From assembly GCF_900046455.1 (NCBI RefSeq), contig NZ_FCOT01000011.1, forward strand, positions 62,001 through 126,000: DNA of 64,000 nt, given 5' to 3'. The notes beneath the pieces are model-generated. The model did not search any database and was not told the DNA's origin. It worked only from the letters and a program-made list of their open reading frames with translations. Each line of letters begins with the position of its first letter. Within the stretch, counting starts at the first letter, position 1. Shown piece after piece: positions 1-64,000 of the stretch. The stretch comes from Cellulomonas timonensis (lineage in GTDB: Bacteria > Actinomycetota > Actinomycetes > Actinomycetales > Cellulomonadaceae). The translations under genes were made by a program, and so were the position numbers.

Positions 1-206
1 TCACGGTGGCGGTGGCGATCGACCCGACGATCGGCACCCGCTCGATCGACGCCTATGTGCGCGTCGAGACCACCGGCACGCAGACGCTGGGGATGACAGT
101 CGTCGACCACCTCGGCGTCACGCGGCAGCCGGCCAACACGAAGGTGGTGCTGGCCGCCGATCGCGAGCGGTTCGTCGAGATGCTGCTCACGGCCTGCGCC
201 GGCTGA
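1..206 (+). CDS. Nucleoside hydrolase, C-terminal fragment (cut by window edge)
   Basis: Only the last ~68 codons are present; the reading frame is open to the first base, so the gene begins outside the window. The segment contains the late IUNH pattern RSIDAYVRVETTG followed by GMTVVD and a final ADRERFVEMLL helix, which matches the C-termini of the complete nucleoside hydrolases at 7630-11554 (for example their TRGMTVVD or TTGMTVTD segments). Known members split inosine or uridine into base plus ribose. It ends in TGA at 204-206 and converges on the LacI-type gene. It is a fifth paralogue beside the four in the operon; substrate cannot be judged from the fragment. Confidence 0.85.
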   Translation, partial: TVAVAIDPTIGTRSIDAYVRVETTGTQTLGMTVVDHLGVTRQPANTKVVLAADRERFVEMLLTACAG

Positions 207-260
207 CGCGGCGAGGGACGGGCGCCGTGCCGGGAGCGGCTCGGCGCCCGTCAGCGCACG

Positions 261-1277
261 TCAGCGCCCGGTGGACTCCCGCACCACGAGCGACGGCATG
301 AAGATGCTCTTGCGCACCGGCGCGTCGGTCCGGCCGGAGCGGTCGTCGAGCAGCCGCACCGCCTCGGCGGCCATCGCGTCGATGGGCTGGCGCACAGAGG
401 ACAACCGCGGCATGGTCAGCCGTCCCAGGAACGAGTCGTCATAGCTGACGACCTTCACCTGGTCGGGAACGACCACTCCGGCCTCGCGCAACGTGCTGAG
501 CACCCCGACGGCGATGATGTCGGCGCCGCAGACGATGCCGTGCGGCAGCACGTCGCCGGCCAGGAGTTGGCGGGTGGCCTCCACGCCCCACTCGAAGCTG
601 AACTCGCCGAGCAGCGCGGACCCGTGGACGCCGGGGCCGTCCGCGCCGCTATCGGGCTCCATGAGCTCGCGGAACGCCTTGTGCCGCTCGTAGGCGGTGC
701 TGGTGCGGGGCTGGGCGCCCACGTAGACGATCGACGAGCAGCCCTGCTCGCGCAGGTGGACGACGCATTGGCGCAGCCCGTCGGCGTTGTCGCCGCCCAC
801 GTAGTCCGCCCCGGCGGCGTCCGCCCAGCGGTCGAGGAGCACCACGGGACCCTGTTGGACGGCCTGCTCGATGGCCGGCACGGAGTCGAACGCGGTCACG
901 GGCACCACGATGAGGCCGTCGACCATGCGCTGGACGAGCAGCTCGATGCGCTGGGCCTCGGTCTCCACGGACTCGCGCGCGTCGCACAGGATGAGCGAGC
1001 GCCCGCTGTCGGCGAGCTCCTTCTCGACGGCCTCGACGGCCGCGGTGAAGTAGTCGTTGTTGATGGAGGGGACCACCATGCCGATGGTGTCGGTGCGCTG
1101 GGTCCGCAGCGCGCGGGCGAAGACGTTGGCGCTGTAGCCGAGGTCGCTGCTGGCCTTGAGCACGCGCCGGGCCATCTCGGGGTTCACGGACGGGCTGTGG
1201 GTCAGGGCGCGCGAGGCGGTCGCTGTGGAGACGCCCGCGGCTGCCGCGACGTCGCGCACGGTGACCTTGCGTGCCAT
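261..1277 (-). CDS. LacI-family transcriptional repressor
   Basis: 338 aa, the usual length for LacI/GalR regulators. Residues 1-25 form the lambda-type helix-turn-helix (VTVRDVAAAAGVSTATASRAL), followed by the hinge helix and a periplasmic-binding-protein-like sensor domain (IGMVVPSINNDYF, VDGLIVVP, VVSYDD) ending in the typical MPSLVVREST. GAGGAA lies about seven bases before the ATG. It is divergent from the nucleoside operon that starts with ribokinase, so it most likely represses that operon and responds to ribose, a nucleoside or a related sugar. Two palindromes in the shared 275-base upstream region are candidate operators. The inducer is inference. Confidence 0.93.
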   Translation of the reverse strand: MARKVTVRDVAAAAGVSTATASRALTHSPSVNPEMARRVLKASSDLGYSANVFARALRTQRTDTIGMVVPSINNDYFTAAVEAVEKELADSGRSLILCDARESVETEAQRIELLVQRMVDGLIVVPVTAFDSVPAIEQAVQQGPVVLLDRWADAAGADYVGGDNADGLRQCVVHLREQGCSSIVYVGAQPRTSTAYERHKAFRELMEPDSGADGPGVHGSALLGEFSFEWGVEATRQLLAGDVLPHGIVCGADIIAVGVLSTLREAGVVVPDQVKVVSYDDSFLGRLTMPRLSSVRQPIDAMAAEAVRLLDDRSGRTDAPVRKSIFMPSLVVRESTGR

Positions 1278-1384
1278 CAGCGTTCCTCGTCCCTGCGTGT
1301 GGCCGCTTGTGATGCCGGGAATGCTACCGGCGCCGCGTTCGCGGTCTTTCGCCCCTCCGAGGGCGGTCCGGGTGGTGGCATCAC

Positions 1385-1406
1385 TCTCAGTAATGGATTA
1401 CTGAGA
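1385..1406. promoter_or_regulatory. Perfect 22-bp palindrome, candidate repressor site
   Basis: Ten-base arms (TCTCAGTAAT and ATTACTGAGA) flank a two-base GG centre. It sits between the LacI-type gene and the operon promoter, about 60 bases upstream of the -35 box. The centre is GG rather than the CG common in LacI-family sites, so it may bind another factor or serve as an auxiliary site. Confidence 0.55.
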
Positions 1407-1466
1407 CGGAACTGTAACCAGGCCGAGATCGCGGCGCAATGGCGGGAGCGGTCCCACGAGGGAGGC

Positions 1467-1495
1467 TTGACAAAGGCGAACACAGGGCCTTTGAT
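1467..1495 (+). promoter_or_regulatory. Sigma-70 type promoter of the nucleoside/pseudouridine operon
   Basis: TTGACA (1467-1472) and TTTGAT (1490-1495) are separated by 17 bases, giving an expected start near 1502. The two boxes also lie in an imperfect inverted repeat (CTTGACAAAGGC at 1466-1477 against GCCTTTGATCAAG at 1487-1499, one extra base), so a dimeric regulator could cover the promoter. Confidence 0.75.
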
Positions 1496-1506
1496 CAAGC
1501 CCACAT

Positions 1507-1524
1507 CGAGAGAACGATCTCTCG
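1507..1524. promoter_or_regulatory. LacI-type operator just downstream of the start site
   Basis: Seven-base arms CGAGAGA and TCTCTCG surround ACGA, placing CG at the centre, the classic arrangement of LacI/GalR operators. Its position at about +6 to +23 of the predicted transcript suits simple roadblock repression by the divergent LacI-type protein. Binding itself is inferred. Confidence 0.6.
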
Positions 1525-1552
1525 TGTGACTCCGAAGTAAAGGGTCGAGGCA

Positions 1553-2506
1553 ATGAAGCCTGAGCGGTTCGACGTCACAGTCGTCGGGAGCGTCAACATC
1601 GACCTTGTCGCGTCCGTCGACGACCTCCCCCGACCCGGCGAGACCGTCTCCGCCACCGGCTACGCGCAGTTCCTCGGCGGCAAGGGCAGCAACCAGGCCA
1701 TCGCCGCCGCCCGCCTCGGTCGTCGCGTCGCCTTCGTCGGCCTCACGGGCGACGACGCGGAGGCCGCAGAGGTCCGCACCGCGATGAGCCGCGAGGGCAT
1801 CGACACCCGCCACCTCGGCGCCGCGTCCGAGACCCCCACCGGCCGCGCGCTGGTGCTGGTCGACTCCGCCGCCGAGAACAGCATCGTCGTGGTGGCCGGC
1901 GCCAACGGGCATGTCTCCGCGCGGCACGTCGAGGACGCCGGGGACACCGTCGCCGACGCCGCAGTCGTCGTCGCCCAGCTCGAGATCCCGCTCGCCGCGG
2001 TGCTCGCTGCCAGCCGGGCCGCGCGTGGCGCCTTCGTCCTCAACCCGGCGCCCGCACAAGCCCTCCCGGCCGAGATCCTCGACCAGGTCGACGTGCTCGT
2101 CGTCAACGAGATCGAGTACGAGGCCGTCACGGGGCGCCCGCTGCCCGCTGACATCGACGCCCTCGCCCGCGAGCTCGCCGCCGACACGACCCTCACCGCG
2201 TCCGTCGTGGTGACCGTCGGCGAGCGCGGCGCTTTCGTCTGGGACGGCCACGAGCTGACCCACGTGACAGCGCCCCGCGTCGCGGTCGTCGACACGACAG
2301 GCGCCGGCGACACGTTCATCGGGGCCCTCGCCGACGCGCTCAGCCGCGGCGAGGACCTCGTCACCGCGGCCCGCTGGGCCGCCCACGCTGGCGCGGTCTC
2401 GGTGGGATCCCTCGGGGCCACCACCGGGATGCCGCGACCCGAGGCGGTCCACGCCTCGCTCAGCCAGAGCGCGGAGCCGCCCAGCCCGCCGTCCGAGGCG
2501 CCCTGA
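1553..2506 (+). CDS. rbsK: Ribokinase
   Basis: 317 aa PfkB-family sugar kinase that phosphorylates D-ribose to ribose 5-phosphate with ATP in the cytoplasm. The N-terminal VVGSVNIDL and GGKGSNQAIAAARLG segments and the C-terminal anion-hole motif DTTGAGDTFIGAL (catalytic Asp in GAGD) are characteristic of ribokinase. GAGG precedes the ATG by a few bases. It is the first gene of the long operon and would take the ribose released by the four nucleoside hydrolases into the pentose phosphate pathway. A relaxed-specificity PfkB kinase is possible, but the ribokinase signatures are good. Confidence 0.9.
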   Translation: MKPERFDVTVVGSVNIDLVASVDDLPRPGETVSATGYAQFLGGKGSNQAIAAARLGRRVAFVGLTGDDAEAAEVRTAMSREGIDTRHLGAASETPTGRALVLVDSAAENSIVVVAGANGHVSARHVEDAGDTVADAAVVVAQLEIPLAAVLAASRAARGAFVLNPAPAQALPAEILDQVDVLVVNEIEYEAVTGRPLPADIDALARELAADTTLTASVVVTVGERGAFVWDGHELTHVTAPRVAVVDTTGAGDTFIGALADALSRGEDLVTAARWAAHAGAVSVGSLGATTGMPRPEAVHASLSQSAEPPSPPSEAP

Positions 2507-2554
2507 ACCACCCGTAATTCCCCCGCAATGAACACCAGTGCAAAGGAGCACGAC

Positions 2555-3595
2555 ATGAAGCAGCGACTGATAAGCGGGGTGGCGATCGCCGCAGCGGCCA
2601 CCCTCACCCTCGCAGCGTGCGGAGGCGGAGGCGAAGCCGCCGAGGAAGGCTCGGGCGGCGTCGACGGCGCGCTTTCCGTGGTGAACGTCATCAACGGCCC
2701 CCTGGGCGACCAGGGGTTCTTCGACGACGCCGCCCGTGGCATGGCTGCCATGGAGAAGGCCGGCAGCAAGATCCAGAACATCCAGAGCGACGCCGAGAAC
2801 CCCGCGCAGTGGCGGTCCAACCTCGAGTCGGTCTCCGGTGGCGACTGGGACGTCGTGATCGTCGGCACCTCGCAGTTCATCGACATCCTGGACGAGACGG
2901 CCCCGAAGTACCCCGAGCAGAAGTTCCTCATCTACGACTCCGTCGTGGAGCAGCCGAACGTCGCCTCGATCGTCTACCGCCAGAACGAGGGCGCGTTCCT
3001 CGCCGGCGTGCTCGCCGCGCAGGCCACGGTCAACCCGGACAAGTTCCCGCTCGCCACCGGCAGCAAGAAGGTCGGCATCGTCGGCGGCATGGACATCCCG
3101 GTGATCAACGACTTCGTCGTCGGGTTCAAGAAGGGCGCGGAGTCCGTGGACCCGGCCATCGAGGTGCTGGTCTCCTACGTTGGCGACTTCGTGGACTCGA
3201 ACCGCGGATTCGACCAGGCCACCGCCATGTACGAGCAGGGCGCTGACGTCGTGTTCCAGGTCGCGGGCGGCGCCGGCATCGGCGTGCTGCGCGCAGCCGA
3301 GGACAGCGGCCGTTACGCCATCGGCGTGGACTCGAACCAGAACCCGCTGCACAAGGGCCACATCCTCGGCTCGATGCTGAAGAACATCGGCGTCTCGCTG
3401 CAGGGCGCCGTGGACGCCCACGCGGCCGGCACGCTCAAGTTCGGGGAGACCACCGAGTACGGCCTGCACAACGACGGTGTCAGCCTCACCTTCGAGGACA
3501 ACGGCGACATCGTCCCGAAGGACATCCAGGACGAGATCGCGGCGTACTCGAAGAAGGTCGTCGACGGCGAGATCAAGGTCCCCACGGCGTACTGA
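2555..3595 (+). CDS. BMP-family nucleoside-binding lipoprotein
   Basis: 346 aa substrate-binding lipoprotein of a nucleoside ABC importer. AAAGGAG at 2542-2548 sits six bases before the ATG at 2555, so this start is preferred over the ATG at 2528. The signal peptide has a basic start (MKQR), a hydrophobic core and a lipobox LAAC with Cys22. The mature part carries BMP/Med signatures: GPLGDQGFFDDAARGM, a GAFLAGVLAA segment and FQVAGGAGIGVLRAA, then GVDSNQN. Homologues such as PnrA/TmpC bind purine nucleosides. The downstream ATPase and permeases complete the importer, and the nucleoside hydrolases support a nucleoside ligand. Confidence 0.92.
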   Translation: MKQRLISGVAIAAAATLTLAACGGGGEAAEEGSGGVDGALSVVNVINGPLGDQGFFDDAARGMAAMEKAGSKIQNIQSDAENPAQWRSNLESVSGGDWDVVIVGTSQFIDILDETAPKYPEQKFLIYDSVVEQPNVASIVYRQNEGAFLAGVLAAQATVNPDKFPLATGSKKVGIVGGMDIPVINDFVVGFKKGAESVDPAIEVLVSYVGDFVDSNRGFDQATAMYEQGADVVFQVAGGAGIGVLRAAEDSGRYAIGVDSNQNPLHKGHILGSMLKNIGVSLQGAVDAHAAGTLKFGETTEYGLHNDGVSLTFEDNGDIVPKDIQDEIAAYSKKVVDGEIKVPTAY

Positions 3596-3685
3596 CGCCC
3601 CCACGGTGGCCGCCGCCCCGCCCCCTGTGGGCGGCGGCCACCGCACCTCCTTGAAGGCCACGACCCGAAGAGAGACGTCCCCCTC

Positions 3686-6592
3686 ATGGCCACACCCCTG
3701 CTGGAGCTCCGCCACATCACCAAGGCCTTCGGGCCCAAGGTGGCGAACGATGACATCTCCTTGTCCGTGCTCCCCGGGCGGATTCACGCCCTCGTCGGCG
3801 AGAACGGCGCCGGCAAGACGACACTCATGACGATGATCGCGGGGACGGCCCAGCCCGACTCCGGCTCGATCCTGTTCGACGGCCGCGAGGTGCGGATCAC
3901 CAGCCCCCAGAAGGCCTCCGCCCTGGGCATCGGCATGGTGCACCAGCACTTCAAGCTCGTGCCGTCCCTCACGGTCGCCGCCAACGTCTTCCTCGGGCGC
4001 GAGCTGCGCAGCAAGAGCGGCACCCTCGACGCGAAGCGCATGGAGGCCGAGGTCGCCGCGCTGAGCGAGCGCTTCGGGCTGGAGATCGACCCGCAGGCGA
4101 AGGTGTCGACGCTGTCCGTCGGGCTGCGCCAGCGGGTCGAGGTCCTCAAGGCGCTCAGCCACGACACCCGGCTGCTCATCCTCGACGAGCCCACCGCCGT
4201 GCTCACCCCCGGTGAGTCGGAGGAGATGTTCGCCGTCATCCGGTCGCTGGCCCAGAAGGGCTGCGCCGTCCTGTTCATCTCGCACAAGCTGGGCGAGGTG
4301 CTGGAGATCGCGGACACCATCACCGTGATCCGCGACGGCCGGTCCATCGACACCCGCCCGGCGGCGGGGCTCTCCCAGGCCGACATCGCGCAGATGATGG
4401 TGGGCCGTGAGGTGCTGCTGCGCATCGCGCACACCCCCGCGAATCCCGGCGCCACAGTGCTGGGCGTCGACGGGCTCACCGTCGTGGACGACCGCGGCGT
4501 CACCGTCATCGACGGCCTGTCGCTGCAGGTCCGCTCCGGCGAGATCGTCGGCATCGCCGGCGTGGAGGGCAACGGGCAGTCCGAGCTCGCCGCCGCCGTC
4601 GCCGGCATGCAGGGCATCGACGCGGGCCGCATCGCGCTGGCCGGCAAGGACGTCTCCGGCGCCACGGTCGCCGCCCGACGCGCCGCCGGCCTCGCCTACA
4701 TCCCCGAGGACCGCCACGAGGTCGGCACCGGCCCCTCGTTGTCGGTCACCGAGAACCTCATCCCCACCCACCTCACCGCGCCGGTCGCCACGCACGGCTG
4801 GGTCAGCGCCAGCCGGTCCAACGCGTTCGCGCGGCGCATGATCGCCAACTTCGACGTGCGCGGCGCCCAGCCGTCCACGCCGATCCAGACGCTGTCCGGC
4901 GGGAACATCCAGAAGGTCGTCATCGCACGCGAGTTCGAGAGCGACCCGAAGCTGCTGATGGTCAGCCAGCCGACCCGCGGCGTCGACGTCGGCGCCATGG
5001 AGTTCGTGCACAACGCGATCGTGTCGCAGCGCGACCAGGGCGCCGGCGTGCTGCTGCTGTCCGCCGACCTCAACGAGGTCATGTCGCTGTCCGACCGCCT
5101 GCTGGTGATGTTCCGCGGCCAGATCGTCGCGGAGTTCACGCAGGAGAACATGAGCGAGGCGGCGGTGGGCCTCGCGATGGCGGGCATCGCCCCCGACCCG
5201 CAGGACATGGCCCGCGCGGAGGCGTCGCATGCCGCGATCGCCGCCGAGCGCGCCCAGGCCGACGCGGCAGCCACCGCGGCACTGGCCGCCGGCGGCGACG
5301 CCCCCGCGGCGCCGCATGAGGCGGCGCCCGCGGAGCAGGCTCCGGAGAGCCTCCAGCAGCGCCTGGCCCGAGCGGGCGGGGCAGCCCTGCGGGGATCGGC
5401 CCAGCCCGTGATGGCCATCGTGTTGTCGCTGCTCATCGGCGCCATCGTCATCTTGGCGCTCGGGCAGAACCCGATCGCCGCCTACAACGAGCTGTTCTTC
5501 TCGAACTTCCGCGCCCCGTTCGGGGTGGCCTCGTTGATCTCGCAGTTCATCCCGCTGGCCGTGCTCTCGGCGGCGGTGATCATCTCGTTCCGCGCCGGCT
5601 TCTTCAACATCGGCGGCGAGGGCCAGCTCTTCATCGGCGCGTTCTGCGGCGCCTGGGCGGGCTTCACGTTCACGGACCTGCCGGCGCCGCTGCTCACCGT
5701 GGTGATGATGGTGTGCGGGATGCTCGGCGCGATGATCTGGGGCGCGATCCCCGGCGCGCTGCTCGCCTTCTGGCGGGTGGACATCATCGTCACGACGCTC
5801 ATGATGAGCACCATCGCGACGCTGCTCACCGCCTACCTGGTGACCGGCCCGTTCCGGGACCCGGGCGCCGGCCTGGCCGCCTCGCCGAAGATCCTCCCGG
5901 GCGCGCGATTGCCCATGTTCAGCGCGCCGTACGGGCTGGGCATGGACCTCGTGGTGGCGATGCTCATCGTGGTCGCCCTGGGCCTGGTGCTCACGCGCTC
6001 GGTGTGGGGCCTGCGGGTCCGCCAGCTCGGCGAGATGAACCGCTTCGCGGAGTACACGGGCGTCAACCCGAAGATGATGAGCATCCAGGTGATGGCCATC
6101 TCCGGCGCCGTCGCCGGGCTCGCCGGGACGCTGTTCGTGCTCGGCCCCAACGGCGGCCGGTTCCTGCAGACGTTCTCCCCCGGCTACGGGTTCCTCGGCA
6201 TCACCGTGGCGCTGCTCGCCCGCCTCAACCCGTGGGCGGCCGTCCTGGCGGCGGCTTTCTACGCCAACATGATGGCCGGCTCGAACGCGATGCAGATCAA
6301 CACCTCAGTGCCGTTCCCGCTGGTCAACGTCCTGCAGGGCCTGATCATCCTGTCGATCACCGCCGTGTTCCTGGTGGACCGCCGCACCCGTGACCGGATC
6401 CTGGCGATGCTGCCGGGCCGCCGCCGCGCGGCCGTGGCCACCGCCGGGGCCGGCTCCGCCGCCGTCGACACGGCCCCGCACAAGGAGCCCGTGCTGGCTG
6501 GCAGCCCCAGCGGCGCCACACCGCCAGACCCTGGTGGCACACCCCCCACGTCGCACCGCGGCGCCGACGCCGAGTCCCGAGGAGACCTCTGA
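3686..6592 (+). CDS. Nucleoside ABC transporter, ATPase-permease fusion
   Basis: 968 aa in one frame. Residues ~1-510 are a double ABC ATPase of the sugar/nucleoside (YufO/RbsA-like) class. The first domain has Walker A GENGAGKTT, signature LSVGLRQRVE and Walker B LLILDEPTAVLTP. The second has a degenerate Walker A (GVEGNGQSE), signature LSGGNIQKV and MVSQPTRGVDVG, a known asymmetry of this class. An Ala-rich linker (~515-570) leads into a BPD_transp_2 permease (~572-930) with about eight to ten membrane segments, then a Ser/Pro/Gly tail. ATPase and permease are normally separate genes. Its stop overlaps the next permease start by one base. It probably pairs with that permease as the heteromeric channel. 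Confidence 0.9.
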   Translation: MATPLLELRHITKAFGPKVANDDISLSVLPGRIHALVGENGAGKTTLMTMIAGTAQPDSGSILFDGREVRITSPQKASALGIGMVHQHFKLVPSLTVAANVFLGRELRSKSGTLDAKRMEAEVAALSERFGLEIDPQAKVSTLSVGLRQRVEVLKALSHDTRLLILDEPTAVLTPGESEEMFAVIRSLAQKGCAVLFISHKLGEVLEIADTITVIRDGRSIDTRPAAGLSQADIAQMMVGREVLLRIAHTPANPGATVLGVDGLTVVDDRGVTVIDGLSLQVRSGEIVGIAGVEGNGQSELAAAVAGMQGIDAGRIALAGKDVSGATVAARRAAGLAYIPEDRHEVGTGPSLSVTENLIPTHLTAPVATHGWVSASRSNAFARRMIANFDVRGAQPSTPIQTLSGGNIQKVVIAREFESDPKLLMVSQPTRGVDVGAMEFVHNAIVSQRDQGAGVLLLSADLNEVMSLSDRLLVMFRGQIVAEFTQENMSEAAVGLAMAGIAPDPQDMARAEASHAAIAAERAQADAAATAALAAGGDAPAAPHEAAPAEQAPESLQQRLARAGGAALRGSAQPVMAIVLSLLIGAIVILALGQNPIAAYNELFFSNFRAPFGVASLISQFIPLAVLSAAVIISFRAGFFNIGGEGQLFIGAFCGAWAGFTFTDLPAPLLTVVMMVCGMLGAMIWGAIPGALLAFWRVDIIVTTLMMSTIATLLTAYLVTGPFRDPGAGLAASPKILPGARLPMFSAPYGLGMDLVVAMLIVVALGLVLTRSVWGLRVRQLGEMNRFAEYTGVNPKMMSIQVMAISGAVAGLAGTLFVLGPNGGRFLQTFSPGYGFLGITVALLARLNPWAAVLAAAFYANMMAGSNAMQINTSVPFPLVNVLQGLIILSITAVFLVDRRTRDRILAMLPGRRRAAVATAGAGSAAVDTAPHKEPVLAGSPSGATPPDPGGTPPTSHRGADAESRGDL

Positions 6593-7536
6593 TGGACGTC
6601 CTGGAGCAGATCTTCACCGCGTCCATGCTCTTCGTCATCCTGATGAAGGTGGCCCCGCTGCTGCTCGCCGCGATCGGCGGCGCGTTCACCCAGCAGGGCA
6701 ACATCCTCAACATCGGGCTCGAGGGCATGATGCTGATCGGCGCGTTCACGTCGATCGCCGTGGGCTCCGCCACGGGCAGCGCCCTGGTCGGGGTCGGCGC
6801 GGCAGTGGCCGCCGCACTCGTGCTGGCCATGATCTACGCAGGGGCGACCCTGTGGCTCAAGGCCGACTTCATCGTGGTCGGCATCGGTGTGAACCTGCTG
6901 GCCGCGGGTCTGTCGGTGTTCTTGCTGCAGGTCTTCTACGGCAACCCGGGCGTCACGCCGCCGCATGCCAGCATCCGGCTGCCGCGCATCTCCCTTGGCC
7001 CGCTCGCGGAGATCCCGGTGCTCGGCCCCGCGCTGCACAACCAGACAGCGCTCGTGTGGTTCGCGCTGCTGGTGGTGCCGATCGCCTCGATCGTGCTGTA
7101 CCGCACCAAGTACGGCGTGCACCTGCGGGCGGTGGGCGAGGACGAGGCCGCCGCCGAGGCCGCCGGCATCGGGGTCCGCAAGGTCCGGTTCCAGAGCATC
7201 CTCATCTCGGGTGTCCTGTGCGGCATCGCCGGCGCACAGCTCGCGATGGCGACGCTCGGCTCGTTCACCGCGAACATGACCTCGGGCCGCGGGTTCATCG
7301 CGGTCGCGGCCCTCACCTTCGGACTGGGCAAGCCGGTGCGGACGATGGTCGCGGCGTTCATCTTCGGCGCGGCAGACGCCATCGCCGACCAGCTCGGCAT
7401 CGCCGGGTTCAACTCCAACCTCGCGTTGATGACGCCGTACGTCATCACGATCATCGCGCTGGTCCTCGTGGGCATCCGGTTCCACAAGGTCCGCACCAAG
7501 GCGCCGTCAGCGACGCCGGCCCCGCAAACCGCCTGA
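6592..7536 (+). CDS. Nucleoside ABC transporter permease (second subunit)
   Basis: 314 aa inner-membrane protein of the BPD_transp_2 (YufQ/RbsC) family, hydrophobic throughout with about eight segments. The QGNILNIGLEGMMLIGAF stretch and the cytoplasmic GEDEAAAEAAGI loop that contacts the ATPase are typical. GAGGAG (6579-6584) precedes the ATG, which overlaps the previous stop as TGATG, so the two permease parts are probably made in equal amounts. With the fused protein and the BMP lipoprotein it forms a nucleoside importer. The exact nucleoside cannot be read from sequence. Confidence 0.92.
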   Translation: MDVLEQIFTASMLFVILMKVAPLLLAAIGGAFTQQGNILNIGLEGMMLIGAFTSIAVGSATGSALVGVGAAVAAALVLAMIYAGATLWLKADFIVVGIGVNLLAAGLSVFLLQVFYGNPGVTPPHASIRLPRISLGPLAEIPVLGPALHNQTALVWFALLVVPIASIVLYRTKYGVHLRAVGEDEAAAEAAGIGVRKVRFQSILISGVLCGIAGAQLAMATLGSFTANMTSGRGFIAVAALTFGLGKPVRTMVAAFIFGAADAIADQLGIAGFNSNLALMTPYVITIIALVLVGIRFHKVRTKAPSATPAPQTA

Positions 7537-7629
7537 CCCCACCCCTCGCACCGCACGTCCCCACGGCGACGGCACGGCAGACGCCGTCGCTGTGGGCCCG
7601 TGCGCCCAGATCGCGCAAGGAGCACCACC

Positions 7630-8577
7630 ATGACCGAACGCATCATCCTCGACTGCGACCCCGGGCACGACGACGCCCTGGCGATGATCCTCGCGGCGGG
7701 CAACCCCGGCATCGAGCTGATCGCCGTGACGACCTGCGCCGGGAACCAGACGCTGGCGAAGGTCACCCGCAACGCCCTGTCGGTGTGCGCCATCGCGGGC
7801 ATCGACGTGCCCGTCGCGGCCGGCTGCCAGGGCCCGATGGTGCGCCCGCAGATGGTGGCGCCCGACATCCACGGCGACTCGGGCCTCGACGGCCCGGTGC
7901 TCCCCGCGCCGGTCCGCGAGCTGGACCCCCGGCACGCGGTGGACCTCATCATCGACGAGGTGATGGCCGCCGAGCCCGGCACCATCACGCTGGTCCCCAC
8001 GGGCCCGCTGACCAACATCGCCCTGGCGATGAACAAGGAGCCGCGCATCGTCGAGCGGGTCAAGCAGGTCGTCCTCATGGGCGGCGGCTACACCCGGGGC
8101 AACCGCACCCCGGCGGCGGAGTTCAACATCATCGCCGACCCGGAGGCCGCACAGGCCGTGTTCGCCGGGGCCTGGAAGGTCGTCATGGTGGGGCTGGACC
8201 TCACGCACCAGGCGACCGCCGACGCGGAGGTCGTGGAGCGGATCGCGGCCATCGGCTCGCCGCTCTCGGAGTTCGTGGTGGAGATCCTCAAGTTCTTCGG
8301 CAAGACGTACCGCGAGCACCAGGGCTTCGACGCCCCGCCCGTGCACGACCTGTGCTGTGTGGCCTGGCTCGTGGACCCGAACGTGTTCACCACCCGCAGC
8401 GCGTTCGTCGCCGTGGAGCTCACCGGGACGTGGACCACCGGTATGACGGTCACCGACTTCGAGTTCCTGCTGGGCCAGGCGCACAACACCGACGTGGCCG
8501 TCCAGCTCGACAAGCCGCTGCTGTGGGACATGACCGTCGACGCCATCGCCACGCTCTCCGCCCAGAAGGCCGGCTGA
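7630..8577 (+). CDS. Nucleoside hydrolase 1 of 4
   Basis: 315 aa inosine/uridine-preferring nucleoside hydrolase, which splits the N-glycosidic bond to give free base and ribose. The calcium-binding N-terminal motif is DCDPGHDDALAM, followed by VPTGPLTNIALAM, VLMGGG and AAEFNIIADPEAAQAVF. AAGGAG at 7617-7622 sits eight bases before the ATG at 7630; an earlier in-frame ATG at 7600 has no comparable site. The DPGHDD form resembles RihA/RihB-type pyrimidine hydrolases, but base preference is uncertain. It is separated from the next paralogue by only two bases. Confidence 0.92.
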   Translation: MTERIILDCDPGHDDALAMILAAGNPGIELIAVTTCAGNQTLAKVTRNALSVCAIAGIDVPVAAGCQGPMVRPQMVAPDIHGDSGLDGPVLPAPVRELDPRHAVDLIIDEVMAAEPGTITLVPTGPLTNIALAMNKEPRIVERVKQVVLMGGGYTRGNRTPAAEFNIIADPEAAQAVFAGAWKVVMVGLDLTHQATADAEVVERIAAIGSPLSEFVVEILKFFGKTYREHQGFDAPPVHDLCCVAWLVDPNVFTTRSAFVAVELTGTWTTGMTVTDFEFLLGQAHNTDVAVQLDKPLLWDMTVDAIATLSAQKAG

Positions 8578-8579
8578 CC

Positions 8580-9521
8580 ATGACCGAGATCATCTTCGAC
8601 TGCGACACCGGCGTCGACGACGCCATGGCGATCATGTACGGCGCCGGCAACGGCGCGCAGTTCGTCGCGTGCACCGTCACGCACGGCAACGTGCCCGTGC
8701 ACGTGGGCGCCCGCAACACGCTGACCATCCTCGACGCGGTGGGCCTCACCGACGTGCCGGTGCACCAGGGGGCCGCGCGCCCGATGGCGCAGCCGCTGCT
8801 CACCGCCGAGTTCGTGCACGGCCACGACGGACTGGGCGACGCCGGGCACCCGCAGTCGTCACGCGAGCTGGCGGGCACGCTGGCCGCCGCGGAGATCGTC
8901 CGGCTGGCCCGCAGCCGCCCCGGCGAGCTCACGCTCGTGGCCGTCGGCCCGCTCACCAACATCGGGCTGGCGCTGCTGCTTGAGCCCGAGCTGCCGCGCC
9001 TGATCCGCCGCGTGGTGGTGATGGGCGGCGCCGCCGGGGTGCCCGGGAACGCGTCGGAGACCGGCGAGGCGAACATCTGGCACGACCCGGAGGCCGCGCA
9101 GCTCGTCCTCGACGCGCCGTGGGACCTGGTGCTGGTGGGCCTCGAGATCACGATGAGCACCGCCATGCCGCCCGAGGTCGTGGCCCGGCTGGAGGCCGTC
9201 GACACCCCGCACGGCCGGATGCTGTGGCAGTCGATGCAGCACTACATCGACGTGTACGAGCCGCTGGTGGGCATGCGGACGTGTGTGCTGCACGACCCGC
9301 TGGCCATGGCCCTGGCCCTGGACCCGGACCTGGCGACGTACCGCCTGGTGCGGGCCAGCATCGAGCTGCGCGGCGAGAAGACCCGCGGCCAGGTCGTCGC
9401 GGACCTGCGCGGCTACGAGGCCGACCCGGTCGACCCGCTTGAGCCCGGCGTGGTGCGCCTCGTCGACACGCTCGACCTCCCCGCCTTCCACGAGAAGTTC
9501 CTGCGCGCGCTCGGCGCCTGA
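8580..9521 (+). CDS. Nucleoside hydrolase 2 of 4
   Basis: 313 aa IUNH-family enzyme. The metal-binding motif reads DCDTGVDDAMAI and the later core is VAVGPLTNIGLALL, VVMGGAAG, GEANIWHDPEAAQLVL and a final HDPLAMALAL. It shares the GEANIWHDPEAA style with hydrolase 4, whereas hydrolases 1 and 3 have AAEFNI, so the four copies form two subtypes. The ATG follows the preceding stop after two bases, implying translational coupling. The role is to convert imported nucleosides to base and ribose for RbsK. Confidence 0.92.
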   Translation: MTEIIFDCDTGVDDAMAIMYGAGNGAQFVACTVTHGNVPVHVGARNTLTILDAVGLTDVPVHQGAARPMAQPLLTAEFVHGHDGLGDAGHPQSSRELAGTLAAAEIVRLARSRPGELTLVAVGPLTNIGLALLLEPELPRLIRRVVVMGGAAGVPGNASETGEANIWHDPEAAQLVLDAPWDLVLVGLEITMSTAMPPEVVARLEAVDTPHGRMLWQSMQHYIDVYEPLVGMRTCVLHDPLAMALALDPDLATYRLVRASIELRGEKTRGQVVADLRGYEADPVDPLEPGVVRLVDTLDLPAFHEKFLRALGA

Positions 9522-9576
9522 CCCGCCGACCGCCTGACCGCCTGACCGGCCTCACCGCCGAGACGAAGGAGTGACC

Positions 9577-10524
9577 ATGGCCATCCCCGTCATCATCGAC
9601 ACGGACCCGGGCATCGACGACGCCCTGGCCCTCATGCTCGCCGTGGCGAGCCCCGAGCTGGACCTGCGGGCGGTCACCACCGTCGGCGGCAACACCGGCC
9701 TGGCCCACACCACCGAGAACGCGCTGCGGCTCATGCACCTGCTCGGCCGGGACGACGTGCCGGTGGCCGCGGGCGCCGATGTGCCGCTCGTGCGCCGCGA
9801 CTCCGCCCCCGACCCGAACACCCACGGCGAGGACGGGTTCGGCGGCGTGCGGCTGGCTCCCGCGCCGCGCGGCGTGGACGCCCGATCGGCCGTGCAGCTC
9901 ATGGTCGACGTGATCGAGGGCTCGGCGGAGCAGGTGACGCTCATCGCGCTGGGCCCGCTGACGAACGTCGCGGTGCTGATCGCCGCGTTCCCGGACGTCG
10001 CCGCGAAGCTCGAGCGCATCGTCCTCATGGGCGGCGGCGCCCGGGTGATCGGCAACATGACGCCCGCCGCCGAGTTCAACATCTGGTACGACCCGGACGC
10101 CGCGGCGCGGGTCTTCGCTGCGGGCATCCCCGTGACGATGGTCGGCCTGGACGTCACGCACTTCGCGCTCACCGCCCCCGAGGACTGGGACGGCCTGCGC
10201 GGCGGCGGGCCCGTCGCCCAGGCGGTGCTGGGGATGGTCGAGTTCTACACCGCCTACCACCTGGCGATGTCGGGCAACCCGTCCACGGCGCAGCACGACT
10301 CGCTGGCGGTGGCGGCGGTCATCCAGCCGAGCCTGGTGACGACTCGCAGCCTCTACGTCGATGTGGAGTGCGCCGGGGCCCTCACGCGCGGCATGACGGT
10401 CGTGGACGTGGACAACGTCGCCAAGGCCGCCCCCAACGCCGACGTGGCCCTCGAGGTGGACGCCGACGCCTTCAACCGGCTGTTGGTCTCCCGCGTCGTC
10501 GAGCTCGACGCCCGCCTGCGCTGA
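9577..10524 (+). CDS. Nucleoside hydrolase 3 of 4
   Basis: 315 aa IUNH-family enzyme with DTDPGIDDALALMLA at the N-terminus, LGPLTNVAVLI, IVLMGGGARV and AAEFNIWYDPDAAARVF, and a C-terminal QHDSLAVAAVI. AAGGAG at 9566-9571 lies five bases before the ATG at 9577, which decides the start over an in-frame GTG at 9571. The DTDPGIDDALAL form is the commonest IUNH signature and includes purine- and pyrimidine-specific members. It is third in the tandem array and most like hydrolase 1 in its AAEFNI segment. Confidence 0.92.
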   Translation: MAIPVIIDTDPGIDDALALMLAVASPELDLRAVTTVGGNTGLAHTTENALRLMHLLGRDDVPVAAGADVPLVRRDSAPDPNTHGEDGFGGVRLAPAPRGVDARSAVQLMVDVIEGSAEQVTLIALGPLTNVAVLIAAFPDVAAKLERIVLMGGGARVIGNMTPAAEFNIWYDPDAAARVFAAGIPVTMVGLDVTHFALTAPEDWDGLRGGGPVAQAVLGMVEFYTAYHLAMSGNPSTAQHDSLAVAAVIQPSLVTTRSLYVDVECAGALTRGMTVVDVDNVAKAAPNADVALEVDADAFNRLLVSRVVELDARLR

Positions 10525-10564
10525 CGCCCGGACCAGCACCACCAGCACGACAGGAGAGCACCAC

Positions 10565-11554
10565 ATGGCACTGAAGATGATCCTCGACTGCGACACGGGC
10601 GTCGACGACACCCTCGCGATCCTCTACGCGTCGCTGCACCCCGAGATCGACCTGATCGGCCTCGGCTCGGTGTGGGGCAACGTCGACGTGGCGACCGCCA
10701 CCCGCAACTGCCTGCACACCGTGCACATGGCGGGCCGCCCGGACGTTCCCGTGGCCGCCGGCGCCGCGGGCCCCATCGCGGGCGGCGAGGCCGTGTTCGC
10801 GTACCACGTGCACGGCGACGACGGCCAGGGCAACGCGGGCTCCGGCCGTGAGGTCGGCGCCGTCGTCCCCGGCAGCGCCGCCGAGCAGATCGTGCGGCTC
10901 GTCACCGCGAACCCGGGCGAGGTGGAGATCGTCGCGGTGGGCCCGCTCACCAACCTGGCGATCGCCCTGGGCCTGTGCCCCGAGCTGCCGAGCCTGGTGC
11001 GGGGCGTGACCATCATGGGCGGCGCCGCCGACGCCCCCGGCAACGTCACCGAGGTGGCCGAGGCCAACATCTGGTGCGACCCGGAGGCCGCCGCTGCCGT
11101 CTTCCACGCCCCGTGGCGGCTGACGATGGTGGGCCTGGACGTCACGATGCGCACCACGCTCGACGACTCGCACCGCGCGCGGCTCGACGCGGGCGGCACC
11201 CTCGGCCAGTACGTGTCGCGGATCCTCGACTTCTACTTCGAGTTCTTCGCCGGGGCGGCGTTCGGCGAGCGCCGCAGCTGCATGCACGACGCGCTGGCCG
11301 TGGCCATCGCCGCCGGCACGCTCGTGCCGGACCTCGCCCCCACCGTGAACGCCTACGTCGTCACCGGCGACGGCCCCACCCGTGGGCAGACCGTCTGCGA
11401 CACGCGCGGCAAGTACATGGGCTTCCCCGCCCAGGAGGGCGCGCACTGCCAGGTGGTGCTGGAGAGCGACCCGCACTTCGGCGACCAGGTCGTCGCCCTT
11501 ATCGCCGCCGCCGGCGACTCCGCCATCCCGCTCGACAAGGAGACCTCCCAGTGA
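10565..11554 (+). CDS. Nucleoside hydrolase 4 of 4
   Basis: 329 aa IUNH-family enzyme with DCDTGVDDTLAILYA, VAVGPLTNLAIALG, IMGGAADAPGN and AEANIWCDPEAAAAVF. AGGAGAG precedes the ATG. It is closest in style to hydrolase 2. The final TGA overlaps the GTG of the dehydrogenase gene (GTGA at 11551-11554). Four consecutive paralogues probably widen the range of nucleosides handled; individual specificities cannot be assigned by eye. Confidence 0.92.
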   Translation: MALKMILDCDTGVDDTLAILYASLHPEIDLIGLGSVWGNVDVATATRNCLHTVHMAGRPDVPVAAGAAGPIAGGEAVFAYHVHGDDGQGNAGSGREVGAVVPGSAAEQIVRLVTANPGEVEIVAVGPLTNLAIALGLCPELPSLVRGVTIMGGAADAPGNVTEVAEANIWCDPEAAAAVFHAPWRLTMVGLDVTMRTTLDDSHRARLDAGGTLGQYVSRILDFYFEFFAGAAFGERRSCMHDALAVAIAAGTLVPDLAPTVNAYVVTGDGPTRGQTVCDTRGKYMGFPAQEGAHCQVVLESDPHFGDQVVALIAAAGDSAIPLDKETSQ

Positions 11555-12360
11555 TCGATCTGACAGACCAGGTGGCGCTCGTCACCGGAGCCGGCCGGGG
11601 CATCGGCCGGTCCATCGCGGTCTCGCTCGCGGAGGCGGGGGCGGCTGTCGTCGTCACCGACCTCGGGCGCCCCGTCGAGGGCCTCACCTATGACCTGGCC
11701 TCGAACGACGACCTCGCCGAGACGGTCCGGCTCATCTGCGACGCGGGCGGCCGGGCGGAGAGCGTCTACGCCGATGTCCGCGACCACGCGGCGCTCGAGG
11801 CGGCGGTGCGCACGGCCACGGACTCCTACGGGCGGCTCGACCTGGTCGTCGCCAACGCCGGGGTCGCGAGCTGGCCCGAGCTGACGTGGAAGGCCACCCC
11901 CGAGCAGTGGCAGACGATGATCGACGTCGTCCTCACCGGCACCTGGAACACCGTGCGGGCCGCCGTCCCGGCGATCCTCGAGGGCGGGCGCGGCGGGTCC
12001 CTCGTCTTCGTCGGCTCCACAGCCGCCGTGAAGCCGCTGCCCACCATCGGGCATTACGCGGCGGCGAAGTACGGGACGGTGGGCCTGCTCAAGAGCCTCG
12101 CGCTCGAGCTCGCGGGCGACAGCATCCGGGTCAACGCCGTCCACCCGGGCGGCACCGGCACCGACATGACGCAGAACCCGGCGGCCGAGCACTGGCAGGC
12201 CACCGCCAAGGGCGTTGGCGGCGCCCTGGAGCTGCCGCTGCCCATCCACCGCATGGAGCCCGTCGACGTGGCGCACGCCGTCCGGTGGCTGTGCTCCTCG
12301 GAGGCCAGGTACATGACCGGCGCCGAGCTGGTGCTGGACGCCGGGGCGACGCTGCGTTGA
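11551..12360 (+). CDS. Mycofactocin-type short-chain dehydrogenase
   Basis: 269 aa classical SDR. Residues ~12-19 give the cofactor motif TGAGRGIG; the catalytic Tyr-Lys is in HYAAAKYG and the preceding Ser in VGSTAAVK. Between beta2 and the ADVRD segment there is an insert containing YDLASNDDLAETVRLI, which strongly resembles the insertion of mycofactocin-dependent SDRs (TIGR03971-type, YPLATPDDLAETVRLV), thought to bury the nicotinamide cofactor. The GTG start overlaps hydrolase 4 by four bases and AAGGAG lies at 11537-11542. The substrate may be an alcohol or sugar made or imported by this operon; that is inference. Confidence 0.85.
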   Translation: MIDLTDQVALVTGAGRGIGRSIAVSLAEAGAAVVVTDLGRPVEGLTYDLASNDDLAETVRLICDAGGRAESVYADVRDHAALEAAVRTATDSYGRLDLVVANAGVASWPELTWKATPEQWQTMIDVVLTGTWNTVRAAVPAILEGGRGGSLVFVGSTAAVKPLPTIGHYAAAKYGTVGLLKSLALELAGDSIRVNAVHPGGTGTDMTQNPAAEHWQATAKGVGGALELPLPIHRMEPVDVAHAVRWLCSSEARYMTGAELVLDAGATLR

Positions 12361-13616
12361 GCCACCACGACAGCGAGCGGCCAGCCCGTCGCGCCGGACC
12401 CCGCCACCCGGGGCCACGGCGTGACGGGTTGACCCTCGCTGTCTTCGTGCTCGTCCTGGTCAGCGCGCTGCTGCAGGGCAGCCTGGGCGGCCTGATGCCG
12501 TTCCTCCAGGCGGACATCCCGATGTCGCACACCATCGGGAGCCTGCACATCACGGCGCTGGCCGTGGGCGGGCTGCTCGCGGCGACCGTCGCCGAGCGGG
12601 TCCGACGACGGCACGGGCGGATGCCGATCCTCATCGGCGCGGCAGTGCTCGGCGCCACGGGGGCCGCGCTGATCTCCACCGCGCAGACCGCCGTGATGAG
12701 CGTGGGCGCGCTCGTGCTGGTCGGGTTCGCCATGAGCTCCACCCTCATCGCGGGCCAGGCGCTGCTGGTCGCCCTGCACGGGCGGCATGGCGCGCAGATG
12801 ATCGGCGAGCTCAACGTGGCCTACAGCATCGGGGCCGTGGCCGCCGCCGCCGCCCTCCCGGTGGTGGCGGCCACGGCCCTGGGCTGGCGCGGGTTCCCCG
12901 CTGTGCAGGCCGCGCTGCTGCTCGTGGTGGTGGTGCCCCTGCTGCTGCGGGGGCGCGCCGCCATGGACGCCGACTCCACCGGGGCCGCCGGTCGCCAGGC
13001 GGCGTCCACCCTGCGCCGGCCCCGGGCCGCCTACGCGGCCATGTGCCTGAGCGTGGCCGTGGAGTGGTCCTTCATCTTCTGGACGGCCACCCACCTGGTG
13101 GACGTCGGCGGCTTCTCGGCGCCCACCGCCGCCGGGGCCGCGTCGGTGATGTGGGCGGCCATCGTGGCCGGCCGCGTGCTCGGCAGCAGGCTCGTCGGGG
13201 TGCTCGGCGCGCCGCCTGTGCTGGTGGCCTCGCTGCTGGTGGGCCTGGCGGCAGTCGCCGTCCTCACCTTCGCGACCACCCCGTTCCTCGCCGTGCTCGC
13301 CGCCGGCCTGGGCGGGCTCGCCGCCGCCAACCTCTACCCGGCGTCGATCGCCCTGGTCGTCAGCGGATTCCCCCACCGGCCCGATGCGGCCGTCGCGCGG
13401 GCCTCGCTGCTCACCTCGGCCACCTCGATCGCCTTCCCGCTGATGCTCGGCGCCCTCGCCGACGTCGCGGGCCTCCAACTCGCGTTCATGGCCGTCCCCG
13501 TGACGGCCCTGCTCGCGCTCGGCGCCATCCGGATCGCCGGACCGGCGCCCACCGCGAAACCGAATGTCGCGGCTTCCGACCAGACCGACCAGAACTACCA
13601 AGGAGCCACCACATGA
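12357..13616 (+). CDS. MFS transporter
   Basis: About 419 aa with roughly twelve hydrophobic segments and the MFS loop RVRRRHGRMPIL between segments 2 and 3. The frame opens before the dehydrogenase stop; the best start is TTG at 12357, overlapping as TTGA, with TTG 12429 as a shorter alternative, because no ATG or GTG lies near the first membrane segment. The stop overlaps the PsuG start (ATGA). Its place between the dehydrogenase and PsuG suggests import of pseudouridine or export of a released base; the cargo is inference. Confidence 0.82.
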   Translation: MSHHDSERPARRAGPRHPGPRRDGLTLAVFVLVLVSALLQGSLGGLMPFLQADIPMSHTIGSLHITALAVGGLLAATVAERVRRRHGRMPILIGAAVLGATGAALISTAQTAVMSVGALVLVGFAMSSTLIAGQALLVALHGRHGAQMIGELNVAYSIGAVAAAAALPVVAATALGWRGFPAVQAALLLVVVVPLLLRGRAAMDADSTGAAGRQAASTLRRPRAAYAAMCLSVAVEWSFIFWTATHLVDVGGFSAPTAAGAASVMWAAIVAGRVLGSRLVGVLGAPPVLVASLLVGLAAVAVLTFATTPFLAVLAAGLGGLAAANLYPASIALVVSGFPHRPDAAVARASLLTSATSIAFPLMLGALADVAGLQLAFMAVPVTALLALGAIRIAGPAPTAKPNVAASDQTDQNYQGATT

Positions 13617-14542
13617 GCACCACCCCTGTCGTCCTGTCCGAAGCCGTCGCCGACGCCCTCGCCGAGGGCCGCCCGGTTGTCGCCCTCGAGTCGACGATCA
13701 TCAGCCACGGCTTCCCGCGCCCGCGGAACCTCGGCGCCGCCCGCCACTTCGAGCAGCTGCTCGTCGACGACGGCGTCACCCCCGCCACCATCGCCGTGAT
13801 CGACGGCGTGCTGCGGGTGGGCCTCGAGGACGAGCACATCGTCCGCATCGCCGAGGACACCTCCGTCATCAAGGTGTCCAGCCGCGACCTCGGCATCGCC
13901 ATGGTCAAGAAGGTCACCGGCGCCACCACCGTCGCGGCGACGGCCCTGCTCGCACACGCCGCGGGCATCCGGGTCTTCTCCACCGGCGGCCTGGGCGGCG
14001 TGCACCGCGGCGCCCAGGAGTCCTTCGACGAGTCGGCCGACCTGACCATGCTGTCGAAGCTGCCGATCACCGTGATCTCCGCGGGCGCCAAGTCGATCCT
14101 CGACATCCCGGCGACCCTCGAGCGGCTCGAGTCCCTCGGCGTCACGGTGCTCGGGTACCGCACCCAGCGGTACCCGGGCTTCTACCTGACCGACTCGGGA
14201 CACTCCATCGACTGGCAGGTCGAGACCCCGGAGGAGATCGCGGGCGTCATGGCCGCGCACGACTCGATTGGCTCGACGCACGCCGTCCTCGTGGCCAATC
14301 CGCTGCCCGTCAGCCAGCAGCTCGACCCCGAGCTGCACGACCGCGTCCTCGCCGCCGCGTTCGAGGCCGCCGAGGCGCAAGGTGTGGGCGGCAAGGAGGT
14401 CACCCCGTTCCTCCTCGCGTACCTGGTGCAGCACACCGAGGGCAAGAGCCTGGACGTCAACATCGACATCGCCAGCAACAACATCACCCTCGGTGGCCAG
14501 ATCGCGACCGCGTGGGCCGGTCGTGGCGCCGCGCAGCGCTGA
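13613..14542 (+). CDS. psuG: Pseudouridine-5'-phosphate glycosidase
   Basis: 309 aa, the normal length for PsuG/YeiN/IndA. It reversibly splits pseudouridine 5'-phosphate into uracil and ribose 5-phosphate. Diagnostic segments are VALESTIISHGFPRP near the N-terminus, TTVAATALLAHAAGI, FSTGGLGGVHRG and VISAGAKSILDIPATLE, which includes the likely Schiff-base lysine, then ASNNITLGGQIA at the end. AAGGAG at 13600-13605 lies seven bases before the ATG, and the start overlaps the MFS stop by four bases. With the adjoining kinase it forms the two-step pseudouridine salvage pathway. Confidence 0.95.
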   Translation: MSTTPVVLSEAVADALAEGRPVVALESTIISHGFPRPRNLGAARHFEQLLVDDGVTPATIAVIDGVLRVGLEDEHIVRIAEDTSVIKVSSRDLGIAMVKKVTGATTVAATALLAHAAGIRVFSTGGLGGVHRGAQESFDESADLTMLSKLPITVISAGAKSILDIPATLERLESLGVTVLGYRTQRYPGFYLTDSGHSIDWQVETPEEIAGVMAAHDSIGSTHAVLVANPLPVSQQLDPELHDRVLAAAFEAAEAQGVGGKEVTPFLLAYLVQHTEGKSLDVNIDIASNNITLGGQIATAWAGRGAAQR

Positions 14543-15470
14543 CGGCGCCCCGACGGGCGGGCCGGGAGGTGTCCTCGTCGTCGGGGACGTCATCAACGAC
14601 ATCCTGGTCCGCCCGCTCGCCGGGGTGACGGTCGACTCCGACACGCGTGCGGAGATCGTCCGGAGCCCCGGCGGGTCCGCCGCCAACCAGGCGTGCTGGC
14701 TGGGGCGCCTGGGCAACCAGGTCACGTTCGTGGGCCGTGTCGGGGCGTTCGACCACGCGTTCCACACGGACTTCCTGGCGGGGTTCGGGGTCGACGCGCG
14801 GCTCGCTGTCGACACAGCAGCCGAGACGGGGACCATCGTCATCATGGTCGACCCCGAGGGCCGGCGGACGATGCTCACGGACCGCGCGGCGAACCTCAAC
14901 CTCACCGCGGACGACGTCCCCGCCGATCTGCTCGGCTCGGCGTCGATGCTGCATCTCACCGGATACTCGTACTTCGAGACCGGGGTGCGCGGCGCCGCGA
15001 TGACCCTCATGGACCGGGCCCGGATCCTGGGCACCCCGGTGTCCGTGGACCCGAGCTCGGTGTCGTTCCTGCGCGAGGTGGGGGCGGAGCAGTTCCTGCG
15101 CTGGACGGCGGGGGCGCAACTCTGCTTCCCGAACCGGGACGAGGCGGAGGCCCTCACGGGGACTTCCGACCCGATGCTCGGCGCGGCCCGGCTCACTGAG
15201 CACTATGGGACGGCGGTGGTCACCCTCGACGGCGACGGCTGCGTCGGGGCGAGCGCCGGGTCCGAGCCGGTGCACGTCCCGGCGGACCGGGTCGCCGCCG
15301 TGGACACCACCGGCGCCGGCGACGCGTTCTGCGCCGGGTTCCTGGACCACTGGTCCCGGGAGCCGGAGCCGGTTGAGGCTGCCCGGGCGGGGGCCCGGGT
15401 GGCGCGGGAGGCGGTCGCCAAGATGGGCGCCCGTCCGTCCCGCGTCGAGGTCAGCGGCTCCACGCCATAG
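14523..15470 (+). CDS. psuK: PfkB-family kinase, probable pseudouridine kinase
   Basis: 315 aa PfkB-family kinase beginning at GTG 14523, which overlaps the end of psuG by 20 bases; no better start precedes the VLVVGDVINDI strand. It shows the PfkB motif SPGGSAANQACWLGRLG and the C-terminal DTTGAGDAFCAGFLDHW with the catalytic Asp. PsuK phosphorylates pseudouridine at the 5' position to feed PsuG, and psuG-psuK pairing is conserved, which is the main reason for the name. A generic sugar or nucleoside kinase role remains possible. A strong hairpin follows within 11 bases. Confidence 0.82.
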   Translation: MAPRSADGAPTGGPGGVLVVGDVINDILVRPLAGVTVDSDTRAEIVRSPGGSAANQACWLGRLGNQVTFVGRVGAFDHAFHTDFLAGFGVDARLAVDTAAETGTIVIMVDPEGRRTMLTDRAANLNLTADDVPADLLGSASMLHLTGYSYFETGVRGAAMTLMDRARILGTPVSVDPSSVSFLREVGAEQFLRWTAGAQLCFPNRDEAEALTGTSDPMLGAARLTEHYGTAVVTLDGDGCVGASAGSEPVHVPADRVAAVDTTGAGDAFCAGFLDHWSREPEPVEAARAGARVAREAVAKMGARPSRVEVSGSTP

Positions 15471-15480
15471 CCGTTGACCA

Positions 15481-15517
15481 GACGCCGGGCCGGCCCTGCG
15501 GGGGTCGGCCCGGCGTC
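15481..15517. terminator. Intrinsic-type hairpin between convergent psuK and sbcC
   Basis: A perfect 12-bp stem (GACGCCGGGCCG with CGGCCCGGCGTC) closes a 13-base loop. There is no T tract, as is usual in high-GC actinobacteria. Lying between two converging genes, it could stop transcription in both directions. Confidence 0.75.
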
Positions 15518-15551
15518 ACGTCATCGGTCACACCGTCCCCCGAGGGCGCTG

Positions 15552-18500
15552 TCAGCCCGCGCGCACCGACAGCGTGCTGGCGCCGTCGGGCAGCCGCCGC
15601 ACCTCGATCCGCTCCGCGATGGACGCCTTGAGCGCCTCGACGTGCGAGACCACGCCCACCACCCGGCCACCGGCGCGCAGCCGGCCCAGCTCGGCGAGCA
15701 CCGCGTCGAGGGTGTGCGGGTCCAGTGAGCCGAAGCCCTCGTCGACGAACAGCGTCCCCAGGTCGATGCCGCCCGCCTCGGCGGTGACCACGTCGGCCAT
15801 GCCCAGGGCCAGGCACAACGACACGTAGAACGTCTCCCCTCCGGAGAGCGTCCGCGGGTCGCGCGTCGTCTCGGTGCGGTGGTCGATCACGCGCATCGAC
15901 AGGCCGGTGCGCCGGGTGCGGACGTCCTCGCGCTCGTCGCTGCGCACCAGCTCGAACCGGCCGTCGGACATCACGGCCAGGCGGTCGTTCGCCGCCGCCA
16001 CCACATCCTCGAATCGTCGGACCAGCACGAACGTCGCCAGGGTGAGCGCCCGGGCGTTGTCCCCGCCCGATGCGGCGGCGAGGCCGGCCACCCGGGTCAC
16101 GGGCGCCGCGCCGGCCAGCGCGCCCTCCAGCGCCTTCGACGCCTCCGCCACCTGCGCCAGCGACGTCCGCGCCGCCGCGGCACGCTCGGCGGCGAGCGCG
16201 GCGGCGCCCGCCAGGCGGGTGGCCTCGGCGGCGCGGGCGGTGTGCTCGGCGCGGGCCGCGGCGACCCGGGCCTCCAACTCGGCCGGGTCGGGGCCGGGAT
16301 CGGGCAGGCTCGCGAGGGCCGGGTCCGCGAGCTCGGCGCGCACGCGCTCGACGGCCGCCTCATGCTGGCGCACGGCCTCCTCCAGCGCGGTCAGCGCCTC
16401 CGGGGCCAGCAACGAAGCCCGTGCGTCCTCCGCGTCGAGGAAGCCGTGCTCGGCGAGTCCCTGCTCGAGCTCGGCGGTGCGCGTCAGGCGGTCACGGGTG
16501 GCCCGCTCCACGTCTCCGAGGGCGTCCAGGACGGCGGTGGCCGCCGTGATCCTGGCCCGGAGCGCGTCCTGCCGGGCCTGGACCGTGGGGCTGCCGGCGC
16601 GGGCCTCGTCGACGTCCCGCTCATCGCGAACCAGTGCCGCGTCGAGCGCTGTGGCCCGCGCCTGCTCCGCGGCGCAGAGCTGCTCGAGCTCGCCGCGGCG
16701 GCCGCGCGCGATCTCCGTCTCCTCGTCATGCGCGGCCAGGGCCGCCTGCGCGGCCAAGCGGTCCGCCTCGCCCGACTCCGCCATGCCCACGAGCATCTGC
16801 GCCTGGGCCAGCCTGCCCTTGGCCTGCTCGACGCTGAGCCCCTCGGCTGCCTCCTGCGCGGCGGCGAGGCGCTCGGTCAGCGCGGCCACCTCGGCGGCCT
16901 GCTCGGCGAGGACCGTCTCGGCATGGGCCCGCTCCTGTGACGCGCGCTCGACGTCCTCGGCGGTGATGCCCGCCGCGTCGACCGGCGCCTTGGCGGGGTG
17001 CTCGCGCGCCCCGCACACCGGGCACGGATCCCCCGAGGCCAGCCCACCGGCCAGCTCCCCGGCGATCCCGGCGATGCGCGCGTCACGCGCCTGCGCCTCA
17101 TGCTCCACCGCCCGGTGCGCGGCGATGGCCGCCGCGCCCTGGATCCGGGTCGCCTCGTCGAGCTCCTGGGCGGTGCGCTCCGCCACGCCCGCCGCCGCCA
17201 GCAGAGCCTCGGCGGCCTTCTCCTCGGCGCGGCGCCCGCTGAGCTCGCTCATCAGCTCGGTGGCCGTCGCGAGCTGGGACACGATCTCCGCCCGCTCGGC
17301 TGGCCGCGTGGTGAGCACGTCCGCGAGCCGGTCCGCCTCGCTGCGCGCGGTGGCCAGCGACGTGTGCAGGTCCCGCGCCTCGCGGCGCCGCTCCGGCAGA
17401 TCTGCCTCGAGCGCGACCAGGCGGGTCAGGGTCGCCGCCGTCTGCTCGTCCCGACGGCGGGGGGCGTCCGGCGCGGCGGTGAGCTGCGCGACCAGGTGCG
17501 TCGGGTCCACGGGCTCGTCGCCGGGCAACTCCTGCGGATGCCGCCCCAGCAGCCCGAACACGCGCGAGGTGGCCGGCAACAGCCCTGTTGGCGCCGCGGC
17601 GACGGCGGCGTGCACGGCGGACTCGGCGCTGGCCTGCGCGCGCACGGCGCCGTCCAGGCCGTTCATCAACGAGCGGACGGCAAGCGCCCGGCGCCCCCGG
17701 TCGCGGCGCTCCACGTCCTGCGCGTGGGCGCCGGCCAGGGCCTCCAGCTCGTCCCGCTCGGCGCGCAGACGGCTGCGGCGGGCCAGCGCGGCAGCCACCG
17801 TGGTGAGGCTGTCGAGCGTCGCGGCCGCCTCCGTGGCGCCGAGCTCACCCCGCGCCTGGTCGGCCTGGGCCTGCCGGGAGTGCTCCATCAGCCGCTCCAC
17901 GTGGCCCTGGGCGAGCGCCACCGCCTGCCCGGCCTCATCGGCGGCGGCGACCTCGAGCTCGTGGGCGGCCGCGTCGTCGAGGGCCGCCGCGCCGGCGAAA
18001 TGCGCGGCGGCGCTGCGCAGCGATCCCCGGGCCTCGGTGACGGCCCGCTGCGCCTCCCGGCGCATCTCCTCGAGCCGCTGCTGCATCTTCTCGTACACCT
18101 CGGTGCCGAAGATCTTCTGCAGCAGGCTGCGCCGATGCTCCGGGTCAGCGCGCAGGAAGCTCGCGAACTCACCCTGCGGCAGCACGATCGTCTGGACGAA
18201 CTGCGCCCGGTCCAACCCGATGATCCGCTGCAACTCGGCCCCGGCCTCGTCGAGCCGGGTCGAGAGGATCTCGCCGTCGGACGCGTCCGCGTCGTCCAGG
18301 ACCTCCACCGGCAGCCGCCACAACTTCACCGTCGACTGCTGCCGCGCGGTGCCCGTCCCCCGCTTCTTGGGCCGGTCATAGGCCGGGGTGCGGCGCACCC
18401 GGAAGACGCCCGCGCCGGTCTCGAAGACCAGGTCGACCACGCTCTCCACGTCCTCGGCGGCGAACGCCGAGCGCAGACGCTCCTCACTGGCGGCCGGTGA

Positions 18501-18671
18501 GGCGACCTTGCCGTACAGCGCGAACACGATCGCGTCGATGATCGTCGACTTGCCGGCGCCCGTGGGGCCCTCCAACAGGAACAGCCCGGAGGCGCCCACC
18601 GCCGTGAAGTCGATGACATGCCGGCCCGCGAACGGCCCGATGGCCTGGAGCTCGAGTGTGCGCAGATACAT
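15552..18671 (-). CDS. sbcC: SbcC-type SMC ATPase of the SbcCD nuclease
   Basis: 1039 aa Rad50/SbcC protein. Walker A is GPTGAGKST at residues 35-43. Two long Ala/Glu/Arg-rich coiled coils flank a zinc hook (CPVCGAREHP) in the middle. The C-terminal lobe has the ABC signature TLSGGETFYVSL and Walker B/D-loop FVDEGFGSLD. With SbcD it forms an ATP-dependent nuclease that trims hairpins and blocked double-strand ends. Its ATG overlaps the sbcD stop by one base, so the pair is co-translated in the order sbcD-sbcC. Confidence 0.95.
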   Translation of the reverse strand: MYLRTLELQAIGPFAGRHVIDFTAVGASGLFLLEGPTGAGKSTIIDAIVFALYGKVASPAASEERLRSAFAAEDVESVVDLVFETGAGVFRVRRTPAYDRPKKRGTGTARQQSTVKLWRLPVEVLDDADASDGEILSTRLDEAGAELQRIIGLDRAQFVQTIVLPQGEFASFLRADPEHRRSLLQKIFGTEVYEKMQQRLEEMRREAQRAVTEARGSLRSAAAHFAGAAALDDAAAHELEVAAADEAGQAVALAQGHVERLMEHSRQAQADQARGELGATEAAATLDSLTTVAAALARRSRLRAERDELEALAGAHAQDVERRDRGRRALAVRSLMNGLDGAVRAQASAESAVHAAVAAAPTGLLPATSRVFGLLGRHPQELPGDEPVDPTHLVAQLTAAPDAPRRRDEQTAATLTRLVALEADLPERRREARDLHTSLATARSEADRLADVLTTRPAERAEIVSQLATATELMSELSGRRAEEKAAEALLAAAGVAERTAQELDEATRIQGAAAIAAHRAVEHEAQARDARIAGIAGELAGGLASGDPCPVCGAREHPAKAPVDAAGITAEDVERASQERAHAETVLAEQAAEVAALTERLAAAQEAAEGLSVEQAKGRLAQAQMLVGMAESGEADRLAAQAALAAHDEETEIARGRRGELEQLCAAEQARATALDAALVRDERDVDEARAGSPTVQARQDALRARITAATAVLDALGDVERATRDRLTRTAELEQGLAEHGFLDAEDARASLLAPEALTALEEAVRQHEAAVERVRAELADPALASLPDPGPDPAELEARVAAARAEHTARAAEATRLAGAAALAAERAAAARTSLAQVAEASKALEGALAGAAPVTRVAGLAAASGGDNARALTLATFVLVRRFEDVVAAANDRLAVMSDGRFELVRSDEREDVRTRRTGLSMRVIDHRTETTRDPRTLSGGETFYVSLCLALGMADVVTAEAGGIDLGTLFVDEGFGSLDPHTLDAVLAELGRLRAGGRVVGVVSHVEALKASIAERIEVRRLPDGASTLSVRAG

Positions 18672-19897
18672 CAGGCGCTCCGCTCGGCGGCCGTGACCTG
18701 CTCATACGCCTGGCGCAGCACCGCGGCCTCGGCCACCGTGGGCGCCTGCCCGCTGACATGCTCGACGAACTCCGCCGCGACCTCCAGCACGTCATGCGCC
18801 TGCGTGACGGCCCCGGCGCGCACGGCGCCGCCCACCCGCTCGGGCGGGCGGTGCTGGATCACCAGGGCGTGCGGGAACCGGTCCTTGACCCGGCGGTACA
18901 GATCCTCGGGCCGATGCGCGTCGGTCACTGTCACCCGCAGCCAGTCGTCGGTGTGGCCCTCGCCCGCGGCGCCCAGCAGCTCGTCGATCGGCCCGGTGAG
19001 CTCGGCCAGGCGGCGCGGCACCGGCGCCGGGATGAGCCGCGCGGCGGAGGCGTCGGGCAGGGCGTCCACGTCGAGCAACACCGTGGACTTGACCTGCCGC
19101 AGCTCGGAGAACGAGTAGGCCAGCGGGGAGCCGGAGTACCGCAGCAGCGGGCTCGGCCCGGGGCTGGCAGCAGCCTCAAGGCCGGGATCGGCCCCGACGC
19201 GCTGCGCCCCGTGCAGGTGCCCCAGCGCCACGTAGTCGACCCCCCGGAACACGCCCGAGGGCACCACGTCCACGCCGCCCACCCGGATGTCCCGCTCGGA
19301 GTCGCTCGGCAGCCCGCCCACCACGAAGGCGTGCGCGACCACGACCGCGCGCGGCCGCGGGGACCCGGCGCGCGCGGCGTCCGCGACCCGTCGGGCTAGA
19401 TCGGCCCGCACGCGGTCCATCGCCGCGCCCATCACCGCCTCATGCGATCGCGCCAACGGCTCGGCGGCGCCGTCCTCCGCGAGGTCGCGGCGCACCACGT
19501 CGGGGTCCAGGTACGGCAGCGCGTACACGAGCACGTCCCCGCGCTCGTCGGGCAGCATGACCGGCTCGGCCAGGCCCGACACGCGGCTGCGGACCCGCAC
19601 GCGCTCCCGCATGAGTGCCGCCCCGAAGCCCAGCCGGGCCGCGGAGTCGTGGTTGCCGGGGGTGAGGATGACAGTGGTGTGCTCGGCGAGGCGCGCGAGC
19701 GTCTCGGACAGGAGCATCACGGCCTCGACGGGCGGCACGGCGCGGTCGTACACGTCGCCGGCGACGAGCACCGCGTCGACCTGCTCATCCCGGGCGACCT
19801 CGACGAGGTGGTCGAGGTGGGCCGCCTGATGGTCGAGCAGGTCCACCCCGTGCAGGGTGCGGCCCAGATGCCAGTCAGAGGTGTGCAGGAGCCGCAT
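18671..19897 (-). CDS. sbcD: SbcD-type nuclease subunit
   Basis: 408 aa Mre11/SbcD metallophosphoesterase. The metal-binding motifs appear in order: DWHLGR, GDVYDR, GNHDSA, HAFVVGG and GHLHGAQ, typical of the dimanganese nuclease site. The C-terminal part (LTGPIDELLGAA) is the capping region that contacts SbcC. Together they process unusual DNA ends and palindromes during repair. The next gene upstream is 57 bases away and unrelated. Confidence 0.95.
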   Translation of the reverse strand: MRLLHTSDWHLGRTLHGVDLLDHQAAHLDHLVEVARDEQVDAVLVAGDVYDRAVPPVEAVMLLSETLARLAEHTTVILTPGNHDSAARLGFGAALMRERVRVRSRVSGLAEPVMLPDERGDVLVYALPYLDPDVVRRDLAEDGAAEPLARSHEAVMGAAMDRVRADLARRVADAARAGSPRPRAVVVAHAFVVGGLPSDSERDIRVGGVDVVPSGVFRGVDYVALGHLHGAQRVGADPGLEAAASPGPSPLLRYSGSPLAYSFSELRQVKSTVLLDVDALPDASAARLIPAPVPRRLAELTGPIDELLGAAGEGHTDDWLRVTVTDAHRPEDLYRRVKDRFPHALVIQHRPPERVGGAVRAGAVTQAHDVLEVAAEFVEHVSGQAPTVAEAAVLRQAYEQVTAAERSA

Positions 19898-19954
19898 GTC
19901 GCGAACCTAGTCGAGACCTCCGACGGGTGCGGAACCAGGCGTGGCCCTCAGGGC

Positions 19955-20302
19955 TCAGGCGCTGACGGACTCGTCCTCGAGGTCGAGCTCCCCGCCCATG
20001 CCGATCATGTCCAGCAGGCCTGTGACCGTGCGGTTCGGATCCCGCAACGTGACCCGTCGGCCCTGCTCGCCCGCCGCGAGGTGCACCTGCAGGATGAACG
20101 CGAGCCCCGTGGAGTCGATGAACGTGACGTCCGTGGCATCGACCACCACCCGGGCTGGGCTGGTGAGGGTGTGGGCCATCGACTGGCTCGCCTGCTCCCG
20201 CAGTGCCGCGTCGACCTCGCCCCAGAGTCGTACCGTGACGACTCCGTCGGCCTCAGCAACCTCGATCCCGCCCGCTGCGGCGGTCTTCTCGATCAGGTAC
20301 AT
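19955..20302 (-). CDS. STAS-domain protein (anti-sigma factor antagonist type)
   Basis: 115 aa single STAS domain. VTVRLWGEVDAA gives the first strands, and DATDVTFIDSTGLAFIL holds the motif in which the Ser of DST is phosphorylated in SpoIIAA/RsbV-type antagonists. The ATG at 20302 has GGGGAG immediately upstream; an in-frame GTG at 20329 would add nine residues. No anti-sigma kinase or sigma gene is adjacent, so its partner must lie elsewhere. Family members bind anti-sigma kinases when unphosphorylated, freeing a sigma factor. Confidence 0.85.
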   Translation of the reverse strand: MYLIEKTAAAGGIEVAEADGVVTVRLWGEVDAALREQASQSMAHTLTSPARVVVDATDVTFIDSTGLAFILQVHLAAGEQGRRVTLRDPNRTVTGLLDMIGMGGELDLEDESVSA

Positions 20303-20419
20303 CTCTCCCCAGCCATGTCTCTCGCCCACCCCCGGCGCGCCGGAGGTCTGTGGGCCCGCACGGACCGGTCCATCACATTACCGAGCAGGTCCGACGCGCG
20401 CTCGTCCGGCGGCGGGTTC

Positions 20420-20932
20420 TCACCCCGCGGGCTCGGGGTCCGTCACGTCGGCCACCTGCGCGCCCAGCGCCTCCACCAGCGCGTTCCCGTCCACCGTGGC
20501 GCCGACGCCGTGGCCACCGGCGCCGATGGACACCTCGTGCCCCAGCACATGCTCGTCGGCCACCACCGGCCAGGCGCGCAGCGAGCCGAACGGCGTGATG
20601 GTGCCGCGCTCGTAGCCGGTGACGTCCTTGGCAGTGGCCGCGTCGGGCATCGACAACCGGTTCACGCCCAGCAGGGCGCGCAGCTTGGGCCAGGAGATCG
20701 CCCGCCCGCCGGGGACGAGGACGAACAGGTAGTCGCCCTCGCCGCGCCGCACCACGATCGTCTTGATGAGGGCCCCGGGCTCGACCCCGCGGGCCGCCGC
20801 GGCCTCCACCAGGGAGGACACCCGGCCGTGCCGGACGATGACGTGGTCGATCCCCGAGGCCGCGAGCGCCTGGGCGGCCCGCTCCTCGCCTGACACGTCG
20901 ACAGGTCCGGGCTGCGCGTCTGTGTCGCTCAT
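20420..20932 (-). CDS. YbaK/EbsC-type aminoacyl-tRNA deacylase
   Basis: 170 aa. The fold signatures are the early GALIKTIVVRRGEGDYLFVLVPGGRAISWPKL region, with the conserved Lys in LIKT, and the GYERGTITPFGS segment typical of YbaK/ProX-like editing domains. These proteins hydrolyse mischarged tRNA such as Cys- or Ala-tRNA(Pro). The ATG at 20932 is preferred to one 18 bases upstream because the added residues are not part of the domain. It has no operon partner with a related role. Confidence 0.88.
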   Translation of the reverse strand: MSDTDAQPGPVDVSGEERAAQALAASGIDHVIVRHGRVSSLVEAAAARGVEPGALIKTIVVRRGEGDYLFVLVPGGRAISWPKLRALLGVNRLSMPDAATAKDVTGYERGTITPFGSLRAWPVVADEHVLGHEVSIGAGGHGVGATVDGNALVEALGAQVADVTDPEPAG

Positions 20933-20942
20933 GGCGCCAGCG

Positions 20943-21197
20943 TCACACATGTCCCTGTCGAGGGGCGCCCTCGGGCGCCGTGACCGCGAACAGGTCGCCC
21001 GGCTGGCAGTCGAGCGCGTCGCAGATCGCGGTGAGGGTGCTGAACCTCACGGCCCGCGCCCGGTCGTTCTTCAGCACCGACAGGTTCGCCACCGTCACGC
21101 CGGTCAGGGCGGCGAGCTGGACCAGGGTCAGGCTGCGCGCGTCGAGCAGGTCGCCGAGGCGGCAGGTGACGCGGTGGGCTGCGGCGTCGTCGGTCAC
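20943..21197 (-). CDS. Small XRE-family DNA-binding regulator (YozG-like)
   Basis: 84 aa Cro/C1-type helix-turn-helix: LGDLLDARSLTLVQLAALTGVTVANLSVLKN followed by FSTLTAICDALDCQPGDLF, the pattern of short regulators paired with DUF2975 proteins. The GTG start overlaps the DUF2975 stop as GTGA, so the two are translationally coupled. It probably autoregulates the pair, perhaps through the inverted repeat at 21971-21989. Confidence 0.88.
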   Translation of the reverse strand: MTDDAAAHRVTCRLGDLLDARSLTLVQLAALTGVTVANLSVLKNDRARAVRFSTLTAICDALDCQPGDLFAVTAPEGAPRQGHV

Positions 21198-21925
21198 ACG
21201 AGGCCTTCGACGTCGGCGGCCAGGCGCGCGCCCCGCTGGGTGGCGGCGGCGAGGACGGCGAGGAGTGCGGCGATGACCACTGGCCACCAGGCGACCTGGA
21301 GTGCCGGCTCGAGCCAACCGTCGGGCATGTCGAAGGCGCCGTGGGCGGAGGGGATCGTCAGGGCCTCGATCGCGGCGATGGCGCTGGGCGCCGCCAGCAT
21401 CGGCCCCGCGGTGGCAAGCAGGCCGCCCACCAGGGCGAGCGCGGCGGCAACGGCCAGCCCGCGCGCGTTGCCGCGGGCGAAGGGGCGACCGTGGGCGGTC
21501 GCGCGCAGCACCGGGATCAGCACGAGTCCCATCGCGCCCCCGACGACGAAGCCCACCCACATCGGCATCGCGCCCAGGAGCGAGGCCGTCGCGCCGAGGT
21601 CGTGCGTCTCGGCCAGGAGGCCGCCAGCGCTGCGCACCGGGAGGGCGGCGCCACCGTGCCACTGCTCGGGCGACGCTGCTGGACCGCAACTTCCGCCATC
21701 CAGGGCCCACCCCTCGACGCAGGGCAGGACGACGTCCTGGTGCGCGGGCGCCTCGGCGGTGAGGCGCACCGGCACAGGGGTGCTCACGCTGCCGCCCATC
21801 GACATGAACGCCAGGACCACGCCCACGGTGATGGCCAGCCACGCGGCCACCGTCAGGGCGCCCACCCCGAGGGCCGATGTGAGCGTCCGCGTCCTGCGCG
21901 GTGGCGCGTCCAGTGCTGTCGTCAT
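21194..21925 (-). CDS. DUF2975 membrane protein
   Basis: 243 aa integral membrane protein. Residues ~20-45 form the first transmembrane helix; a ~70 aa outer loop containing two Cys (VVLPCVEGW, GGSCGP) follows, then three more helices. The LIPVLRATAHGRPFARGNARGL segment between helices is the DUF2975 hallmark. GGAGCAGG precedes the ATG. It forms a two-gene unit with the XRE regulator; such pairs are widespread, and the membrane protein may sense envelope state, though no function is established. Confidence 0.82.
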   Translation of the reverse strand: MTTALDAPPRRTRTLTSALGVGALTVAAWLAITVGVVLAFMSMGGSVSTPVPVRLTAEAPAHQDVVLPCVEGWALDGGSCGPAASPEQWHGGAALPVRSAGGLLAETHDLGATASLLGAMPMWVGFVVGGAMGLVLIPVLRATAHGRPFARGNARGLAVAAALALVGGLLATAGPMLAAPSAIAAIEALTIPSAHGAFDMPDGWLEPALQVAWWPVVIAALLAVLAAATQRGARLAADVEGLV

Positions 21926-21970
21926 CGACCTGCTCCGTCTCGATCGTCGGGGCACTGCTTCCTGGAGGGG

Positions 21971-21989
21971 CATATCGACAATCGAGATG
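21971..21989. promoter_or_regulatory. Inverted repeat upstream of the DUF2975/XRE pair
   Basis: CATATCGA and TCGAGATG are separated by three bases (one mismatch in eight). It lies 46-64 bases before the DUF2975 start, a suitable place for autoregulation by the XRE protein. No convincing -35/-10 pair was seen beside it. Confidence 0.45.
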
Positions 21990-22008
21990 CCCACCTTGAG
22001 CGCCTCCG

Positions 22009-23880
22009 TCAGAACGGCATCGTGACGGTCCGCTCCGGACCTCGCACGACGCCCATCGCGTTCATCGCGACCACGCGGTAGGCATACGTCGTCCCGGGGC
22101 GCAGGCCACGTAGCGATACCGACACCGACTTCTCGAACATCGCGTCGACCTGCGTCCACCCCGACCAGGCGGGCCACTGGCCCGTCGGAGCCCACTCGAA
22201 CCACACCTGCGTGGGCAGCCGGTGCGGATGCACCAGCGCCCGCAGCGTGATCGAGGTCGAGGTGCGGTCCTCCCACCAGGTCGAGGACGTGGTCGGAGGG
22301 CCGGCCGTGCCGAACGCCCGGCTCAGCGTCGAGGTCCCAGCCTCCGTCGACGCCGTCACCGTCCACGTGTACGACGTGCCCGGCAGCAGGTCGACGAGGC
22401 TGTGGGTGAGCGCCCGCGAGTACGTGACAGGTGGGACGGTCAGCCAGGCCTCCCCCGTCCCGCCCGGGCCGCCGTCCCCGCCAGCGGTGGGCGCCCACGC
22501 GATGCGCACCGTCGCCTCATACCCCTGCGGCGACACCCACGCCTTAAGTTCCGCGCTCGTGGCGTCGACGACGCCCTCGGCCATGCTCACCTTCGGCTCG
22601 GGCGCCGAGGTCACGGTGAGGACGTCGGAGGCCATCGCGCCGCTGGCGTCCATGACCGTCAGACGCGCCTCGAAGCTCCCCGCGGCATAGGTGTGCGCGT
22701 GCGCCGCAGGAGGGGCGCCGACACCCTGGACGACAGGCGAGCCGTCACCCGGGTCCAGGCTCCACGACGTGATCCCGGCGCCGCTCACCGACCCCGAGCC
22801 GGTGCTGCGCGAGCCGTCGAACGTGACGCCCAGCGGCGCCGAGCCGTGGGTGGTGGACGGCATGAGCCACGCCGACGGGCGCCCGTGGGTCTCTGCCGCC
22901 CGGACCGCCTGCAAGTACCCCGCGAGCGACTCGGCCGACGAGTCCACCCACCACGCGCACGTGCCGTGCTGGTGGAAGATCGACACCGCCTTGACCTCCG
23001 GCCACGTGCCCAGCGTCTGGAGCGCCTCCGTGTACCAGCGGGCCTTGCGCGTGGGATCGGCCGGGTCCTCGACCGAGCCCCACTCCGCAAGCATCAGCGG
23101 CTTGCCGTGGTCCTGGGACCAGCGGCGGAACGGGCCCGCCACGTCGGCGAGGGTGCGCCACGCGGGCGGCTTCGACGGCGCGCAGCCATGCCAGTTATAC
23201 GGGTCGAGGGCCAGCCAGTCGACCACGTCGTCACCCGGGTAGAACGCGTCGGCCCCCGCCGTCGACGGCGCCGACCCGAAACTGCCCGGCGTCACCACCC
23301 ACGTCCACGCCACGTTCGTCACCCCGGCGTCCCTCATCACGCCGACGTAGTGCCGCCACGCCGCCCGGAACTCCGCAGGCGAGCCATGCCCCGTGGCGAT
23401 ATCCGCCTCGTGGTGGAACACCAGGAAGAGTGGCTCGGCCAACCCGGCGATCCCCGCCGCCCGCGCCGCGATCTCCCCGTCATGCTCACCCGCCGCGATC
23501 GACGACCACGAGATCTTGCCGCCGTCGAGCCGTCGCGGCTCGATCGACAACACCGGCGTCCGCCCCCGCCGCAGCGTCGTCACCACCTGCGCGGGCGGCA
23601 TCGGCTCATCCCACCGCGCGAACCAGCGCTGCAGGTCCAACTTGCGGCCCGTCGCCTCCTCGAACGCCGACACCGCGGCCTCCGAGCCCCGGTCGTCACG
23701 CGGCTGCACGAACGCGCCCACCAGCATCCCGGTCGCGGGGGTGAGCAGTTCCGAGGCGGTGGCCGCGCGCTCGACAGCAGGCGTCGGGGCCTCCGCGGCG
23801 CTGCCCACCCCCAGCGTCAGGCAGGCCGCGACCAGCACGGCGGGCAGGGGGATCGAGGTGCGGCGACGATGCAGCGGCAT
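22009..23880 (-). CDS. Secreted GH26-like glycoside hydrolase with PKD and Fn3-like domains
   Basis: 623 aa. A signal peptide (MPLHRRRTSIPLP and a hydrophobic core) exports it. Residues ~50-325 resemble GH26 beta-mannanases: FVFHHEAD-like acid/base region with Glu158 (LFLVFHHEAD) and nucleophile-type Glu266 in MLAEWGS, with DPYNWHGC and AWTWVV between. A PKD-like domain (~335-430, with FDGSRSTG and DPGDGSP) and two fibronectin III-like modules (~435-525, ~530-623) follow. No cellulose- or mannan-binding domain was recognised. A role in plant polysaccharide breakdown is likely from the family; the true substrate is unknown. Confidence 0.82.
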   Translation of the reverse strand: MPLHRRRTSIPLPAVLVAACLTLGVGSAAEAPTPAVERAATASELLTPATGMLVGAFVQPRDDRGSEAAVSAFEEATGRKLDLQRWFARWDEPMPPAQVVTTLRRGRTPVLSIEPRRLDGGKISWSSIAAGEHDGEIAARAAGIAGLAEPLFLVFHHEADIATGHGSPAEFRAAWRHYVGVMRDAGVTNVAWTWVVTPGSFGSAPSTAGADAFYPGDDVVDWLALDPYNWHGCAPSKPPAWRTLADVAGPFRRWSQDHGKPLMLAEWGSVEDPADPTRKARWYTEALQTLGTWPEVKAVSIFHQHGTCAWWVDSSAESLAGYLQAVRAAETHGRPSAWLMPSTTHGSAPLGVTFDGSRSTGSGSVSGAGITSWSLDPGDGSPVVQGVGAPPAAHAHTYAAGSFEARLTVMDASGAMASDVLTVTSAPEPKVSMAEGVVDATSAELKAWVSPQGYEATVRIAWAPTAGGDGGPGGTGEAWLTVPPVTYSRALTHSLVDLLPGTSYTWTVTASTEAGTSTLSRAFGTAGPPTTSSTWWEDRTSTSITLRALVHPHRLPTQVWFEWAPTGQWPAWSGWTQVDAMFEKSVSVSLRGLRPGTTYAYRVVAMNAMGVVRGPERTVTMPF

Positions 23881-24017
23881 GACGGCTCCCGGGGGGTGGA
23901 GACTCCTACCCTCCCGGTCGGCAGCCCAACGCGCACATGAAGGAAACAGGGACGCCGTGTCGATATCGACCCGGCCGTCACCGCGGACGACACGTCGTTG
24001 TGCGCGCGGCCCTCTGG

Positions 24018-24395
24018 TCAGCTAGCGAGCCGGGACATCACGAGGCGATTGAGTGAGACGCCCTGCTCGGCAGCTTCCGTCACCAGCCTGCGGTGCACCT
24101 CGGGGGGAACCCGAACCTGGAAGCGGCCAGAGTACGAGCGATCCGCAAGGGGCGGCGGTACCGCTTCACCGTTGGCGCGCAGATCGTTCAGCACGCTGCT
24201 CAGAAGCGCCTCGACACCGTGCAGCGCACCCTCACGGTCGCTGTCGAGCCATGACAACGAAGGAAACTCGACGACGGTCGCGACGTAGGCGTCATCCTCG
24301 CCGGACCATGTGATGCGTACGTGTAGTGAGAACGAGGTGCCGACGATCGGCTCGTCTAGTGCGGGCTGCCAGCGGTCAGCGCACCAGGCGCCCAT
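24018..24395 (-). CDS. Orphan HicB-like antitoxin-type protein
   Basis: 125 aa. The N-terminal part (SLHVRITWSGEDDAYVATVVEFP) resembles the RNase H-like HicB fold, and the last ~40 residues (SGRFQVRVPPEVHRRLVTEAA, then GVSLNRLVMSRL) form a ribbon-helix-helix DNA-binding domain, as in HicB antitoxins. The ATG lies inside the end of the ABC-F gene, overlapping by 20 bases. No HicA-like toxin is next to it, so it may be an orphan repressor or work with a distant toxin. Confidence 0.75.
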   Translation of the reverse strand: MGAWCADRWQPALDEPIVGTSFSLHVRITWSGEDDAYVATVVEFPSLSWLDSDREGALHGVEALLSSVLNDLRANGEAVPPPLADRSYSGRFQVRVPPEVHRRLVTEAAEQGVSLNRLVMSRLAS

Positions 24396-26055
24396 CTTCG
24401 ATGGCCACGGTGTCGGCGTCCCAGCCGCGCCGCAGCCACCGGTCGTGGGTGGCGACGACCACCGCCCCGGGCCAGGCGCCCAGCGCGTCGGCGAGCTCCT
24501 CGGCGAGGGTCAGCGAGATGTGGTTCGTGGGCTCGTCGAGCAGCAGCACCCCGGGCGCCCGGGCCACCAGCAGCGCGAGCACGACGCGTCGACGCTGCCC
24601 GACGCTGAGCTCCCGCAGCGGCCGGTCGAGGTCGCGCGGCGCCACCAGCCCCAGGTCGGTGAGCGGCGGGGCGCCCGGCAGGTCGGCTGTCACGAGCTCG
24701 TAGACCTGGCGGGGCGTCCGGGCGTCGTCGGCCAGCCCGACGTCCTGCTCCAGCAGGGCGACCTCCACGCCGCGCGCCCGGTGGACTGCGCCCTCGGCCG
24801 GGTTCAGGTCGCCGGCCAGCAGGTGCAGCAGCGTGGACTTGCCGGACCCGTTGGCCCCGGTCACCAAGAGCCGCGCGTCGGACGCCAGGTCCAACGCGTC
24901 GACACGCAACCGACCGGGCACCACGGCGCCGCGCACCTGGACGGCGAGCGATCCGCCGCCAGCGCCATCGGGCCGGCGGGGCATGGCAAGCCGCAGCGGT
25001 GTCGGCGGCCGTCGCACCTGCGAGGCCTCCAACTCGTCGAGCCGGCGTTGCGCGTCGCGGACCCGGCGGGCCACCTGCTGCTCCACGCGGTCGCCGATCA
25101 TGCCGAAGGACATCTTGTTGTTGTCCCGCCGGGGCGCGTGGTGCCCGACGGCGCGGGACGTCACGCGCACCGACTGCCGCAGCGCGGCGCGCTCCTCCCG
25201 CTCGGCCAGCCAGCGCTCCTCCCACCGCTCGCGCTCGATCCGCCGGGCGTCGAGGTAGTTGCTGTACGTGCCGCCGTACAGCGTCGGCCCGTCGATCGAG
25301 GGGTCGAGGTCGAAGATCTCAGTGCACACCTCATCGAGGAACACGCGGTCGTGGCTCGCGAGCACCACGGCGCCGGGCAGGTCCCGCAGCGCGGCGGCCA
25401 GGAACTCCGCGGCCTCGTCGTCCAGGTGGTTCGTGGGCTCGTCCAGCACCACCGCGGACGGTCGCCGCACCAGCACCGCCGCAAGCGCGAGCCGGCTCCG
25501 CTGACCGCCCGACATCCGCCCGGACGCCCGGTCCCGTGGCACCTCGGCCAGTCCTAGCCCGGCGAGCACCACCTCGGCCCGCCGATCGGCGCCCCACACG
25601 TCCACGGCCTCAGCGCGGGCCAGGGCGCGCTCGTAGGCCCGGGCGCCCACACCATCGGGATCGTCGGCGAGCGCGGCGGCGGCCGCTTCGAGCTCCGCCT
25701 CCACCGCTCGCACGTCGGCCAGGGCGTCAGCCATCACCTCCACCACGGTCGCGGACGGGCCGAATGACGACTCCTGCCCCAGGAACACCAGGTCGGGCGG
25801 GCGGGAGACGGACCCTGAGTCGGGCTCCTCCACCCCGGCCAGCAGCCGCAGCAGCGTGGACTTGCCGATGCCGTTCTCGCCGACGACGCCGACTCGGCGC
25901 CCGGGATCGACGGACAGGCTCACACCGTCCAGCACGCGATGCGCGCCGTAGAAACGGGTCAGGGACTCGGCCCGCAGCACGGGGCCGGAGAGCCCAGCGG
26001 GACCGGAGAACACAGCGGGACCGGAGAACACAGCGGGGAAGGACGCAGAAGACAA
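24376..26055 (-). CDS. ABC-F ribosome-protection ATPase (macrolide/lincosamide-resistance type)
   Basis: Two ABC domains without membrane segments. Domain 1: GENGIGKSTLL, RMSGGQRSRLALA, LDEPTNHLDD. Domain 2: GANGSGKSTLL, LSVGQRRRVVLALL, LDEPTNHIS. A charged linker with HAPRRDNNKMSFG joins them, matching the TlrC/OleB/Msr-like group that protects 50S subunits from drugs. The start is uncertain: TTG 26055 (559 aa) or GTG 25980 (534 aa); the extra 25 residues are a low-complexity SGPAVF repeat. A possible MRL leader peptide lies upstream at 26126-26137. Drug range is inference. Confidence 0.85.
   Translation of the reverse strand: MSSASFPAVFSGPAVFSGPAGLSGPVLRAESLTRFYGAHRVLDGVSLSVDPGRRVGVVGENGIGKSTLLRLLAGVEEPDSGSVSRPPDLVFLGQESSFGPSATVVEVMADALADVRAVEAELEAAAAALADDPDGVGARAYERALARAEAVDVWGADRRAEVVLAGLGLAEVPRDRASGRMSGGQRSRLALAAVLVRRPSAVVLDEPTNHLDDEAAEFLAAALRDLPGAVVLASHDRVFLDEVCTEIFDLDPSIDGPTLYGGTYSNYLDARRIERERWEERWLAEREERAALRQSVRVTSRAVGHHAPRRDNNKMSFGMIGDRVEQQVARRVRDAQRRLDELEASQVRRPPTPLRLAMPRRPDGAGGGSLAVQVRGAVVPGRLRVDALDLASDARLLVTGANGSGKSTLLHLLAGDLNPAEGAVHRARGVEVALLEQDVGLADDARTPRQVYELVTADLPGAPPLTDLGLVAPRDLDRPLRELSVGQRRRVVLALLVARAPGVLLLDEPTNHISLTLAEELADALGAWPGAVVVATHDRWLRRGWDADTVAIEDGRLVR
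25995..26030. repeat. Two tandem 18-bp repeats at the ABC-F 5' end
   Basis: The unit CAGCGGGACCGGAGAACA occurs twice in a row and a third partial copy (CAGCGGG) follows. On the minus strand it encodes SGPAVF repeats if translation begins at TTG 26055; if translation begins at GTG 25980 it is part of the leader. Confidence 0.8.
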
Positions 26056-26125
26056 GTGATCACCACCAGCGCGCCGCGGCCGGGGCGGGCGCGACGCAGA
26101 GAGTCGGGAACGGACTCGGGGCGGA

Positions 26126-26137
26126 TCACAGGCGCAT
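26126..26137 (-). promoter_or_regulatory. Possible three-codon leader peptide (MRL) before the ABC-F gene
   Basis: ATG CGC CTG TGA forms a minimal ORF preceded by TTAAGG about eight bases upstream. Leader peptides containing MRLR are known to stall ribosomes with macrolides in Erm systems, and ABC-F genes are often controlled by drug-sensing attenuation. Here a stop codon, not Arg, follows Leu, so the analogy is only partial. A short GAGTC/GACTC hairpin lies between it and the gene (26101-26117). Confidence 0.35.
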
Positions 26138-26185
26138 GTCGAGGACCTTAAGCAGGCCGCGCCTCCGGCGTCCAGGCGTTTTCCC

Positions 26186-26575
26186 TCACGCGGGCAGCGG
26201 CCGGAGCCAGCCTCTGAGCGTCTCGGCGAGCTTCGCGACATCGTCGAGCTCCCCGGCGGCGATGCTCAGCACCAGGTCGATCGCCTCGGCATGGGGCGCC
26301 TCGATGAGGCGCCCGTTCATCTCGTAGAAGACTGCCGTCGACACCCAGCCGAGCCGCTTGTTGCCATCGACCAGCCCGTGGTTGTGCACGACCGAGAGCA
26401 GCAGGGCGGCCGCCTTCTCGTCGAGAGTCGCGTACGCGTCCTCTCCGAACACTGTGGCCCGGGGGCGCGCGAGCGCCGACTCCAGGAGCCCGTAGTCCCG
26501 CACCTCGGGGTCGTGCCCGAGGATCGCCGCCCCGAAGAGCAGGAGATCCTGCAGCTCGAGGTAGGTCGGGATCAC
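26186..26575 (-). CDS. Doc-type (Fic fold) toxin
   Basis: 129 aa death-on-curing family protein. The Fic/Doc core motif reads HNHGLVDGNKRLGWVS with catalytic His and the Asn-Lys-Arg anion site, close to HxFxDxNKR. The N-terminal EVRDYGLLESALARPRATVFG segment is typical for Doc. Doc phosphorylates EF-Tu and halts translation. The GTG start overlaps the stop of the antitoxin gene (GTGA), the usual antitoxin-first order. Confidence 0.92.
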   Translation of the reverse strand: MIPTYLELQDLLLFGAAILGHDPEVRDYGLLESALARPRATVFGEDAYATLDEKAAALLLSVVHNHGLVDGNKRLGWVSTAVFYEMNGRLIEAPHAEAIDLVLSIAAGELDDVAKLAETLRGWLRPLPA

Positions 26576-26766
26576 GCGAGGGCGTCCAGGATCGCCTTGT
26601 CGCGCTCGAGCACCCGCGCGAGGGCGGCGTCACGACGTCGGTCCCGGTCGGACGTGTACCGCTCGACCGCCTCGACGATCACCGCGTGCTCGGAACGGTG
26701 CTCCCGGGCAGCGGTCTCCTTGACGCGCGCCTGGAGCTCGGGCGAGAGACGGAGCGTGGTAGCCAT
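26572..26766 (-). CDS. Ribbon-helix-helix antitoxin for the Doc toxin
   Basis: 64 aa from ATG 26766 (an in-frame GTG at 26772 adds two residues). ATTLRLSPELQARVKETAAREHRSEHAVIVEAVERY is a CopG/MetJ-type ribbon-helix-helix, and the charged C-terminal tail (ALARVLERDKAILDALA) would wrap the toxin. It is followed by the Doc gene with a four-base overlap. Three alternating copies of GGTAGC at its 5' end are likely operator half-sites for autoregulation. Confidence 0.88.
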   Translation of the reverse strand: MATTLRLSPELQARVKETAAREHRSEHAVIVEAVERYTSDRDRRRDAALARVLERDKAILDALA

Positions 26767-26800
26767 CCCCACATGCTACCGACCGACATCACGCGGTAGC
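26758..26800. promoter_or_regulatory. Half-site array at the toxin-antitoxin promoter
   Basis: The hexamer GGTAGC occurs at 26758-26763 and 26795-26800 and as its complement GCTACC at 26775-26780. The copies alternate in direction with starts 17 and 20 bases apart and span the antitoxin start. This is the type of array that ribbon-helix-helix antitoxins bind cooperatively. Confidence 0.55.
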
Positions 26801-26872
26801 ACACACGGAGGGTCACGCACGCGAGGACCCATGTCCCGCCGGGCGCTCAGGCCCCGCCGCTACCGTCGAGCC

Positions 26873-27667
26873 GTGCCCACCATCGATCGCGCCCGCCCTG
26901 CGCCCCGATCCCGCCGCCGGTCGCCGGGATGGGTCCCGAACCAGCACGGCGCGTGGGCGATGCTGCTCGTGCCGTTCGTCGTGGGCGCCCTGCACTCTGG
27001 CATCGCGTGGCGGCAGCTCCCGCTGCTGGGGGTGTGGCTCGTCGGGTACTTCGCGTTCTTCGCGGCAGGGCTGTGGCTGAAGTCCCGGCGCAAGGCCCGC
27101 TACCTGCCGCCTGTGCGCGCCTACGGCATCGCGACTGCGGCGCTCGGCCTGCTGGTGGTGGCGGTCGCGCCCGAGCTGCTGCGCTGGGTCCCGGTGTACG
27201 CGCCGCTGATGGCGGTCAGCCTGTGGTGCTCCTGGCGGCGCCAGGACCGCTCGTACCTGAACGACGGCGTCACGATCGTCGCGGCCTGCCTGATGACCGT
27301 CGTCGCGGCGGGCGTCGGCGCCAACGCGGGAGGCAGTGACGCGTGGCTGCCGGGGGCCGATCAGCCGGGGATCTGGCTGCTCACCGCGCTGCTGCTCGCG
27401 TACTTCGGCGGGACGGTGCTGTACGTGAAGTCGCTGATCCGCGAGCGCGGCAACCGGGCCGTCTACGCCGCGTCCGTCGGGTATCACGCGCTGGCCACCG
27501 TGGCGGCGGCTGTCGCGCAGCCGTGGCTCGGCCTGGTGTTCGCGCTGTTCACCGTCCGGGCGGCGCTGGTGCCGCGGCTGTGGCCCGGCGTCACGGCCCG
27601 ATGGATCGGCATCGGCGAGGTCGTCGCCAGCCTCGTCCTGACGACGGCGTTGCTGGCGCTCGTCTGA
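26873..27667 (+). CDS. YwiC-like membrane protein
   Basis: 264 aa with about eight hydrophobic helices. The N-terminal PGWVPNQHGAWAMLLVPF is the hallmark of the YwiC family, and a LWLKSRRKARYL cytoplasmic loop follows the second helix. The GTG at 26873 is preferred because TACCGT at 26861-26866 forms a -10 box six bases upstream, as in leaderless genes here; an ATG at 26831 would add 14 Arg-rich residues. The function of YwiC proteins is not established, although B. subtilis ywiC lies near nitrate/anaerobic genes. Confidence 0.85.
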   Translation: MPTIDRARPAPRSRRRSPGWVPNQHGAWAMLLVPFVVGALHSGIAWRQLPLLGVWLVGYFAFFAAGLWLKSRRKARYLPPVRAYGIATAALGLLVVAVAPELLRWVPVYAPLMAVSLWCSWRRQDRSYLNDGVTIVAACLMTVVAAGVGANAGGSDAWLPGADQPGIWLLTALLLAYFGGTVLYVKSLIRERGNRAVYAASVGYHALATVAAAVAQPWLGLVFALFTVRAALVPRLWPGVTARWIGIGEVVASLVLTTALLALV

Positions 27668-27722
27668 CCGCTGGACCGCCCGACGCCGCCACCGAGAGTG
27701 CCGCCGATCGCAGCCCGTCTTC

Positions 27723-28445
27723 TCAGGGAGTCGGGCTCATGCTCGCCGGCGTGCCGCCCGGAGAGATCGGCAGGGCCTCCCCCGCGAGGAGCTTCTCTCC
27801 GCCGGCCACCTTGGCCTCCCACGGCTCGTTGTCCCACAACGCGGCGAGCACCTCCGCGTCCTCATATCCGTAGCCCGCGTCGGAGAAGGCGTTGGCCGCC
27901 TGGACCTCAGGCTCGAGGGGCACGGGATCCTGCATGGGCGGCGGCACGATCTCACCGTCCAGGACCTTCTGGCCGATCAGCGCCTTGGTCTCGGTGACGT
28001 CTGTGCCCCAGAGCTCGCCGATCTGCTCGGCGTCGGTGAAGGTGTAGCCCGCCCCCGCGAAGGCCTCCCACTGCGCCCGGCTGAACCCGTCGGGCATGGG
28101 CGACCAGTTGACCCCGACCGCCTGCACGGCGTTCTCGACCACCCGCGCGACGTTCGAGTAGGGATCGGCGGCGGCCGCGGCGCCCGCGCCCACCACGGCC
28201 AGCGTCGAGGTCACGACGCCCGCGACGACGATCTTGGCGCCGCGACGAGCGGTGTCGCCGGTGGGCCGGGTGGTGGCGAGCCGGTCCTCGATGCGCGCGG
28301 CCACAACAGCGGCATCGGGTGCCGCGACCTCGCGTGAGCGCAGGGCCCGGTCGATCCGATCCATCAAGTCGGCGTCCGGTCCGAGTGGGCTCTGGGGGAC
28401 GTCACCGTCGTCTGAGCCATCGATGGCTCGCAGGTGGGTGCTCAT
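27723..28445 (-). CDS. Membrane repeat protein B, probable anti-sigma factor
   Basis: 240 aa. Residues 1-70 are acidic, cytoplasmic and helix-rich; residues ~71-92 form one membrane helix; the outer part carries two ~45-residue repeats (~123-168 and ~181-223). Each repeat follows the pattern A-F-x-x-A-G-Y-x(3)-D-A, L-W, E-x-K, K-x-L-x-G-E. The ATG overlaps the sigma gene stop by four bases, and a short cytoplasmic domain plus one helix is the usual plan of an anti-sigma factor, so it probably holds the ECF sigma factor inactive. The repeats match those of the protein at 30210-30803. No named family was recognised. Confidence 0.72.
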   Translation of the reverse strand: MSTHLRAIDGSDDGDVPQSPLGPDADLMDRIDRALRSREVAAPDAAVVAARIEDRLATTRPTGDTARRGAKIVVAGVVTSTLAVVGAGAAAAADPYSNVARVVENAVQAVGVNWSPMPDGFSRAQWEAFAGAGYTFTDAEQIGELWGTDVTETKALIGQKVLDGEIVPPPMQDPVPLEPEVQAANAFSDAGYGYEDAEVLAALWDNEPWEAKVAGGEKLLAGEALPISPGGTPASMSPTP

Positions 28446-29065
28446 GGCTGCTCCGTGGTGGTCGAGTGATCGGTGGCGCGCAGGGTGGCCAACGCCCGGG
28501 AGGCGTGCGAGCGGACGGTGGCGGCGGAGGTGCCCAGGACCCTGGCGATCTCCAGGTCGGCGAGGCCCTCGTAGAAGCGGAGCACGAGCACTGCGCGCTG
28601 GCGCGGGGGCAGCGCGGCCAGGCGCCTCCACATCGCGTCGTCCTCAACCACGCGCCGGGCGTGATCCTGCGCCGGGTCGGCGTGGGCTGCGAGGACGTCG
28701 TCGGCCGCGACGTGAATGGTGCGCACGTGCCAGCGGCGACGCCAGGACAGATGCTCGTTGGTGACCATCCGTCGCAGGTACAGGTCGGGGCGGTCCATCA
28801 TCGCGATGCGGTTCCACCGGACGTGGGCGCGCAGCAGCACCTCCTGCACCAGGTCGGCGGCGGTGTGGCCGTCTCCGGTGAGCACCGTGGCGTAACGGAG
28901 CAGCCCAGGGAGGTGGGCGTGCACCACGTCGTCGAGCCGCTGTCCGGAGCTCGCCGCGCCATGTCCGTCGTCACCCTCGACGGGCTCCTCCCGCATGGAC
29001 CGCCACGGCAGCACACGGGGGATCGCCGCACTGTCTGGCCGGGCCGATTGAGTCCACGTGCTCAT
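28442..29065 (-). CDS. SigE-family ECF RNA polymerase sigma factor
   Basis: 207 aa group IV sigma factor. Region 2 is LLRYATVLTGDGHTAADLVQ followed by the RPDLYLRRMVTNEHLSWRRR -10 recognition helix; region 4 is LPPRQRAVLVLRFYEGL with the helix-turn-helix DLEIARVLGTSAATVRSHASRA. This matches the SigE (TIGR02983-like) subgroup of actinobacterial ECF factors. The ATG at 29065 overlaps the amidoligase stop (ATGA), and its own stop overlaps the repeat protein B start. It probably controls a small regulon that includes this cluster; that is inference. Confidence 0.9.
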   Translation of the reverse strand: MSTWTQSARPDSAAIPRVLPWRSMREEPVEGDDGHGAASSGQRLDDVVHAHLPGLLRYATVLTGDGHTAADLVQEVLLRAHVRWNRIAMMDRPDLYLRRMVTNEHLSWRRRWHVRTIHVAADDVLAAHADPAQDHARRVVEDDAMWRRLAALPPRQRAVLVLRFYEGLADLEIARVLGTSAATVRSHASRALATLRATDHSTTTEQP

Positions 29066-30150
29066 CGGCGCACCCCCAGAAGGTCGTCGAGCGCGCCCTG
29101 CGGGTCGCGCGCTGCCGAGCGGTCCGGGCGCGGGATCGGGCGGGGGTCGAGGCACCGGGTCAGCAGCGCCTCCACCAGGGCCGCGCGCCGCACGATGGAG
29201 TGGCCGTCCAGGTCACCGGGCAGGATGCGCACCTCCAGGGTGTCGCGCACTGGCCGGTCGGTCAGCAGCTGCTTGAGGTTCACGTCGGCGAACTTGGTCA
29301 CGCCCGCCCCCTGCGCCGCGTCCCGCATGAGAGCCCACGCGCTGCGATCGCCCGCCTCCTGCCACGGGAGCTCGACCAGGTCCACCAGCTCCTGCGTCAG
29401 CGGCGCCACCCGGCGGCAGTCGGGGTTCGCGCCAAGCGCCGTCCACAGCTCTTCGCGCCAGTGGCCGAACAGGCGCACCACGTTGGCGAACGACTCCGGG
29501 CGCCGGAAGGGCGCGCCGTCCACATGCAGGTGCACCGCGGCCTCGCGCGGGACGGTGAAGCCGAGCTCGCGCGCGGGGCCGAGCAGCCGCTCCAGCGACA
29601 AGGCGTGGTGGGACTCGAGCGGTGGCGTGACGATCTCGCAGGGGCGCTCGCGCCCTGGCGGCAGGGTCATGGCCACCGCCACGGTGGCGCCGGCGGAGTC
29701 GTTCACGCGGGCCGCCCCGGGGAGCCCGTCCACGCGGGCGCCGAACAGCTCGGCCAGCGGTTCGAGCACTGTGGCCAGCGGCGCGTATGGGTCGGTGTGC
29801 CGCTCGATCAAGCGCAGCAGACGCCCCTCGTCGCACAGGATGCGGTACCAGTCCCGACGCCCGGGCGCCCCCGGATGCCCGGGCGTCGGAACGAGGTCCC
29901 GCTGGATGGTGATGTCGTCCACCAGGCGCGCGACCGGGCCGCCGCGCTCGTCGACCACGTCGAACGCCGGGGACAGGTGCCGGAACACCCCCACGCCCGG
30001 CACCGCTGACGGCTCGCTGTCGACGTGGAAGGACCGCCGCACCCGCCCAGCGCACCGCGCCGCGAGCTCATCCGCCAACGTCTGCCGGTCGGCCCCGGCG
30101 GGCGCCAGCAGCTCGATCTCGAAGCCTGTGCGCAACAGCAGTTCTTCCAC
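29062..30150 (-). CDS. Amidoligase-superfamily enzyme (COOH-NH2 ligase)
   Basis: 362 aa protein resembling Amidoligase_2, the glutamine synthetase/GCS-like fold that joins a carboxyl to an amino group with ATP. Matching signatures are TGFEIELLAP with Glu11 and Glu13, FHVDSEPSAVPG, CEIVTPPLES with Glu162, VHLHVDG with His197 and His199, KFADVNLKQLL with Lys276 and Asn281, and LEVRILPG with Glu306 and Arg308. The GTG at 30150 has GGAG upstream at a long spacing. It is coupled to the sigma gene and lies 59 bases after repeat protein A. The substrate is unknown; modification of the repeat proteins or a peptide is a hypothesis. Confidence 0.78.
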   Translation of the reverse strand: MEELLLRTGFEIELLAPAGADRQTLADELAARCAGRVRRSFHVDSEPSAVPGVGVFRHLSPAFDVVDERGGPVARLVDDITIQRDLVPTPGHPGAPGRRDWYRILCDEGRLLRLIERHTDPYAPLATVLEPLAELFGARVDGLPGAARVNDSAGATVAVAMTLPPGRERPCEIVTPPLESHHALSLERLLGPARELGFTVPREAAVHLHVDGAPFRRPESFANVVRLFGHWREELWTALGANPDCRRVAPLTQELVDLVELPWQEAGDRSAWALMRDAAQGAGVTKFADVNLKQLLTDRPVRDTLEVRILPGDLDGHSIVRRAALVEALLTRCLDPRPIPRPDRSAARDPQGALDDLLGVRR

Positions 30151-30209
30151 GTCGATGTCATCTCCTCGCGAGCAGTTCAGGGGCGCCGGGGTGGGTCAGG
30201 AGGTTGCGG

Positions 30210-30803
30210 TCACTCCGCGACGCCCGGCTGCCCGCTGGGCGGCACGGGCAGGGTCTCGCCCGCGAGGAGCTTCTCGCCCGCGGCGACCTTGGCCTCGTAG
30301 GTGTCCTCCGAGCTCCACAGCGCGGCGAGCTCCTCAGCGTCCTCGTAGGTGTAGCCGGCATCCCAGAACGCGGCGGCCGCTGTGGTCGCCGGGTCCTCGA
30401 CCTCGGGGGTCGGGGCGCCCAGCTCCGCCTGCTTGCCGTCCAGGATCAACTGGCCCGCCCGGGCCTTGACCTCGAACGTGTCCTCGAGCTGCCACAGGTC
30501 GCCGAGCCTCGCGAGGTCCGTCGTGGAGTAGCCCGCGGCCCAGAACGCGTCGGCGGCCGCGGAGCGGTCGTCCTCGAGAGTCGAGGCTGCCGCGATGTCC
30601 TGCTCGCCGGCGACCTCCTCGCTGATGACCGTCTCGCCGCCAGGCTGGGCGCCGCCGCCCGAGTTCAGCCCGGCGGCCATCGCGACGCCGCCTCCGGCGA
30701 GCGACAGGCCAGCGGCGACGACACCAACGGTCATCCAGCGGCGGCGCGGGCGGGCCTCGCCCTCGGCAAGGGCGGGCGTCGGGGTCGTGGTGGTGTCGTT
30801 CAT
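30210..30803 (-). CDS. Exported or membrane-anchored repeat protein A
   Basis: 197 aa. Residues 20-46 (RRRWMTVGVVAAGLSLAGGG, then AMAAG) form a signal peptide or anchor. Two ~45-residue repeats follow (~84-128 and ~141-184) with the same A-F-x-x-A-G-Y, L-W, E-x-K and K-L-L-A-G-E positions as repeat protein B; the last repeats are nearly identical (KLLAGETLP against KLLAGEALP) and the DNA is alike too. GGAGG lies five bases before the ATG. It is first in the minus-strand cluster with the amidoligase and sigma factor. No function is known. Confidence 0.72.
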   Translation of the reverse strand: MNDTTTTPTPALAEGEARPRRRWMTVGVVAAGLSLAGGGVAMAAGLNSGGGAQPGGETVISEEVAGEQDIAAASTLEDDRSAAADAFWAAGYSTTDLARLGDLWQLEDTFEVKARAGQLILDGKQAELGAPTPEVEDPATTAAAAFWDAGYTYEDAEELAALWSSEDTYEAKVAAGEKLLAGETLPVPPSGQPGVAE

Positions 30804-30952
30804 CGATCCTCCAGGTGTGTCGCGAACGTGCTGACCCTCTGAAGACGCGGCTCGACGCCCAGGTGTGCAGTCCTCTTCGCACGTCTTGCGATCGGCCAAT
30901 GTACGAGGCTCGCATCCCGCGAGGTGGGGCGATCCGGGCATAGCGTCTCGGC

Positions 30953-31807
30953 ATGGCCACGTCGATCGGGTCCGCGCACGACATCCGGCTGCGCGACGGG
31001 CGGACCCTGCGCGCCTATGACGCGGCGTCTGGCCACCCCGATCACTCCGACCGCGTGACAGTGGTCTGGCACCACGGCTCACCACAGAGCGGCGAGCTGC
31101 TCGGGCCGCTCGTGACCACGGCGGCAACCCTCGGCGTCCGGCTCGTGTCCTACGCCCGCCCCGGGTACGGCGGGTCCACCCCCGCTCCAGGCCGGGACGT
31201 CGCCGCGGCGGCCGATGACGTGGCACAGCTCGCCGACGCGCTCGGCGTCGAGCGGTTCGCGGTGATGGGCGCCTCGGGTGGCGGCCCGCATGCGCTGGCC
31301 TGTGCGGCGCTGCTGCCGGAGCGGGTCACCGCCGTCGCCTGCCTCGCCGCCATCGCCCCGCCGACCGGGGGCGAGGCCTGGTACGCAGGGATGGCGAGCC
31401 CGGAGGGCCTCCGGGCGGCCGCCGCTGGAGGCCGGGAGGCCCGCGCGCGGCATGCGGAGGATGCGGAGTTCGACCCGGCGTCCTTCACCGACGCCGACTG
31501 GGCCGCACTAGCCGGGGAGTGGGCGGCACTGGGTGACGACGCCGCGCATGCCGGCCAGGCATGGCCGGGCGGCCTGGTGGACGACGACGTGGCGTTCGCG
31601 CGGCCCTGGGGGTTCGACGCGGCGCAGGTCCGTGCGCCCGTGCTCCTGGTGCAGGGCGGCCGGGACCGCGTGGTCCCCACCCGGCACGTCGACCTCCTCG
31701 CGGCCGCGCTGCCCGCTGCCGAGGTCTGGCGGCGGCCCGACGACGGCCACATCTCGGTGCTCGGCGCCTGCCCGGACGCCATGGCCTGGCTCGTGGCGCG
31801 GACCTGA
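30953..31807 (+). CDS. Alpha/beta-fold hydrolase
   Basis: 284 aa. The oxyanion region is WHHGSPQSGE, the nucleophile elbow GASGGGPHA (Ser of G-A-S-G-G), the acid lies near VQGGRDRVVP and the catalytic His in DDGHISVL, a complete triad. TAGCGT (30941-30946) is six bases before the ATG, indicating a leaderless transcript. Related proteins include esterases, epoxide hydrolases and non-heme peroxidases, and the substrate cannot be chosen. It is divergent from repeat protein A. Confidence 0.88.
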   Translation: MATSIGSAHDIRLRDGRTLRAYDAASGHPDHSDRVTVVWHHGSPQSGELLGPLVTTAATLGVRLVSYARPGYGGSTPAPGRDVAAAADDVAQLADALGVERFAVMGASGGGPHALACAALLPERVTAVACLAAIAPPTGGEAWYAGMASPEGLRAAAAGGREARARHAEDAEFDPASFTDADWAALAGEWAALGDDAAHAGQAWPGGLVDDDVAFARPWGFDAAQVRAPVLLVQGGRDRVVPTRHVDLLAAALPAAEVWRRPDDGHISVLGACPDAMAWLVART

Positions 31808-31935
31808 CACCGGCGGCGCATTCATGGGCCGAATATGTTCTGCATCAACCGAGGCGATATTCATCCCCTGACTTTTCCATCCGTTGACGAATGGCCGCGC
31901 ATTTCCGTCGGCGCTCCCGGCGCAGACAGCACAAT

Positions 31936-31963
31936 GCCCAGCAGTCTTCGCGGACTGCTGGGC
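31936..31963 (-). terminator. Strong hairpin after the 51-aa gene
   Basis: An 11-bp perfect stem (GCCCAGCAGTC with GACTGCTGGGC) and a six-base loop, followed on the minus strand by ATTGT. A smaller hairpin, GGGCCG/CGGCCC, lies between it and the stop codon (31980-31996). It would end the small gene on the minus strand and might also serve the plus-strand hydrolase. Confidence 0.65.
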
Positions 31964-32002
31964 AGAGGTGGTCTCGTTCGGGCCGCCAGACGGCCCCGCG
32001 CA

Positions 32003-32158
32003 TCAGCGCACCAGCGGCGTCATCCCTGAGAGGGCGATCAGATGGGCCATGTCGCGGCGTTGCGCGGCGGTGAGAGCCCGGCTCGAAGGGACGGATGGAC
32101 GGCGGCGTGCGCGGCGGACAGGGGTGGCGTCCGACTTTCGCGAGGTGAGGGTGTTCAC
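32003..32158 (-). CDS. Small basic protein, 51 aa, unknown
   Basis: A short gene that a length cut-off easily misses. It starts at GTG 32158 with TATTGT (32171-32166) seven bases upstream, the leaderless arrangement seen elsewhere in the window, and ends at TGA 32003-32005, just before two hairpins. The peptide begins MNTLTSRKSD, has an Arg-rich middle (VRRARRRPSVPSSRAL) and ends with TAAQRRDMAHLIALSG and MTPLVR, which could form an amphipathic helix. An inverted repeat upstream (32211-32234) may regulate it. It occupies a ~600-base gap between the hydrolase and hrpA; a longer overlapping frame (31845-32231) lacks such signals. Function unknown. Confidence 0.62.
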   Translation of the reverse strand: MNTLTSRKSDATPVRRARRRPSVPSSRALTAAQRRDMAHLIALSGMTPLVR

Positions 32159-32165
32159 GCTCCGA

Positions 32166-32171
32166 ACAATA
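32166..32171 (-). promoter_or_regulatory. -10 box of the leaderless 51-aa gene
   Basis: TATTGT on the minus strand, seven bases before the GTG. No good -35 box is seen 16-18 bases upstream, so an activator or another sigma factor may be needed. Confidence 0.55.
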
Positions 32172-32210
32172 CTGATTCCCCACCCTGCCGGCGATTGTAT
32201 TTCTTCTTCC

Positions 32211-32234
32211 CGAATGTGTTCTCGGGCACATTCG
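32211..32234. promoter_or_regulatory. Perfect inverted repeat upstream of the 51-aa gene
   Basis: CGAATGTG and CACATTCG are separated by eight bases. The site lies 40-63 bases upstream of the -10 box, where an activator would bind; it could instead form an RNA hairpin in a transcript toward hrpA. A nested CCCGA/TCGGG pair offers an alternative fold. Confidence 0.45.
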
Positions 32235-32406
32235 CTACGGGCGCCGGTGGCGCATGGGCGGCGCGGCCCCCGACCAATGACAGTCCCGCACCGGGCTGCG
32301 CGTGGCCCAGCTCGCCGTGAGGCCCGCGCACGCGAACCCCGTCACGGGCACGCGCCGGAGATATGTGGGCGACGGCCCGCAGGTTCACCTGGGAGAATGG
32401 GTCGTC

Positions 32407-35400
32407 GTGAGCACCGCCGGAGAGGACCAGCCGAGGCCTGAGGGCGCCGACCCCGGTTCCCGCCCGGCTCGGCGGCGTCGCCCTCCCCGTCGGCGGCCCG
32501 GCTCCGACAAGCGCACCGCTGTAGCCGAGGGCCACACCCCGCAGGCAGGCGCTCGCACCGATCGGCCTCGGCGCACCGACACGTCCCGCGACGACACGCA
32601 CCGTCGCGAGCGCCGCGCCGCCGCCCGACGCGCCGCCGTCGTCCCGCCCATCAAGTACCCCGAGCAACTCCCGGTCTCGGCACGCCGCGAGGACATCGCG
32701 GCGGCGATCCGCGACCACCAGGTGGTGATCGTCGCGGGCGAGACCGGCTCGGGGAAGACGACGCAGCTGCCGAAGATCGTGCTCGACCTGGGTCGGGGCC
32801 GCGAGGGGCAGATCGGGCACACGCAGCCGCGGCGGATCGCGGCGCGCACTGTCGCGGAGCGCATCGCCGACGAGTTGGGCACGTCGATCGGCGAGCTCGT
32901 GGGCTACCAGGTGCGGTTCACCGACGAGTCGAGCGAGCGGACGCTCGTCAAGGTGATGACGGACGGCATCCTGCTGGCGCAGATCCAACGGGACCCGATG
33001 CTGCGCGGCTACGACACGCTGATCATCGACGAGGCGCATGAGCGCTCGCTCAACATCGACTTCCTGTTGGGGTATCTGACGCGGCTGCTGCCGCAGCGCC
33101 CGGACCTCAAGCTCATCATCACGTCGGCGACGATCGACTCGGAGCGGTTCGCGCGGCACTTCGCCGGCCCGCCGACTCCCGAGCACCCGGAGGGCGTGCC
33201 GGCCCCGGTCATCGAGGTCACGGGCCGCACCTACCCGGTGGAGGTCCGCTACCGCCCGCTGACGCCTGACCCCGAGCCGGAGCCGGAGCCTGGGGCGTCG
33301 GGTGCGCTCAAGGCAGCGCCCCGTGGCGCCAAGAAGCGCGAGGTCGAGGACCGCGACCCGCTCACCGCCATCTGCGAGGCCTTCGACGAGCTTGCCGCCG
33401 AGGGCCCGGGCGACATCCTGGTGTTCTTCTCAGGCGAGCGCGAGATCCGCGACGCGGAGGAGGCGCTGCGCTCGCACCTGGGCGAGCGGGCCACCGACCT
33501 GCGCCGGCCCGACGCCGTGGAGATCCTGCCGCTGTACGGGCGGCTGTCGGCGGCCGAGCAGCACCGGGTGTTCCAGCCGCACGGCAACCGCCGCGTGGTG
33601 CTGGCCACCAACGTCGCCGAGACGTCGCTGACCGTGCCGGGCATCCGGTACGTGATCGACCCGGGCACGGCGCGCATCTCGCGGTACTCGAAGGCCACGA
33701 AGGTGCAGCGGCTGCCCATCGAGCCGATCTCGCAGGCGTCGGCGAACCAGCGCTCGGGCCGGTGCGGGCGCGTCGCGGACGGCATCGCGATCCGGCTGTA
33801 CTCGCATGAGGACTTCGAGTCGCGGCCGGAGTTCACCGAGCCGGAGATCCTGCGCACGTCGCTCGCGTCGGTGATCCTGCAGATGATCGCGGTGGGTGTG
33901 GCGACCACGCCCGACGACATCGCGAAGTTCCCGTTCGTGGACCCGCCGGACACGCGCGCCGTGCGCGACGGCACGCAGCTCCTCACCGAGCTCGGGGCTC
34001 TCGGCGCGGACGACGAGGTGGGCAAGGGGCTCACGAAGGTGGGCCGCGACCTGGCCCAGTTGCCGATGGACCCGCGCCTGGGCCGGATGATCGTCGAGGC
34101 GGGCCGCCGCGGGGTCGCCCGCGAGGTCATGATCATCGCCGCGGCGCTGTCCATTCAGGACCCGCGCGAGCGCCCGATGGAGCAGCGCGCCCAGGCCGAC
34201 CAGCAGCATGCGCGATTCGCCGACCCCACGTCGGACTTCCTCACGTACCTGAACCTGTGGCAGTACCTCAAGGAGCAGCAGCGCGAGCTGTCCGGCTCGG
34301 CGTTCCGCCGCATGTGCAAGGCCGAGCACCTCAACTACCTGCGCATCCGCGAGTGGCAGGACGTGGTGACGCAGCTCCGCGAGCTGGCCAAGCCGCTGGG
34401 CATCGTGGTGAACCCGCCGCCGCAGCGCACCCCGCCGCCAGCCGCCGCGGCATCGGGCATGGCCGCTGCCGCCGCTGGACCCCGACGTCGCACCGCCCCC
34501 GGCGCGGCCCAGACGGTGCTCGACTCCGACACCGCCGACGGCCCCGGCACGCTGCGCCTCGACTGGGATGCCGACCGGATCCACATGAGCCTGCTCGCGG
34601 GCCTGCTCAGCCAGATCGGCATGCAGGAGGCCACTGAGGTCCCCCCGCCCGCCGCCCAGCGCGGCAGGAAGCCCGCCGGCCGCCCGGACCGCCGGGGCCG
34701 CAACGAGTACATCGGCGCGCGCGGCGCCCGGTTCGCCATCTTCCCGGGATCGGCCCTGGCCAAGCGCCCCCCGGCGTGGATCATGGCCGGCGAGCTCGTG
34801 GAGACGTCCCGGTTGTGGGCCCGCGACGCGGCGCGCATCCAGCCCGAGTGGGCCGAGGAGCTCGCCTCGCACCTGGTCAAGCGCGTGTACTCCGAGCCGT
34901 CGTGGTCCACGAAGCAGGGCGCGGCGATGGCGATGGAGCGCGTGCTGCTCTACGGCGTGCCGATCGTGGCCGGGCGCCGGGTGCTGTACGCGAAGCACGA
35001 CCCCGAGCACGCGCGCGAGCTGTTCATCCGGCACGCGCTGGTCGAGGGCGAGTGGACCACGCACCACGAGTTCTTCCACGAGAACCGCCGCCTGCTCAAG
35101 GAGGCGGAGAGCCTCGAGGCCCGGGCCCGCCGCCGTGACCTGGTGGTGGACGACGAGGTGCTGTTCGCCTTCTACGACGAGCGGATCCCCGCTGACGTGG
35201 TCTCCGCCCGGCACTTCGACACCTGGTGGAAGACGGCCCGGCGCACCGACCCCGATCTGCTGACCTTCACCCGTGAGCTGCTCGTCGCCGACGACGGCGC
35301 CGTGGTGAGCGAGGCGGACTTCCCCGCGACGTGGCCGCAGGGCGACCTGGAGTTGCCGCTGACCTACCAGTTCGAGCCCGGCACGGACGCGGATGGCGTC

Positions 35401-36948
35401 ACCGTCCACATCCCGCTGGTGCTGCTGGCCCGCGTGCGGCCCGACGGCTTCGGCTGGATGGTGCCGGGCCTGCGCGAGGGGCTGGTGACGGCCACGATCC
35501 GCGCCCTGCCGAAGCCGGTGCGCGTGCAGCTGGTGCCGGCGCCAGACGTCGCGCGCGGTGTGGTCGCGTGGTTCGACGAGCATCTGGCGAGCTGGGAGGA
35601 CACGGTCCGCGCCGCCGACCTGGCGCCGTCCTTCCATGAGGCGTTCGCCCAGGCGGTCCGCGCGTTGCGCGACGTCGAGGTGCCCGAGGACGCGTTCGAC
35701 GACGAGCGGCTGCCCGCCCATCTGCGCATGACGTTCCGGGTGGAGGCGGAGCGCGGGCAGGTGGTCGAGGAGGGCAAGGACCTCATCGGGTTGCAGCGCC
35801 GGTTGGCGCACCGCACCCAGGACGCGGTGAGCAGCGCCGTGCGCACCGCGGTGCGCGATGCGATGCGCGAGGTGGGCGGGGCCGGGCGCCGGGGCGCGAA
35901 GGGCGCCGCGTCGGCCGACAGCGCGATGTCCGACACCGCAGCCATCGGCGGCGGCCGTGCGCCTGCCGCACCCGGCTCCACTGCTGGGGCGCCCGCGACC
36001 CCGGCCGCCCCGCTCTCCCCGGGCATTCCGGAGCGCACGGGCCTGACGACCTGGCCCGACGACCTGCCCAACGGCGCCCTGCCGCTGACCGTCGAGACGT
36101 CCGGCCCCGGCGGCCTGCGCGTGCGCGGCTATCCGGCGCTGGTCGAGGAGCCCGGCGGCGGCGTGGCGCTGCGCGTCATGGCCGATCCGGCCACCCAGGT
36201 CGTCGAGCACCGCCGTGGCCTGCGGCGGCTCCTGCTGCGCGAGGTCGGGCTGGCGACGCCCCGCGTGACCACGCGCTGGTCGGGGCAGCAGGCGCTCACC
36301 CTGGCCGCGAGCCCGTATCCGAGCACGGAGGCGCTGGTGGCGGATGTGCAGCTCGCCGCCGTCGACCATCTCCTGGCCGAGCATCTGGCCGGGCGGCCCG
36401 CCACGGAGATCCGCACGTCAGACGCGTATGCCGCGCTGCGGGCGTTCGTGCGGGACCGGCTCGAGGACACGGTGCACCGGATCGTCACCGACCTGGTGGC
36501 GGTGCTGGGCGCGTCGCGTGAGCTCGACGCGGAGGTCCGCGCGTCGACGAGCATGGCCCTGCTGGCCACGTTGCAGGACGTCCGCGAGCAGGCGGCCCGG
36601 CTGGTGCACGTCGGCTTCGTCTCCGAGGTGGGAGCCTCGCGGCTGCCGCATCTGGCCCGGTACCTGCGCGCGGCCCGGCACCGGCTCACCAAGGCCGCCG
36701 CCAACCCGGACCGTGACGCGTCCATGGCGTGGACGGTCGCCGAGCTGACCCGCGAGCACGCGACGGCCGTGGCGCGGGCCGAGGCGACGGCGACCCACGC
36801 CCAGGCCGTCGACCCCGATCAGCGCGCGGCGCTGGACGCGGTGCGCTGGATGATCGAGGAGCTGCGCGTGTCCCTGTTCGCGCAGCAACTCGGCACCGAC
36901 GGCCCCGTCAGCGAGAAGCGCATCCGCAAGGCCCTCGCCGAAGCCTGA
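32407..36948 (+). CDS. hrpA: ATP-dependent RNA helicase HrpA
   Basis: 1513 aa DEAH-box helicase. After an Arg-rich N-terminus come motif I GETGSGKTTQLPKI, motif Ia TQPRRIAARTVA, DEAH in IIDEAHERS, motif III TSATIDSERF, motif V TNVAETSLTVPG and motif VI QRSGRCGRV, then HA2, OB-fold and the long HrpA C-terminal domain. It unwinds RNA and in E. coli helps process mRNA and rescue collided ribosomes. The GTG at 32407 is preferred because residues from an upstream ATG (32302) are not conserved-looking. Ala/Pro-rich linkers near residues 680 and 1180 make it longer than E. coli HrpA (about 1300 aa). Confidence 0.94.
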   Translation: MSTAGEDQPRPEGADPGSRPARRRRPPRRRPGSDKRTAVAEGHTPQAGARTDRPRRTDTSRDDTHRRERRAAARRAAVVPPIKYPEQLPVSARREDIAAAIRDHQVVIVAGETGSGKTTQLPKIVLDLGRGREGQIGHTQPRRIAARTVAERIADELGTSIGELVGYQVRFTDESSERTLVKVMTDGILLAQIQRDPMLRGYDTLIIDEAHERSLNIDFLLGYLTRLLPQRPDLKLIITSATIDSERFARHFAGPPTPEHPEGVPAPVIEVTGRTYPVEVRYRPLTPDPEPEPEPGASGALKAAPRGAKKREVEDRDPLTAICEAFDELAAEGPGDILVFFSGEREIRDAEEALRSHLGERATDLRRPDAVEILPLYGRLSAAEQHRVFQPHGNRRVVLATNVAETSLTVPGIRYVIDPGTARISRYSKATKVQRLPIEPISQASANQRSGRCGRVADGIAIRLYSHEDFESRPEFTEPEILRTSLASVILQMIAVGVATTPDDIAKFPFVDPPDTRAVRDGTQLLTELGALGADDEVGKGLTKVGRDLAQLPMDPRLGRMIVEAGRRGVAREVMIIAAALSIQDPRERPMEQRAQADQQHARFADPTSDFLTYLNLWQYLKEQQRELSGSAFRRMCKAEHLNYLRIREWQDVVTQLRELAKPLGIVVNPPPQRTPPPAAAASGMAAAAAGPRRRTAPGAAQTVLDSDTADGPGTLRLDWDADRIHMSLLAGLLSQIGMQEATEVPPPAAQRGRKPAGRPDRRGRNEYIGARGARFAIFPGSALAKRPPAWIMAGELVETSRLWARDAARIQPEWAEELASHLVKRVYSEPSWSTKQGAAMAMERVLLYGVPIVAGRRVLYAKHDPEHARELFIRHALVEGEWTTHHEFFHENRRLLKEAESLEARARRRDLVVDDEVLFAFYDERIPADVVSARHFDTWWKTARRTDPDLLTFTRELLVADDGAVVSEADFPATWPQGDLELPLTYQFEPGTDADGVTVHIPLVLLARVRPDGFGWMVPGLREGLVTATIRALPKPVRVQLVPAPDVARGVVAWFDEHLASWEDTVRAADLAPSFHEAFAQAVRALRDVEVPEDAFDDERLPAHLRMTFRVEAERGQVVEEGKDLIGLQRRLAHRTQDAVSSAVRTAVRDAMREVGGAGRRGAKGAASADSAMSDTAAIGGGRAPAAPGSTAGAPATPAAPLSPGIPERTGLTTWPDDLPNGALPLTVETSGPGGLRVRGYPALVEEPGGGVALRVMADPATQVVEHRRGLRRLLLREVGLATPRVTTRWSGQQALTLAASPYPSTEALVADVQLAAVDHLLAEHLAGRPATEIRTSDAYAALRAFVRDRLEDTVHRIVTDLVAVLGASRELDAEVRASTSMALLATLQDVREQAARLVHVGFVSEVGASRLPHLARYLRAARHRLTKAAANPDRDASMAWTVAELTREHATAVARAEATATHAQAVDPDQRAALDAVRWMIEELRVSLFAQQLGTDGPVSEKRIRKALAEA

Positions 36949-36969
36949 CGGGCCCGTTCGGGCGGCCGT

Positions 36970-37007
36970 GCCACGCCACCGGGCGCACCGCGCCACGCCA
37001 CCGGGCG
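36970..37007. repeat. Two direct 16-bp repeats after hrpA
   Basis: GCCACGCCACCGGGCG occurs at 36970-36985 and again at 36992-37007, a 22-base period. It lies in the 133-base gap between hrpA and the next small gene. Its meaning is unclear; a GCCC/GGGC hairpin (36953-36964) just upstream may end hrpA transcription. Confidence 0.7.
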
Positions 37008-37081
37008 AAACTCGGCGACACACCGGGTGAGGTTGCGTGGTGGCGCTCCCACGCCTGTGGGCCCCGCACTACAGTGCCCGC

Positions 37082-37294
37082 ATGAACACCCGGCCCGACC
37101 GCGACGACGCGGACCGCGAGGCGATCGACGGCGCCACCGGGGCGAGCTCTGCGCCGCCCACGGAGGAGATCCTCATCGCGGTGCACCAGGGCCTGGCCAG
37201 CGTCCCGGCGGGCTCGCCGCACTCGTGGTTCGAGGTCCCGCGCCAGCGCACACCTGCTGCCGCACCGAAGATCGGCCGTCGCCGCACCTCGTGA
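37082..37294 (+). CDS. Small hypothetical protein, 70 aa
   Basis: Begins at ATG 37082 with TACAGT (37070-37075) six bases upstream, so it is probably leaderless. The peptide starts MNTRPDRDDADREAIDGATG, contains PPTEEILIAVHQGLASVPAG and SPHSWFEVPRQRTP, and ends in KIGRRRTS. No membrane segment or known domain is visible. The central helix and the charged start look like a real small protein rather than chance coding. It lies between hrpA and tag with no sign of an operon. Function unknown. Confidence 0.62.
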   Translation: MNTRPDRDDADREAIDGATGASSAPPTEEILIAVHQGLASVPAGSPHSWFEVPRQRTPAAAPKIGRRRTS

Positions 37295-37348
37295 GCGAGG
37301 CGCCGCGGTGAGGGCCGGCATGTCAGCCGACGGCAGCACAATGACCCC

Positions 37349-37957
37349 ATGCCGTCCGACGCCGAAGCCGCCCCACTGACAGCCGCACCCCTCGCACCGG
37401 CTGACGCGCGCTGCTTCGGTGACGGGAACCCGTTGTATGAGGAGTACCACGACACCGAGTGGGGCCGCCCGGTGCACGGCGAGCGCGACCTGTTCGAGCG
37501 GATCGCCCTCGAGAGCTTCCAGTCCGGCTTGGCGTGGATCACGGTGCTGCGCAAGCGTCCGGCGTTCCGGGCGGCGTTCGCCGACTTCGACGCGGCTGCT
37601 GTGGCCAGGTACGACGAGTCCGATGTGGCGCGGCTGCTCGCCGACGCGGGGATCATCCGGAACCGGGCCAAGGTCGAGGCGACCATCGCCAACGCGCGGG
37701 CGGTCCTGGACCTCGCGGAGCAGGGTCGGTCCCTCGACGAGGTCTTCTGGTCCCACGCCCCGGATCGCGCCGCGCATGTGCGGCCTGCCACCTGGGCGGA
37801 CGTCCCCGCGGTGACGCCTGAGTCGCGCGCCCTGGCCCGGGAGCTCAAGTCGCTGGGCTTCCGCTTCATCGGCCCGACCACCGCCTACGCGGCGATGCAG
37901 GCGTGCGGCCTGGTGGACGACCACCTGGCGACCTGCCCGGTGGTGCTGGCCTCGTAG
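37349..37957 (+). CDS. tag: DNA-3-methyladenine glycosylase I
   Basis: 202 aa, normal for Tag. It removes 3-methyladenine from alkylated DNA in base excision repair. Signatures: YHDTEWGRPVH near the N-terminus, the helix-hairpin region ALESFQSGLAWITVLRKR, AGIIRNRAKVEATIANA, and FRFIGPTTAYAAMQACGLV followed by DDH near the end. CACAAT six bases before the ATG may be its -10 box. It converges on arsC, with only four bases between the stop codons. Confidence 0.94.
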   Translation: MPSDAEAAPLTAAPLAPADARCFGDGNPLYEEYHDTEWGRPVHGERDLFERIALESFQSGLAWITVLRKRPAFRAAFADFDAAAVARYDESDVARLLADAGIIRNRAKVEATIANARAVLDLAEQGRSLDEVFWSHAPDRAAHVRPATWADVPAVTPESRALARELKSLGFRFIGPTTAYAAMQACGLVDDHLATCPVVLAS

Positions 37958-37961
37958 GCCG

Positions 37962-38375
37962 TCAGCGCACCGGCTCGACGCCCAGCTCGTCGAGCAGCGT
38001 GAGCACGCGCGCGCGGATCTCGTCGCGGATGGGGCGCACCGCCTCGATGCCCTGGCCGGCCGGGTCCGCCAGCGCCCAGTCCTCGTAGCGCTTGCCGGGG
38101 AAGATCGGGCACGCGTCGCCGCAGCCCATGGTGATGACGACGTCGGAGGCCTGCACCGCGTCGGTGGTGAGCACCTTGGGCTGCTCGGAGCGGATGTCGA
38201 CGCCGTCTTCGAGCATGGCCTCGACGGCCACGGCGTTGATCTGGTCCGCCGGCGCGGATCCCGCGGAGCGGACTTCCACCGCCCCGCCCGACAGCGCGCG
38301 CAGGTATCCGGCGGCCATCTGGGAGCGGCCGGCGTTGTGCACGCACACGAACAGGGCGGAGGGACGTATCGACAT
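37962..38375 (-). CDS. arsC: Arsenate reductase, low-MW phosphatase type
   Basis: 137 aa. The catalytic loop is CVHNAGRSQMA, the C-x5-R phosphatase motif as CxxNAGRS found in arsenate reductases. MGCGDACPIFPG supplies the second and third cysteines, and the DWALADPAG segment the general-acid Asp. The enzyme reduces arsenate to arsenite; in actinobacteria relatives use mycothiol/mycoredoxin or thioredoxin. No arsenite exporter or ArsR repressor is adjacent, so it is a stand-alone copy. Confidence 0.92.
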   Translation of the reverse strand: MSIRPSALFVCVHNAGRSQMAAGYLRALSGGAVEVRSAGSAPADQINAVAVEAMLEDGVDIRSEQPKVLTTDAVQASDVVITMGCGDACPIFPGKRYEDWALADPAGQGIEAVRPIRDEIRARVLTLLDELGVEPVR

Positions 38376-38544
38376 GGCTCTATGTTCGCGCCGGTCAGCG
38401 CGCAGGCACAAGGCGCGCATCGATCCTGGTCGATTCCACAGACCTGCCGCGAAGCCGGATGGCGCGCGATAATCAGGAGGTAGTGGGACGACTCATCCGA
38501 AGCGGCCGCTCCACGAACGGCAGAATCTCGACCCGTGAGAACTG

Positions 38545-38573
38545 TTGCCCATATGGCGATATGGGCCTAGCAT
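38545..38573 (+). promoter_or_regulatory. metF-metE promoter with palindromic operator in its spacer
   Basis: TTGCCC (38545-38550), a 17-base spacer and TAGCAT (38568-38573). The perfect palindrome GCCCATAT-GGCG-ATATGGGC (38547-38566) fills the spacer, so a bound dimer would block or remodel the promoter. Transcription would start near 38580, at the edge of the SAM riboswitch. The regulator is unknown. Confidence 0.65.
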
Positions 38574-38575
38574 TG

Positions 38576-38680
38576 CGTCACCATCCAGAGCGGCCGAGAG
38601 ACCTGGCTCGACGACGCCGCAGCAACCCCCCTCGTTCAACGCGGGTGTGGGTGCTTCCGCCAGGGTCGATGGAGCTGACC
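38576..38680 (+). ncRNA. SAM-I (S-box) riboswitch upstream of metF
   Basis: The sequence follows the S-box consensus: CCAGAGCGGCCGAGAGACCTG (helix P2 with kink-turn side), a GACGACGCC strand, then the invariant GCAACC, a GGTGTGGGTGC/TTCCGCC hairpin and closing P1 (CCATC 38581-38585 with GATGG 38668-38672). It binds S-adenosylmethionine and switches off methionine synthesis genes. Seventy bases separate it from the metF start; a CGCGGC-TGC-GCCGCG hairpin in that stretch could act as expression platform. No T-rich terminator is seen, so translational or Rho-linked control is plausible. Confidence 0.9.
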
Positions 38681-38742
38681 ATGACCTGCATGGATCGTCG
38701 TCGTCCCGCGGCTGCGCCGCGCCCGGGCTGTCGAGCGCCCCG

Positions 38743-39792
38743 ATGAGCGCCGCAGCGGAGAGCTGGCATGACGACATCGAGGTCGCCACGCGGGAGCACC
38801 TCGCGCTCATGGACCGCCCCACCGTGTCCTTCGAGCTCTACCCACCGCGCAACCCCGACGCCGCGCCCCGGCTCTGGGAGACCATCCAGGCGCTGAGCTC
38901 GGCCCGCCCCGACTTCGTCTCGGTGACCTACGGCGTCGAGGGCAAGACCCGTGACACCACACGCCGGCTCGTGCGCCGACTGCTGCGCGAGACGGCCCTG
39001 AACCCCATCGCGCATCTGACCTGCGTCGGAACTTCCCGGGCGGAGGTCGTCGAGGTCGTCGAGGAGTTCCTCGACGAGGGCGTGCGCTCCTTCCTCGCCC
39101 TGCGCGGCGACCCGCCGGCCGACCAGTCCGGCTGGCATCCCCACCCCGACGGGCTGCGCACCGCGGCCGAGCTGGTCGCGCTGCTGCGGCAGATCGAGGC
39201 CCGGCGCCGCGCGCAGAGCCCCGCGCAGGCCGTGCGGGCCACCGTCCGCCCGCTGTCGGTGGCGGTCGCGGCGTTCCCCCGTGGCAACGCGCCCGTGGGC
39301 AGCACCCGCGAGCAGGACATCGCCGCGCTGCTCGACAAGCAGTGCGCCGGCGCCGACTTCGCCATCTCGCAGGTCTTCTACGACCCGGCGTCCTACCTGG
39401 GCATGGTCGCGGAGGCCCGACGGGCCGGCGTCACCATCCCGATCATCCCGGGCATCATCCCCGCCACCGACCCGGGCCGCCTGCTCCGGCTCGAGTCGCT
39501 CACGGGCGTGCAGGTCCCGCGTGACCTGCTGGCCCGCCTGGAGTCCGTGGACGACGAGGTGGCGCGCCACCGGATCGGCATCCGAGCGGGCGTCGACCTG
39601 GTGAACGCCGTGCTCGACGGCGGGGCTCCGGGCGTCCACATCTACACGTTCAACACCCACCACGCCGCACTCGACCTGCTCGAGGGCGCACACCTCGGCG
39701 GCGGGGCCAGCACCGGCCCCCTCGCCCGACCGGCTGCCGGCGCGCCGCAGGTCACCCCCACCCAAGCCGATCACCAGACCTCGAGGGGCTGA
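38743..39792 (+). CDS. metF: Methylenetetrahydrofolate reductase
   Basis: 349 aa FAD enzyme that reduces methylene-THF to methyl-THF, the methyl donor for methionine synthase. Signatures: [63 protein letters not shown] and [16 protein letters not shown]. The ATG at 38743 has no strong ribosome-binding site, which may reflect riboswitch control; ATG 38809 just before DRPTVSF is an alternative. It is two bases before metE in a two-gene operon under the SAM-I riboswitch. Confidence 0.93.
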
Positions 39793-39794
39793 GC

Positions 39795-42146
39795 ATGACC
39801 ACGAATGACACGACCGCCACGCCGGAGTTCCCGGCAGGCACCGTTCTCGGCTACCCGCGCATCGGGCCGCGCCGCGAGCTCAAGAAGGCCATCGAGGGCT
39901 TCTGGGCCGGACGCTCCGACGCCGCCGAGGTCGAGGCCGTCGCGGCCGACCTACGCCGTCGCACCCGCACCCGCCTGGCCGAGCTGGGCCTGCGCACCGA
40001 CGTGCCCGCGATCCCATCCGCCTTCTCGTTCTACGACCAAGTGCTCGACGCGACGGCCCTGCTGGGCGCCGTGCCGGCCCGGTTCGCGGACCTGGCCGAC
40101 GCCGACGGGCGCCTCGACCTGGCCGGGTACTCGACGGTCGCACGCGGCCGCGGCGAGGACCTGCCGCTCGAGATGACCAAGTGGTTCGACACGAACTACC
40201 ACTACCTGGTGCCCGAGATCGGCCCCGAGACGGAGTTCCGCTACGCGAGCGACCGCCCGGTGCGCGAGTTCGCCGAGGGCCTCGCCGACGGCGTGCTGAC
40301 CCGGCCCGTCATCGTCGGCCCGGTGACCTACCTGGCGCTGGCGAAGGCGACCGAGGGCTCCCCGGAGGGCTTCTCCCCCATCGACCGGCTCGCCGATGTG
40401 CTGCCCGTGTACGCCACGCTGCTGCGCGAGCTGCGCGCGGCCGGCGCCACCTGGGTGCAGCTCGACGAGCCCGCCCTCGTCTCCGACTCCGTGGACGTCC
40501 CCACCGAGCGGCTGCACGCGGCGGTCGCCGAGGCGTACCGCACGCTGGCCACGCAGATCCCCGCCGACGAGCGCCCCGCGATCCTCGTGGCCGCGCCCTA
40601 CGGCGACCTCGACGAGGCGCTGCCGCTGCTGGCCGCCACGGATGTCGACGGCATCGCGCTCGACCTGGTGCGCGGCGGGCTCCCCGCCGAGGACGTGCCA
40701 GGCCTGGCGGGCAAGGTCGTCGTCGGCGGCGTCATCGACGGCCACAACGTGTGGCGCGCCGACCTGGGCGCCGCCCTCGACCGCCTCGAGGCGCTGCGCG
40801 TGGCCGTCGGCCCGGAGGCCACCGTCGCCGCCGGCACGTCGACGTCGCTGTTCCACGTGCCGCATGACGTCGAGGACGAGCCGGCGCTCGACCCGACGCT
40901 GCGCTCGTGGCTCGCCTTCGCCGACCAGAAGGTCAGCGAGATCGCGACGCTCGCCACCGGCCTCACCGAGGGCGGCCTCGCGGTGAAGGACCAGATCCTC
41001 GCCGCCGACGCCGCGCTCGCCACCCGGCGCAACGCCCCCGGCGTCGTCCGCCCCGAGGTCCGCGAGCGCGTGGCGGCCCTCGACGAGGACGCGTTCCGCC
41101 GTGGCGACTTCGCCGACCGCAAGGCCGCCCAGGCGGATCGCCTGCAGCTCCCGCCGCTGCCCACCACGACCATCGGCTCGTTCCCGCAGACCCCCGACAT
41201 CCGCAAGGCCCGCGCGGCGCACGACCGCGGGGACCTCAGCACCGAGCAGTACGAGGAGGAGATGCGCGCGGAGATCCGCCGCGTCGTCGAGCTGCAGGAG
41301 TCCATCGGCCTGGACGTGCTGGTGCACGGCGAGCCCGAGCGCAACGACATGGTGCAGTACTTCGCGGAGAACCTCGACGGGTTCGCGGTGACGCAGAACG
41401 GCTGGGTGCAGTCCTACGGATCACGCTGCACGCGCCCGTCGATCCTGTGGGGCGACGTGTCGCGCCCGGCGCCCATCACGGTGGGCTGGACGCAGTACAC
41501 GCAGTCGCTCACGAGCAAGCCGGTCAAGGGCATGCTCACCGGCCCGGTGACGATCCTCGCGTGGTCGTTCGTGCGGGACGACCAGCCGCTGGGCGACACG
41601 GCCAACCAGGTCGCGCTGGCCCTGCGGGACGAGATCGCGGACCTGGAGTCGGCGGGCATCGCCATCGTGCAGGTCGACGAGCCGGCGCTGCGCGAGCTGC
41701 TCCCGCTGCGCGCGGCCGACCACGCCGCGTACCTCGACTGGTCGGTGCGCTCGTTCCGGCTCGCGACCTCGGGGGTGCGCCCGGACACGCAGATCCACAC
41801 GCACCTGTGCTACTCGGAGTTCGGCGAGGTCATCGGCGCCATCGACGGCCTGGACGCCGACGTGACGTCCATCGAGGCCGCCCGCTCGAAGATGGAGATC
41901 CTGGCCGACATCGCCGACGCCGGCTACCCGCGCGCGGTGGGCCCGGGCGTCTACGACATCCACTCGCCGCGGGTTCCCGGCGAGGCCGAGGTCACCGAGC
42001 TGCTGGAGGCGGCGGTCAAGTCCATCGCCGTCGACCAGTTGTGGGTCAACCCGGACTGCGGCCTCAAGACCCGCCGCTACGCCGAGGTCACGCCCTCCCT
42101 GGAGAGCATCCTCGCTGCGACCCGGACGGTGCGCGCGACGCTCTGA
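39795..42146 (+). CDS. metE: Cobalamin-independent methionine synthase
   Basis: 783 aa, the standard length. It transfers the methyl group from methyltetrahydropteroyltri-L-glutamate to homocysteine. N-terminal half: [19 protein letters not shown] and [16 protein letters not shown]-terminal half: [26 protein letters not shown] and the zinc site formed by His and Cys in HTHLCYSEF and the Cys in NPDCGLKTR. It is co-transcribed with metF, so both are controlled by SAM level. A 15-bp stem terminator follows at once. Confidence 0.97.
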
Positions 42147-42158
42147 CCTCCGCATGAC

Positions 42159-42199
42159 ATGAGCGTGGGCCCCAGTCACCGACCGGGGCCCACGCTCAT
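42159..42199. terminator. Bidirectional hairpin between metE and hsp20
   Basis: A 15-bp perfect stem (ATGAGCGTGGGCCCC with GGGGCCCACGCTCAT) and an 11-base loop, 12 bases after the metE stop and 7 bases before the end of the convergent heat-shock gene. It is one of the two strongest hairpins in the window. Confidence 0.85.
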
Positions 42200-42206
42200 G
42201 CGCGCG

Positions 42207-42818
42207 TCATTCAGCGCTGCCGGACGTGCCCTCCTGTGACGACGGGTACTGGCTCCCCGGGGACGACGACGGGTACTGGCCGCCCGAGGAGGACGACGGG
42301 TACTGGCCGCCCGAGGAGGACGTCGAGCCCGAGGTGGTCGCGGCATGCTCGCCCTGCGCCGACGAGCCCGCCGAGCCACTGCTGCTGCCCGAGGTCTCGA
42401 TCGTCGGGTGGGACTCGTGGGAGCCCCGCTGCACCTCGACACGGCGCGGCTTGGCCGACTCCGCCACCGGGATGGTGAGCGCGAGCACGCCATCGGCGTA
42501 GGTCGCCGCGATGTTCTGCAGGTCGAGGCCCCGGCTGACCGTGAGCTGGCGCGCATAGGTGCCGCTGGGCCGCTCGCGGGCGAGCCACTGCACGTCCGTG
42601 TCGGTGCGGGGCGTGCGCTGAGCCCGGATGGTCAACGTCCGGTCCTCCACGCTGACGTCGATGGTGCCCGGGTCGGCGCCCGGCAGGTCGACGAGCAGCA
42701 CGTAGTGGTCGCCGGATCGGTAGAGATCCATCGGCATCGTCGCCGCCGCTCGGGCACTGCCGAACATCTGGCCGACGAGCCTGTCCATCTCTTGGAACGG
42801 GTCGTATGCAGTCACCAC
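42207..42818 (-). CDS. Hsp20-family small heat-shock protein with repetitive tail
   Basis: 203 aa from GTG 42818, with GAGGGGG upstream. Residues ~1-35 (YDPFQEMDRLVGQMFG) and the alpha-crystallin domain (MDLYRSGDHYVLLVDLPGAD to ALTIPVAESAKPRRVEV, ending in an I-P-V anchor) match Hsp20. The last ~65 residues are Ser/Gly/Gln/Tyr-rich and include three 9-residue units of the SSGGQYPSS type. Hsp20 proteins hold unfolding clients; such a tail is unusual and may drive assembly. No HrcA-type site was seen. Confidence 0.9.
   Translation of the reverse strand: MVTAYDPFQEMDRLVGQMFGSARAAATMPMDLYRSGDHYVLLVDLPGADPGTIDVSVEDRTLTIRAQRTPRTDTDVQWLARERPSGTYARQLTVSRGLDLQNIAATYADGVLALTIPVAESAKPRRVEVQRGSHESHPTIETSGSSSGSAGSSAQGEHAATTSGSTSSSGGQYPSSSSGGQYPSSSPGSQYPSSQEGTSGSAE
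42238..42318. repeat. Three tandem 27-bp repeats encoding the Hsp20 tail
   Basis: Units at 42265-42291 and 42292-42318 are identical; the first at 42238-42264 has diverged. The unit begins GACGACGGGTACTGG and encodes nine residues, so copy number can change without frameshift. Confidence 0.9.
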
Positions 42819-42995
42819 AGCCGAACACCCCCTCGTCACGAGGCCCTGGACCGCCCGGGGCCTGGCGCCCGCATCCGCCACCGTGTCCGGGGGTCGGACG
42901 AGGCACTCTTCGACAGTGACCCCGCAGGGGCCGCTGCGCCACGGGAAGGGCTCCGGTTCGCGGAGGGAGGAACCTCGGGGCCGATCAGAGGCCGA

Positions 42996-43418
42996 TCAGA
43001 CCCGGGTGACTGCCGACATCAGCGACTTCACGATGTGGACATCGGCGTCCAGCCACGGGACGGACAGCCATTGCCCGACGGGCAGCCAGCGCAACTCGTC
43101 ATGCTCGACCAGCGGCTCGGGGGTGCCGTGCGTGACCTCGGCGAGCCACAACCGCATCGCGTAGGTGGGCGACAGCGTCCAGGCGCCGTCATTCGGCCCG
43201 GGGACCTCGGGGCCCAGCTCGACCCGCACTCCGAGCTCTTCGCGCAGCTCGCGGTGCAAGCCGTCCTCGGGGGACTCCCCGGGCTCGACCTTGCCGCCGG
43301 GGAACTCCCAGCGTCCGGCGAGGCTCGCGGGCACCGCCCGGCGCGCGGCGAGGAGGCGCCGCGGCGAGTCGAGGTCGTCGACGATGGCCGCGGCGACGAC
43401 GAGCGCGGGTGAGGTCAT
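42996..43418 (-). CDS. MutT-type Nudix hydrolase
   Basis: 140 aa. The Nudix box is complete: GGKVEPGESPEDGLHRELRE followed by ELGV, giving the G-x5-E-x7-R-E-x-x-E-E-x-G pattern. WEFPGGK just before it and the Leu-rich C-terminus resemble MutT/NUDT1 enzymes that cleanse 8-oxo-dGTP or other dNTPs. It is a single-gene unit between hsp20 and the YeiH-type gene. The exact nucleotide is uncertain. Confidence 0.9.
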   Translation of the reverse strand: MTSPALVVAAAIVDDLDSPRRLLAARRAVPASLAGRWEFPGGKVEPGESPEDGLHRELREELGVRVELGPEVPGPNDGAWTLSPTYAMRLWLAEVTHGTPEPLVEHDELRWLPVGQWLSVPWLDADVHIVKSLMSAVTRV

Positions 43419-43503
43419 GCGGGAATTCTGCCAGCCCGCGTCCCGTGCCCGCGCAGCGAGCGGCCTGCCTGGCGCCTCGCACGCCCCTGGCCTGCGCCTG
43501 CGC

Positions 43504-44535
43504 TCAGCCGATGAGCAGCAGGCCGCCCAGGCTCACGGACATCGCGATCGCCGTGGCGACGCCGCCGAGGGCCAGCGCCCTGCCGCCGCCGCGTACCAAC
43601 TTGCCCACCCGCACCTGGCTGCCGAGCGCCACCATGGCCGCCCCGAGCGCGAGGGTGGTCGCGGTGCGGGCCATCGACGACACCGCGTCGGGCAGGAGCC
43701 CGGAGGTCCGGATCAGGACGGCGGCCAGGAAGCCCACCACGAACAGGGGCACGATCGGCGGGCGCTTGCCGGTGGTGTCGGCGCCGCTGCGCCGGTGCTG
43801 CAGGCCCACCACCGCGACGAGCGGGGCGAGCAGCACCACGCGGGCCAGCTTGGCGACCACTGCCACGGTGAGCGCCACCGCGGAGATGGCGCCCGCCGCC
43901 GCCACCACCTGCGCGACCTCGTGCACGGACATGCCCGCCCACAGCCCCGCCGTCCTCTCGTCCAGGCCCACCAGGTGGGAGAGCACGGGGATCAGCACGA
44001 TCGCGAGGCTGCCGTAGAGGGTCACCAGCGCGACGGCGGTGGCGACGTCGTCCTCATCCGCGTCGGCCACGGGGCTCATCGCGGCGACGGCCGCGGCGCC
44101 GCAGATGGAGAAGCCGGTGGCGATCAGCAGGCTCAGCGCTCGCCCCACGCCCAGTCGCCGCCCGAGCCAGCGGGTCGCGCTGAACGTGACGGCCACCGTC
44201 ACCCCCAGCACCAGCAACTCGCCCACGCCCAGCGACAGCACCTCCGCGCCGGAGACCTGCAGGCCGAGCGGCACGACGCCGGCGCGCAGCACGTGCCGCG
44301 CGGTCCAGGCCAGGCCCGGCTCGAGCACCGGGTGCACCAGGTGCAGCATCCGTGCGAGGAGCCCGGCGCCGATGGCGACGAGCAGCACCGGGAACGTCGG
44401 CGACCAGGCGGTGAACGCCAGGCAGAGGGCCGACACGGCCATCGCGACGAGGGCGCCCGGCAGGACGGCCCGCAGCCCGGCAGGGGGTGCGGCGGGCCGC
44501 GGGGAGGGCCGGGCGGGGGCCCGCCTCTTATACAC
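43504..44535 (-). CDS. YeiH/UPF0324-family transporter (putative sulfate exporter)
   Basis: 343 aa with about ten membrane segments. LPGALVAMAVSALCLAF near the start, VLRAGVVPLGLQVS, ATGFSICGAAAVAAMSPV and GLWAGMSVHEVAQVVAAAG match the YeiH family. The start is uncertain: GTG 44535 opens the frame, but the first ~22 residues are Arg/Pro-rich. It is divergent from a LysR-type gene, the same arrangement as yeiE-yeiH in enterobacteria, where YeiE responds to sulfite. The transported anion is inference. Confidence 0.87.
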   Translation of the reverse strand: MYKRRAPARPSPRPAAPPAGLRAVLPGALVAMAVSALCLAFTAWSPTFPVLLVAIGAGLLARMLHLVHPVLEPGLAWTARHVLRAGVVPLGLQVSGAEVLSLGVGELLVLGVTVAVTFSATRWLGRRLGVGRALSLLIATGFSICGAAAVAAMSPVADADEDDVATAVALVTLYGSLAIVLIPVLSHLVGLDERTAGLWAGMSVHEVAQVVAAAGAISAVALTVAVVAKLARVVLLAPLVAVVGLQHRRSGADTTGKRPPIVPLFVVGFLAAVLIRTSGLLPDAVSSMARTATTLALGAAMVALGSQVRVGKLVRGGGRALALGGVATAIAMSVSLGGLLLIG

Positions 44536-44644
44536 ACCCGACGCCGCCGGCGCGCCTACGCGGGCGATAGCCAGTGGGGTGGACGTGCTGGTGGTTCACG
44601 GTCCTACGGTGCCGTGCCAGGCGCGCGCCGCAGAAGGCCGTCCT

Positions 44645-44662
44645 GGCTAGGGGGACCTAGCC
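44645..44662. promoter_or_regulatory. Palindrome over the -10 box of the LysR gene
   Basis: GGCTAGG and CCTAGCC with a four-base GGGA centre. TAGCCT (44658-44663), six bases before the ATG at 44670, overlaps its right arm, so a bound protein would block lysR transcription. Autoregulation is usual for LysR genes. Confidence 0.55.
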
Positions 44663-44669
44663 TGAGGCT

Positions 44670-45659
44670 ATGGCCCCGGATCTCATCGGCAGCGCGCGGA
44701 CACCACTCGGACCGCTCGAGCTGCTCGTCGCCGTCGATGAGCATGGGTCGATCTCCGCTGCGGCCCGCGCCCTCGCGCTCGCTCAGCCGTCCGTCAGCGC
44801 GGGCCTGCGCCGGCTCGAACGACAGACCGGGCTCGGCCTGGTGGTGCGGTCCCACGGCGGCACCACACTCACCGACGCGGGTCGCGCGCTCGTCGGGCGG
44901 GCCCGTGACGTGCTCGCCGCCTCCGACGCCTTCGACCACGAGGTCGCCGCCATGCGCGCTGAGCGCGGTGGCCGGCTGTCCGTCGCCGCGAGCCTCACCA
45001 TCGCCGAGTACCTGGTCCCCCGCTGGCTCGCCGCCCGGCCCGCCGGGGCTGCTGTCCTCGACCTGCACGTCGCGAACTCGCGCGACGTCATGCAGGCCGT
45101 GCTGCACGGGCGCGCCGACCTCGGGTTCGTCGAGGGGCCCGACGTCGACAGCGGCCTGCACGCGCGCGCCATCGGGCATGACGAGCTGTTGGCCGTCGTG
45201 GCGCCCGAGCACCCCTGGGCAGCGCTGAACCGCCCTGTCACCGCGGCCGAGCTGGCCGCTGGCCCGCTCGCGCTCCGCGAGGCGGGATCCGGCACGCGCG
45301 CCACCCTGGAGCAGGCGCTCGAGGCCGCCGGGCACCCGCTGGCCAGCGCCCCCGCGCAACTCGGCTCGACGGCAGCCGTCAAGAACGTGGTGCGGGGCGG
45401 GCGGACAGCCGCGGTGCTGTCCGCCCTGACCGTGCAGGACGAGCTCGACAGGGGAACGCTGCGCCGCGTCCGCATCGACGGTGTCGACCTGCGCCGGGAA
45501 CTGCGCATGGTGTGGTCACGGGGGCGCGAGCCCGCCGCCGTGGCCCGTGAGTTCGCGGCGACGGTGGTCGCCGCGACCAAGGAGCAACGTCAGCGCAAGC
45601 CCGCGGCCTCAGCCCAGGCCACGGCCTCAGCCCGCGTCGAGACGCCGATCTTGCGGTAG
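44670..45659 (+). CDS. LysR-family transcriptional regulator (YeiE-like)
   Basis: 329 aa. The winged helix-turn-helix is LGPLELLVAVDEHGSISAAA, RALALAQPSVSAGLRRLERQ; the C-terminal effector domain holds LGFVEGPDV and GSGTRATLEQALE typical of CysB/YeiE-type members. It appears leaderless (TAGCCT six bases upstream). It probably controls the divergent YeiH-type exporter. The last ~23 residues (from about EQRQRKPAAS) are low complexity and overlap the end of the convergent LuxR-type gene by 70 bases. Confidence 0.92.
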   Translation: MAPDLIGSARTPLGPLELLVAVDEHGSISAAARALALAQPSVSAGLRRLERQTGLGLVVRSHGGTTLTDAGRALVGRARDVLAASDAFDHEVAAMRAERGGRLSVAASLTIAEYLVPRWLAARPAGAAVLDLHVANSRDVMQAVLHGRADLGFVEGPDVDSGLHARAIGHDELLAVVAPEHPWAALNRPVTAAELAAGPLALREAGSGTRATLEQALEAAGHPLASAPAQLGSTAAVKNVVRGGRTAAVLSALTVQDELDRGTLRRVRIDGVDLRRELRMVWSRGREPAAVAREFAATVVAATKEQRQRKPAASAQATASARVETPILR

Positions 45660-45823
45660 ACCGAGCGCACCTGGGACTTCACGGTGTTGCGCGTGACGAA
45701 GAGCCGCGTGGCGATCTCCTCCAGGGTGACGTCCTCCGCCAGCTCTCCGAGCACGACACGCTCACGGCGCGTCAGCGGCTCCGCGAGCTGAGCTGCGGGA
45801 CGTGCGATCTCGATCGTGCTCAT
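45590..45823 (-). CDS. Small stand-alone LuxR-type DNA-binding protein
   Basis: 77 aa, almost only a LuxR/FixJ helix-turn-helix: LTRRERVVLGELAEDVTLEE followed by IATRLFVTRNTVKSQVRSVYRKIGV. There is no receiver or sensor domain. GGAGGACGAG lies just before the ATG. Its 3' end overlaps the LysR gene by 70 bases on the other strand. Single-domain LuxR proteins act as global or developmental regulators in actinobacteria; its targets are unknown. The 250-base upstream gap probably holds its promoter. Confidence 0.85.
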   Translation of the reverse strand: MSTIEIARPAAQLAEPLTRRERVVLGELAEDVTLEEIATRLFVTRNTVKSQVRSVYRKIGVSTRAEAVAWAEAAGLR

Positions 45824-46073
45824 CTCGTCCTCCTGGAGTACTGCGGCGCCCCGGGCTGGCCGGTGCGGTGATGCGGGCTGTCACTGATGAGATCGGCAAC
45901 TTGCGCACTGATGACGCAGAAATCACCCATCAATCACCCGCGTCGCCGCCCGCTCCCCGTCACCAACCCTCCAAGTTGGACAAACGTGCAGGTCAGGCCG
46001 TTACGCGCGATACGACCGTATTTTTAGGTTCATCCGAAAGAGGTCATCCGGACGGCCTAACCCGCAACGCCGC
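45824..46073. other. AT-richer intergenic region between the LuxR-type gene and gcvH
   Basis: The stretch is notably less GC-rich than its flanks (for example CGTATTTTTAGG near 46017). It contains a short inverted repeat ATACG-AC-CGTAT (46010-46021) and no convincing gene. It should include the promoter of the LuxR-type gene and the 3' end of the gcv transcript, but no box could be fixed. Confidence 0.4.
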
Positions 46074-46445
46074 TCAGGGGGCGGTGAGCGCCTGGTACTC
46101 GGCCGCCGTGAGCAGCGGGCCGGCTCCCGTGACCTCGACCTTGAGCAGCCAGCCCTCGCCATACGGGTCGGAGTTCACCACGGACGGGTCAGCCACAGCT
46201 GCGTCGTTCACCGCGATGACCGTCCCGGAGACCGGGGAGTACAACTCGGACACGGACTTGGTGGACTCGATCTCCCCCACCACAGTGCCCGCGCTCAGCA
46301 CGTCGCCGACGGCCGGGAGCTCCAGGTAGACGACATCGCCGAGCGCGTCGGCAGCCGTCGCGGTGACGCCCACCGTGGACGGGTCGCCCTCCAGCACCCA
46401 CTCGTGCTCGGCGGTGTACTTCAGGTTCTCGGGAATGCTCGACAT
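46074..46445 (-). CDS. gcvH: Glycine cleavage system H protein
   Basis: 123 aa lipoyl carrier of the glycine cleavage system. The lipoylation site is the Lys in [18 protein letters not shown]; the start ([12 protein letters not shown]) is standard. H protein carries the aminomethyl group from P protein to T protein. It is last in the gcvP-gcvT-gcvH order, 79 bases after gcvT, and shares the glycine riboswitch. Confidence 0.96.
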
Positions 46446-46524
46446 GGGTGTCTCCTGGGGTCGCTCGGGCCGGACGGCTCGGGTGGGCGGTCGGTGCTGC
46501 TCGCGTGCTGGCGGTGAGGCTGGT

Positions 46525-47666
46525 CTACCGCGCGCGACGGTAGAAGGGAAGCGCCACGACGCGCACGGGCTCACGGCGCCCGCGCACATCCACGGCCAGC
46601 TCCGTGCCCTCGGCGCTGAGCTCGGGGGTCACGTACGCCATCGCGATCGGGTGGCCGAGCGTCGGCGACGGGGCTCCCGAGGTCACGTGGCCCACCACCG
46701 GGCTGTCGGGCGCCGTGCTGGCGAGCACGTCGTAGCCATGGCGCGCGGCGCGGCGCCCCTCGGTGGCGAGGCCCACCAGCACCCGCGCCGGCGGTGACGC
46801 CTTGCGGGCCGCGAGCGCCGCGCGGCCGACGAACGGCAGCGGCTCGCCATCGGGCAGGGTCTTGTCGAGCCGGACCACACGGCCCAGCCCGGCCTCATAC
46901 GGGGTGGTGGTCCGGTCCAGCTCGTTGCCGTACAGCGGCATCCCGGCCTCCAGGCGCAGGCTGTCCCGCGCCGAGAGCCCGGCCGGGACCAGCCCGTGCG
47001 GGGCGCCGGCGTCGAGCAACGCACGCCACAGCGCCGGCGCGTCGTCCGACGGCACGAACAACTCGAAGCCGTCCTCCCCCGTGTAGCCGGTGCGGGCCAC
47101 CAGCGCGGGCAGCCCGGCCACCGTGGCCTCCACCGAGGCGTAGTACTTGAGCCCGATCACCGCGTCCACGTCCTGCGGGGCGGTGAGCGAGCTGACGATC
47201 TTCTCCGCCGCAGGGCCCTGCACGGCGACCAGGGCGGTGGCGAGCGAGAGGTCCGCGAGTCCCGCGTCGAATCCGTCGAGCCGCTCGACCAGCGCGTCCC
47301 GCACCACCTCGACATTCGAGGCGTTGGCGACCACAAGGAACCGCTCCTCCGCGAGCCGGTAGACGACCAGGTCGTCGAGCACGCTGCCGTCCTCGGCGGT
47401 GAGCATCGTGTACCGGGCGCGCCCCACTGCCAGCGCGGTCAGGTCGCCGACCAGCGCGTGGTCGAGGGCCGTCGCAGCCTGCGGGCCGGTGATCTCGAGC
47501 TCGCCCATGTGGGACAGGTCGAACAGCCCCGCCGCCGATCGCACCGCCTGGTGCTCGGCGAGGTCCGAGGTGTACCGCAGCGGCATCTGCCAGCCCGCGA
47601 AGGAGGTGAGGGCGGCGCCGAGCGCGACGTGCTCGGCGTGCAGCGGGGACAGGATGTCGTCGGCCA

Positions 47667-47667
<1 letters not shown>
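46525..47667 (-). CDS. gcvT: Aminomethyltransferase (glycine cleavage T protein)
   Basis: 380 aa. It transfers the methylene group to tetrahydrofolate and releases ammonia. [20 protein letters not shown] at the N-terminus, [15 protein letters not shown] and the [17 protein letters not shown] strand are diagnostic, with [13 protein letters not shown] in the middle. The ATG overlaps the gcvP stop by one base (TGATG), so the two are coupled. Confidence 0.96.
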
Positions 47668-50711
<3,044 letters not shown>

Positions 50712-50799
50712 GGTGGCTCCTCCGGGGGCGCCCGGCGATGCCGGGACGGGCGGTTGGCCTCCCCGCTCTGTCATCCGACGCGCACCACCCGAAGATGGG

Positions 50800-51018
50800 G
50801 TCGCCGACCTGAGAGTTTTGCCGGTCCGCCAGCGGGTCACGCCACCCGAAGATGGTCGGACCCCGGGGCGCGCCGACTTGCACCGTCGGTGAGCCGCCCT
50901 CGCGGGCGGCTGCTTTCCAGAGTTGCCTCGCCGCGGCGGTACAGGGGCCTGAGAGTTTCCCGGGGAGGGTTTGCTCCTTCGGCGCCTCGACGCTGACGCG
51001 GGAGGACTCTCCCGCCAC
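50800..51018 (-). ncRNA. Tandem glycine riboswitch upstream of gcvP
   Basis: Two aptamers on the minus strand. Aptamer 1 (about 51018-50945) starts GGGAGAGTC, contains GCCGAAGGAGCAAACC and ends GGGAAACTCTCAGG. Aptamer 2 (about 50930-50805) contains CACCGACGGTGCAAGTC and ends GGCAAAACTCTCAGG. These are the conserved glycine-binding cores. Two copies of a UUCG-capped hairpin (CCATC-TTCG-GGTGG) lie in and just after aptamer 2. In this class glycine usually turns the gcv operon on. Confidence 0.92.
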
Positions 51019-51174
51019 GGTTCGAGCAGCGTGTTCAGTTGTCGTGCTCCCGTCAGCCTAAGGGCATGTGGCCGCCGTCACGCAGGCATCTCACCGATCC
51101 GCGACGCGGAGCCATTCGGGTGCTTCAGGTCCACGGACACTCAAGTCCACGTCCCACGCCACCGATCCCCCGGC

Positions 51175-52146
51175 ATGTCAGACGCCGCGCCGCAGACTCC
51201 CGCTGCCGAGCTCGTCCGCCGCGCCACCAGCGCGGCGCCTCTGACCGTGACGGGTCTGCTCGCCGCAACGGGAGCCGGGCTGTCCGCAGCCCAGTGGCAT
51301 GCGCACCTGTGGCAGGACTACCGCACGAGCCTCGAGATGTTCTCCACGATGCGGGCGCGGGCTGCCGAACTCGGACTCCCCGTGCTCGACGCGTCATTCA
51401 CCCCGACCCCACCCGGCGTGTGGGGATCGACAGTCAGTGGGCTCTCCGACGCGCTGGTGATGGCCGCGGTCGCCCTGCTCGGCGTCGCACTCGTCACCGC
51501 GGGCCACCGGCTCTGGGGGCTCACCGTCCCGATGCTGCTCAACGTGTTGCCACTCTGGGCCGGCTGGCCCCTCCTCAGCGCAGTGGCGCTTCCCGGCGCG
51601 AACGATCCGTCCACCGGACCCCTGCTGTGGTGGGCAAGCTCGCTCCTGATCGGCGTGGCGATGACGTTGCCCGCGGCCATCGCCGCACGTGGCCCCGCTG
51701 CCGAGGTGGTCGCCCGCGTCCCCAGCCGCACAGCGCTGCTGCGCTCGGGCGCCGTCGCGGTGATCGCCCTCGGGGGCGCCCTCCTCTGGACGTGGTCGCT
51801 GTACCCAGGGTCACTGTCCTGGAGTGAGGCCCTCGCCGAGCACGGGAGCGCCGCGCTCCTCATCCTCGCGACGGGGCAGATCGCCGCGACACTGCCCCTC
51901 GTGCGGCTGCGTCGTTGGGCTGCTGTGGCGGCACTGCTCCTGGTCCTCGACATCACTCTGACGAGCGGGGCGCTGATCCCCGGGCACATGCTGTGGCTTC
52001 CCGTGTCGGAGTCGCTGCTCCGCGCCGGGACGCTCGTGATCGGTCCACTCGCAGTGCTCGCCACACCGGCCGCAGGACGGGCATGGCACGTCGCGTTTCG
52101 TCGAACCCGGCCCGACGGCGCCCGCGAGACGCTCGCCCCGGTCTAG
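51175..52146 (+). CDS. Hypothetical multi-pass membrane protein
   Basis: 323 aa starting at ATG 51175. After a short polar N-terminus and one segment (APLTVTGLLAATGAGLSAA) there is a ~70-residue outer loop, then about seven hydrophobic helices (for example ALVMAAVALLGVALVTAG, LLRSGAVAVIALGGALL, AAVAALLLVLDITLTSG). A basic tail (FRRTRPDGARE) ends it. No family was recognised. It is divergent from gcvP, and the glycine riboswitch lies between, so it may have its own promoter at 51061-51174. Confidence 0.75.
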   Translation: MSDAAPQTPAAELVRRATSAAPLTVTGLLAATGAGLSAAQWHAHLWQDYRTSLEMFSTMRARAAELGLPVLDASFTPTPPGVWGSTVSGLSDALVMAAVALLGVALVTAGHRLWGLTVPMLLNVLPLWAGWPLLSAVALPGANDPSTGPLLWWASSLLIGVAMTLPAAIAARGPAAEVVARVPSRTALLRSGAVAVIALGGALLWTWSLYPGSLSWSEALAEHGSAALLILATGQIAATLPLVRLRRWAAVAALLLVLDITLTSGALIPGHMLWLPVSESLLRAGTLVIGPLAVLATPAAGRAWHVAFRRTRPDGARETLAPV

Positions 52147-52173
52147 ACCGCGACGGCTGCCCGATACGCGCGT

Positions 52174-52629
52174 TCAGGCGCTCAACACCACCGTCGCCGT
52201 GGCCAGCGCGCCTTGCTCCCGGGCCCGCAGCACGACGGCGCCGATGTCGGCGAGTGATCCCTCGACGAGCACCGGCTGCCCGGCGGCCGAGTCGCCGGAC
52301 CAGCGCACGGCGACGGTCGGCGGTGGCGCGAACGGGACGCCGGGCGGCATCTGCACCACCCCGGCGGCGCGCACGCGAGGGTCGGATGCGGGGCGGACGA
52401 CCACCGACTGCACAGCGGACAGCCGCTCGACGGTCCGCACGAGGTGCTGCTGGCGGCGCAGCGACGCGTGGAACGTCACGGCGATGCTGCCTGATCCGCC
52501 GTCCACGGCGCCGGTCGCCAGGGAGTCGAAGCTGACGCCTCGCGTGGAGAACACGCTGGTCAGCGCGGTGAGGGTGCCGGGGCGATCGGCGCCGCGCACC
52601 AGCGCGACCCAGCGCGGGTCGGCGGTCAT
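52174..52629 (-). CDS. ACT-domain protein coupled to the LDH/MDH-like gene
   Basis: 151 aa. The N-terminal half (WVALVRGADRPGTLTALTSVFSTRGV, with RPG-T loop) matches the ACT domain as in the small subunit of acetolactate synthase, which binds amino acids. The second half (~90-150) is a separate small domain (TVAVRWSGDSAAGQPVLVEG). The ATG overlaps the stop of the dehydrogenase-like gene by four bases. It may be a regulatory partner of that enzyme; the ligand is unknown. Confidence 0.78.
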   Translation of the reverse strand: MTADPRWVALVRGADRPGTLTALTSVFSTRGVSFDSLATGAVDGGSGSIAVTFHASLRRQQHLVRTVERLSAVQSVVVRPASDPRVRAAGVVQMPPGVPFAPPPTVAVRWSGDSAAGQPVLVEGSLADIGAVVLRAREQGALATATVVLSA

Positions 52630-53828
52630 GCGGCGCCGCCGGCGAGTGCGGAGCCGGTGACCGCAGCGCCCTCGGGAGGTGGCCCGTCGGCGGCCACGCT
52701 GCGGGTGGGCGCCACGTCGGGCGTCGGGCCGTCCGCTGATGCCATGTCTCCACCGGCGCGGCCGAACCCGACGTGGGCGAGTGTCGTGTCGATGCGGTCG
52801 CGGCAGGCCAGCAGCCGTCGTTCCTCGTCGGGCGCGAGCTCGTCCAGCAGCACACGGGTCCATCCCTCGGGTCCGAGCACGACGGGGACCCCGAGCACAC
52901 CGTCGAGGGGCGCGCCGGTGACCGTCACCTCGCCGTCGAGCGCGACCTGCGCGGCGACGACCGTGTCGCGGCCGTCGAGCAGGGTGTCGACGAGGCTGAC
53001 CGTCGCGTTCGCGGTGCCATTCGCCGTCTTGGCGCCACTGGTGTGCGTCATCCACGGCCGGGCCACCACGCGCAGGTCCGGGGGCCAGGAGCCGATGAGG
53101 TCGAACGCCGCGCCGGTGTCGTCGGCCGCCACCTGGGTGAGCAGCTCCTGCGCGCGGACGATCTCGTCGGAGAACGTGTCGAGCGTCCTGCCGCGCCGCA
53201 GACCCGCTAGTGCGTTGCGGCGCTCATCGGCGTCGAGCCCGCTGATCCGCACGGTCGACCACAGCGGCACCAGGTCCTCGCCGTGCTGCCCGGCCACGAA
53301 TCCGCCGATGCGATGACGCCGGAGGCCCAACGACACCGCGAGCTCCCGGCGGAACCGCAGCGTGTCGAGCCAGGCGCCCATGCCGATCACCCGATGCCGG
53401 CCAAGCGCCCGCGCCATGACCGCCACCCCCAACTCCACCGGGTTGGACACCACGATCACGACCTCATGCCCCGATCCGCGCTCCGCGATCGCCCGGGCGT
53501 ACGACTCGAAGACCGGCAGGTTGTCCGCCGCGAGCTGGGTGCGCGGCGTCGCGGCCCCCGGCCGCGCGGGGGTGGTCCGGCCAGCCGCGACGACGATGAC
53601 ATCCGCGACGACATCGTCGGGGCTCAACGCGACGTCGAGCAGCGGGGCGTGCTCGTCGTACGCGTCGATCAGGTCCGCGCGCAGGCCATGGGTCGCCCGC
53701 GCGGACTCCCCGTCAGCCCGGCCGACAAGTTGGAGGCGTGACGACGTGGGGAGCACCCGCCGCTCGATGAGCTGCGTGCACACCTGTCGCCCGACATCTC
53801 CGGCTGCCCCCAGCACCGCCACGTCCAT
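52626..53828 (-). CDS. Lactate/malate dehydrogenase-like protein
   Basis: 400 aa. The Rossmann motif is VLGAAGDVGRQV, followed by VIVVAAGRTTPARPGA, VVSNPVELGV, the substrate-loop Arg in GAWLDTLRFRREL and the catalytic His in GQHGEDLVPLWS, all in the LDH/MDH order. The last ~60 residues are a Gly/Ala/Pro-rich extension not usual for the family. It is coupled to the ACT-domain gene. Substrate preference (malate, lactate or another 2-hydroxyacid) is not settled by the visible residues. Confidence 0.85.
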   Translation of the reverse strand: MDVAVLGAAGDVGRQVCTQLIERRVLPTSSRLQLVGRADGESARATHGLRADLIDAYDEHAPLLDVALSPDDVVADVIVVAAGRTTPARPGAATPRTQLAADNLPVFESYARAIAERGSGHEVVIVVSNPVELGVAVMARALGRHRVIGMGAWLDTLRFRRELAVSLGLRRHRIGGFVAGQHGEDLVPLWSTVRISGLDADERRNALAGLRRGRTLDTFSDEIVRAQELLTQVAADDTGAAFDLIGSWPPDLRVVARPWMTHTSGAKTANGTANATVSLVDTLLDGRDTVVAAQVALDGEVTVTGAPLDGVLGVPVVLGPEGWTRVLLDELAPDEERRLLACRDRIDTTLAHVGFGRAGGDMASADGPTPDVAPTRSVAADGPPPEGAAVTGSALAGGAA

Positions 53829-53898
53829 CTTCGGAGACTAGGGGTCCCACGTGAACCCGGCGTTTCGGACGAGTGCCGATGCCCGATAGCGTCCCCCC

Positions 53899-54456
53899 GT
53901 GAGCACTCACCTCGACAGCCCCGGGTCCGTCCTCGCAGTGAGCCGCAGCCCACTGCACGCGTTCAGCAAGGTCAACCAGCCCGAGGTCCGGCTCGCCGCA
54001 GGCGTCGGCATCGAGGGTGACGCACATGCCGGCAAGGACGTCCAACACCTCTCTCGCCGGGCGGATGTGCCGCCGCCGAACCTCCGCCAGGTCCACCTGA
54101 TCCACGCCGAGCTGTTCGACGAGCTGGCACCCGCGGGATTCACCGTCCACCCCGGCGAGCTTGGCGAGAACGTCACCACCCGCGGCGTGGACCTGCTGTC
54201 GCTGCCGCGCGGCGCCCGGCTGCACCTCGGAGAGCGTGCCGTCGTCGAGCTCACCGGCCTGCGCAATCCGTGCAAGCAGATCGACGGCTTCCAGAGCGGC
54301 CTGATGCGCCTGCTGGTCGGGCGGGCCGCCGACGGCACGATCGTCCGCAAGGCCGGCGTGATGAGCATCGTGCTGGTCAGCGGCATCGTGCGCCCCGACG
54401 ACGTGATCGGCGTGGAACTGCCCCTCGGCGCCCACGAGGCACTCGCCCCGGTGTGA
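53899..54456 (+). CDS. MOSC-domain protein
   Basis: 185 aa. The fold signature HLIHAELFDEL, PGELGENVTTRGVDLLSLPRG, the conserved Cys in LTGLRNPCKQID and the C-terminal VRPDDVIGVELP are typical of MOSC proteins (YiiM-like), which handle sulfur bound to molybdenum cofactor or reduce N-hydroxylated compounds. GTG 53899 has TAGCGT (53887-53892) six bases upstream, so it is probably leaderless. It is not next to other molybdenum genes. Confidence 0.92.
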   Translation: MSTHLDSPGSVLAVSRSPLHAFSKVNQPEVRLAAGVGIEGDAHAGKDVQHLSRRADVPPPNLRQVHLIHAELFDELAPAGFTVHPGELGENVTTRGVDLLSLPRGARLHLGERAVVELTGLRNPCKQIDGFQSGLMRLLVGRAADGTIVRKAGVMSIVLVSGIVRPDDVIGVELPLGAHEALAPV

Positions 54457-54540
54457 CCTAAAGCCTCGTTCGGCGCCCCCTGTCCACAGCGAGAGACCGC
54501 ACAGTGACCGAGATGTGCTGTTCTCGCTAGGTTCATCCGC

Positions 54541-55191
54541 ATGCTCCCGCCGCTGCGCCCACTCCACGCCGCCCGCGCCATGCATCGGCGCCGACCTCGG
54601 GGCTCGTGGGCGGCGGGGATCGCACTGGTACTGACGGCATCACTCGCCCTGACCGCCTGCACTGGAAGCGGCGGCGGTGACCCGTCGCCCGGCCCCACGG
54701 CGACCGACGTCGTCGCCACCCCGAGCCCGACGCCCACACCGAGTCCCACCCGGTCACCCAAGCCCGAACGCCCTGCCGCGATGGACGATGTCAGCATCGA
54801 CGGCGCGATTGCCGTCGCGACGTACTTCATTTCGCTCTACCCGTACGTCTACAGCACCGGCGACCTCGCCGAGTGGACTGCGCTCAGCCACCCCGAGTGC
54901 CTGTTCTGCACGAGCGTCATCGACGGAGTAACGCAGATGCAATCGTCAGGGCATCGCGTGGAGGGCGCATTTGCCACAGTGATCTCATCGACGGGCGTGG
55001 ATATCACTCCCGGATACTGGTACAGCGTCGAGCTCGAAGTCAGACAGGGGTCAGGCGTCCGGGTTAGCGACGCGAGCTCCCCTTCGCAGAGCGAATCGAC
55101 CGACAAGCAGTACGAGATCGCTTTCGTGGTGCTGCACGAAGAAGGCGCGTGGCGAATCCGGGGGGTGGAGCCCCATGAGATCAGTGAGTAA
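54541..55191 (+). CDS. DUF6318-like lipoprotein
   Basis: 216 aa. A basic N-terminus (AMHRRRPRGSW), hydrophobic core and lipobox LTAC mark a lipoprotein, followed by a Thr/Pro-rich linker (TPSPTPTPSPTRSP) and a compact C-terminal domain: GAIAVATYFISLYPYVYSTG, DLAEWTALSHPECLFCTSVI. This resembles DUF6318 of Micrococcales, whose function is unknown; the two Cys may form a disulfide. TAGGTT (54528-54533) lies seven bases before the ATG. The last codons overlap the next gene by 17 bases. Confidence 0.78.
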   Translation: MLPPLRPLHAARAMHRRRPRGSWAAGIALVLTASLALTACTGSGGGDPSPGPTATDVVATPSPTPTPSPTRSPKPERPAAMDDVSIDGAIAVATYFISLYPYVYSTGDLAEWTALSHPECLFCTSVIDGVTQMQSSGHRVEGAFATVISSTGVDITPGYWYSVELEVRQGSGVRVSDASSPSQSESTDKQYEIAFVVLHEEGAWRIRGVEPHEISE

Positions 55192-55752
55192 GCGGCGGTT
55201 TCTGAGGTTGACGTCCAAGGCGCTGATCATCCTGGTGACCTCTTTCGCCGCGTCCACGGGGGGCGAGGGCGCCGGTGTCGAGATCGGATCTGAAGCGAAG
55301 GACAGCGCGCTTCACTTGACGGGTACGCAACTGAACAAGGCGCTCGAGGCTCTGGCCGCCGCGAGCGCGGCCGGCGATCCGGCTGCGAAGCTGGTGGAGT
55401 ACAAGCGCATGGAGCAGTGCGAGTCCGCCGCCGGGCAGGCCTACCCCGCCGAGGGCACACCCTGCCCCCCAGCAGACGGCACAGTCCCCCTACCCGACTG
55501 CGGCGGATACCCACCGCTGCTGCACCTGTGGCGCCACACACGCCCCACCGCCGACCCCAACTCGGCACCTTCACCATCACCCTCACCACCACCTGGTCAG
55601 GTCAGTACCAAATCGCCGGAACCACCACCTGGCACCCCATCACCGGCACCGCCACCACCACCACCAGCCACCCACCCGTCACCATCCACGAATCCCGCTC
55701 CCACCTCGTCGCCGACACCTGCCACGACAACCCCACAGCACCCGGCTGCTGA
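55175..55752 (+). pseudogene. Secreted protein with frame break, probable remnant
   Basis: The 5' half reads in one frame from ATG 55175: MRSVSKRRFLRLTSK and a hydrophobic export signal, then EYKRMEQCESAAGQAYP and PLPDCGGYPPLLHLWR. The natural 3' half lies in another frame (to TGA 55752): LGTFTITLTTTWSGQYQIAG, TTTWHPITGTATTTTS, SRSHLVADTC. In its own frame the first half runs on as a Pro/Ser repeat to 55783, which looks like out-of-frame reading. A deletion or frameshift near 55480-55560 is the simple explanation. Similar secreted proteins often follow DUF6318 genes in related genomes. Confidence 0.55.
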
Positions 55753-55779
55753 GGACGGCACTCTCGGGGTTCGAGAGCC

Positions 55780-56940
55780 CTAGAGCCGTGCCTGCCAGGC
55801 GATGATCCGGTTGACCGCCTCGTCGACGACCTCCAGGGAGGACGCGAAGGACAGTCGCACCCAGTCGTGGCCGTCGACGGCGTCGAAATCGACTCCGGGG
55901 GTGAGGGCCACGTCGGCCTCGTCGAGCAGGCGAGCGCACCAGGTGGTGGAGTCGAGCCCCGAGTCGGAGATGTCGGCGTAGAGGTAGAAGGCACCGTCGG
56001 CGGGCGCGACGCGGGTCCAGCCGAGCTCGGGCAGCCGGGAGAGCAGGAGCGATCGGGCGGCGGCGTAGCGCTCGACGTTCGACGCGGCGGCGGCGTAGCC
56101 CTCGGGGCTGAACGCGGCGATGCCGGCGTGCTGGGCGAGCGCCGGAGGGCAGAGCGAGACGTTGGAGGCGAGGGCGTCGGCGGGGGCGAGCAGGTCGTCG
56201 GGCAGCACGAGCCACCCGAGGCGCCAACCGGTCATCGCCCAGTACTTGGAGAAGGAGTTCACCACCACGGCGCCTTGGTCGCGGTACTGGGCCGCGGTGG
56301 CGACCTGCGCGTCCGCGTAGGTGATGCCGTGGTAAATCTCGTCGCTGATCAGGCGCACCCCGTGGTCGGCGCACCAGCCTGCGAGGTCCGCGAGCGCGTC
56401 GGCCTCGATCATGGTGCCGGTGGGATTGGCGGGGCTCGCGACGACGAGGCCGGCGATGGGCTCGTCCAGGGCCTCGAGTTGGGCGACGGTCGGCTGGTAG
56501 CGGGTCTCGGGCCCGCAGGGCAGTTCGACGACGTCGCAGCCCAGCGACGTGAGGATGTTCTTGTACGCGGGGTACCCGGGCCTGGCCAGGGCCACCCGGT
56601 CGCCGACGTCGAACGCGGCGAGGAACGCGACCATGAATCCGCCGGAGGATCCGGTGGTGACGGCCACCTGCCCGGGGTGGAGGTCGAGCCCATACCAACG
56701 GCCGTAATGCGTGGCGATCTCGGCGCGCAGGGCTGGCGCCCCGAGCGACTCGGTGTAGCCGAGGTCTCCGGCCTCGAGCATCCGGGCGGCGCGCTCCCGC
56801 ACGACGTCAGACGCCCCGGTGGACGGCTCACCGGCACACAGGTTGAGGACAGGCCGCCCGGCGGCTCGCCGCGCGTTAGCTGCGGCGATGATCTCCATCA
56901 CGGCGAACGCGGGGACCTGGGACCGGCGCGAGACCTTCAT
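55780..56940 (-). CDS. PLP-dependent aminotransferase, class I/II
   Basis: 386 aa from ATG 56940 (an upstream in-frame ATG would add 13 residues). GEPSTGASDVVRERAARML, PGYPAYKNILTSLGCDVVEL, SPANPTGTM, SDEIYHGITY and the PLP lysine in SFSKYWAMTGWRLGW give the fold type I aspartate-aminotransferase subgroup. FYLYADISDSG and the Arg in DWVRLSFASS bind the substrate carboxylate. The amino donor is not determined. It converges on the broken secreted-protein gene. Confidence 0.92.
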   Translation of the reverse strand: MKVSRRSQVPAFAVMEIIAAANARRAAGRPVLNLCAGEPSTGASDVVRERAARMLEAGDLGYTESLGAPALRAEIATHYGRWYGLDLHPGQVAVTTGSSGGFMVAFLAAFDVGDRVALARPGYPAYKNILTSLGCDVVELPCGPETRYQPTVAQLEALDEPIAGLVVASPANPTGTMIEADALADLAGWCADHGVRLISDEIYHGITYADAQVATAAQYRDQGAVVVNSFSKYWAMTGWRLGWLVLPDDLLAPADALASNVSLCPPALAQHAGIAAFSPEGYAAAASNVERYAAARSLLLSRLPELGWTRVAPADGAFYLYADISDSGLDSTTWCARLLDEADVALTPGVDFDAVDGHDWVRLSFASSLEVVDEAVNRIIAWQARL

Positions 56941-57003
56941 GACGCCATCCTGCCGCTCAGCGCGGCTCCGACCCAGCACTTGGGTCGGGGCGATCAGGCG
57001 CGG

Positions 57004-57534
57004 TCAGTCGGGTCGGCCGCTGACGGCTCGGTCGGCCACCTGGTCGCGCACGTGGGCGACGATCGTGTCGGCGGCGAGCTCGATCATCGCGAGGCACTCC
57101 TCGAATCCGCGCATGTCCCCGTACCAGGGATCGGCCACGTCGAGCTCGCGGTCTGGCGCCTGGGGTGACACGGTCGGGTCGAACTCGCGGTAGCGGTGGA
57201 TACGGCGGGCAACGTCGCTGGCCCCGGCGAGCCGCCGCAGCGACCGCTCGTGCACCGAGGTCATCGCGAGCACGAGGTCGCGTTCGCGCAGGTCGGCGGC
57301 GGTCACCTGCCGAGCTCGCCGGTTAGGGACCTCGTACCCGTGGGCGGCGAGCACGGTGGCGGCGCGGCGGTCGATGGGGTTGCCGTGCTCCTCGTCGCTG
57401 ATGCCCGTGGAGTCGATGACCACCCTGTCCCCGAGCCCGGCATCCTCGAAGCGCTGACGCAGCACGACCTCCGCCATCGGGGACCGGCAGATGTTGCCGG
57501 TGCAGACCGTCATGATCCGGTACGGGGTGCTCAC
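57004..57534 (-). CDS. Low-molecular-weight protein-tyrosine phosphatase
   Basis: 176 aa from GTG 57534. The P-loop CTGNICRSPMAEVVL is complete (C-x5-R-S), with the conserved Ser in DSTGISDEE and the general acid in VADPWYGD near residue 140. Such enzymes dephosphorylate tyrosine kinases of capsule or stress pathways in bacteria. It is divergent from a TetR gene and has no kinase neighbour. Confidence 0.92.
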   Translation of the reverse strand: MSTPYRIMTVCTGNICRSPMAEVVLRQRFEDAGLGDRVVIDSTGISDEEHGNPIDRRAATVLAAHGYEVPNRRARQVTAADLRERDLVLAMTSVHERSLRRLAGASDVARRIHRYREFDPTVSPQAPDRELDVADPWYGDMRGFEECLAMIELAADTIVAHVRDQVADRAVSGRPD

Positions 57535-57634
57535 CGATCCATCATCGCCGACGGATGACCGCTGTGCCTGAGGTTCGCTGGTGGGCGCGGGAGCCGGAAC
57601 GGTGGCCTCGGCGTCCGGTCGTAGGGTGGACGTC

Positions 57635-58342
57635 ATGGCAACTGGCAGCGGCTCGGCGGAAGAGGCCGACGCTGGCGGCGGCTGCGGGGCGCCGCGTCCG
57701 GGGTTGCGTGCTGACGCGGAGCGCAACCGGCAGGCCATCGTGTGCGCTGCGGCGTCGAGCTTCGCCGAGCAGGGGTCGGATGTGCCGATGGAGGAGGTCG
57801 CGCGCCGCGCGGGTGTCGGCGTCGCGACGTTGTATCGCCGTTTCCCCAGCCGCGACGAGCTCATCGAGGCGGTGCTCGCGGCGAAGATGCGCGAGTTCGC
57901 CGATCGGGCGGAGGCTGCTGCGGAGCGTGCGCTCGTCGATCCGTGGGGTGGGCTCAGCGCGCATGTGAGGCAGGTCATGGAGATGCAGGCCGGTGATCCT
58001 GCCCTCGCGGACGCGCTCATCGGGCCGGTGGCTGGTTCGACGTTGTTCGCGGCTGAGCACCGCCGGGCGATCGACGCCACGGTGGTGCTGGTCGACCGGG
58101 CGAAGGCCGCGGGTGTGGTGCGGCCTGATCTCGACCACTCGGACCTGTTCCTGTTGGCGGTGGCGAACGCGGGCTTGGTGCATCTCGCCCGGACGGCCGC
58201 CCCGGAGGGCTCACGCCGGCTGGGCGCCTTGTTCCTGGACGCGATCCGCCCGCTCGAGGGCCGTGAGCCCCTCCCCCGGGTCCCCGCGGAGTGGGCCCGG
58301 ATCGGCGGCCCCTGCAATAACCGGAATACACCCTCCACTTAG
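57635..58342 (+). CDS. TetR-family transcriptional regulator
   Basis: 235 aa. The N-terminal helix-turn-helix reads AIVCAAASSFAEQGSDVPME, EVARRAGVGVATLYRRFPSRDEL, followed by an all-helical ligand domain. TAGGGT (57622-57627) lies seven bases before the ATG, suggesting a leaderless transcript. The DoxX-like gene starts 77 bases downstream on the same strand, and the broken NmrA-type gene follows, so both are candidate targets. Confidence 0.92.
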   Translation: MATGSGSAEEADAGGGCGAPRPGLRADAERNRQAIVCAAASSFAEQGSDVPMEEVARRAGVGVATLYRRFPSRDELIEAVLAAKMREFADRAEAAAERALVDPWGGLSAHVRQVMEMQAGDPALADALIGPVAGSTLFAAEHRRAIDATVVLVDRAKAAGVVRPDLDHSDLFLLAVANAGLVHLARTAAPEGSRRLGALFLDAIRPLEGREPLPRVPAEWARIGGPCNNRNTPST

Positions 58343-58419
58343 ACGGTTGGGCCTCCGGGCGCGGTGATCCGCCCCGGTCGTTGCGATCCGCAGCCTGCGG
58401 ACCGGCCGCACTGAGAGGG

Positions 58420-58800
58420 ATGTCAACCGTGAATGTCTTCCTGTGGATCGTCCAGGGCCTCCTCGCCGCCATGTTCGTCATGGCCGGCCTGATGAAGGCC
58501 AGCCAGCCGAAGGAGAAGCTGGCCGCGTCCCTCCCCTGGGTCGAGAGCTTCCCGCTCGGCGTCGTCCGCTTCATCGGCGTGGCCGAGCTGCTCGGCGGCA
58601 TCGGCCTCATCCTGCCCGCCGTCACCGGCACCGCCCCGATCCTCACGCCCGTCGCCGCCGTCGGGCTCGCGGTGACGATGGCACTCGCCGCGGTGTGGCA
58701 CGGGCGCCGCAAGGAGTTCAGCTCGATCGGCATCAACGCGGTGCTGCTGATCCTGTCCCTCGTCGTCGCCTGGGGCCGATTCGGGCCGCACGCGTTCTGA
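58420..58800 (+). CDS. DoxX-like membrane protein
   Basis: 126 aa with four hydrophobic segments (VNVFLWIVQGLLAAMFVMAG, GVVRFIGVAELLGGIGLILP, PVAAVGLAVTMALAAVW and NAVLLILSLVVAWGRF), the plan of the DoxX-like family. The FVMAGLMKASQPKEKLA segment and the cytoplasmic HGRRKEF loop fit. GAGAGGG abuts the ATG. DoxX proteins link to redox or membrane homeostasis; here it may belong to the TetR regulon. Confidence 0.88.
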   Translation: MSTVNVFLWIVQGLLAAMFVMAGLMKASQPKEKLAASLPWVESFPLGVVRFIGVAELLGGIGLILPAVTGTAPILTPVAAVGLAVTMALAAVWHGRRKEFSSIGINAVLLILSLVVAWGRFGPHAF

Positions 58801-58852
58801 CCGCCGCCCGCGCCTGGTCGCCGCGGCCCACCCCGGCGCGTACGTTCGGCAG

Positions 58853-59733
58853 ATGGCGACTCTCTTCGGCATCACCGGCGCGACGGGGCTGCTCGGCGGC
58901 CGGGTCGCGGAACGGCTCGCGGCGGCGGGCGCGGAGCAGCGACTCCTGGTCCGCGACGCCGCGCACGCCCCCGCCCTGCCCGGCGCCCAGGTGGCGGCGA
59001 TCCAGGGCTACGACGACGACGCGGGTATGCGCGCGGCGCTGACCGGCGTGGACACCTTGTTCCTGGTGTCCGGCCGGGAGGCGCCGAACCGCGTCGCCCA
59101 GCACCTCGCGGCTGTGGACAGCGCCGTCGCGGCCGGGTGAGCCGCATCGTGTACGTCTCGTTCGTGGGCGCCGCGCCCGACGCGACGTTCACGTTCGCGC
59201 GGGACCACTGGGCCACTGAGGAGCACATCCGTGCGACAGGGCTGCGCAGCACGTTCCTGCGGGACAACCTCTACGACGTGATGCTCCCCCGGCTCGTCGG
59301 GGACGACGGCGTCCTCCGCGGCCCGGCGGGCGAGGGCCGAGTCGGCTGCGTGGCGCATGACGACGTCGCCGACGCCGCGGCCGCCGTGCTGCTCGACACC
59401 CGCCCGGACATCGACGCCGATCAGGTCTACGACCTCACCGGGCCCGAGGCGATCTCATTGGCCGAGGCCGCCGCCCAGATGTCCCGCGCCGCCGGGCGGT
59501 CGATCGTCTACGTCCCCGAGACCATCGAGGAGGCCTATGCCTCGCGCGAGTCGTTCGGCGCGCCGCAGTTCGAGGTGGACGGGTGGGTGACGTCGTACAC
59601 CGCGATTGCGAACGGGGACCTCGAGGTGGTGTCCTCCGCGGTCCATCGGCTCACCGGCCACCCCGCGCAGACCTTCGCCGAGTGGCTGGCCGCGAACCCG
59701 GCCGCGTGGGAGAGGCTTCGCGGCCTGCCGTGA
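58853..59733 (+). pseudogene. NmrA-type NAD(P)-binding protein split by a frameshift
   Basis: The first part (58853-59140, ITGATGLLGGRVAERLAAAG and VDTLFLVSGRE) and the second part (59137-59733, RIVYVSFVGAAPDATFTFAR onward) together form one ordinary ~290 aa QOR2/NmrA-like protein. At 59130-59141 the frame breaks: GCCGGGTGAGCC lacks one base compared with the expected GCCGG-N-GTGAGCC. The second part could begin at GTG 59137 (GTGA overlap), so two coupled chains are conceivable, but a single-base deletion or sequencing error is likelier. Confidence 0.7.
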
Positions 59734-59813
59734 CCCCGGTGGCGGGCCTGCGACGTCCGGGCAAGGATGGGCGAACGGGGACGAAGCAGTTCCCGACGGC
59801 TCGGGGGGCACGA

Positions 59814-60050
59814 GTGATCCACGTACGCACTGTCTATGACGCACCGGCCTGGCGGAACATGGTCGACGGGCTGCAGCAGGGCATCACCTACAGCAGCTTC
59901 GTCGCCGCGAAGGCCGCGGGGCGTGCCATCGCCATCGACCTGGGCGGGTCCCACGAGGTGCAGGACACCGACGGGTCGGTGCTGGAGCACCACGTGTACG
60001 GGTCGAGCACCGACACCTTCGGGCGGGCTCCGGGCTTCTACCTGCCCTGA
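59814..60050 (+). CDS. Hypothetical protein, 78 aa
   Basis: Starts at GTG 59814 with GGGGGG about eight bases upstream. The peptide begins MIHVRTVYDAPAWRNMVDGL, continues with QQGITYSSFVAAKAAGRAIA and has HEVQDTDGSVLEHHVYGSST near the end. No transmembrane segment or known motif was recognised; length and composition suggest a small alpha/beta protein. Its last 13 bases overlap the convergent methionine aminopeptidase gene. Function unknown. Confidence 0.62.
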   Translation: MIHVRTVYDAPAWRNMVDGLQQGITYSSFVAAKAAGRAIAIDLGGSHEVQDTDGSVLEHHVYGSSTDTFGRAPGFYLP

Positions 60051-60820
60051 GCGCCGTCGCGGGCGGTCAGCACCACGGGGCCGTCCTTGGTGATGGCGAT
60101 GGTGTGCTCGGCGTGCGCGGCGAGGGAGCCGTCGGCGGTGCGGATCGTCCAGCCGTCGGAGTCGATGAGGTACTCGTCGCCGCCCGCCATGAACCACGGC
60201 CCGATGGCGATGACCAGGCCCGGCTTGAGCCGCATCCCGGTGCCCGCGCGGCCCAGGTTCGGCACATGCGGGTCCTCGTGCATCGTGCGGCCAACCCCGT
60301 GCCCGCCGAAGTCGGCGTTGATGCCGTACCCCGCGGCCCGGCCCACGGCGCCGATGGCCGCCGAGATGTCACCCATCCGATTGCCCGGCCGTGCCGCCGC
60401 GATCCCGGCGGCCAGCGCCCGCTCGGTGGTCTCGATGAGCTGGGTCGCGGCCGGGCTGGGCGTGCCGACCTGGAACGTGTTCGCGGAGTCCGCGACCCAC
60501 CCCTCGACCTGGGCGGCGAAGTCGATGCTCAGCACGTCCCCGTCGACGAGCACATAGTCGGACGGCAGCCCGTGCAGGGCGGCGTCGTTGACCGACGTGC
60601 ACAGCACCCCCGGGTACGGGATGGCGCCGAACGACGGGTGGTAGCCGAGGTACACGGAGTGCGCGCCCGCCTCGTCGATGAGCCGGTGGGCGTGGGCGTC
60701 CAGATCACGCAGGCTCACCCCGACCTTCGCGGCGTCGCGCAGCGAGGTGAGCACGCGGGCCACGAACTTGCCGGCGGGGCGCATCGCGGTGATCTCGGCG
60801 GGGGTCTTGAGCTGAGGCAT
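60038..60820 (-). CDS. map: Type I methionine aminopeptidase paralogue lacking one metal ligand
   Basis: 260 aa, full length. Substrate His83 (ALHGLPSDY) and ligands Asp100 (LSIDFA), Asp111 (VADSANTF), His174 (GGHGVGR) and Glu238 (AHAEHT) are all present. The remaining ligand, normally Glu in I-E-P-[MW], is Gly207 (IAIGPWF): codon GGG at 60200-60202, one base from GAG. Loss of this bridging Glu is expected to impair the two-metal centre and probably abolish removal of N-terminal methionine. It has a long structured leader with a 12-codon ORF. A functional map is presumably elsewhere. Confidence 0.88.
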   Translation of the reverse strand: MPQLKTPAEITAMRPAGKFVARVLTSLRDAAKVGVSLRDLDAHAHRLIDEAGAHSVYLGYHPSFGAIPYPGVLCTSVNDAALHGLPSDYVLVDGDVLSIDFAAQVEGWVADSANTFQVGTPSPAATQLIETTERALAAGIAAARPGNRMGDISAAIGAVGRAAGYGINADFGGHGVGRTMHEDPHVPNLGRAGTGMRLKPGLVIAIGPWFMAGGDEYLIDSDGWTIRTADGSLAAHAEHTIAITKDGPVVLTARDGAQGR

Positions 60821-60907
60821 GCGTCCATCTTCCCGCCCCGCGCCGTGTGCGGGGGACCTTCCCGCCTGTGAACCGCGCCGAGGACGGGCGGCCTCCGGGC
60901 AGGGAAC

Positions 60908-60973
60908 AGCCCGTGGGCTGGACCCCTGACAGGGGCCCTGCCGCGAAGGACGAGGTCGCGGCTCCCACGGGCT
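60908..60973 (-). ncRNA. Three-way-junction RNA structure in the map leader
   Basis: P1 pairs 60908-60917 with 60964-60973 (10 bp perfect). Inside lie P2 (60923-60927 with 60931-60935, loop GAC) and P3 (60941-60946 with 60956-60961, nine-base loop). More hairpins lie between it and the small ORF, such as CGGAT/ATCCG near 61033-61047. The fold is also possible on the plus strand. It matches no Rfam family that I recognise. Confidence 0.5.
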
Positions 60974-61063
60974 GCGGTGACTGCCGGAGATTCGCTCGCC
61001 GCCCAGCCGGGTGGACCGGCAGGCCAGCGGGCGGATCAGCAATCCGTCCGACTGATCGGGCGA

Positions 61064-61102
61064 CTAGCGGACAGTCACCTCACGCGTCCGAAGAGAATTC
61101 AC
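61064..61102 (-). promoter_or_regulatory. 12-codon upstream ORF with near-perfect ribosome site
   Basis: GTG 61102 to TAG 61064-61066, encoding MNSLRTREVTVR. AGGAGGTGG (AGGAGG at 61113-61118) is an almost complete anti-Shine-Dalgarno match, ten bases before the GTG and the best in the window. It precedes the structured leader of the methionine aminopeptidase paralogue, so it may be an attenuation peptide. Confidence 0.5.
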
Positions 61103-61135
61103 TTCAGGACCACCTCCTCTCCCGTGTGTGAGACG

Positions 61136-61165
61136 ACGCTACGACTGTCACCTGGGGGCAGTCCA
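61136..61165 (-). promoter_or_regulatory. Promoter of the map leader transcript
   Basis: TGGACT (61165-61160), an 18-base spacer and TAGCGT (61141-61136) on the minus strand. The predicted start near 61129 lies just before the ribosome site of the 12-codon ORF. Confidence 0.5.
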
Positions 61166-61196
61166 GGGGTTTATCGGCCCACGCCGGCAGCCTCGG

Positions 61197-61979
61197 TCAC
61201 TGCCTGCGGCCACGGCGCGCGAGGTGCTGCGCGTACGTGATCCGACCCTCCGCATGGTCCGACGTCAGGTGGCCCCCCGAGCGGAACGCGGAGGCCGTCT
61301 CGCCCGGGAACGGCACCGCCCACACCGCGCCGCGCCGGCCCAGCGCGTCGTTCCGCTGCCGCGCGATGTCGGCGATGTCGAGCACTTCGGGCCCGCCCAG
61401 GTCGGGGACCCGCCCCGACGGCCCGGCGCGCACGAGCTCCACCAGGCGCGCGGCGACCTCGCGCACGTCAATCGGCTGGTCGCTGGTGCGGGCCGGGACC
61501 ACTGTCACCGGGCCGAGGGTCAGCGCCCCGAGCATCATGTCCACCAGGTCGTGGAACTGCGTCGCGCGCAGGATGGTCCAGGGCACGCCGCCGTGCTCGA
61601 TGAGGTCCTCGACCTGCAGTTTCGTCTTGTAGTACGGGAAGGGCACCTGGTCGACGCCGACAATGGAGATGTAGACCAGATGCGGGACCTGCGCCGTGCG
61701 GGCCGCCATCAGCAGCCGGGCGGCCGCCTCGACGTCGCGGCCCTGGCGCGGGTCGGTCGCGCAGTGCACCACCGCCGAGACGCCAGCGAACGCGTCGTCC
61801 AGGCCCTCGCCGGTGAGCAGGTCGCCGAGGGCCCACTCGACCTCCGCCGGGACATGCGGGGACGGCGGCCGACGGCTGAGCACCCGCACCGGCAGGCCGG
61901 CGTCGAGCAGCGTGTGGACGACGGCGCGCCCGAGCGTTCCGGTGCCGCCGGTGACCAGGACGGGGTGTGAGTCGGCCAT
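61197..61979 (-). CDS. NmrA/atypical SDR NAD(P)-binding protein
   Basis: 260 aa. The dinucleotide motif is VTGGTGTLGRAVV (GGxGxxG), followed by VHCATDPRQGRDVEAAARLL, VYISIVGVDQVPFPYYKTK with a Tyr-x3-Lys-like element and PWTILRATQFHDLVD, typical of NmrA/atypical SDRs such as NAD(P)H-dependent regulators or reductases. It is alone between the map leader and malate synthase. It has a similar fold to, but clearly differs from, the split protein at 58853-59733. Confidence 0.9.
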   Translation of the reverse strand: MADSHPVLVTGGTGTLGRAVVHTLLDAGLPVRVLSRRPPSPHVPAEVEWALGDLLTGEGLDDAFAGVSAVVHCATDPRQGRDVEAAARLLMAARTAQVPHLVYISIVGVDQVPFPYYKTKLQVEDLIEHGGVPWTILRATQFHDLVDMMLGALTLGPVTVVPARTSDQPIDVREVAARLVELVRAGPSGRVPDLGGPEVLDIADIARQRNDALGRRGAVWAVPFPGETASAFRSGGHLTSDHAEGRITYAQHLARRGRRQ

Positions 61980-62045
61980 GAGCCCATCCTGGCCGGGCGG
62001 CGCCGACCCGACAATCGGGACGGCGCCGCCCGCCGGGCGCGCGGG

Positions 62046-63683
62046 TCAGGGACGCGCGACGAGGAACTGCGTGTACGCCGGGACGGTGAGGAACGTCGGG
62101 TACTCGTCTGCGAGCGCGACCTGCTGGAACAGGTCCGCCGCGTCGTCATACCTGTCGCCCTCGAAGCGCGCGAGCTCCGCGAGCACATCGCGCAGCACCT
62201 CGGTGACGTGGCCGCGCGTGACGACGGCCCCCTCGGCGGTGACAGTCCCCTGGTGCGCCCACTGCCAGATCTGCGAGCGGGAGATCTCGGCGGTGGCGGC
62301 GTCCTCCATGAGGTTGTCGATGGCCACGGCCCCCGATCCGCGCAGCCACGCCTCGAGGTACCGCAGCCCGACGGAGACGTTCCCCCGCAGCCCGGCGTCG
62401 GTCACGGCCCCCGGCTCGCCGCCCCCGGCCGACGTGATGTCGAGCAGCTCGGCGGCGGTGACGCGGACATCCTCGCGGAGCCGGTGGCGCTGGTCCGGAC
62501 GCGAGCCGAGGGCCTCGTCGAAGACCGCGCGGGCGACGGGCACCAAGTCGGGGTGGGCCACCCACGTGCCGTCGTACCCCTGCCCGGCCTCACGCTCCTT
62601 GTCGGCGCGGACCTGCTCCAGCGCGCGCTCGGTGACCTCCGGGTCGCGGCGGTTGGGGATGAACGCCGACATGCCGCCGATGGCATGCGCCCCGCGCCGG
62701 TGGCACGTCGCGACGAGCAGCTCGGTGTAGGCGCGCATGAACGGGACGGTCATGGTGACCTTCGCGCGATCGGGCAGCACGAACCGGCTACCCCGGGACC
62801 GGAAGTTCTTGATGATGCTGAAGATGTAGTCCCACCGGCCGGCGTTGAGCCCCGCGCAGTGCTCGCGCAACTCGTAGAGGATCTCCTCCATCTCGAAGGC
62901 CGCCGTGATGGTCTCGATGAGCACCGTCGCGCGGATCGTGCCGCGCGGGATGTCGAGCCGGTCCTCGGTGAACAGGAACACTTCGTTCCACAGGCGCGCC
63001 TCGAGGTAGCCCTCGATCTTCGGCAGGTACAGGTACGGCCCGCGCCCGGCGTCGATGAGCGCCTGCGCGTTGTGGAACAGGTACAGCCCGGCGTCGACCA
63101 GGCTCGCCGACGCCGATGAGCGCTGCCCGGATCCGTCGGTGAGCTGCACGTGCCGCTCGGCGAGGTGCCAGCCACGCGGCCGCATGACGATGGTCGGCGT
63201 CGTCTCCCCCACCGTGTACTCGCGGCCGTCCTCAGCGGTGAAGTCCGCGCGGCCGCGGATCGCGTTCGCCAGGCTGAGCTGGCCGCCCACGATGTTCTCC
63301 CAGGTGGGCGACGTGGCGTCCTCCAGGTCGGCGAGCCACACCTTCGCGCCGGAGTTCAGCGCGTTGACGGTCATCTTGCGGTCGGTGGGGCCGGTGATCT
63401 CCACGCGGCGGTCCTCCAGGCCCGGGCCGGGGCCGGCGACGCGCCACGTCGGGTCATCGCGGATGTGCGCGGTCTCGGGCCGGAAGTCGGGGTCCAGGCC
63501 GTTGGCGAACCGCTCGCGCCGGCGCTGGCGGGCCAGCAGCAGGTCGTGGCGGGGCCCGGCGAACCGGGTGTGCAGCGCGGCGACGAAGTCGAGGGCCTCG
63601 GGCGTGAGGACCTGCTCGCCGCCCACCACTGCGGGTCCGGTGATCTCGAGCGTCGGGTTCGCGGCCGGGGCCAGGATGGTCAT
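62046..63683 (-). CDS. aceB: Malate synthase A
   Basis: 545 aa. It condenses glyoxylate and acetyl-CoA to malate in the glyoxylate shunt. VWLADLEDATSPTWENIVGGQ holds the magnesium/glyoxylate region, and TIVMRPRGWHLAERH, TIRATVLIETITAAFEMEEI and GRWDYIFSIIKNFR are isoform A hallmarks. YDGTWVAHPDLV completes the site. It follows the isocitrate lyase gene by 56 bases on the same strand, forming an aceA-aceB unit. Confidence 0.96.
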   Translation of the reverse strand: MTILAPAANPTLEITGPAVVGGEQVLTPEALDFVAALHTRFAGPRHDLLLARQRRRERFANGLDPDFRPETAHIRDDPTWRVAGPGPGLEDRRVEITGPTDRKMTVNALNSGAKVWLADLEDATSPTWENIVGGQLSLANAIRGRADFTAEDGREYTVGETTPTIVMRPRGWHLAERHVQLTDGSGQRSSASASLVDAGLYLFHNAQALIDAGRGPYLYLPKIEGYLEARLWNEVFLFTEDRLDIPRGTIRATVLIETITAAFEMEEILYELREHCAGLNAGRWDYIFSIIKNFRSRGSRFVLPDRAKVTMTVPFMRAYTELLVATCHRRGAHAIGGMSAFIPNRRDPEVTERALEQVRADKEREAGQGYDGTWVAHPDLVPVARAVFDEALGSRPDQRHRLREDVRVTAAELLDITSAGGGEPGAVTDAGLRGNVSVGLRYLEAWLRGSGAVAIDNLMEDAATAEISRSQIWQWAHQGTVTAEGAVVTRGHVTEVLRDVLAELARFEGDRYDDAADLFQQVALADEYPTFLTVPAYTQFLVARP

Positions 63684-63739
63684 GACGTGCTCCTCTCGGG
63701 GGTCGTGCTCGGGCGTCGTGCGTGGGACGTTGTTGCTGG

Positions 63740-64000
63740 TCAGTGCGTCGCGTGGAACTGCGCGGCCTCGGTGGACCCGGCCAGCGCGAGCGTCGCGCTG
63801 TTCGGGTTGAGCGCCGTGGCGACCTTGTCGAAGTAGCCGGTGCCGACCTCGCGCTGGTGGCGGGTGGCGGTGTACCCGGCGGCCTCGGAGGCGAACTCGG
63901 CCTCCTGCAGCTCGACGTAGGCGGTCATGCCGTGCTCGGCGTAGCCGCGGGCCAGCGTGAACATCGAGTGGTTGAGCGCGTGGAAGCCGGCCAGGGTGAT
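63740..64000 (-). CDS. aceA: Isocitrate lyase, C-terminal fragment (cut by window edge)
   Basis: Only the last ~86 codons lie in the window; the frame is open to base 64000. [40 protein letters not shown] and [15 protein letters not shown] are the conserved end of isocitrate lyase. The enzyme splits isocitrate to succinate and glyoxylate, which the adjoining malate synthase uses. The gene ends at TGA 63740-63742. Confidence 0.95.

What the first reader, a model, noticed from the sequence alone, without database searches (positions are those of the whole stretch)
27723..30803. Four-gene amidoligase / ECF sigma / repeat-protein cluster
Seen: four minus-strand genes with 59-base or ATGA-overlap spacing: exported repeat protein A, an amidoligase-like enzyme with its Glu, His-x-His and Glu-x-Arg positions intact, a SigE-type ECF sigma factor, and membrane repeat protein B that looks like the anti-sigma factor. 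Known: amidoligases of this fold link carboxyl and amino groups in peptide and cell-wall modification. Inference: a signal-controlled system in which the enzyme could modify the Glu/Lys-bearing repeat domains outside or at the membrane, or make a ligand for them. I know no described system with this gene set.
Basis: partly seen in the sequence, partly recalled or inferred. Interest (0 to 1): 0.8.

Follow-up and report, generated by a model that had tools for sequence, protein, structure and literature searches.

The report
Amidoligase paired with exported repeat proteins
A bacterial peptide-bond-making enzyme of unknown purpose is almost always found beside exported proteins built from an undescribed small repeat, and in this Cellulomonas bacterium the pair is wired to a stress-type gene switch, which points to an unstudied signalling system of the cell envelope.

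Summary
The four genes are real and placed as described (Cellulomonas). The enzyme matches Pfam Amidoligase_2 (47.8 bits, cut-off 22). The repeat proteins match no Pfam or NCBIfam family and no solved structure significantly. The repeat is a roughly 45-residue three-helix unit with near-invariant Trp, Lys, Gly and Asp.

A repeat gene lies within 3 kb of the amidoligase, on the same strand, in 70 of 71 loci surveyed, from Actinomycetota to Pseudomonadota, upstream or downstream of it. In 150 genomes of one family the same 16 carry both and 134 carry neither. The signalling partner changes by lineage: ECF sigma factor (44 of 71 loci), histidine kinase (11 of 11 Microbacteriaceae), one TIR-membrane-repeat fusion. 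An ECF-type promoter upstream of the operon recurs in another family at its sigma gene. Most sigma-adjacent repeat proteins share an extra cytosolic segment, as expected of an anti-sigma factor.

So this looks like a conserved envelope-signalling module. Its chemistry is untested. I favour modification of the repeat proteins before export (about 42%) over synthesis of a ligand for them (about 33%). I found no published description, with limits given below.

The parts
30842..30871 (-). Putative ECF sigma promoter (CTGCACA - 16 bases - CGTC); start codon of A about 40 bases downstream
   Evidence: Conserved upstream of gene A in Cellulomonadaceae-type loci. Best of all 30-base sites on both strands of the 64 kb window with a matrix trained without the window's own and identical sites (21.7 bits; next 14.3). 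A matrix from 12 distinct sites of this group puts its best hit within 150 bases upstream of the sigma match in 16 of 27 loci of another group.
30210..30803 (-). Exported repeat protein A, 197 aa: signal-like hydrophobic segment (residues ~24-45) and two three-helix repeats (helices at 67-121 and 138-180)
   Evidence: Translation; hydrophobic segment; AlphaFold model mean pLDDT 78.5 overall, above 80 in the repeat region; no Pfam/NCBIfam match
29062..30150 (-). Amidoligase_2 enzyme, 362 aa, GTG start, no signal segment by inspection
   Evidence: Pfam PF12224 E 2.2e-12; model pLDDT 93.4, pTM 0.90; weak Foldseek resemblance to glutamine synthetases and YbdK-type ligases; catalytic-type residues conserved in 47-48 of 48 rows
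28442..29065 (-). SigE-type ECF sigma factor, 207 aa
   Evidence: Sigma70 regions 2 and 4; TIGR02983 141.1 bits, cut-off 141.55
27723..28445 (-). Membrane repeat protein B, 240 aa: cytosolic segment (~1-70), one membrane segment, two repeats outside; candidate anti-sigma factor and sensor
   Evidence: Translation, membrane segment; profile of the B-type cytosolic segment finds 21 of 27 sigma-adjacent repeat proteins of another group at E<0.01 and 0 of 46 others, one of which (L100) is itself beside a sigma gene

Best explanation
The core is a two-part module: a cytosolic ATP-using amidoligase and exported proteins made of three-helix repeats. Shown: the two co-occur and sit side by side across two phyla. 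Well supported by sequence: in this genome the module is run by an ECF sigma factor that transcribes its own operon from the 30871-30842 promoter, and B holds the sigma factor at the membrane while its repeats face outward as sensor. Inferred: the amidoligase forms amide bonds on A and B themselves before they are exported, most likely at or near the near-invariant lysine of each repeat (K113 and K172 of A). The modified state of the repeats, or its loss or change outside the cell, is what B reports to the sigma factor, so that the operon makes more enzyme and more repeat protein when needed. In other lineages the same module reports through a histidine kinase or a TIR domain instead.
For: Adjacency: repeats within 3 kb on the same strand in 70 of 71 loci, upstream only in 47, both sides in 14, downstream only in 9. 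Co-occurrence: the same 16 of 150 genomes of the Paractinoplanes family, seed included (Fisher p 7e-22); of 119 relatives 16 have both, 1 enzyme only, 1 repeats only, 101 neither (p 1e-17; relatedness not corrected for). The two Pseudomonadota genomes with repeats found beyond the seeds both have the enzyme next door. Three Actinomycetota genomes with other Amidoligase_2 proteins have no repeats and do not match this enzyme clade. Signalling partner swaps: sigma in 44 of 71, histidine kinase in 11 of 11 Microbacteriaceae (domain confirmed on two), TIR fusion. Promoter shared across groups and found at distal repeat genes of two other genomes. For modification of the repeats: no exporter gene was seen to recur at a fixed place beside the pair (but see against); the smallest versions show only the enzyme and an exported repeat protein (15 of 71 loci have repeats but no sigma or kinase hit); 84 of 84 repeat proteins keep at least one Lys and one Asp at the conserved positions; one enzyme serves 1 to 4 repeats per protein and extra distal repeat genes.
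Against: No chemistry was or could be tested. Asp and Lys losses are independent in 147 non-redundant repeats (121 have both, 7 lack Lys, 17 lack Asp, 2 lack both; Fisher p 0.33), so an Asp-Lys crosslink inside one repeat gains no support. Both residues may be structural, and the 84-of-84 count is partly circular because the repeats were found with a profile that rewards them. Five Microbacteriaceae proteins have no repeat carrying both. In one locus (L073) an HlyD-type gene lies just before the enzyme and an ABC ATPase with a MacB/FtsX-type permease just after the TIR-repeat gene, which suits an exported product. In Pseudomonadota the repeat proteins carry what look like ordinary Sec signals, so the enzyme would have to act on a protein about to be exported unfolded. 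No recognition segment common to all repeat proteins was seen. B has no cysteine, so it is not a zinc-type anti-sigma factor.
Confidence: 0.42

Rival explanations
1. The amidoligase makes a small amide-linked molecule (for example a short peptide) that reaches the outside, and the repeats are the receptors that bind it; the sigma factor, histidine kinase or TIR domain reports binding.
For: One repeat-bearing protein is fused to a cytosolic TIR domain through a membrane segment and others to a sigma-linked cytosolic segment, which is receptor architecture. The TIR-fusion locus is flanked by HlyD-type and MacB-type ABC exporter genes. Near-invariant Trp, Lys, Gly and Asp in a small domain could be a binding site. 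Distal repeat genes occur without their own enzyme.
Against: No exporter gene was seen to recur at a fixed place beside the pair in the other loci examined (incomplete, see limits). Secreted proteins such as A and the proteobacterial forms have no output domain. No fold match that would suggest a ligand site.
Confidence: 0.33
2. The amidoligase modifies a cell-envelope precursor (peptidoglycan stem or other surface polymer), and the repeats bind or watch over the modified wall.
For: Exported location of the repeats, and ECF or two-component wiring as used by wall-stress systems (CseBC/SigE of Streptomyces as described in PMC8999054, passages seen).
Against: Hosts span groups whose walls differ in type (recalled, not tested), and the module is patchy within the genus (4 of the 6 listed same-genus genomes have the enzyme, 2 do not). 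No wall enzyme was noticed as a recurring neighbour, but neighbours were not annotated exhaustively.
Confidence: 0.12
3. The pairing marks shared control only: the enzyme and the repeats answer the same stress but do not act on each other.
For: A shared promoter explains co-expression.
Against: The pairing persists where no sigma gene is found and, in Microbacteriaceae, where no high-scoring site was found at the operon, and after the gene order flips.
Confidence: 0.08

Closest known systems
Amidoligase_2 (PF12224), GS-like COOH-NH2 ligases; survey by Iyer et al. 2009 (recalled; seen here only as a citation)
   Same: Profile match over cut-off, confident model with weak GS-like resemblance, conserved acidic, His-x-His and Glu-x-Arg positions
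   Different: This clade has two further invariant cysteines (C171, C245; 48 of 48; whether other Amidoligase_2 proteins have them was not checked) and a near-obligate exported repeat partner. The 2009 paper is not held, so whether it mentions this pairing was not checked.
ECF sigma factor with membrane anti-sigma factor
   Same: Sigma gene next to a single-pass membrane protein with a cytosolic segment, and an autoregulatory-type promoter
   Different: The sensor part is an undescribed repeat shared with secreted proteins and tied to an amidoligase; no zinc anti-sigma motif, since B has no Cys
Graspetides and other RiPPs with several cores in one precursor (abstract of PMC5934393 seen in listing)
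   Same: Ligase gene beside a gene for a genetically encoded, repeated candidate substrate
   Different: The enzyme matches Amidoligase_2, not ATP-grasp; the partners here are folded proteins of 197 and 240 aa, not short peptides
Rlo operon of Pseudomonas (PMC12239564, passages seen)
   Same: Cytosolic peptide-ligase-type protein functionally tied to envelope proteins
   Different: ATP-grasp protein, secreted aspartic protease and inactive transglutaminase membrane protein; none of these is in the four-gene set here

Membership tests
Amidoligase_2 (PF12224) | Whole-protein score over the curated cut-off | tested here: met
   47.8 bits against 22, profile positions 3-244 of 245
   E11, E13, E172, H207, H209, E306, R308 in 47-48 of 48 rows
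Amidoligase_2 (PF12224) | Glutamine-synthetase-like fold | tested here: inconclusive
   Foldseek best hits are YbdK-type ligases and glutamine synthetases, but E is about 1e-3 at best and TM 0.2-0.3
Amidoligase_2 (PF12224) | ATP-dependent amide formation | not testable with these tools
   Needs an assay
SigE-family ECF sigma factor (TIGR02983) | Sigma-70 regions 2 and 4 without region 3 | tested here: met
   PF04542 and PF08281 over cut-off; no region-3 model among the 8 families listed
SigE-family ECF sigma factor (TIGR02983) | Score over the subfamily cut-off | tested here: inconclusive
   141.1 bits against 141.55, just under
Membrane anti-sigma factor | Next to the sigma gene; cytosolic segment, one membrane segment, outer domain | tested here: met
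   (topology from hydropathy only)
Membrane anti-sigma factor | Cytosolic segment specific to sigma-linked proteins | tested here: met
   Profile from 15 B-type proteins finds 21 of 27 sigma-linked proteins of another group at E<0.01 (E for 73 short sequences) and 0 of 46 others (best 0.013); one of the 46, in L100, is beside a sigma gene and does not match. Reverse search 9 of 15; hhalign probability 68.
Membrane anti-sigma factor | Zinc anti-sigma motif | tested here: not met
   B has no cysteine
Membrane anti-sigma factor | Binds and inhibits the sigma factor | not testable with these tools
   Needs an interaction assay
Graspetide / RiPP | ATP-grasp macrocyclase and short precursor peptide | tested here: not met
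   Enzyme matches Amidoligase_2 only; partners are 197 and 240 aa

The most novel reading that the evidence does not exclude
A previously undescribed class of envelope signalling in which a GS-fold amidoligase covalently modifies, before export, a dedicated family of small helical repeat domains. The modified repeats are a common sensor or surface module that bacteria plug into ECF sigma factors, histidine kinases or TIR effectors.
Probability: 0.33. Interest if true: 0.9.

Novelty: new variant of a known kind. Interest (0 to 1): 0.72.

Why it matters
I know of no settled substrate for Amidoligase_2 enzymes (recalled). This clade comes with a genetically encoded partner that is present and absent together with it, so the substrate question becomes a two-gene experiment. 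The repeat has no family model in the two libraries searched. Swapping of the output (sigma, histidine kinase, TIR) around a fixed enzyme-repeat core suggests a general sensing unit of the bacterial envelope.

Tried and rejected
Asp-Lys crosslink inside each repeat: considered because both residues are near-invariant, but their losses are independent, so it is not claimed. C-terminal tagging as in pupylation: set aside, because the repeat proteins printed have no common C-terminus. Tat export: considered because A has an Arg-rich segment before its hydrophobic stretch, but several orthologues lack the pair. Mobile-element cargo: no match to the enzyme in plasmids or phages and no confirmed relative in viral contigs (two peptide patterns only). 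Defence: the single TIR fusion matches four PADLOC models, three of them named for TIR, and none of the other five proteins tested matches. PDB relatives of the repeat: only a chance-level hit to a mannanase (E 0.23) and no Foldseek match better than E 1.5. The enzyme profile gave only chance-level PDB sequence hits, and phmmer gave none. PHROGs: the window enzyme matches a phage amidoligase family weakly (E 0.005) and the relative L066 better (E 7e-9). The lysyl-tRNA synthetase beside the repeat gene in Brevundimonas L064 was not recognised beside seven other Pseudomonadota loci whose gene lists were printed in full (read from the first 50 residues), so it is not used.

Known limits: 68 of the 71 loci were collected by similarity to the enzyme (the window, 13 relatives, 54), many from one group (27), so they are not independent. 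Fisher values do not correct for relatedness. Family names of relatives come from record titles and recalled taxonomy. The start codons of many relatives were not fixed. The two Pseudomonadota searches sampled largely the same genomes and count as one. Neighbours: the clustering used a GC filter that dropped many frames, and one search covered 18 loci with its output cut, so an exporter or wall enzyme could have been missed. Promoter: of 17 upstream regions 13 fitted the pattern used and gave 12 distinct sites; in the other group the top site was placed within 150 bases upstream of the sigma match in 16 of 27 loci, second best in 4 more, and not among the top two in 7; in several of these the site lies so close to the sigma match that a leaderless transcript or a late start codon would be needed.
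Full report
What is there. The window lies in a Cellulomonas genome. Its closest named relative in the enzyme is the C. cellasea ET82 record, with 94% identity; a contig of the same length and match belongs to a genome listed as same genus. Four minus-strand genes run from 30803 to 27723 with a 59-base gap and two ATGA overlaps. A (197 aa) has a hydrophobic, signal-like segment and two repeats. The second gene codes for a 362-aa Amidoligase_2 protein (PF12224, 47.8 bits, E 2.2e-12). The third is an ECF sigma factor scoring 141.1 bits against the SigE-family cut-off of 141.55. B (240 aa) has about 70 cytosolic residues, one membrane segment and two repeats. A and B match no Pfam or NCBIfam model and share 53% identity over 109 residues.

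The repeat. Iterated profile searches gave 229 aligned repeat units in 72 of the 74 loci then held; the 74 include four entries for the window's own genome and two duplicate pairs. The two loci without repeats are a contig-edge fragment (L019) and L069. After removing duplicates and near-identical units, 149 repeats remain. Trp is kept in 146 of 149, Lys in 139 of 148, Gly in 137 of 147, and Asp in 129 of 148. AlphaFold gives three helices per repeat with block means of pLDDT 82-97 across residues 81-190, and low confidence in the first 70 residues. No solved structure matches by sequence at a meaningful level or by fold.

The enzyme. The model is confident (pLDDT 93.4, pTM 0.90). Foldseek's best hits are YbdK-type ligases and glutamine synthetases, but only at E about 1e-3 with low TM. 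Across 48 aligned relatives the acidic, His-x-His and Glu-x-Arg positions hold in 47-48 rows, and two cysteines are invariant. It shows no signal segment. Being of an ATP-using class (established knowledge of the fold), it should act in the cytosol.

Conservation. In 71 loci (the window, 13 relatives, 54, 3 from wider genome searches) a repeat gene lies within 3 kb on the same strand in 70. The exception, L069, lies in a genome that has repeats on another contig. The arrangements are as follows. Twenty-eight loci have sigma then repeat then amidoligase: the 27 loci of Actinoplanes relatives and one Acidothermaceae genome, plus L100. Fourteen have repeat, amidoligase, sigma, repeat, as in the window, and two more are incomplete versions of that. 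Eleven have repeat, amidoligase, histidine kinase; these are all 11 Microbacteriaceae loci, with near full-length kinase matches at E 1e-108 or better, HisKA_3 confirmed on two, a response regulator following in the one checked (L040), and about 1.1 kb between enzyme and kinase match in three of them. Eight have amidoligase then repeat, and seven have repeat then amidoligase, with no sigma or kinase match. One of the eight (L073) carries a TIR domain in the repeat protein (PF13676 E 1.1e-19) and is flanked by HlyD-type and MacB-type ABC exporter genes.

Tests without the enzyme as bait. In 150 genomes of the Paractinoplanes family the repeat profile hits 16 and the enzyme profile hits the same 16, seed included. 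In 119 relatives each hits 17, with 16 shared. The odd ones are a short enzyme fragment at a contig edge (G030) and a short repeat fragment (G057). In 296 Actinomycetota genomes repeats occur in 2 and Amidoligase_2 in 5, both counts including the window's genome. The three Amidoligase_2 genomes without repeats do not match this enzyme clade. In about 375 Pseudomonadota genomes repeats occur in two beyond the seed, and both have the enzyme next door; in one of them (G832) the repeat frame is interrupted by a stop. In 99 genomes of the Brevundimonas family only the seed has repeats. The module is therefore sparse and patchy but hardly ever split in these samples.

Wiring. A profile of the cytosolic segment of 15 B-type proteins finds 21 of the 27 sigma-adjacent repeat proteins of the other group at E<0.01, and 0 of 46 other repeat proteins (best 0.013); one of those 46, in L100, is beside a sigma gene and does not match. 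That is what an anti-sigma segment would look like, although binding is inferred. Upstream of A in the Cellulomonadaceae-type loci there is a conserved CTSCACA-N16-CGTY element. A matrix trained on those sites places its best hit, over loci mostly about 17 kb long and both strands, within 150 bases upstream of the sigma match in 16 of 27 loci of the other group. In the window the site at 30871-30842 scores 21.7 bits with its own and identical sites left out, against 14.3 for the next. At distal loci without an amidoligase the best-scoring site lies at the start of the repeat gene in L120 (17.2 bits, next 15.9) and L119 (12.8, next 11.6), and at a second sigma gene followed by a repeat gene in L116 (21.1, next 10.7). 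One distal repeat gene (L097) does not show it, nor do the Microbacteriaceae operons. An ECF regulon that includes several repeat proteins is the simplest reading.

Mechanism. Shown: enzyme and repeats are a genetic unit. Well supported: the sigma factor controls the unit and B reports from the membrane. Inferred: what the enzyme does. I favour modification of the repeats before export for three reasons. The smallest versions show only the enzyme and an exported repeat protein. No exporter was seen to recur at a fixed place beside the pair in the set I could examine, which is incomplete. Every one of 84 repeat proteins keeps at least one conserved Lys and one conserved Asp, though a profile that rewards these residues found them. 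Against this, Asp and Lys are lost independently, five Microbacteriaceae proteins never have both in one repeat, and the TIR-fusion locus is flanked by exporter genes. A ligand-and-receptor reading fits the TIR and anti-sigma-like fusions equally well. No tool here can decide between them.

Known or new. Of the 81 papers in the held library that use the word amidoligase, 70 were seen as listings and none is, by title and start of abstract, about this gene pair; searches gave none either, from the parts of their hit lists that were shown. I read passages only of PMC4431377, PMC7824862, PMC8999054, PMC12239564 and PMC8939145. The founding amidoligase survey (Iyer et al. 2009) is not held, so I cannot say whether it lists the pair. 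Parts of the system are of known kinds (Amidoligase_2, ECF sigma with membrane anti-sigma). The combination and the repeat domain are, as far as I could check, undescribed.

Noticed in passing
L073:6923-12317: Repeat protein with an N-terminal TIR domain, a membrane segment and two repeats, beside the amidoligase, with HlyD-type and MacB-type ABC exporter genes on either side: a possible immune or cell-death output, and a hint of an exported product.
   Followed up: partly
L023:8001-9080 and L023:15238-16230: Two copies of the enzyme about 6 kb apart in Cellulomonas phragmiteti, each followed by a sigma gene: a local duplication of the module.
   Followed up: no
L116, L119, L120, L097, L115: Extra repeat genes away from any amidoligase; in L116, L119 and L120 the best ECF-like site lies at the start of the gene or of the sigma gene before it, in L097 not; L115 was not scanned.
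   Followed up: partly
window 29062-30150: Two cysteines (C171, C245) are invariant in all 48 aligned relatives of the enzyme, one of them next to a catalytic-type Glu; their role is unknown.
   Followed up: no
L064:9591-11282: Class I lysyl-tRNA synthetase gene directly after the repeat gene in Brevundimonas.
   Followed up: partly
L030:9160-11373: GGDEF-EAL (cyclic di-GMP) gene just after the amidoligase; related frames lie downstream in several other Actinoplanes relatives, some on the opposite strand.
   Followed up: partly
window 26186-26575: Fic/Doc-family gene (PF02661) on the minus strand, possible toxin of a toxin-antitoxin pair.
   Followed up: no
window 24018-24395: HicB-family antitoxin-like gene (PF05534) on the minus strand.
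   Followed up: no
L064-L067, L071, L074 repeat proteins: Proteobacterial repeats alternate two types, one with a Cys in the Tyr-Cys-Asp-Ala motif and a second Cys before the next repeat, suggesting a disulphide.
   Followed up: no
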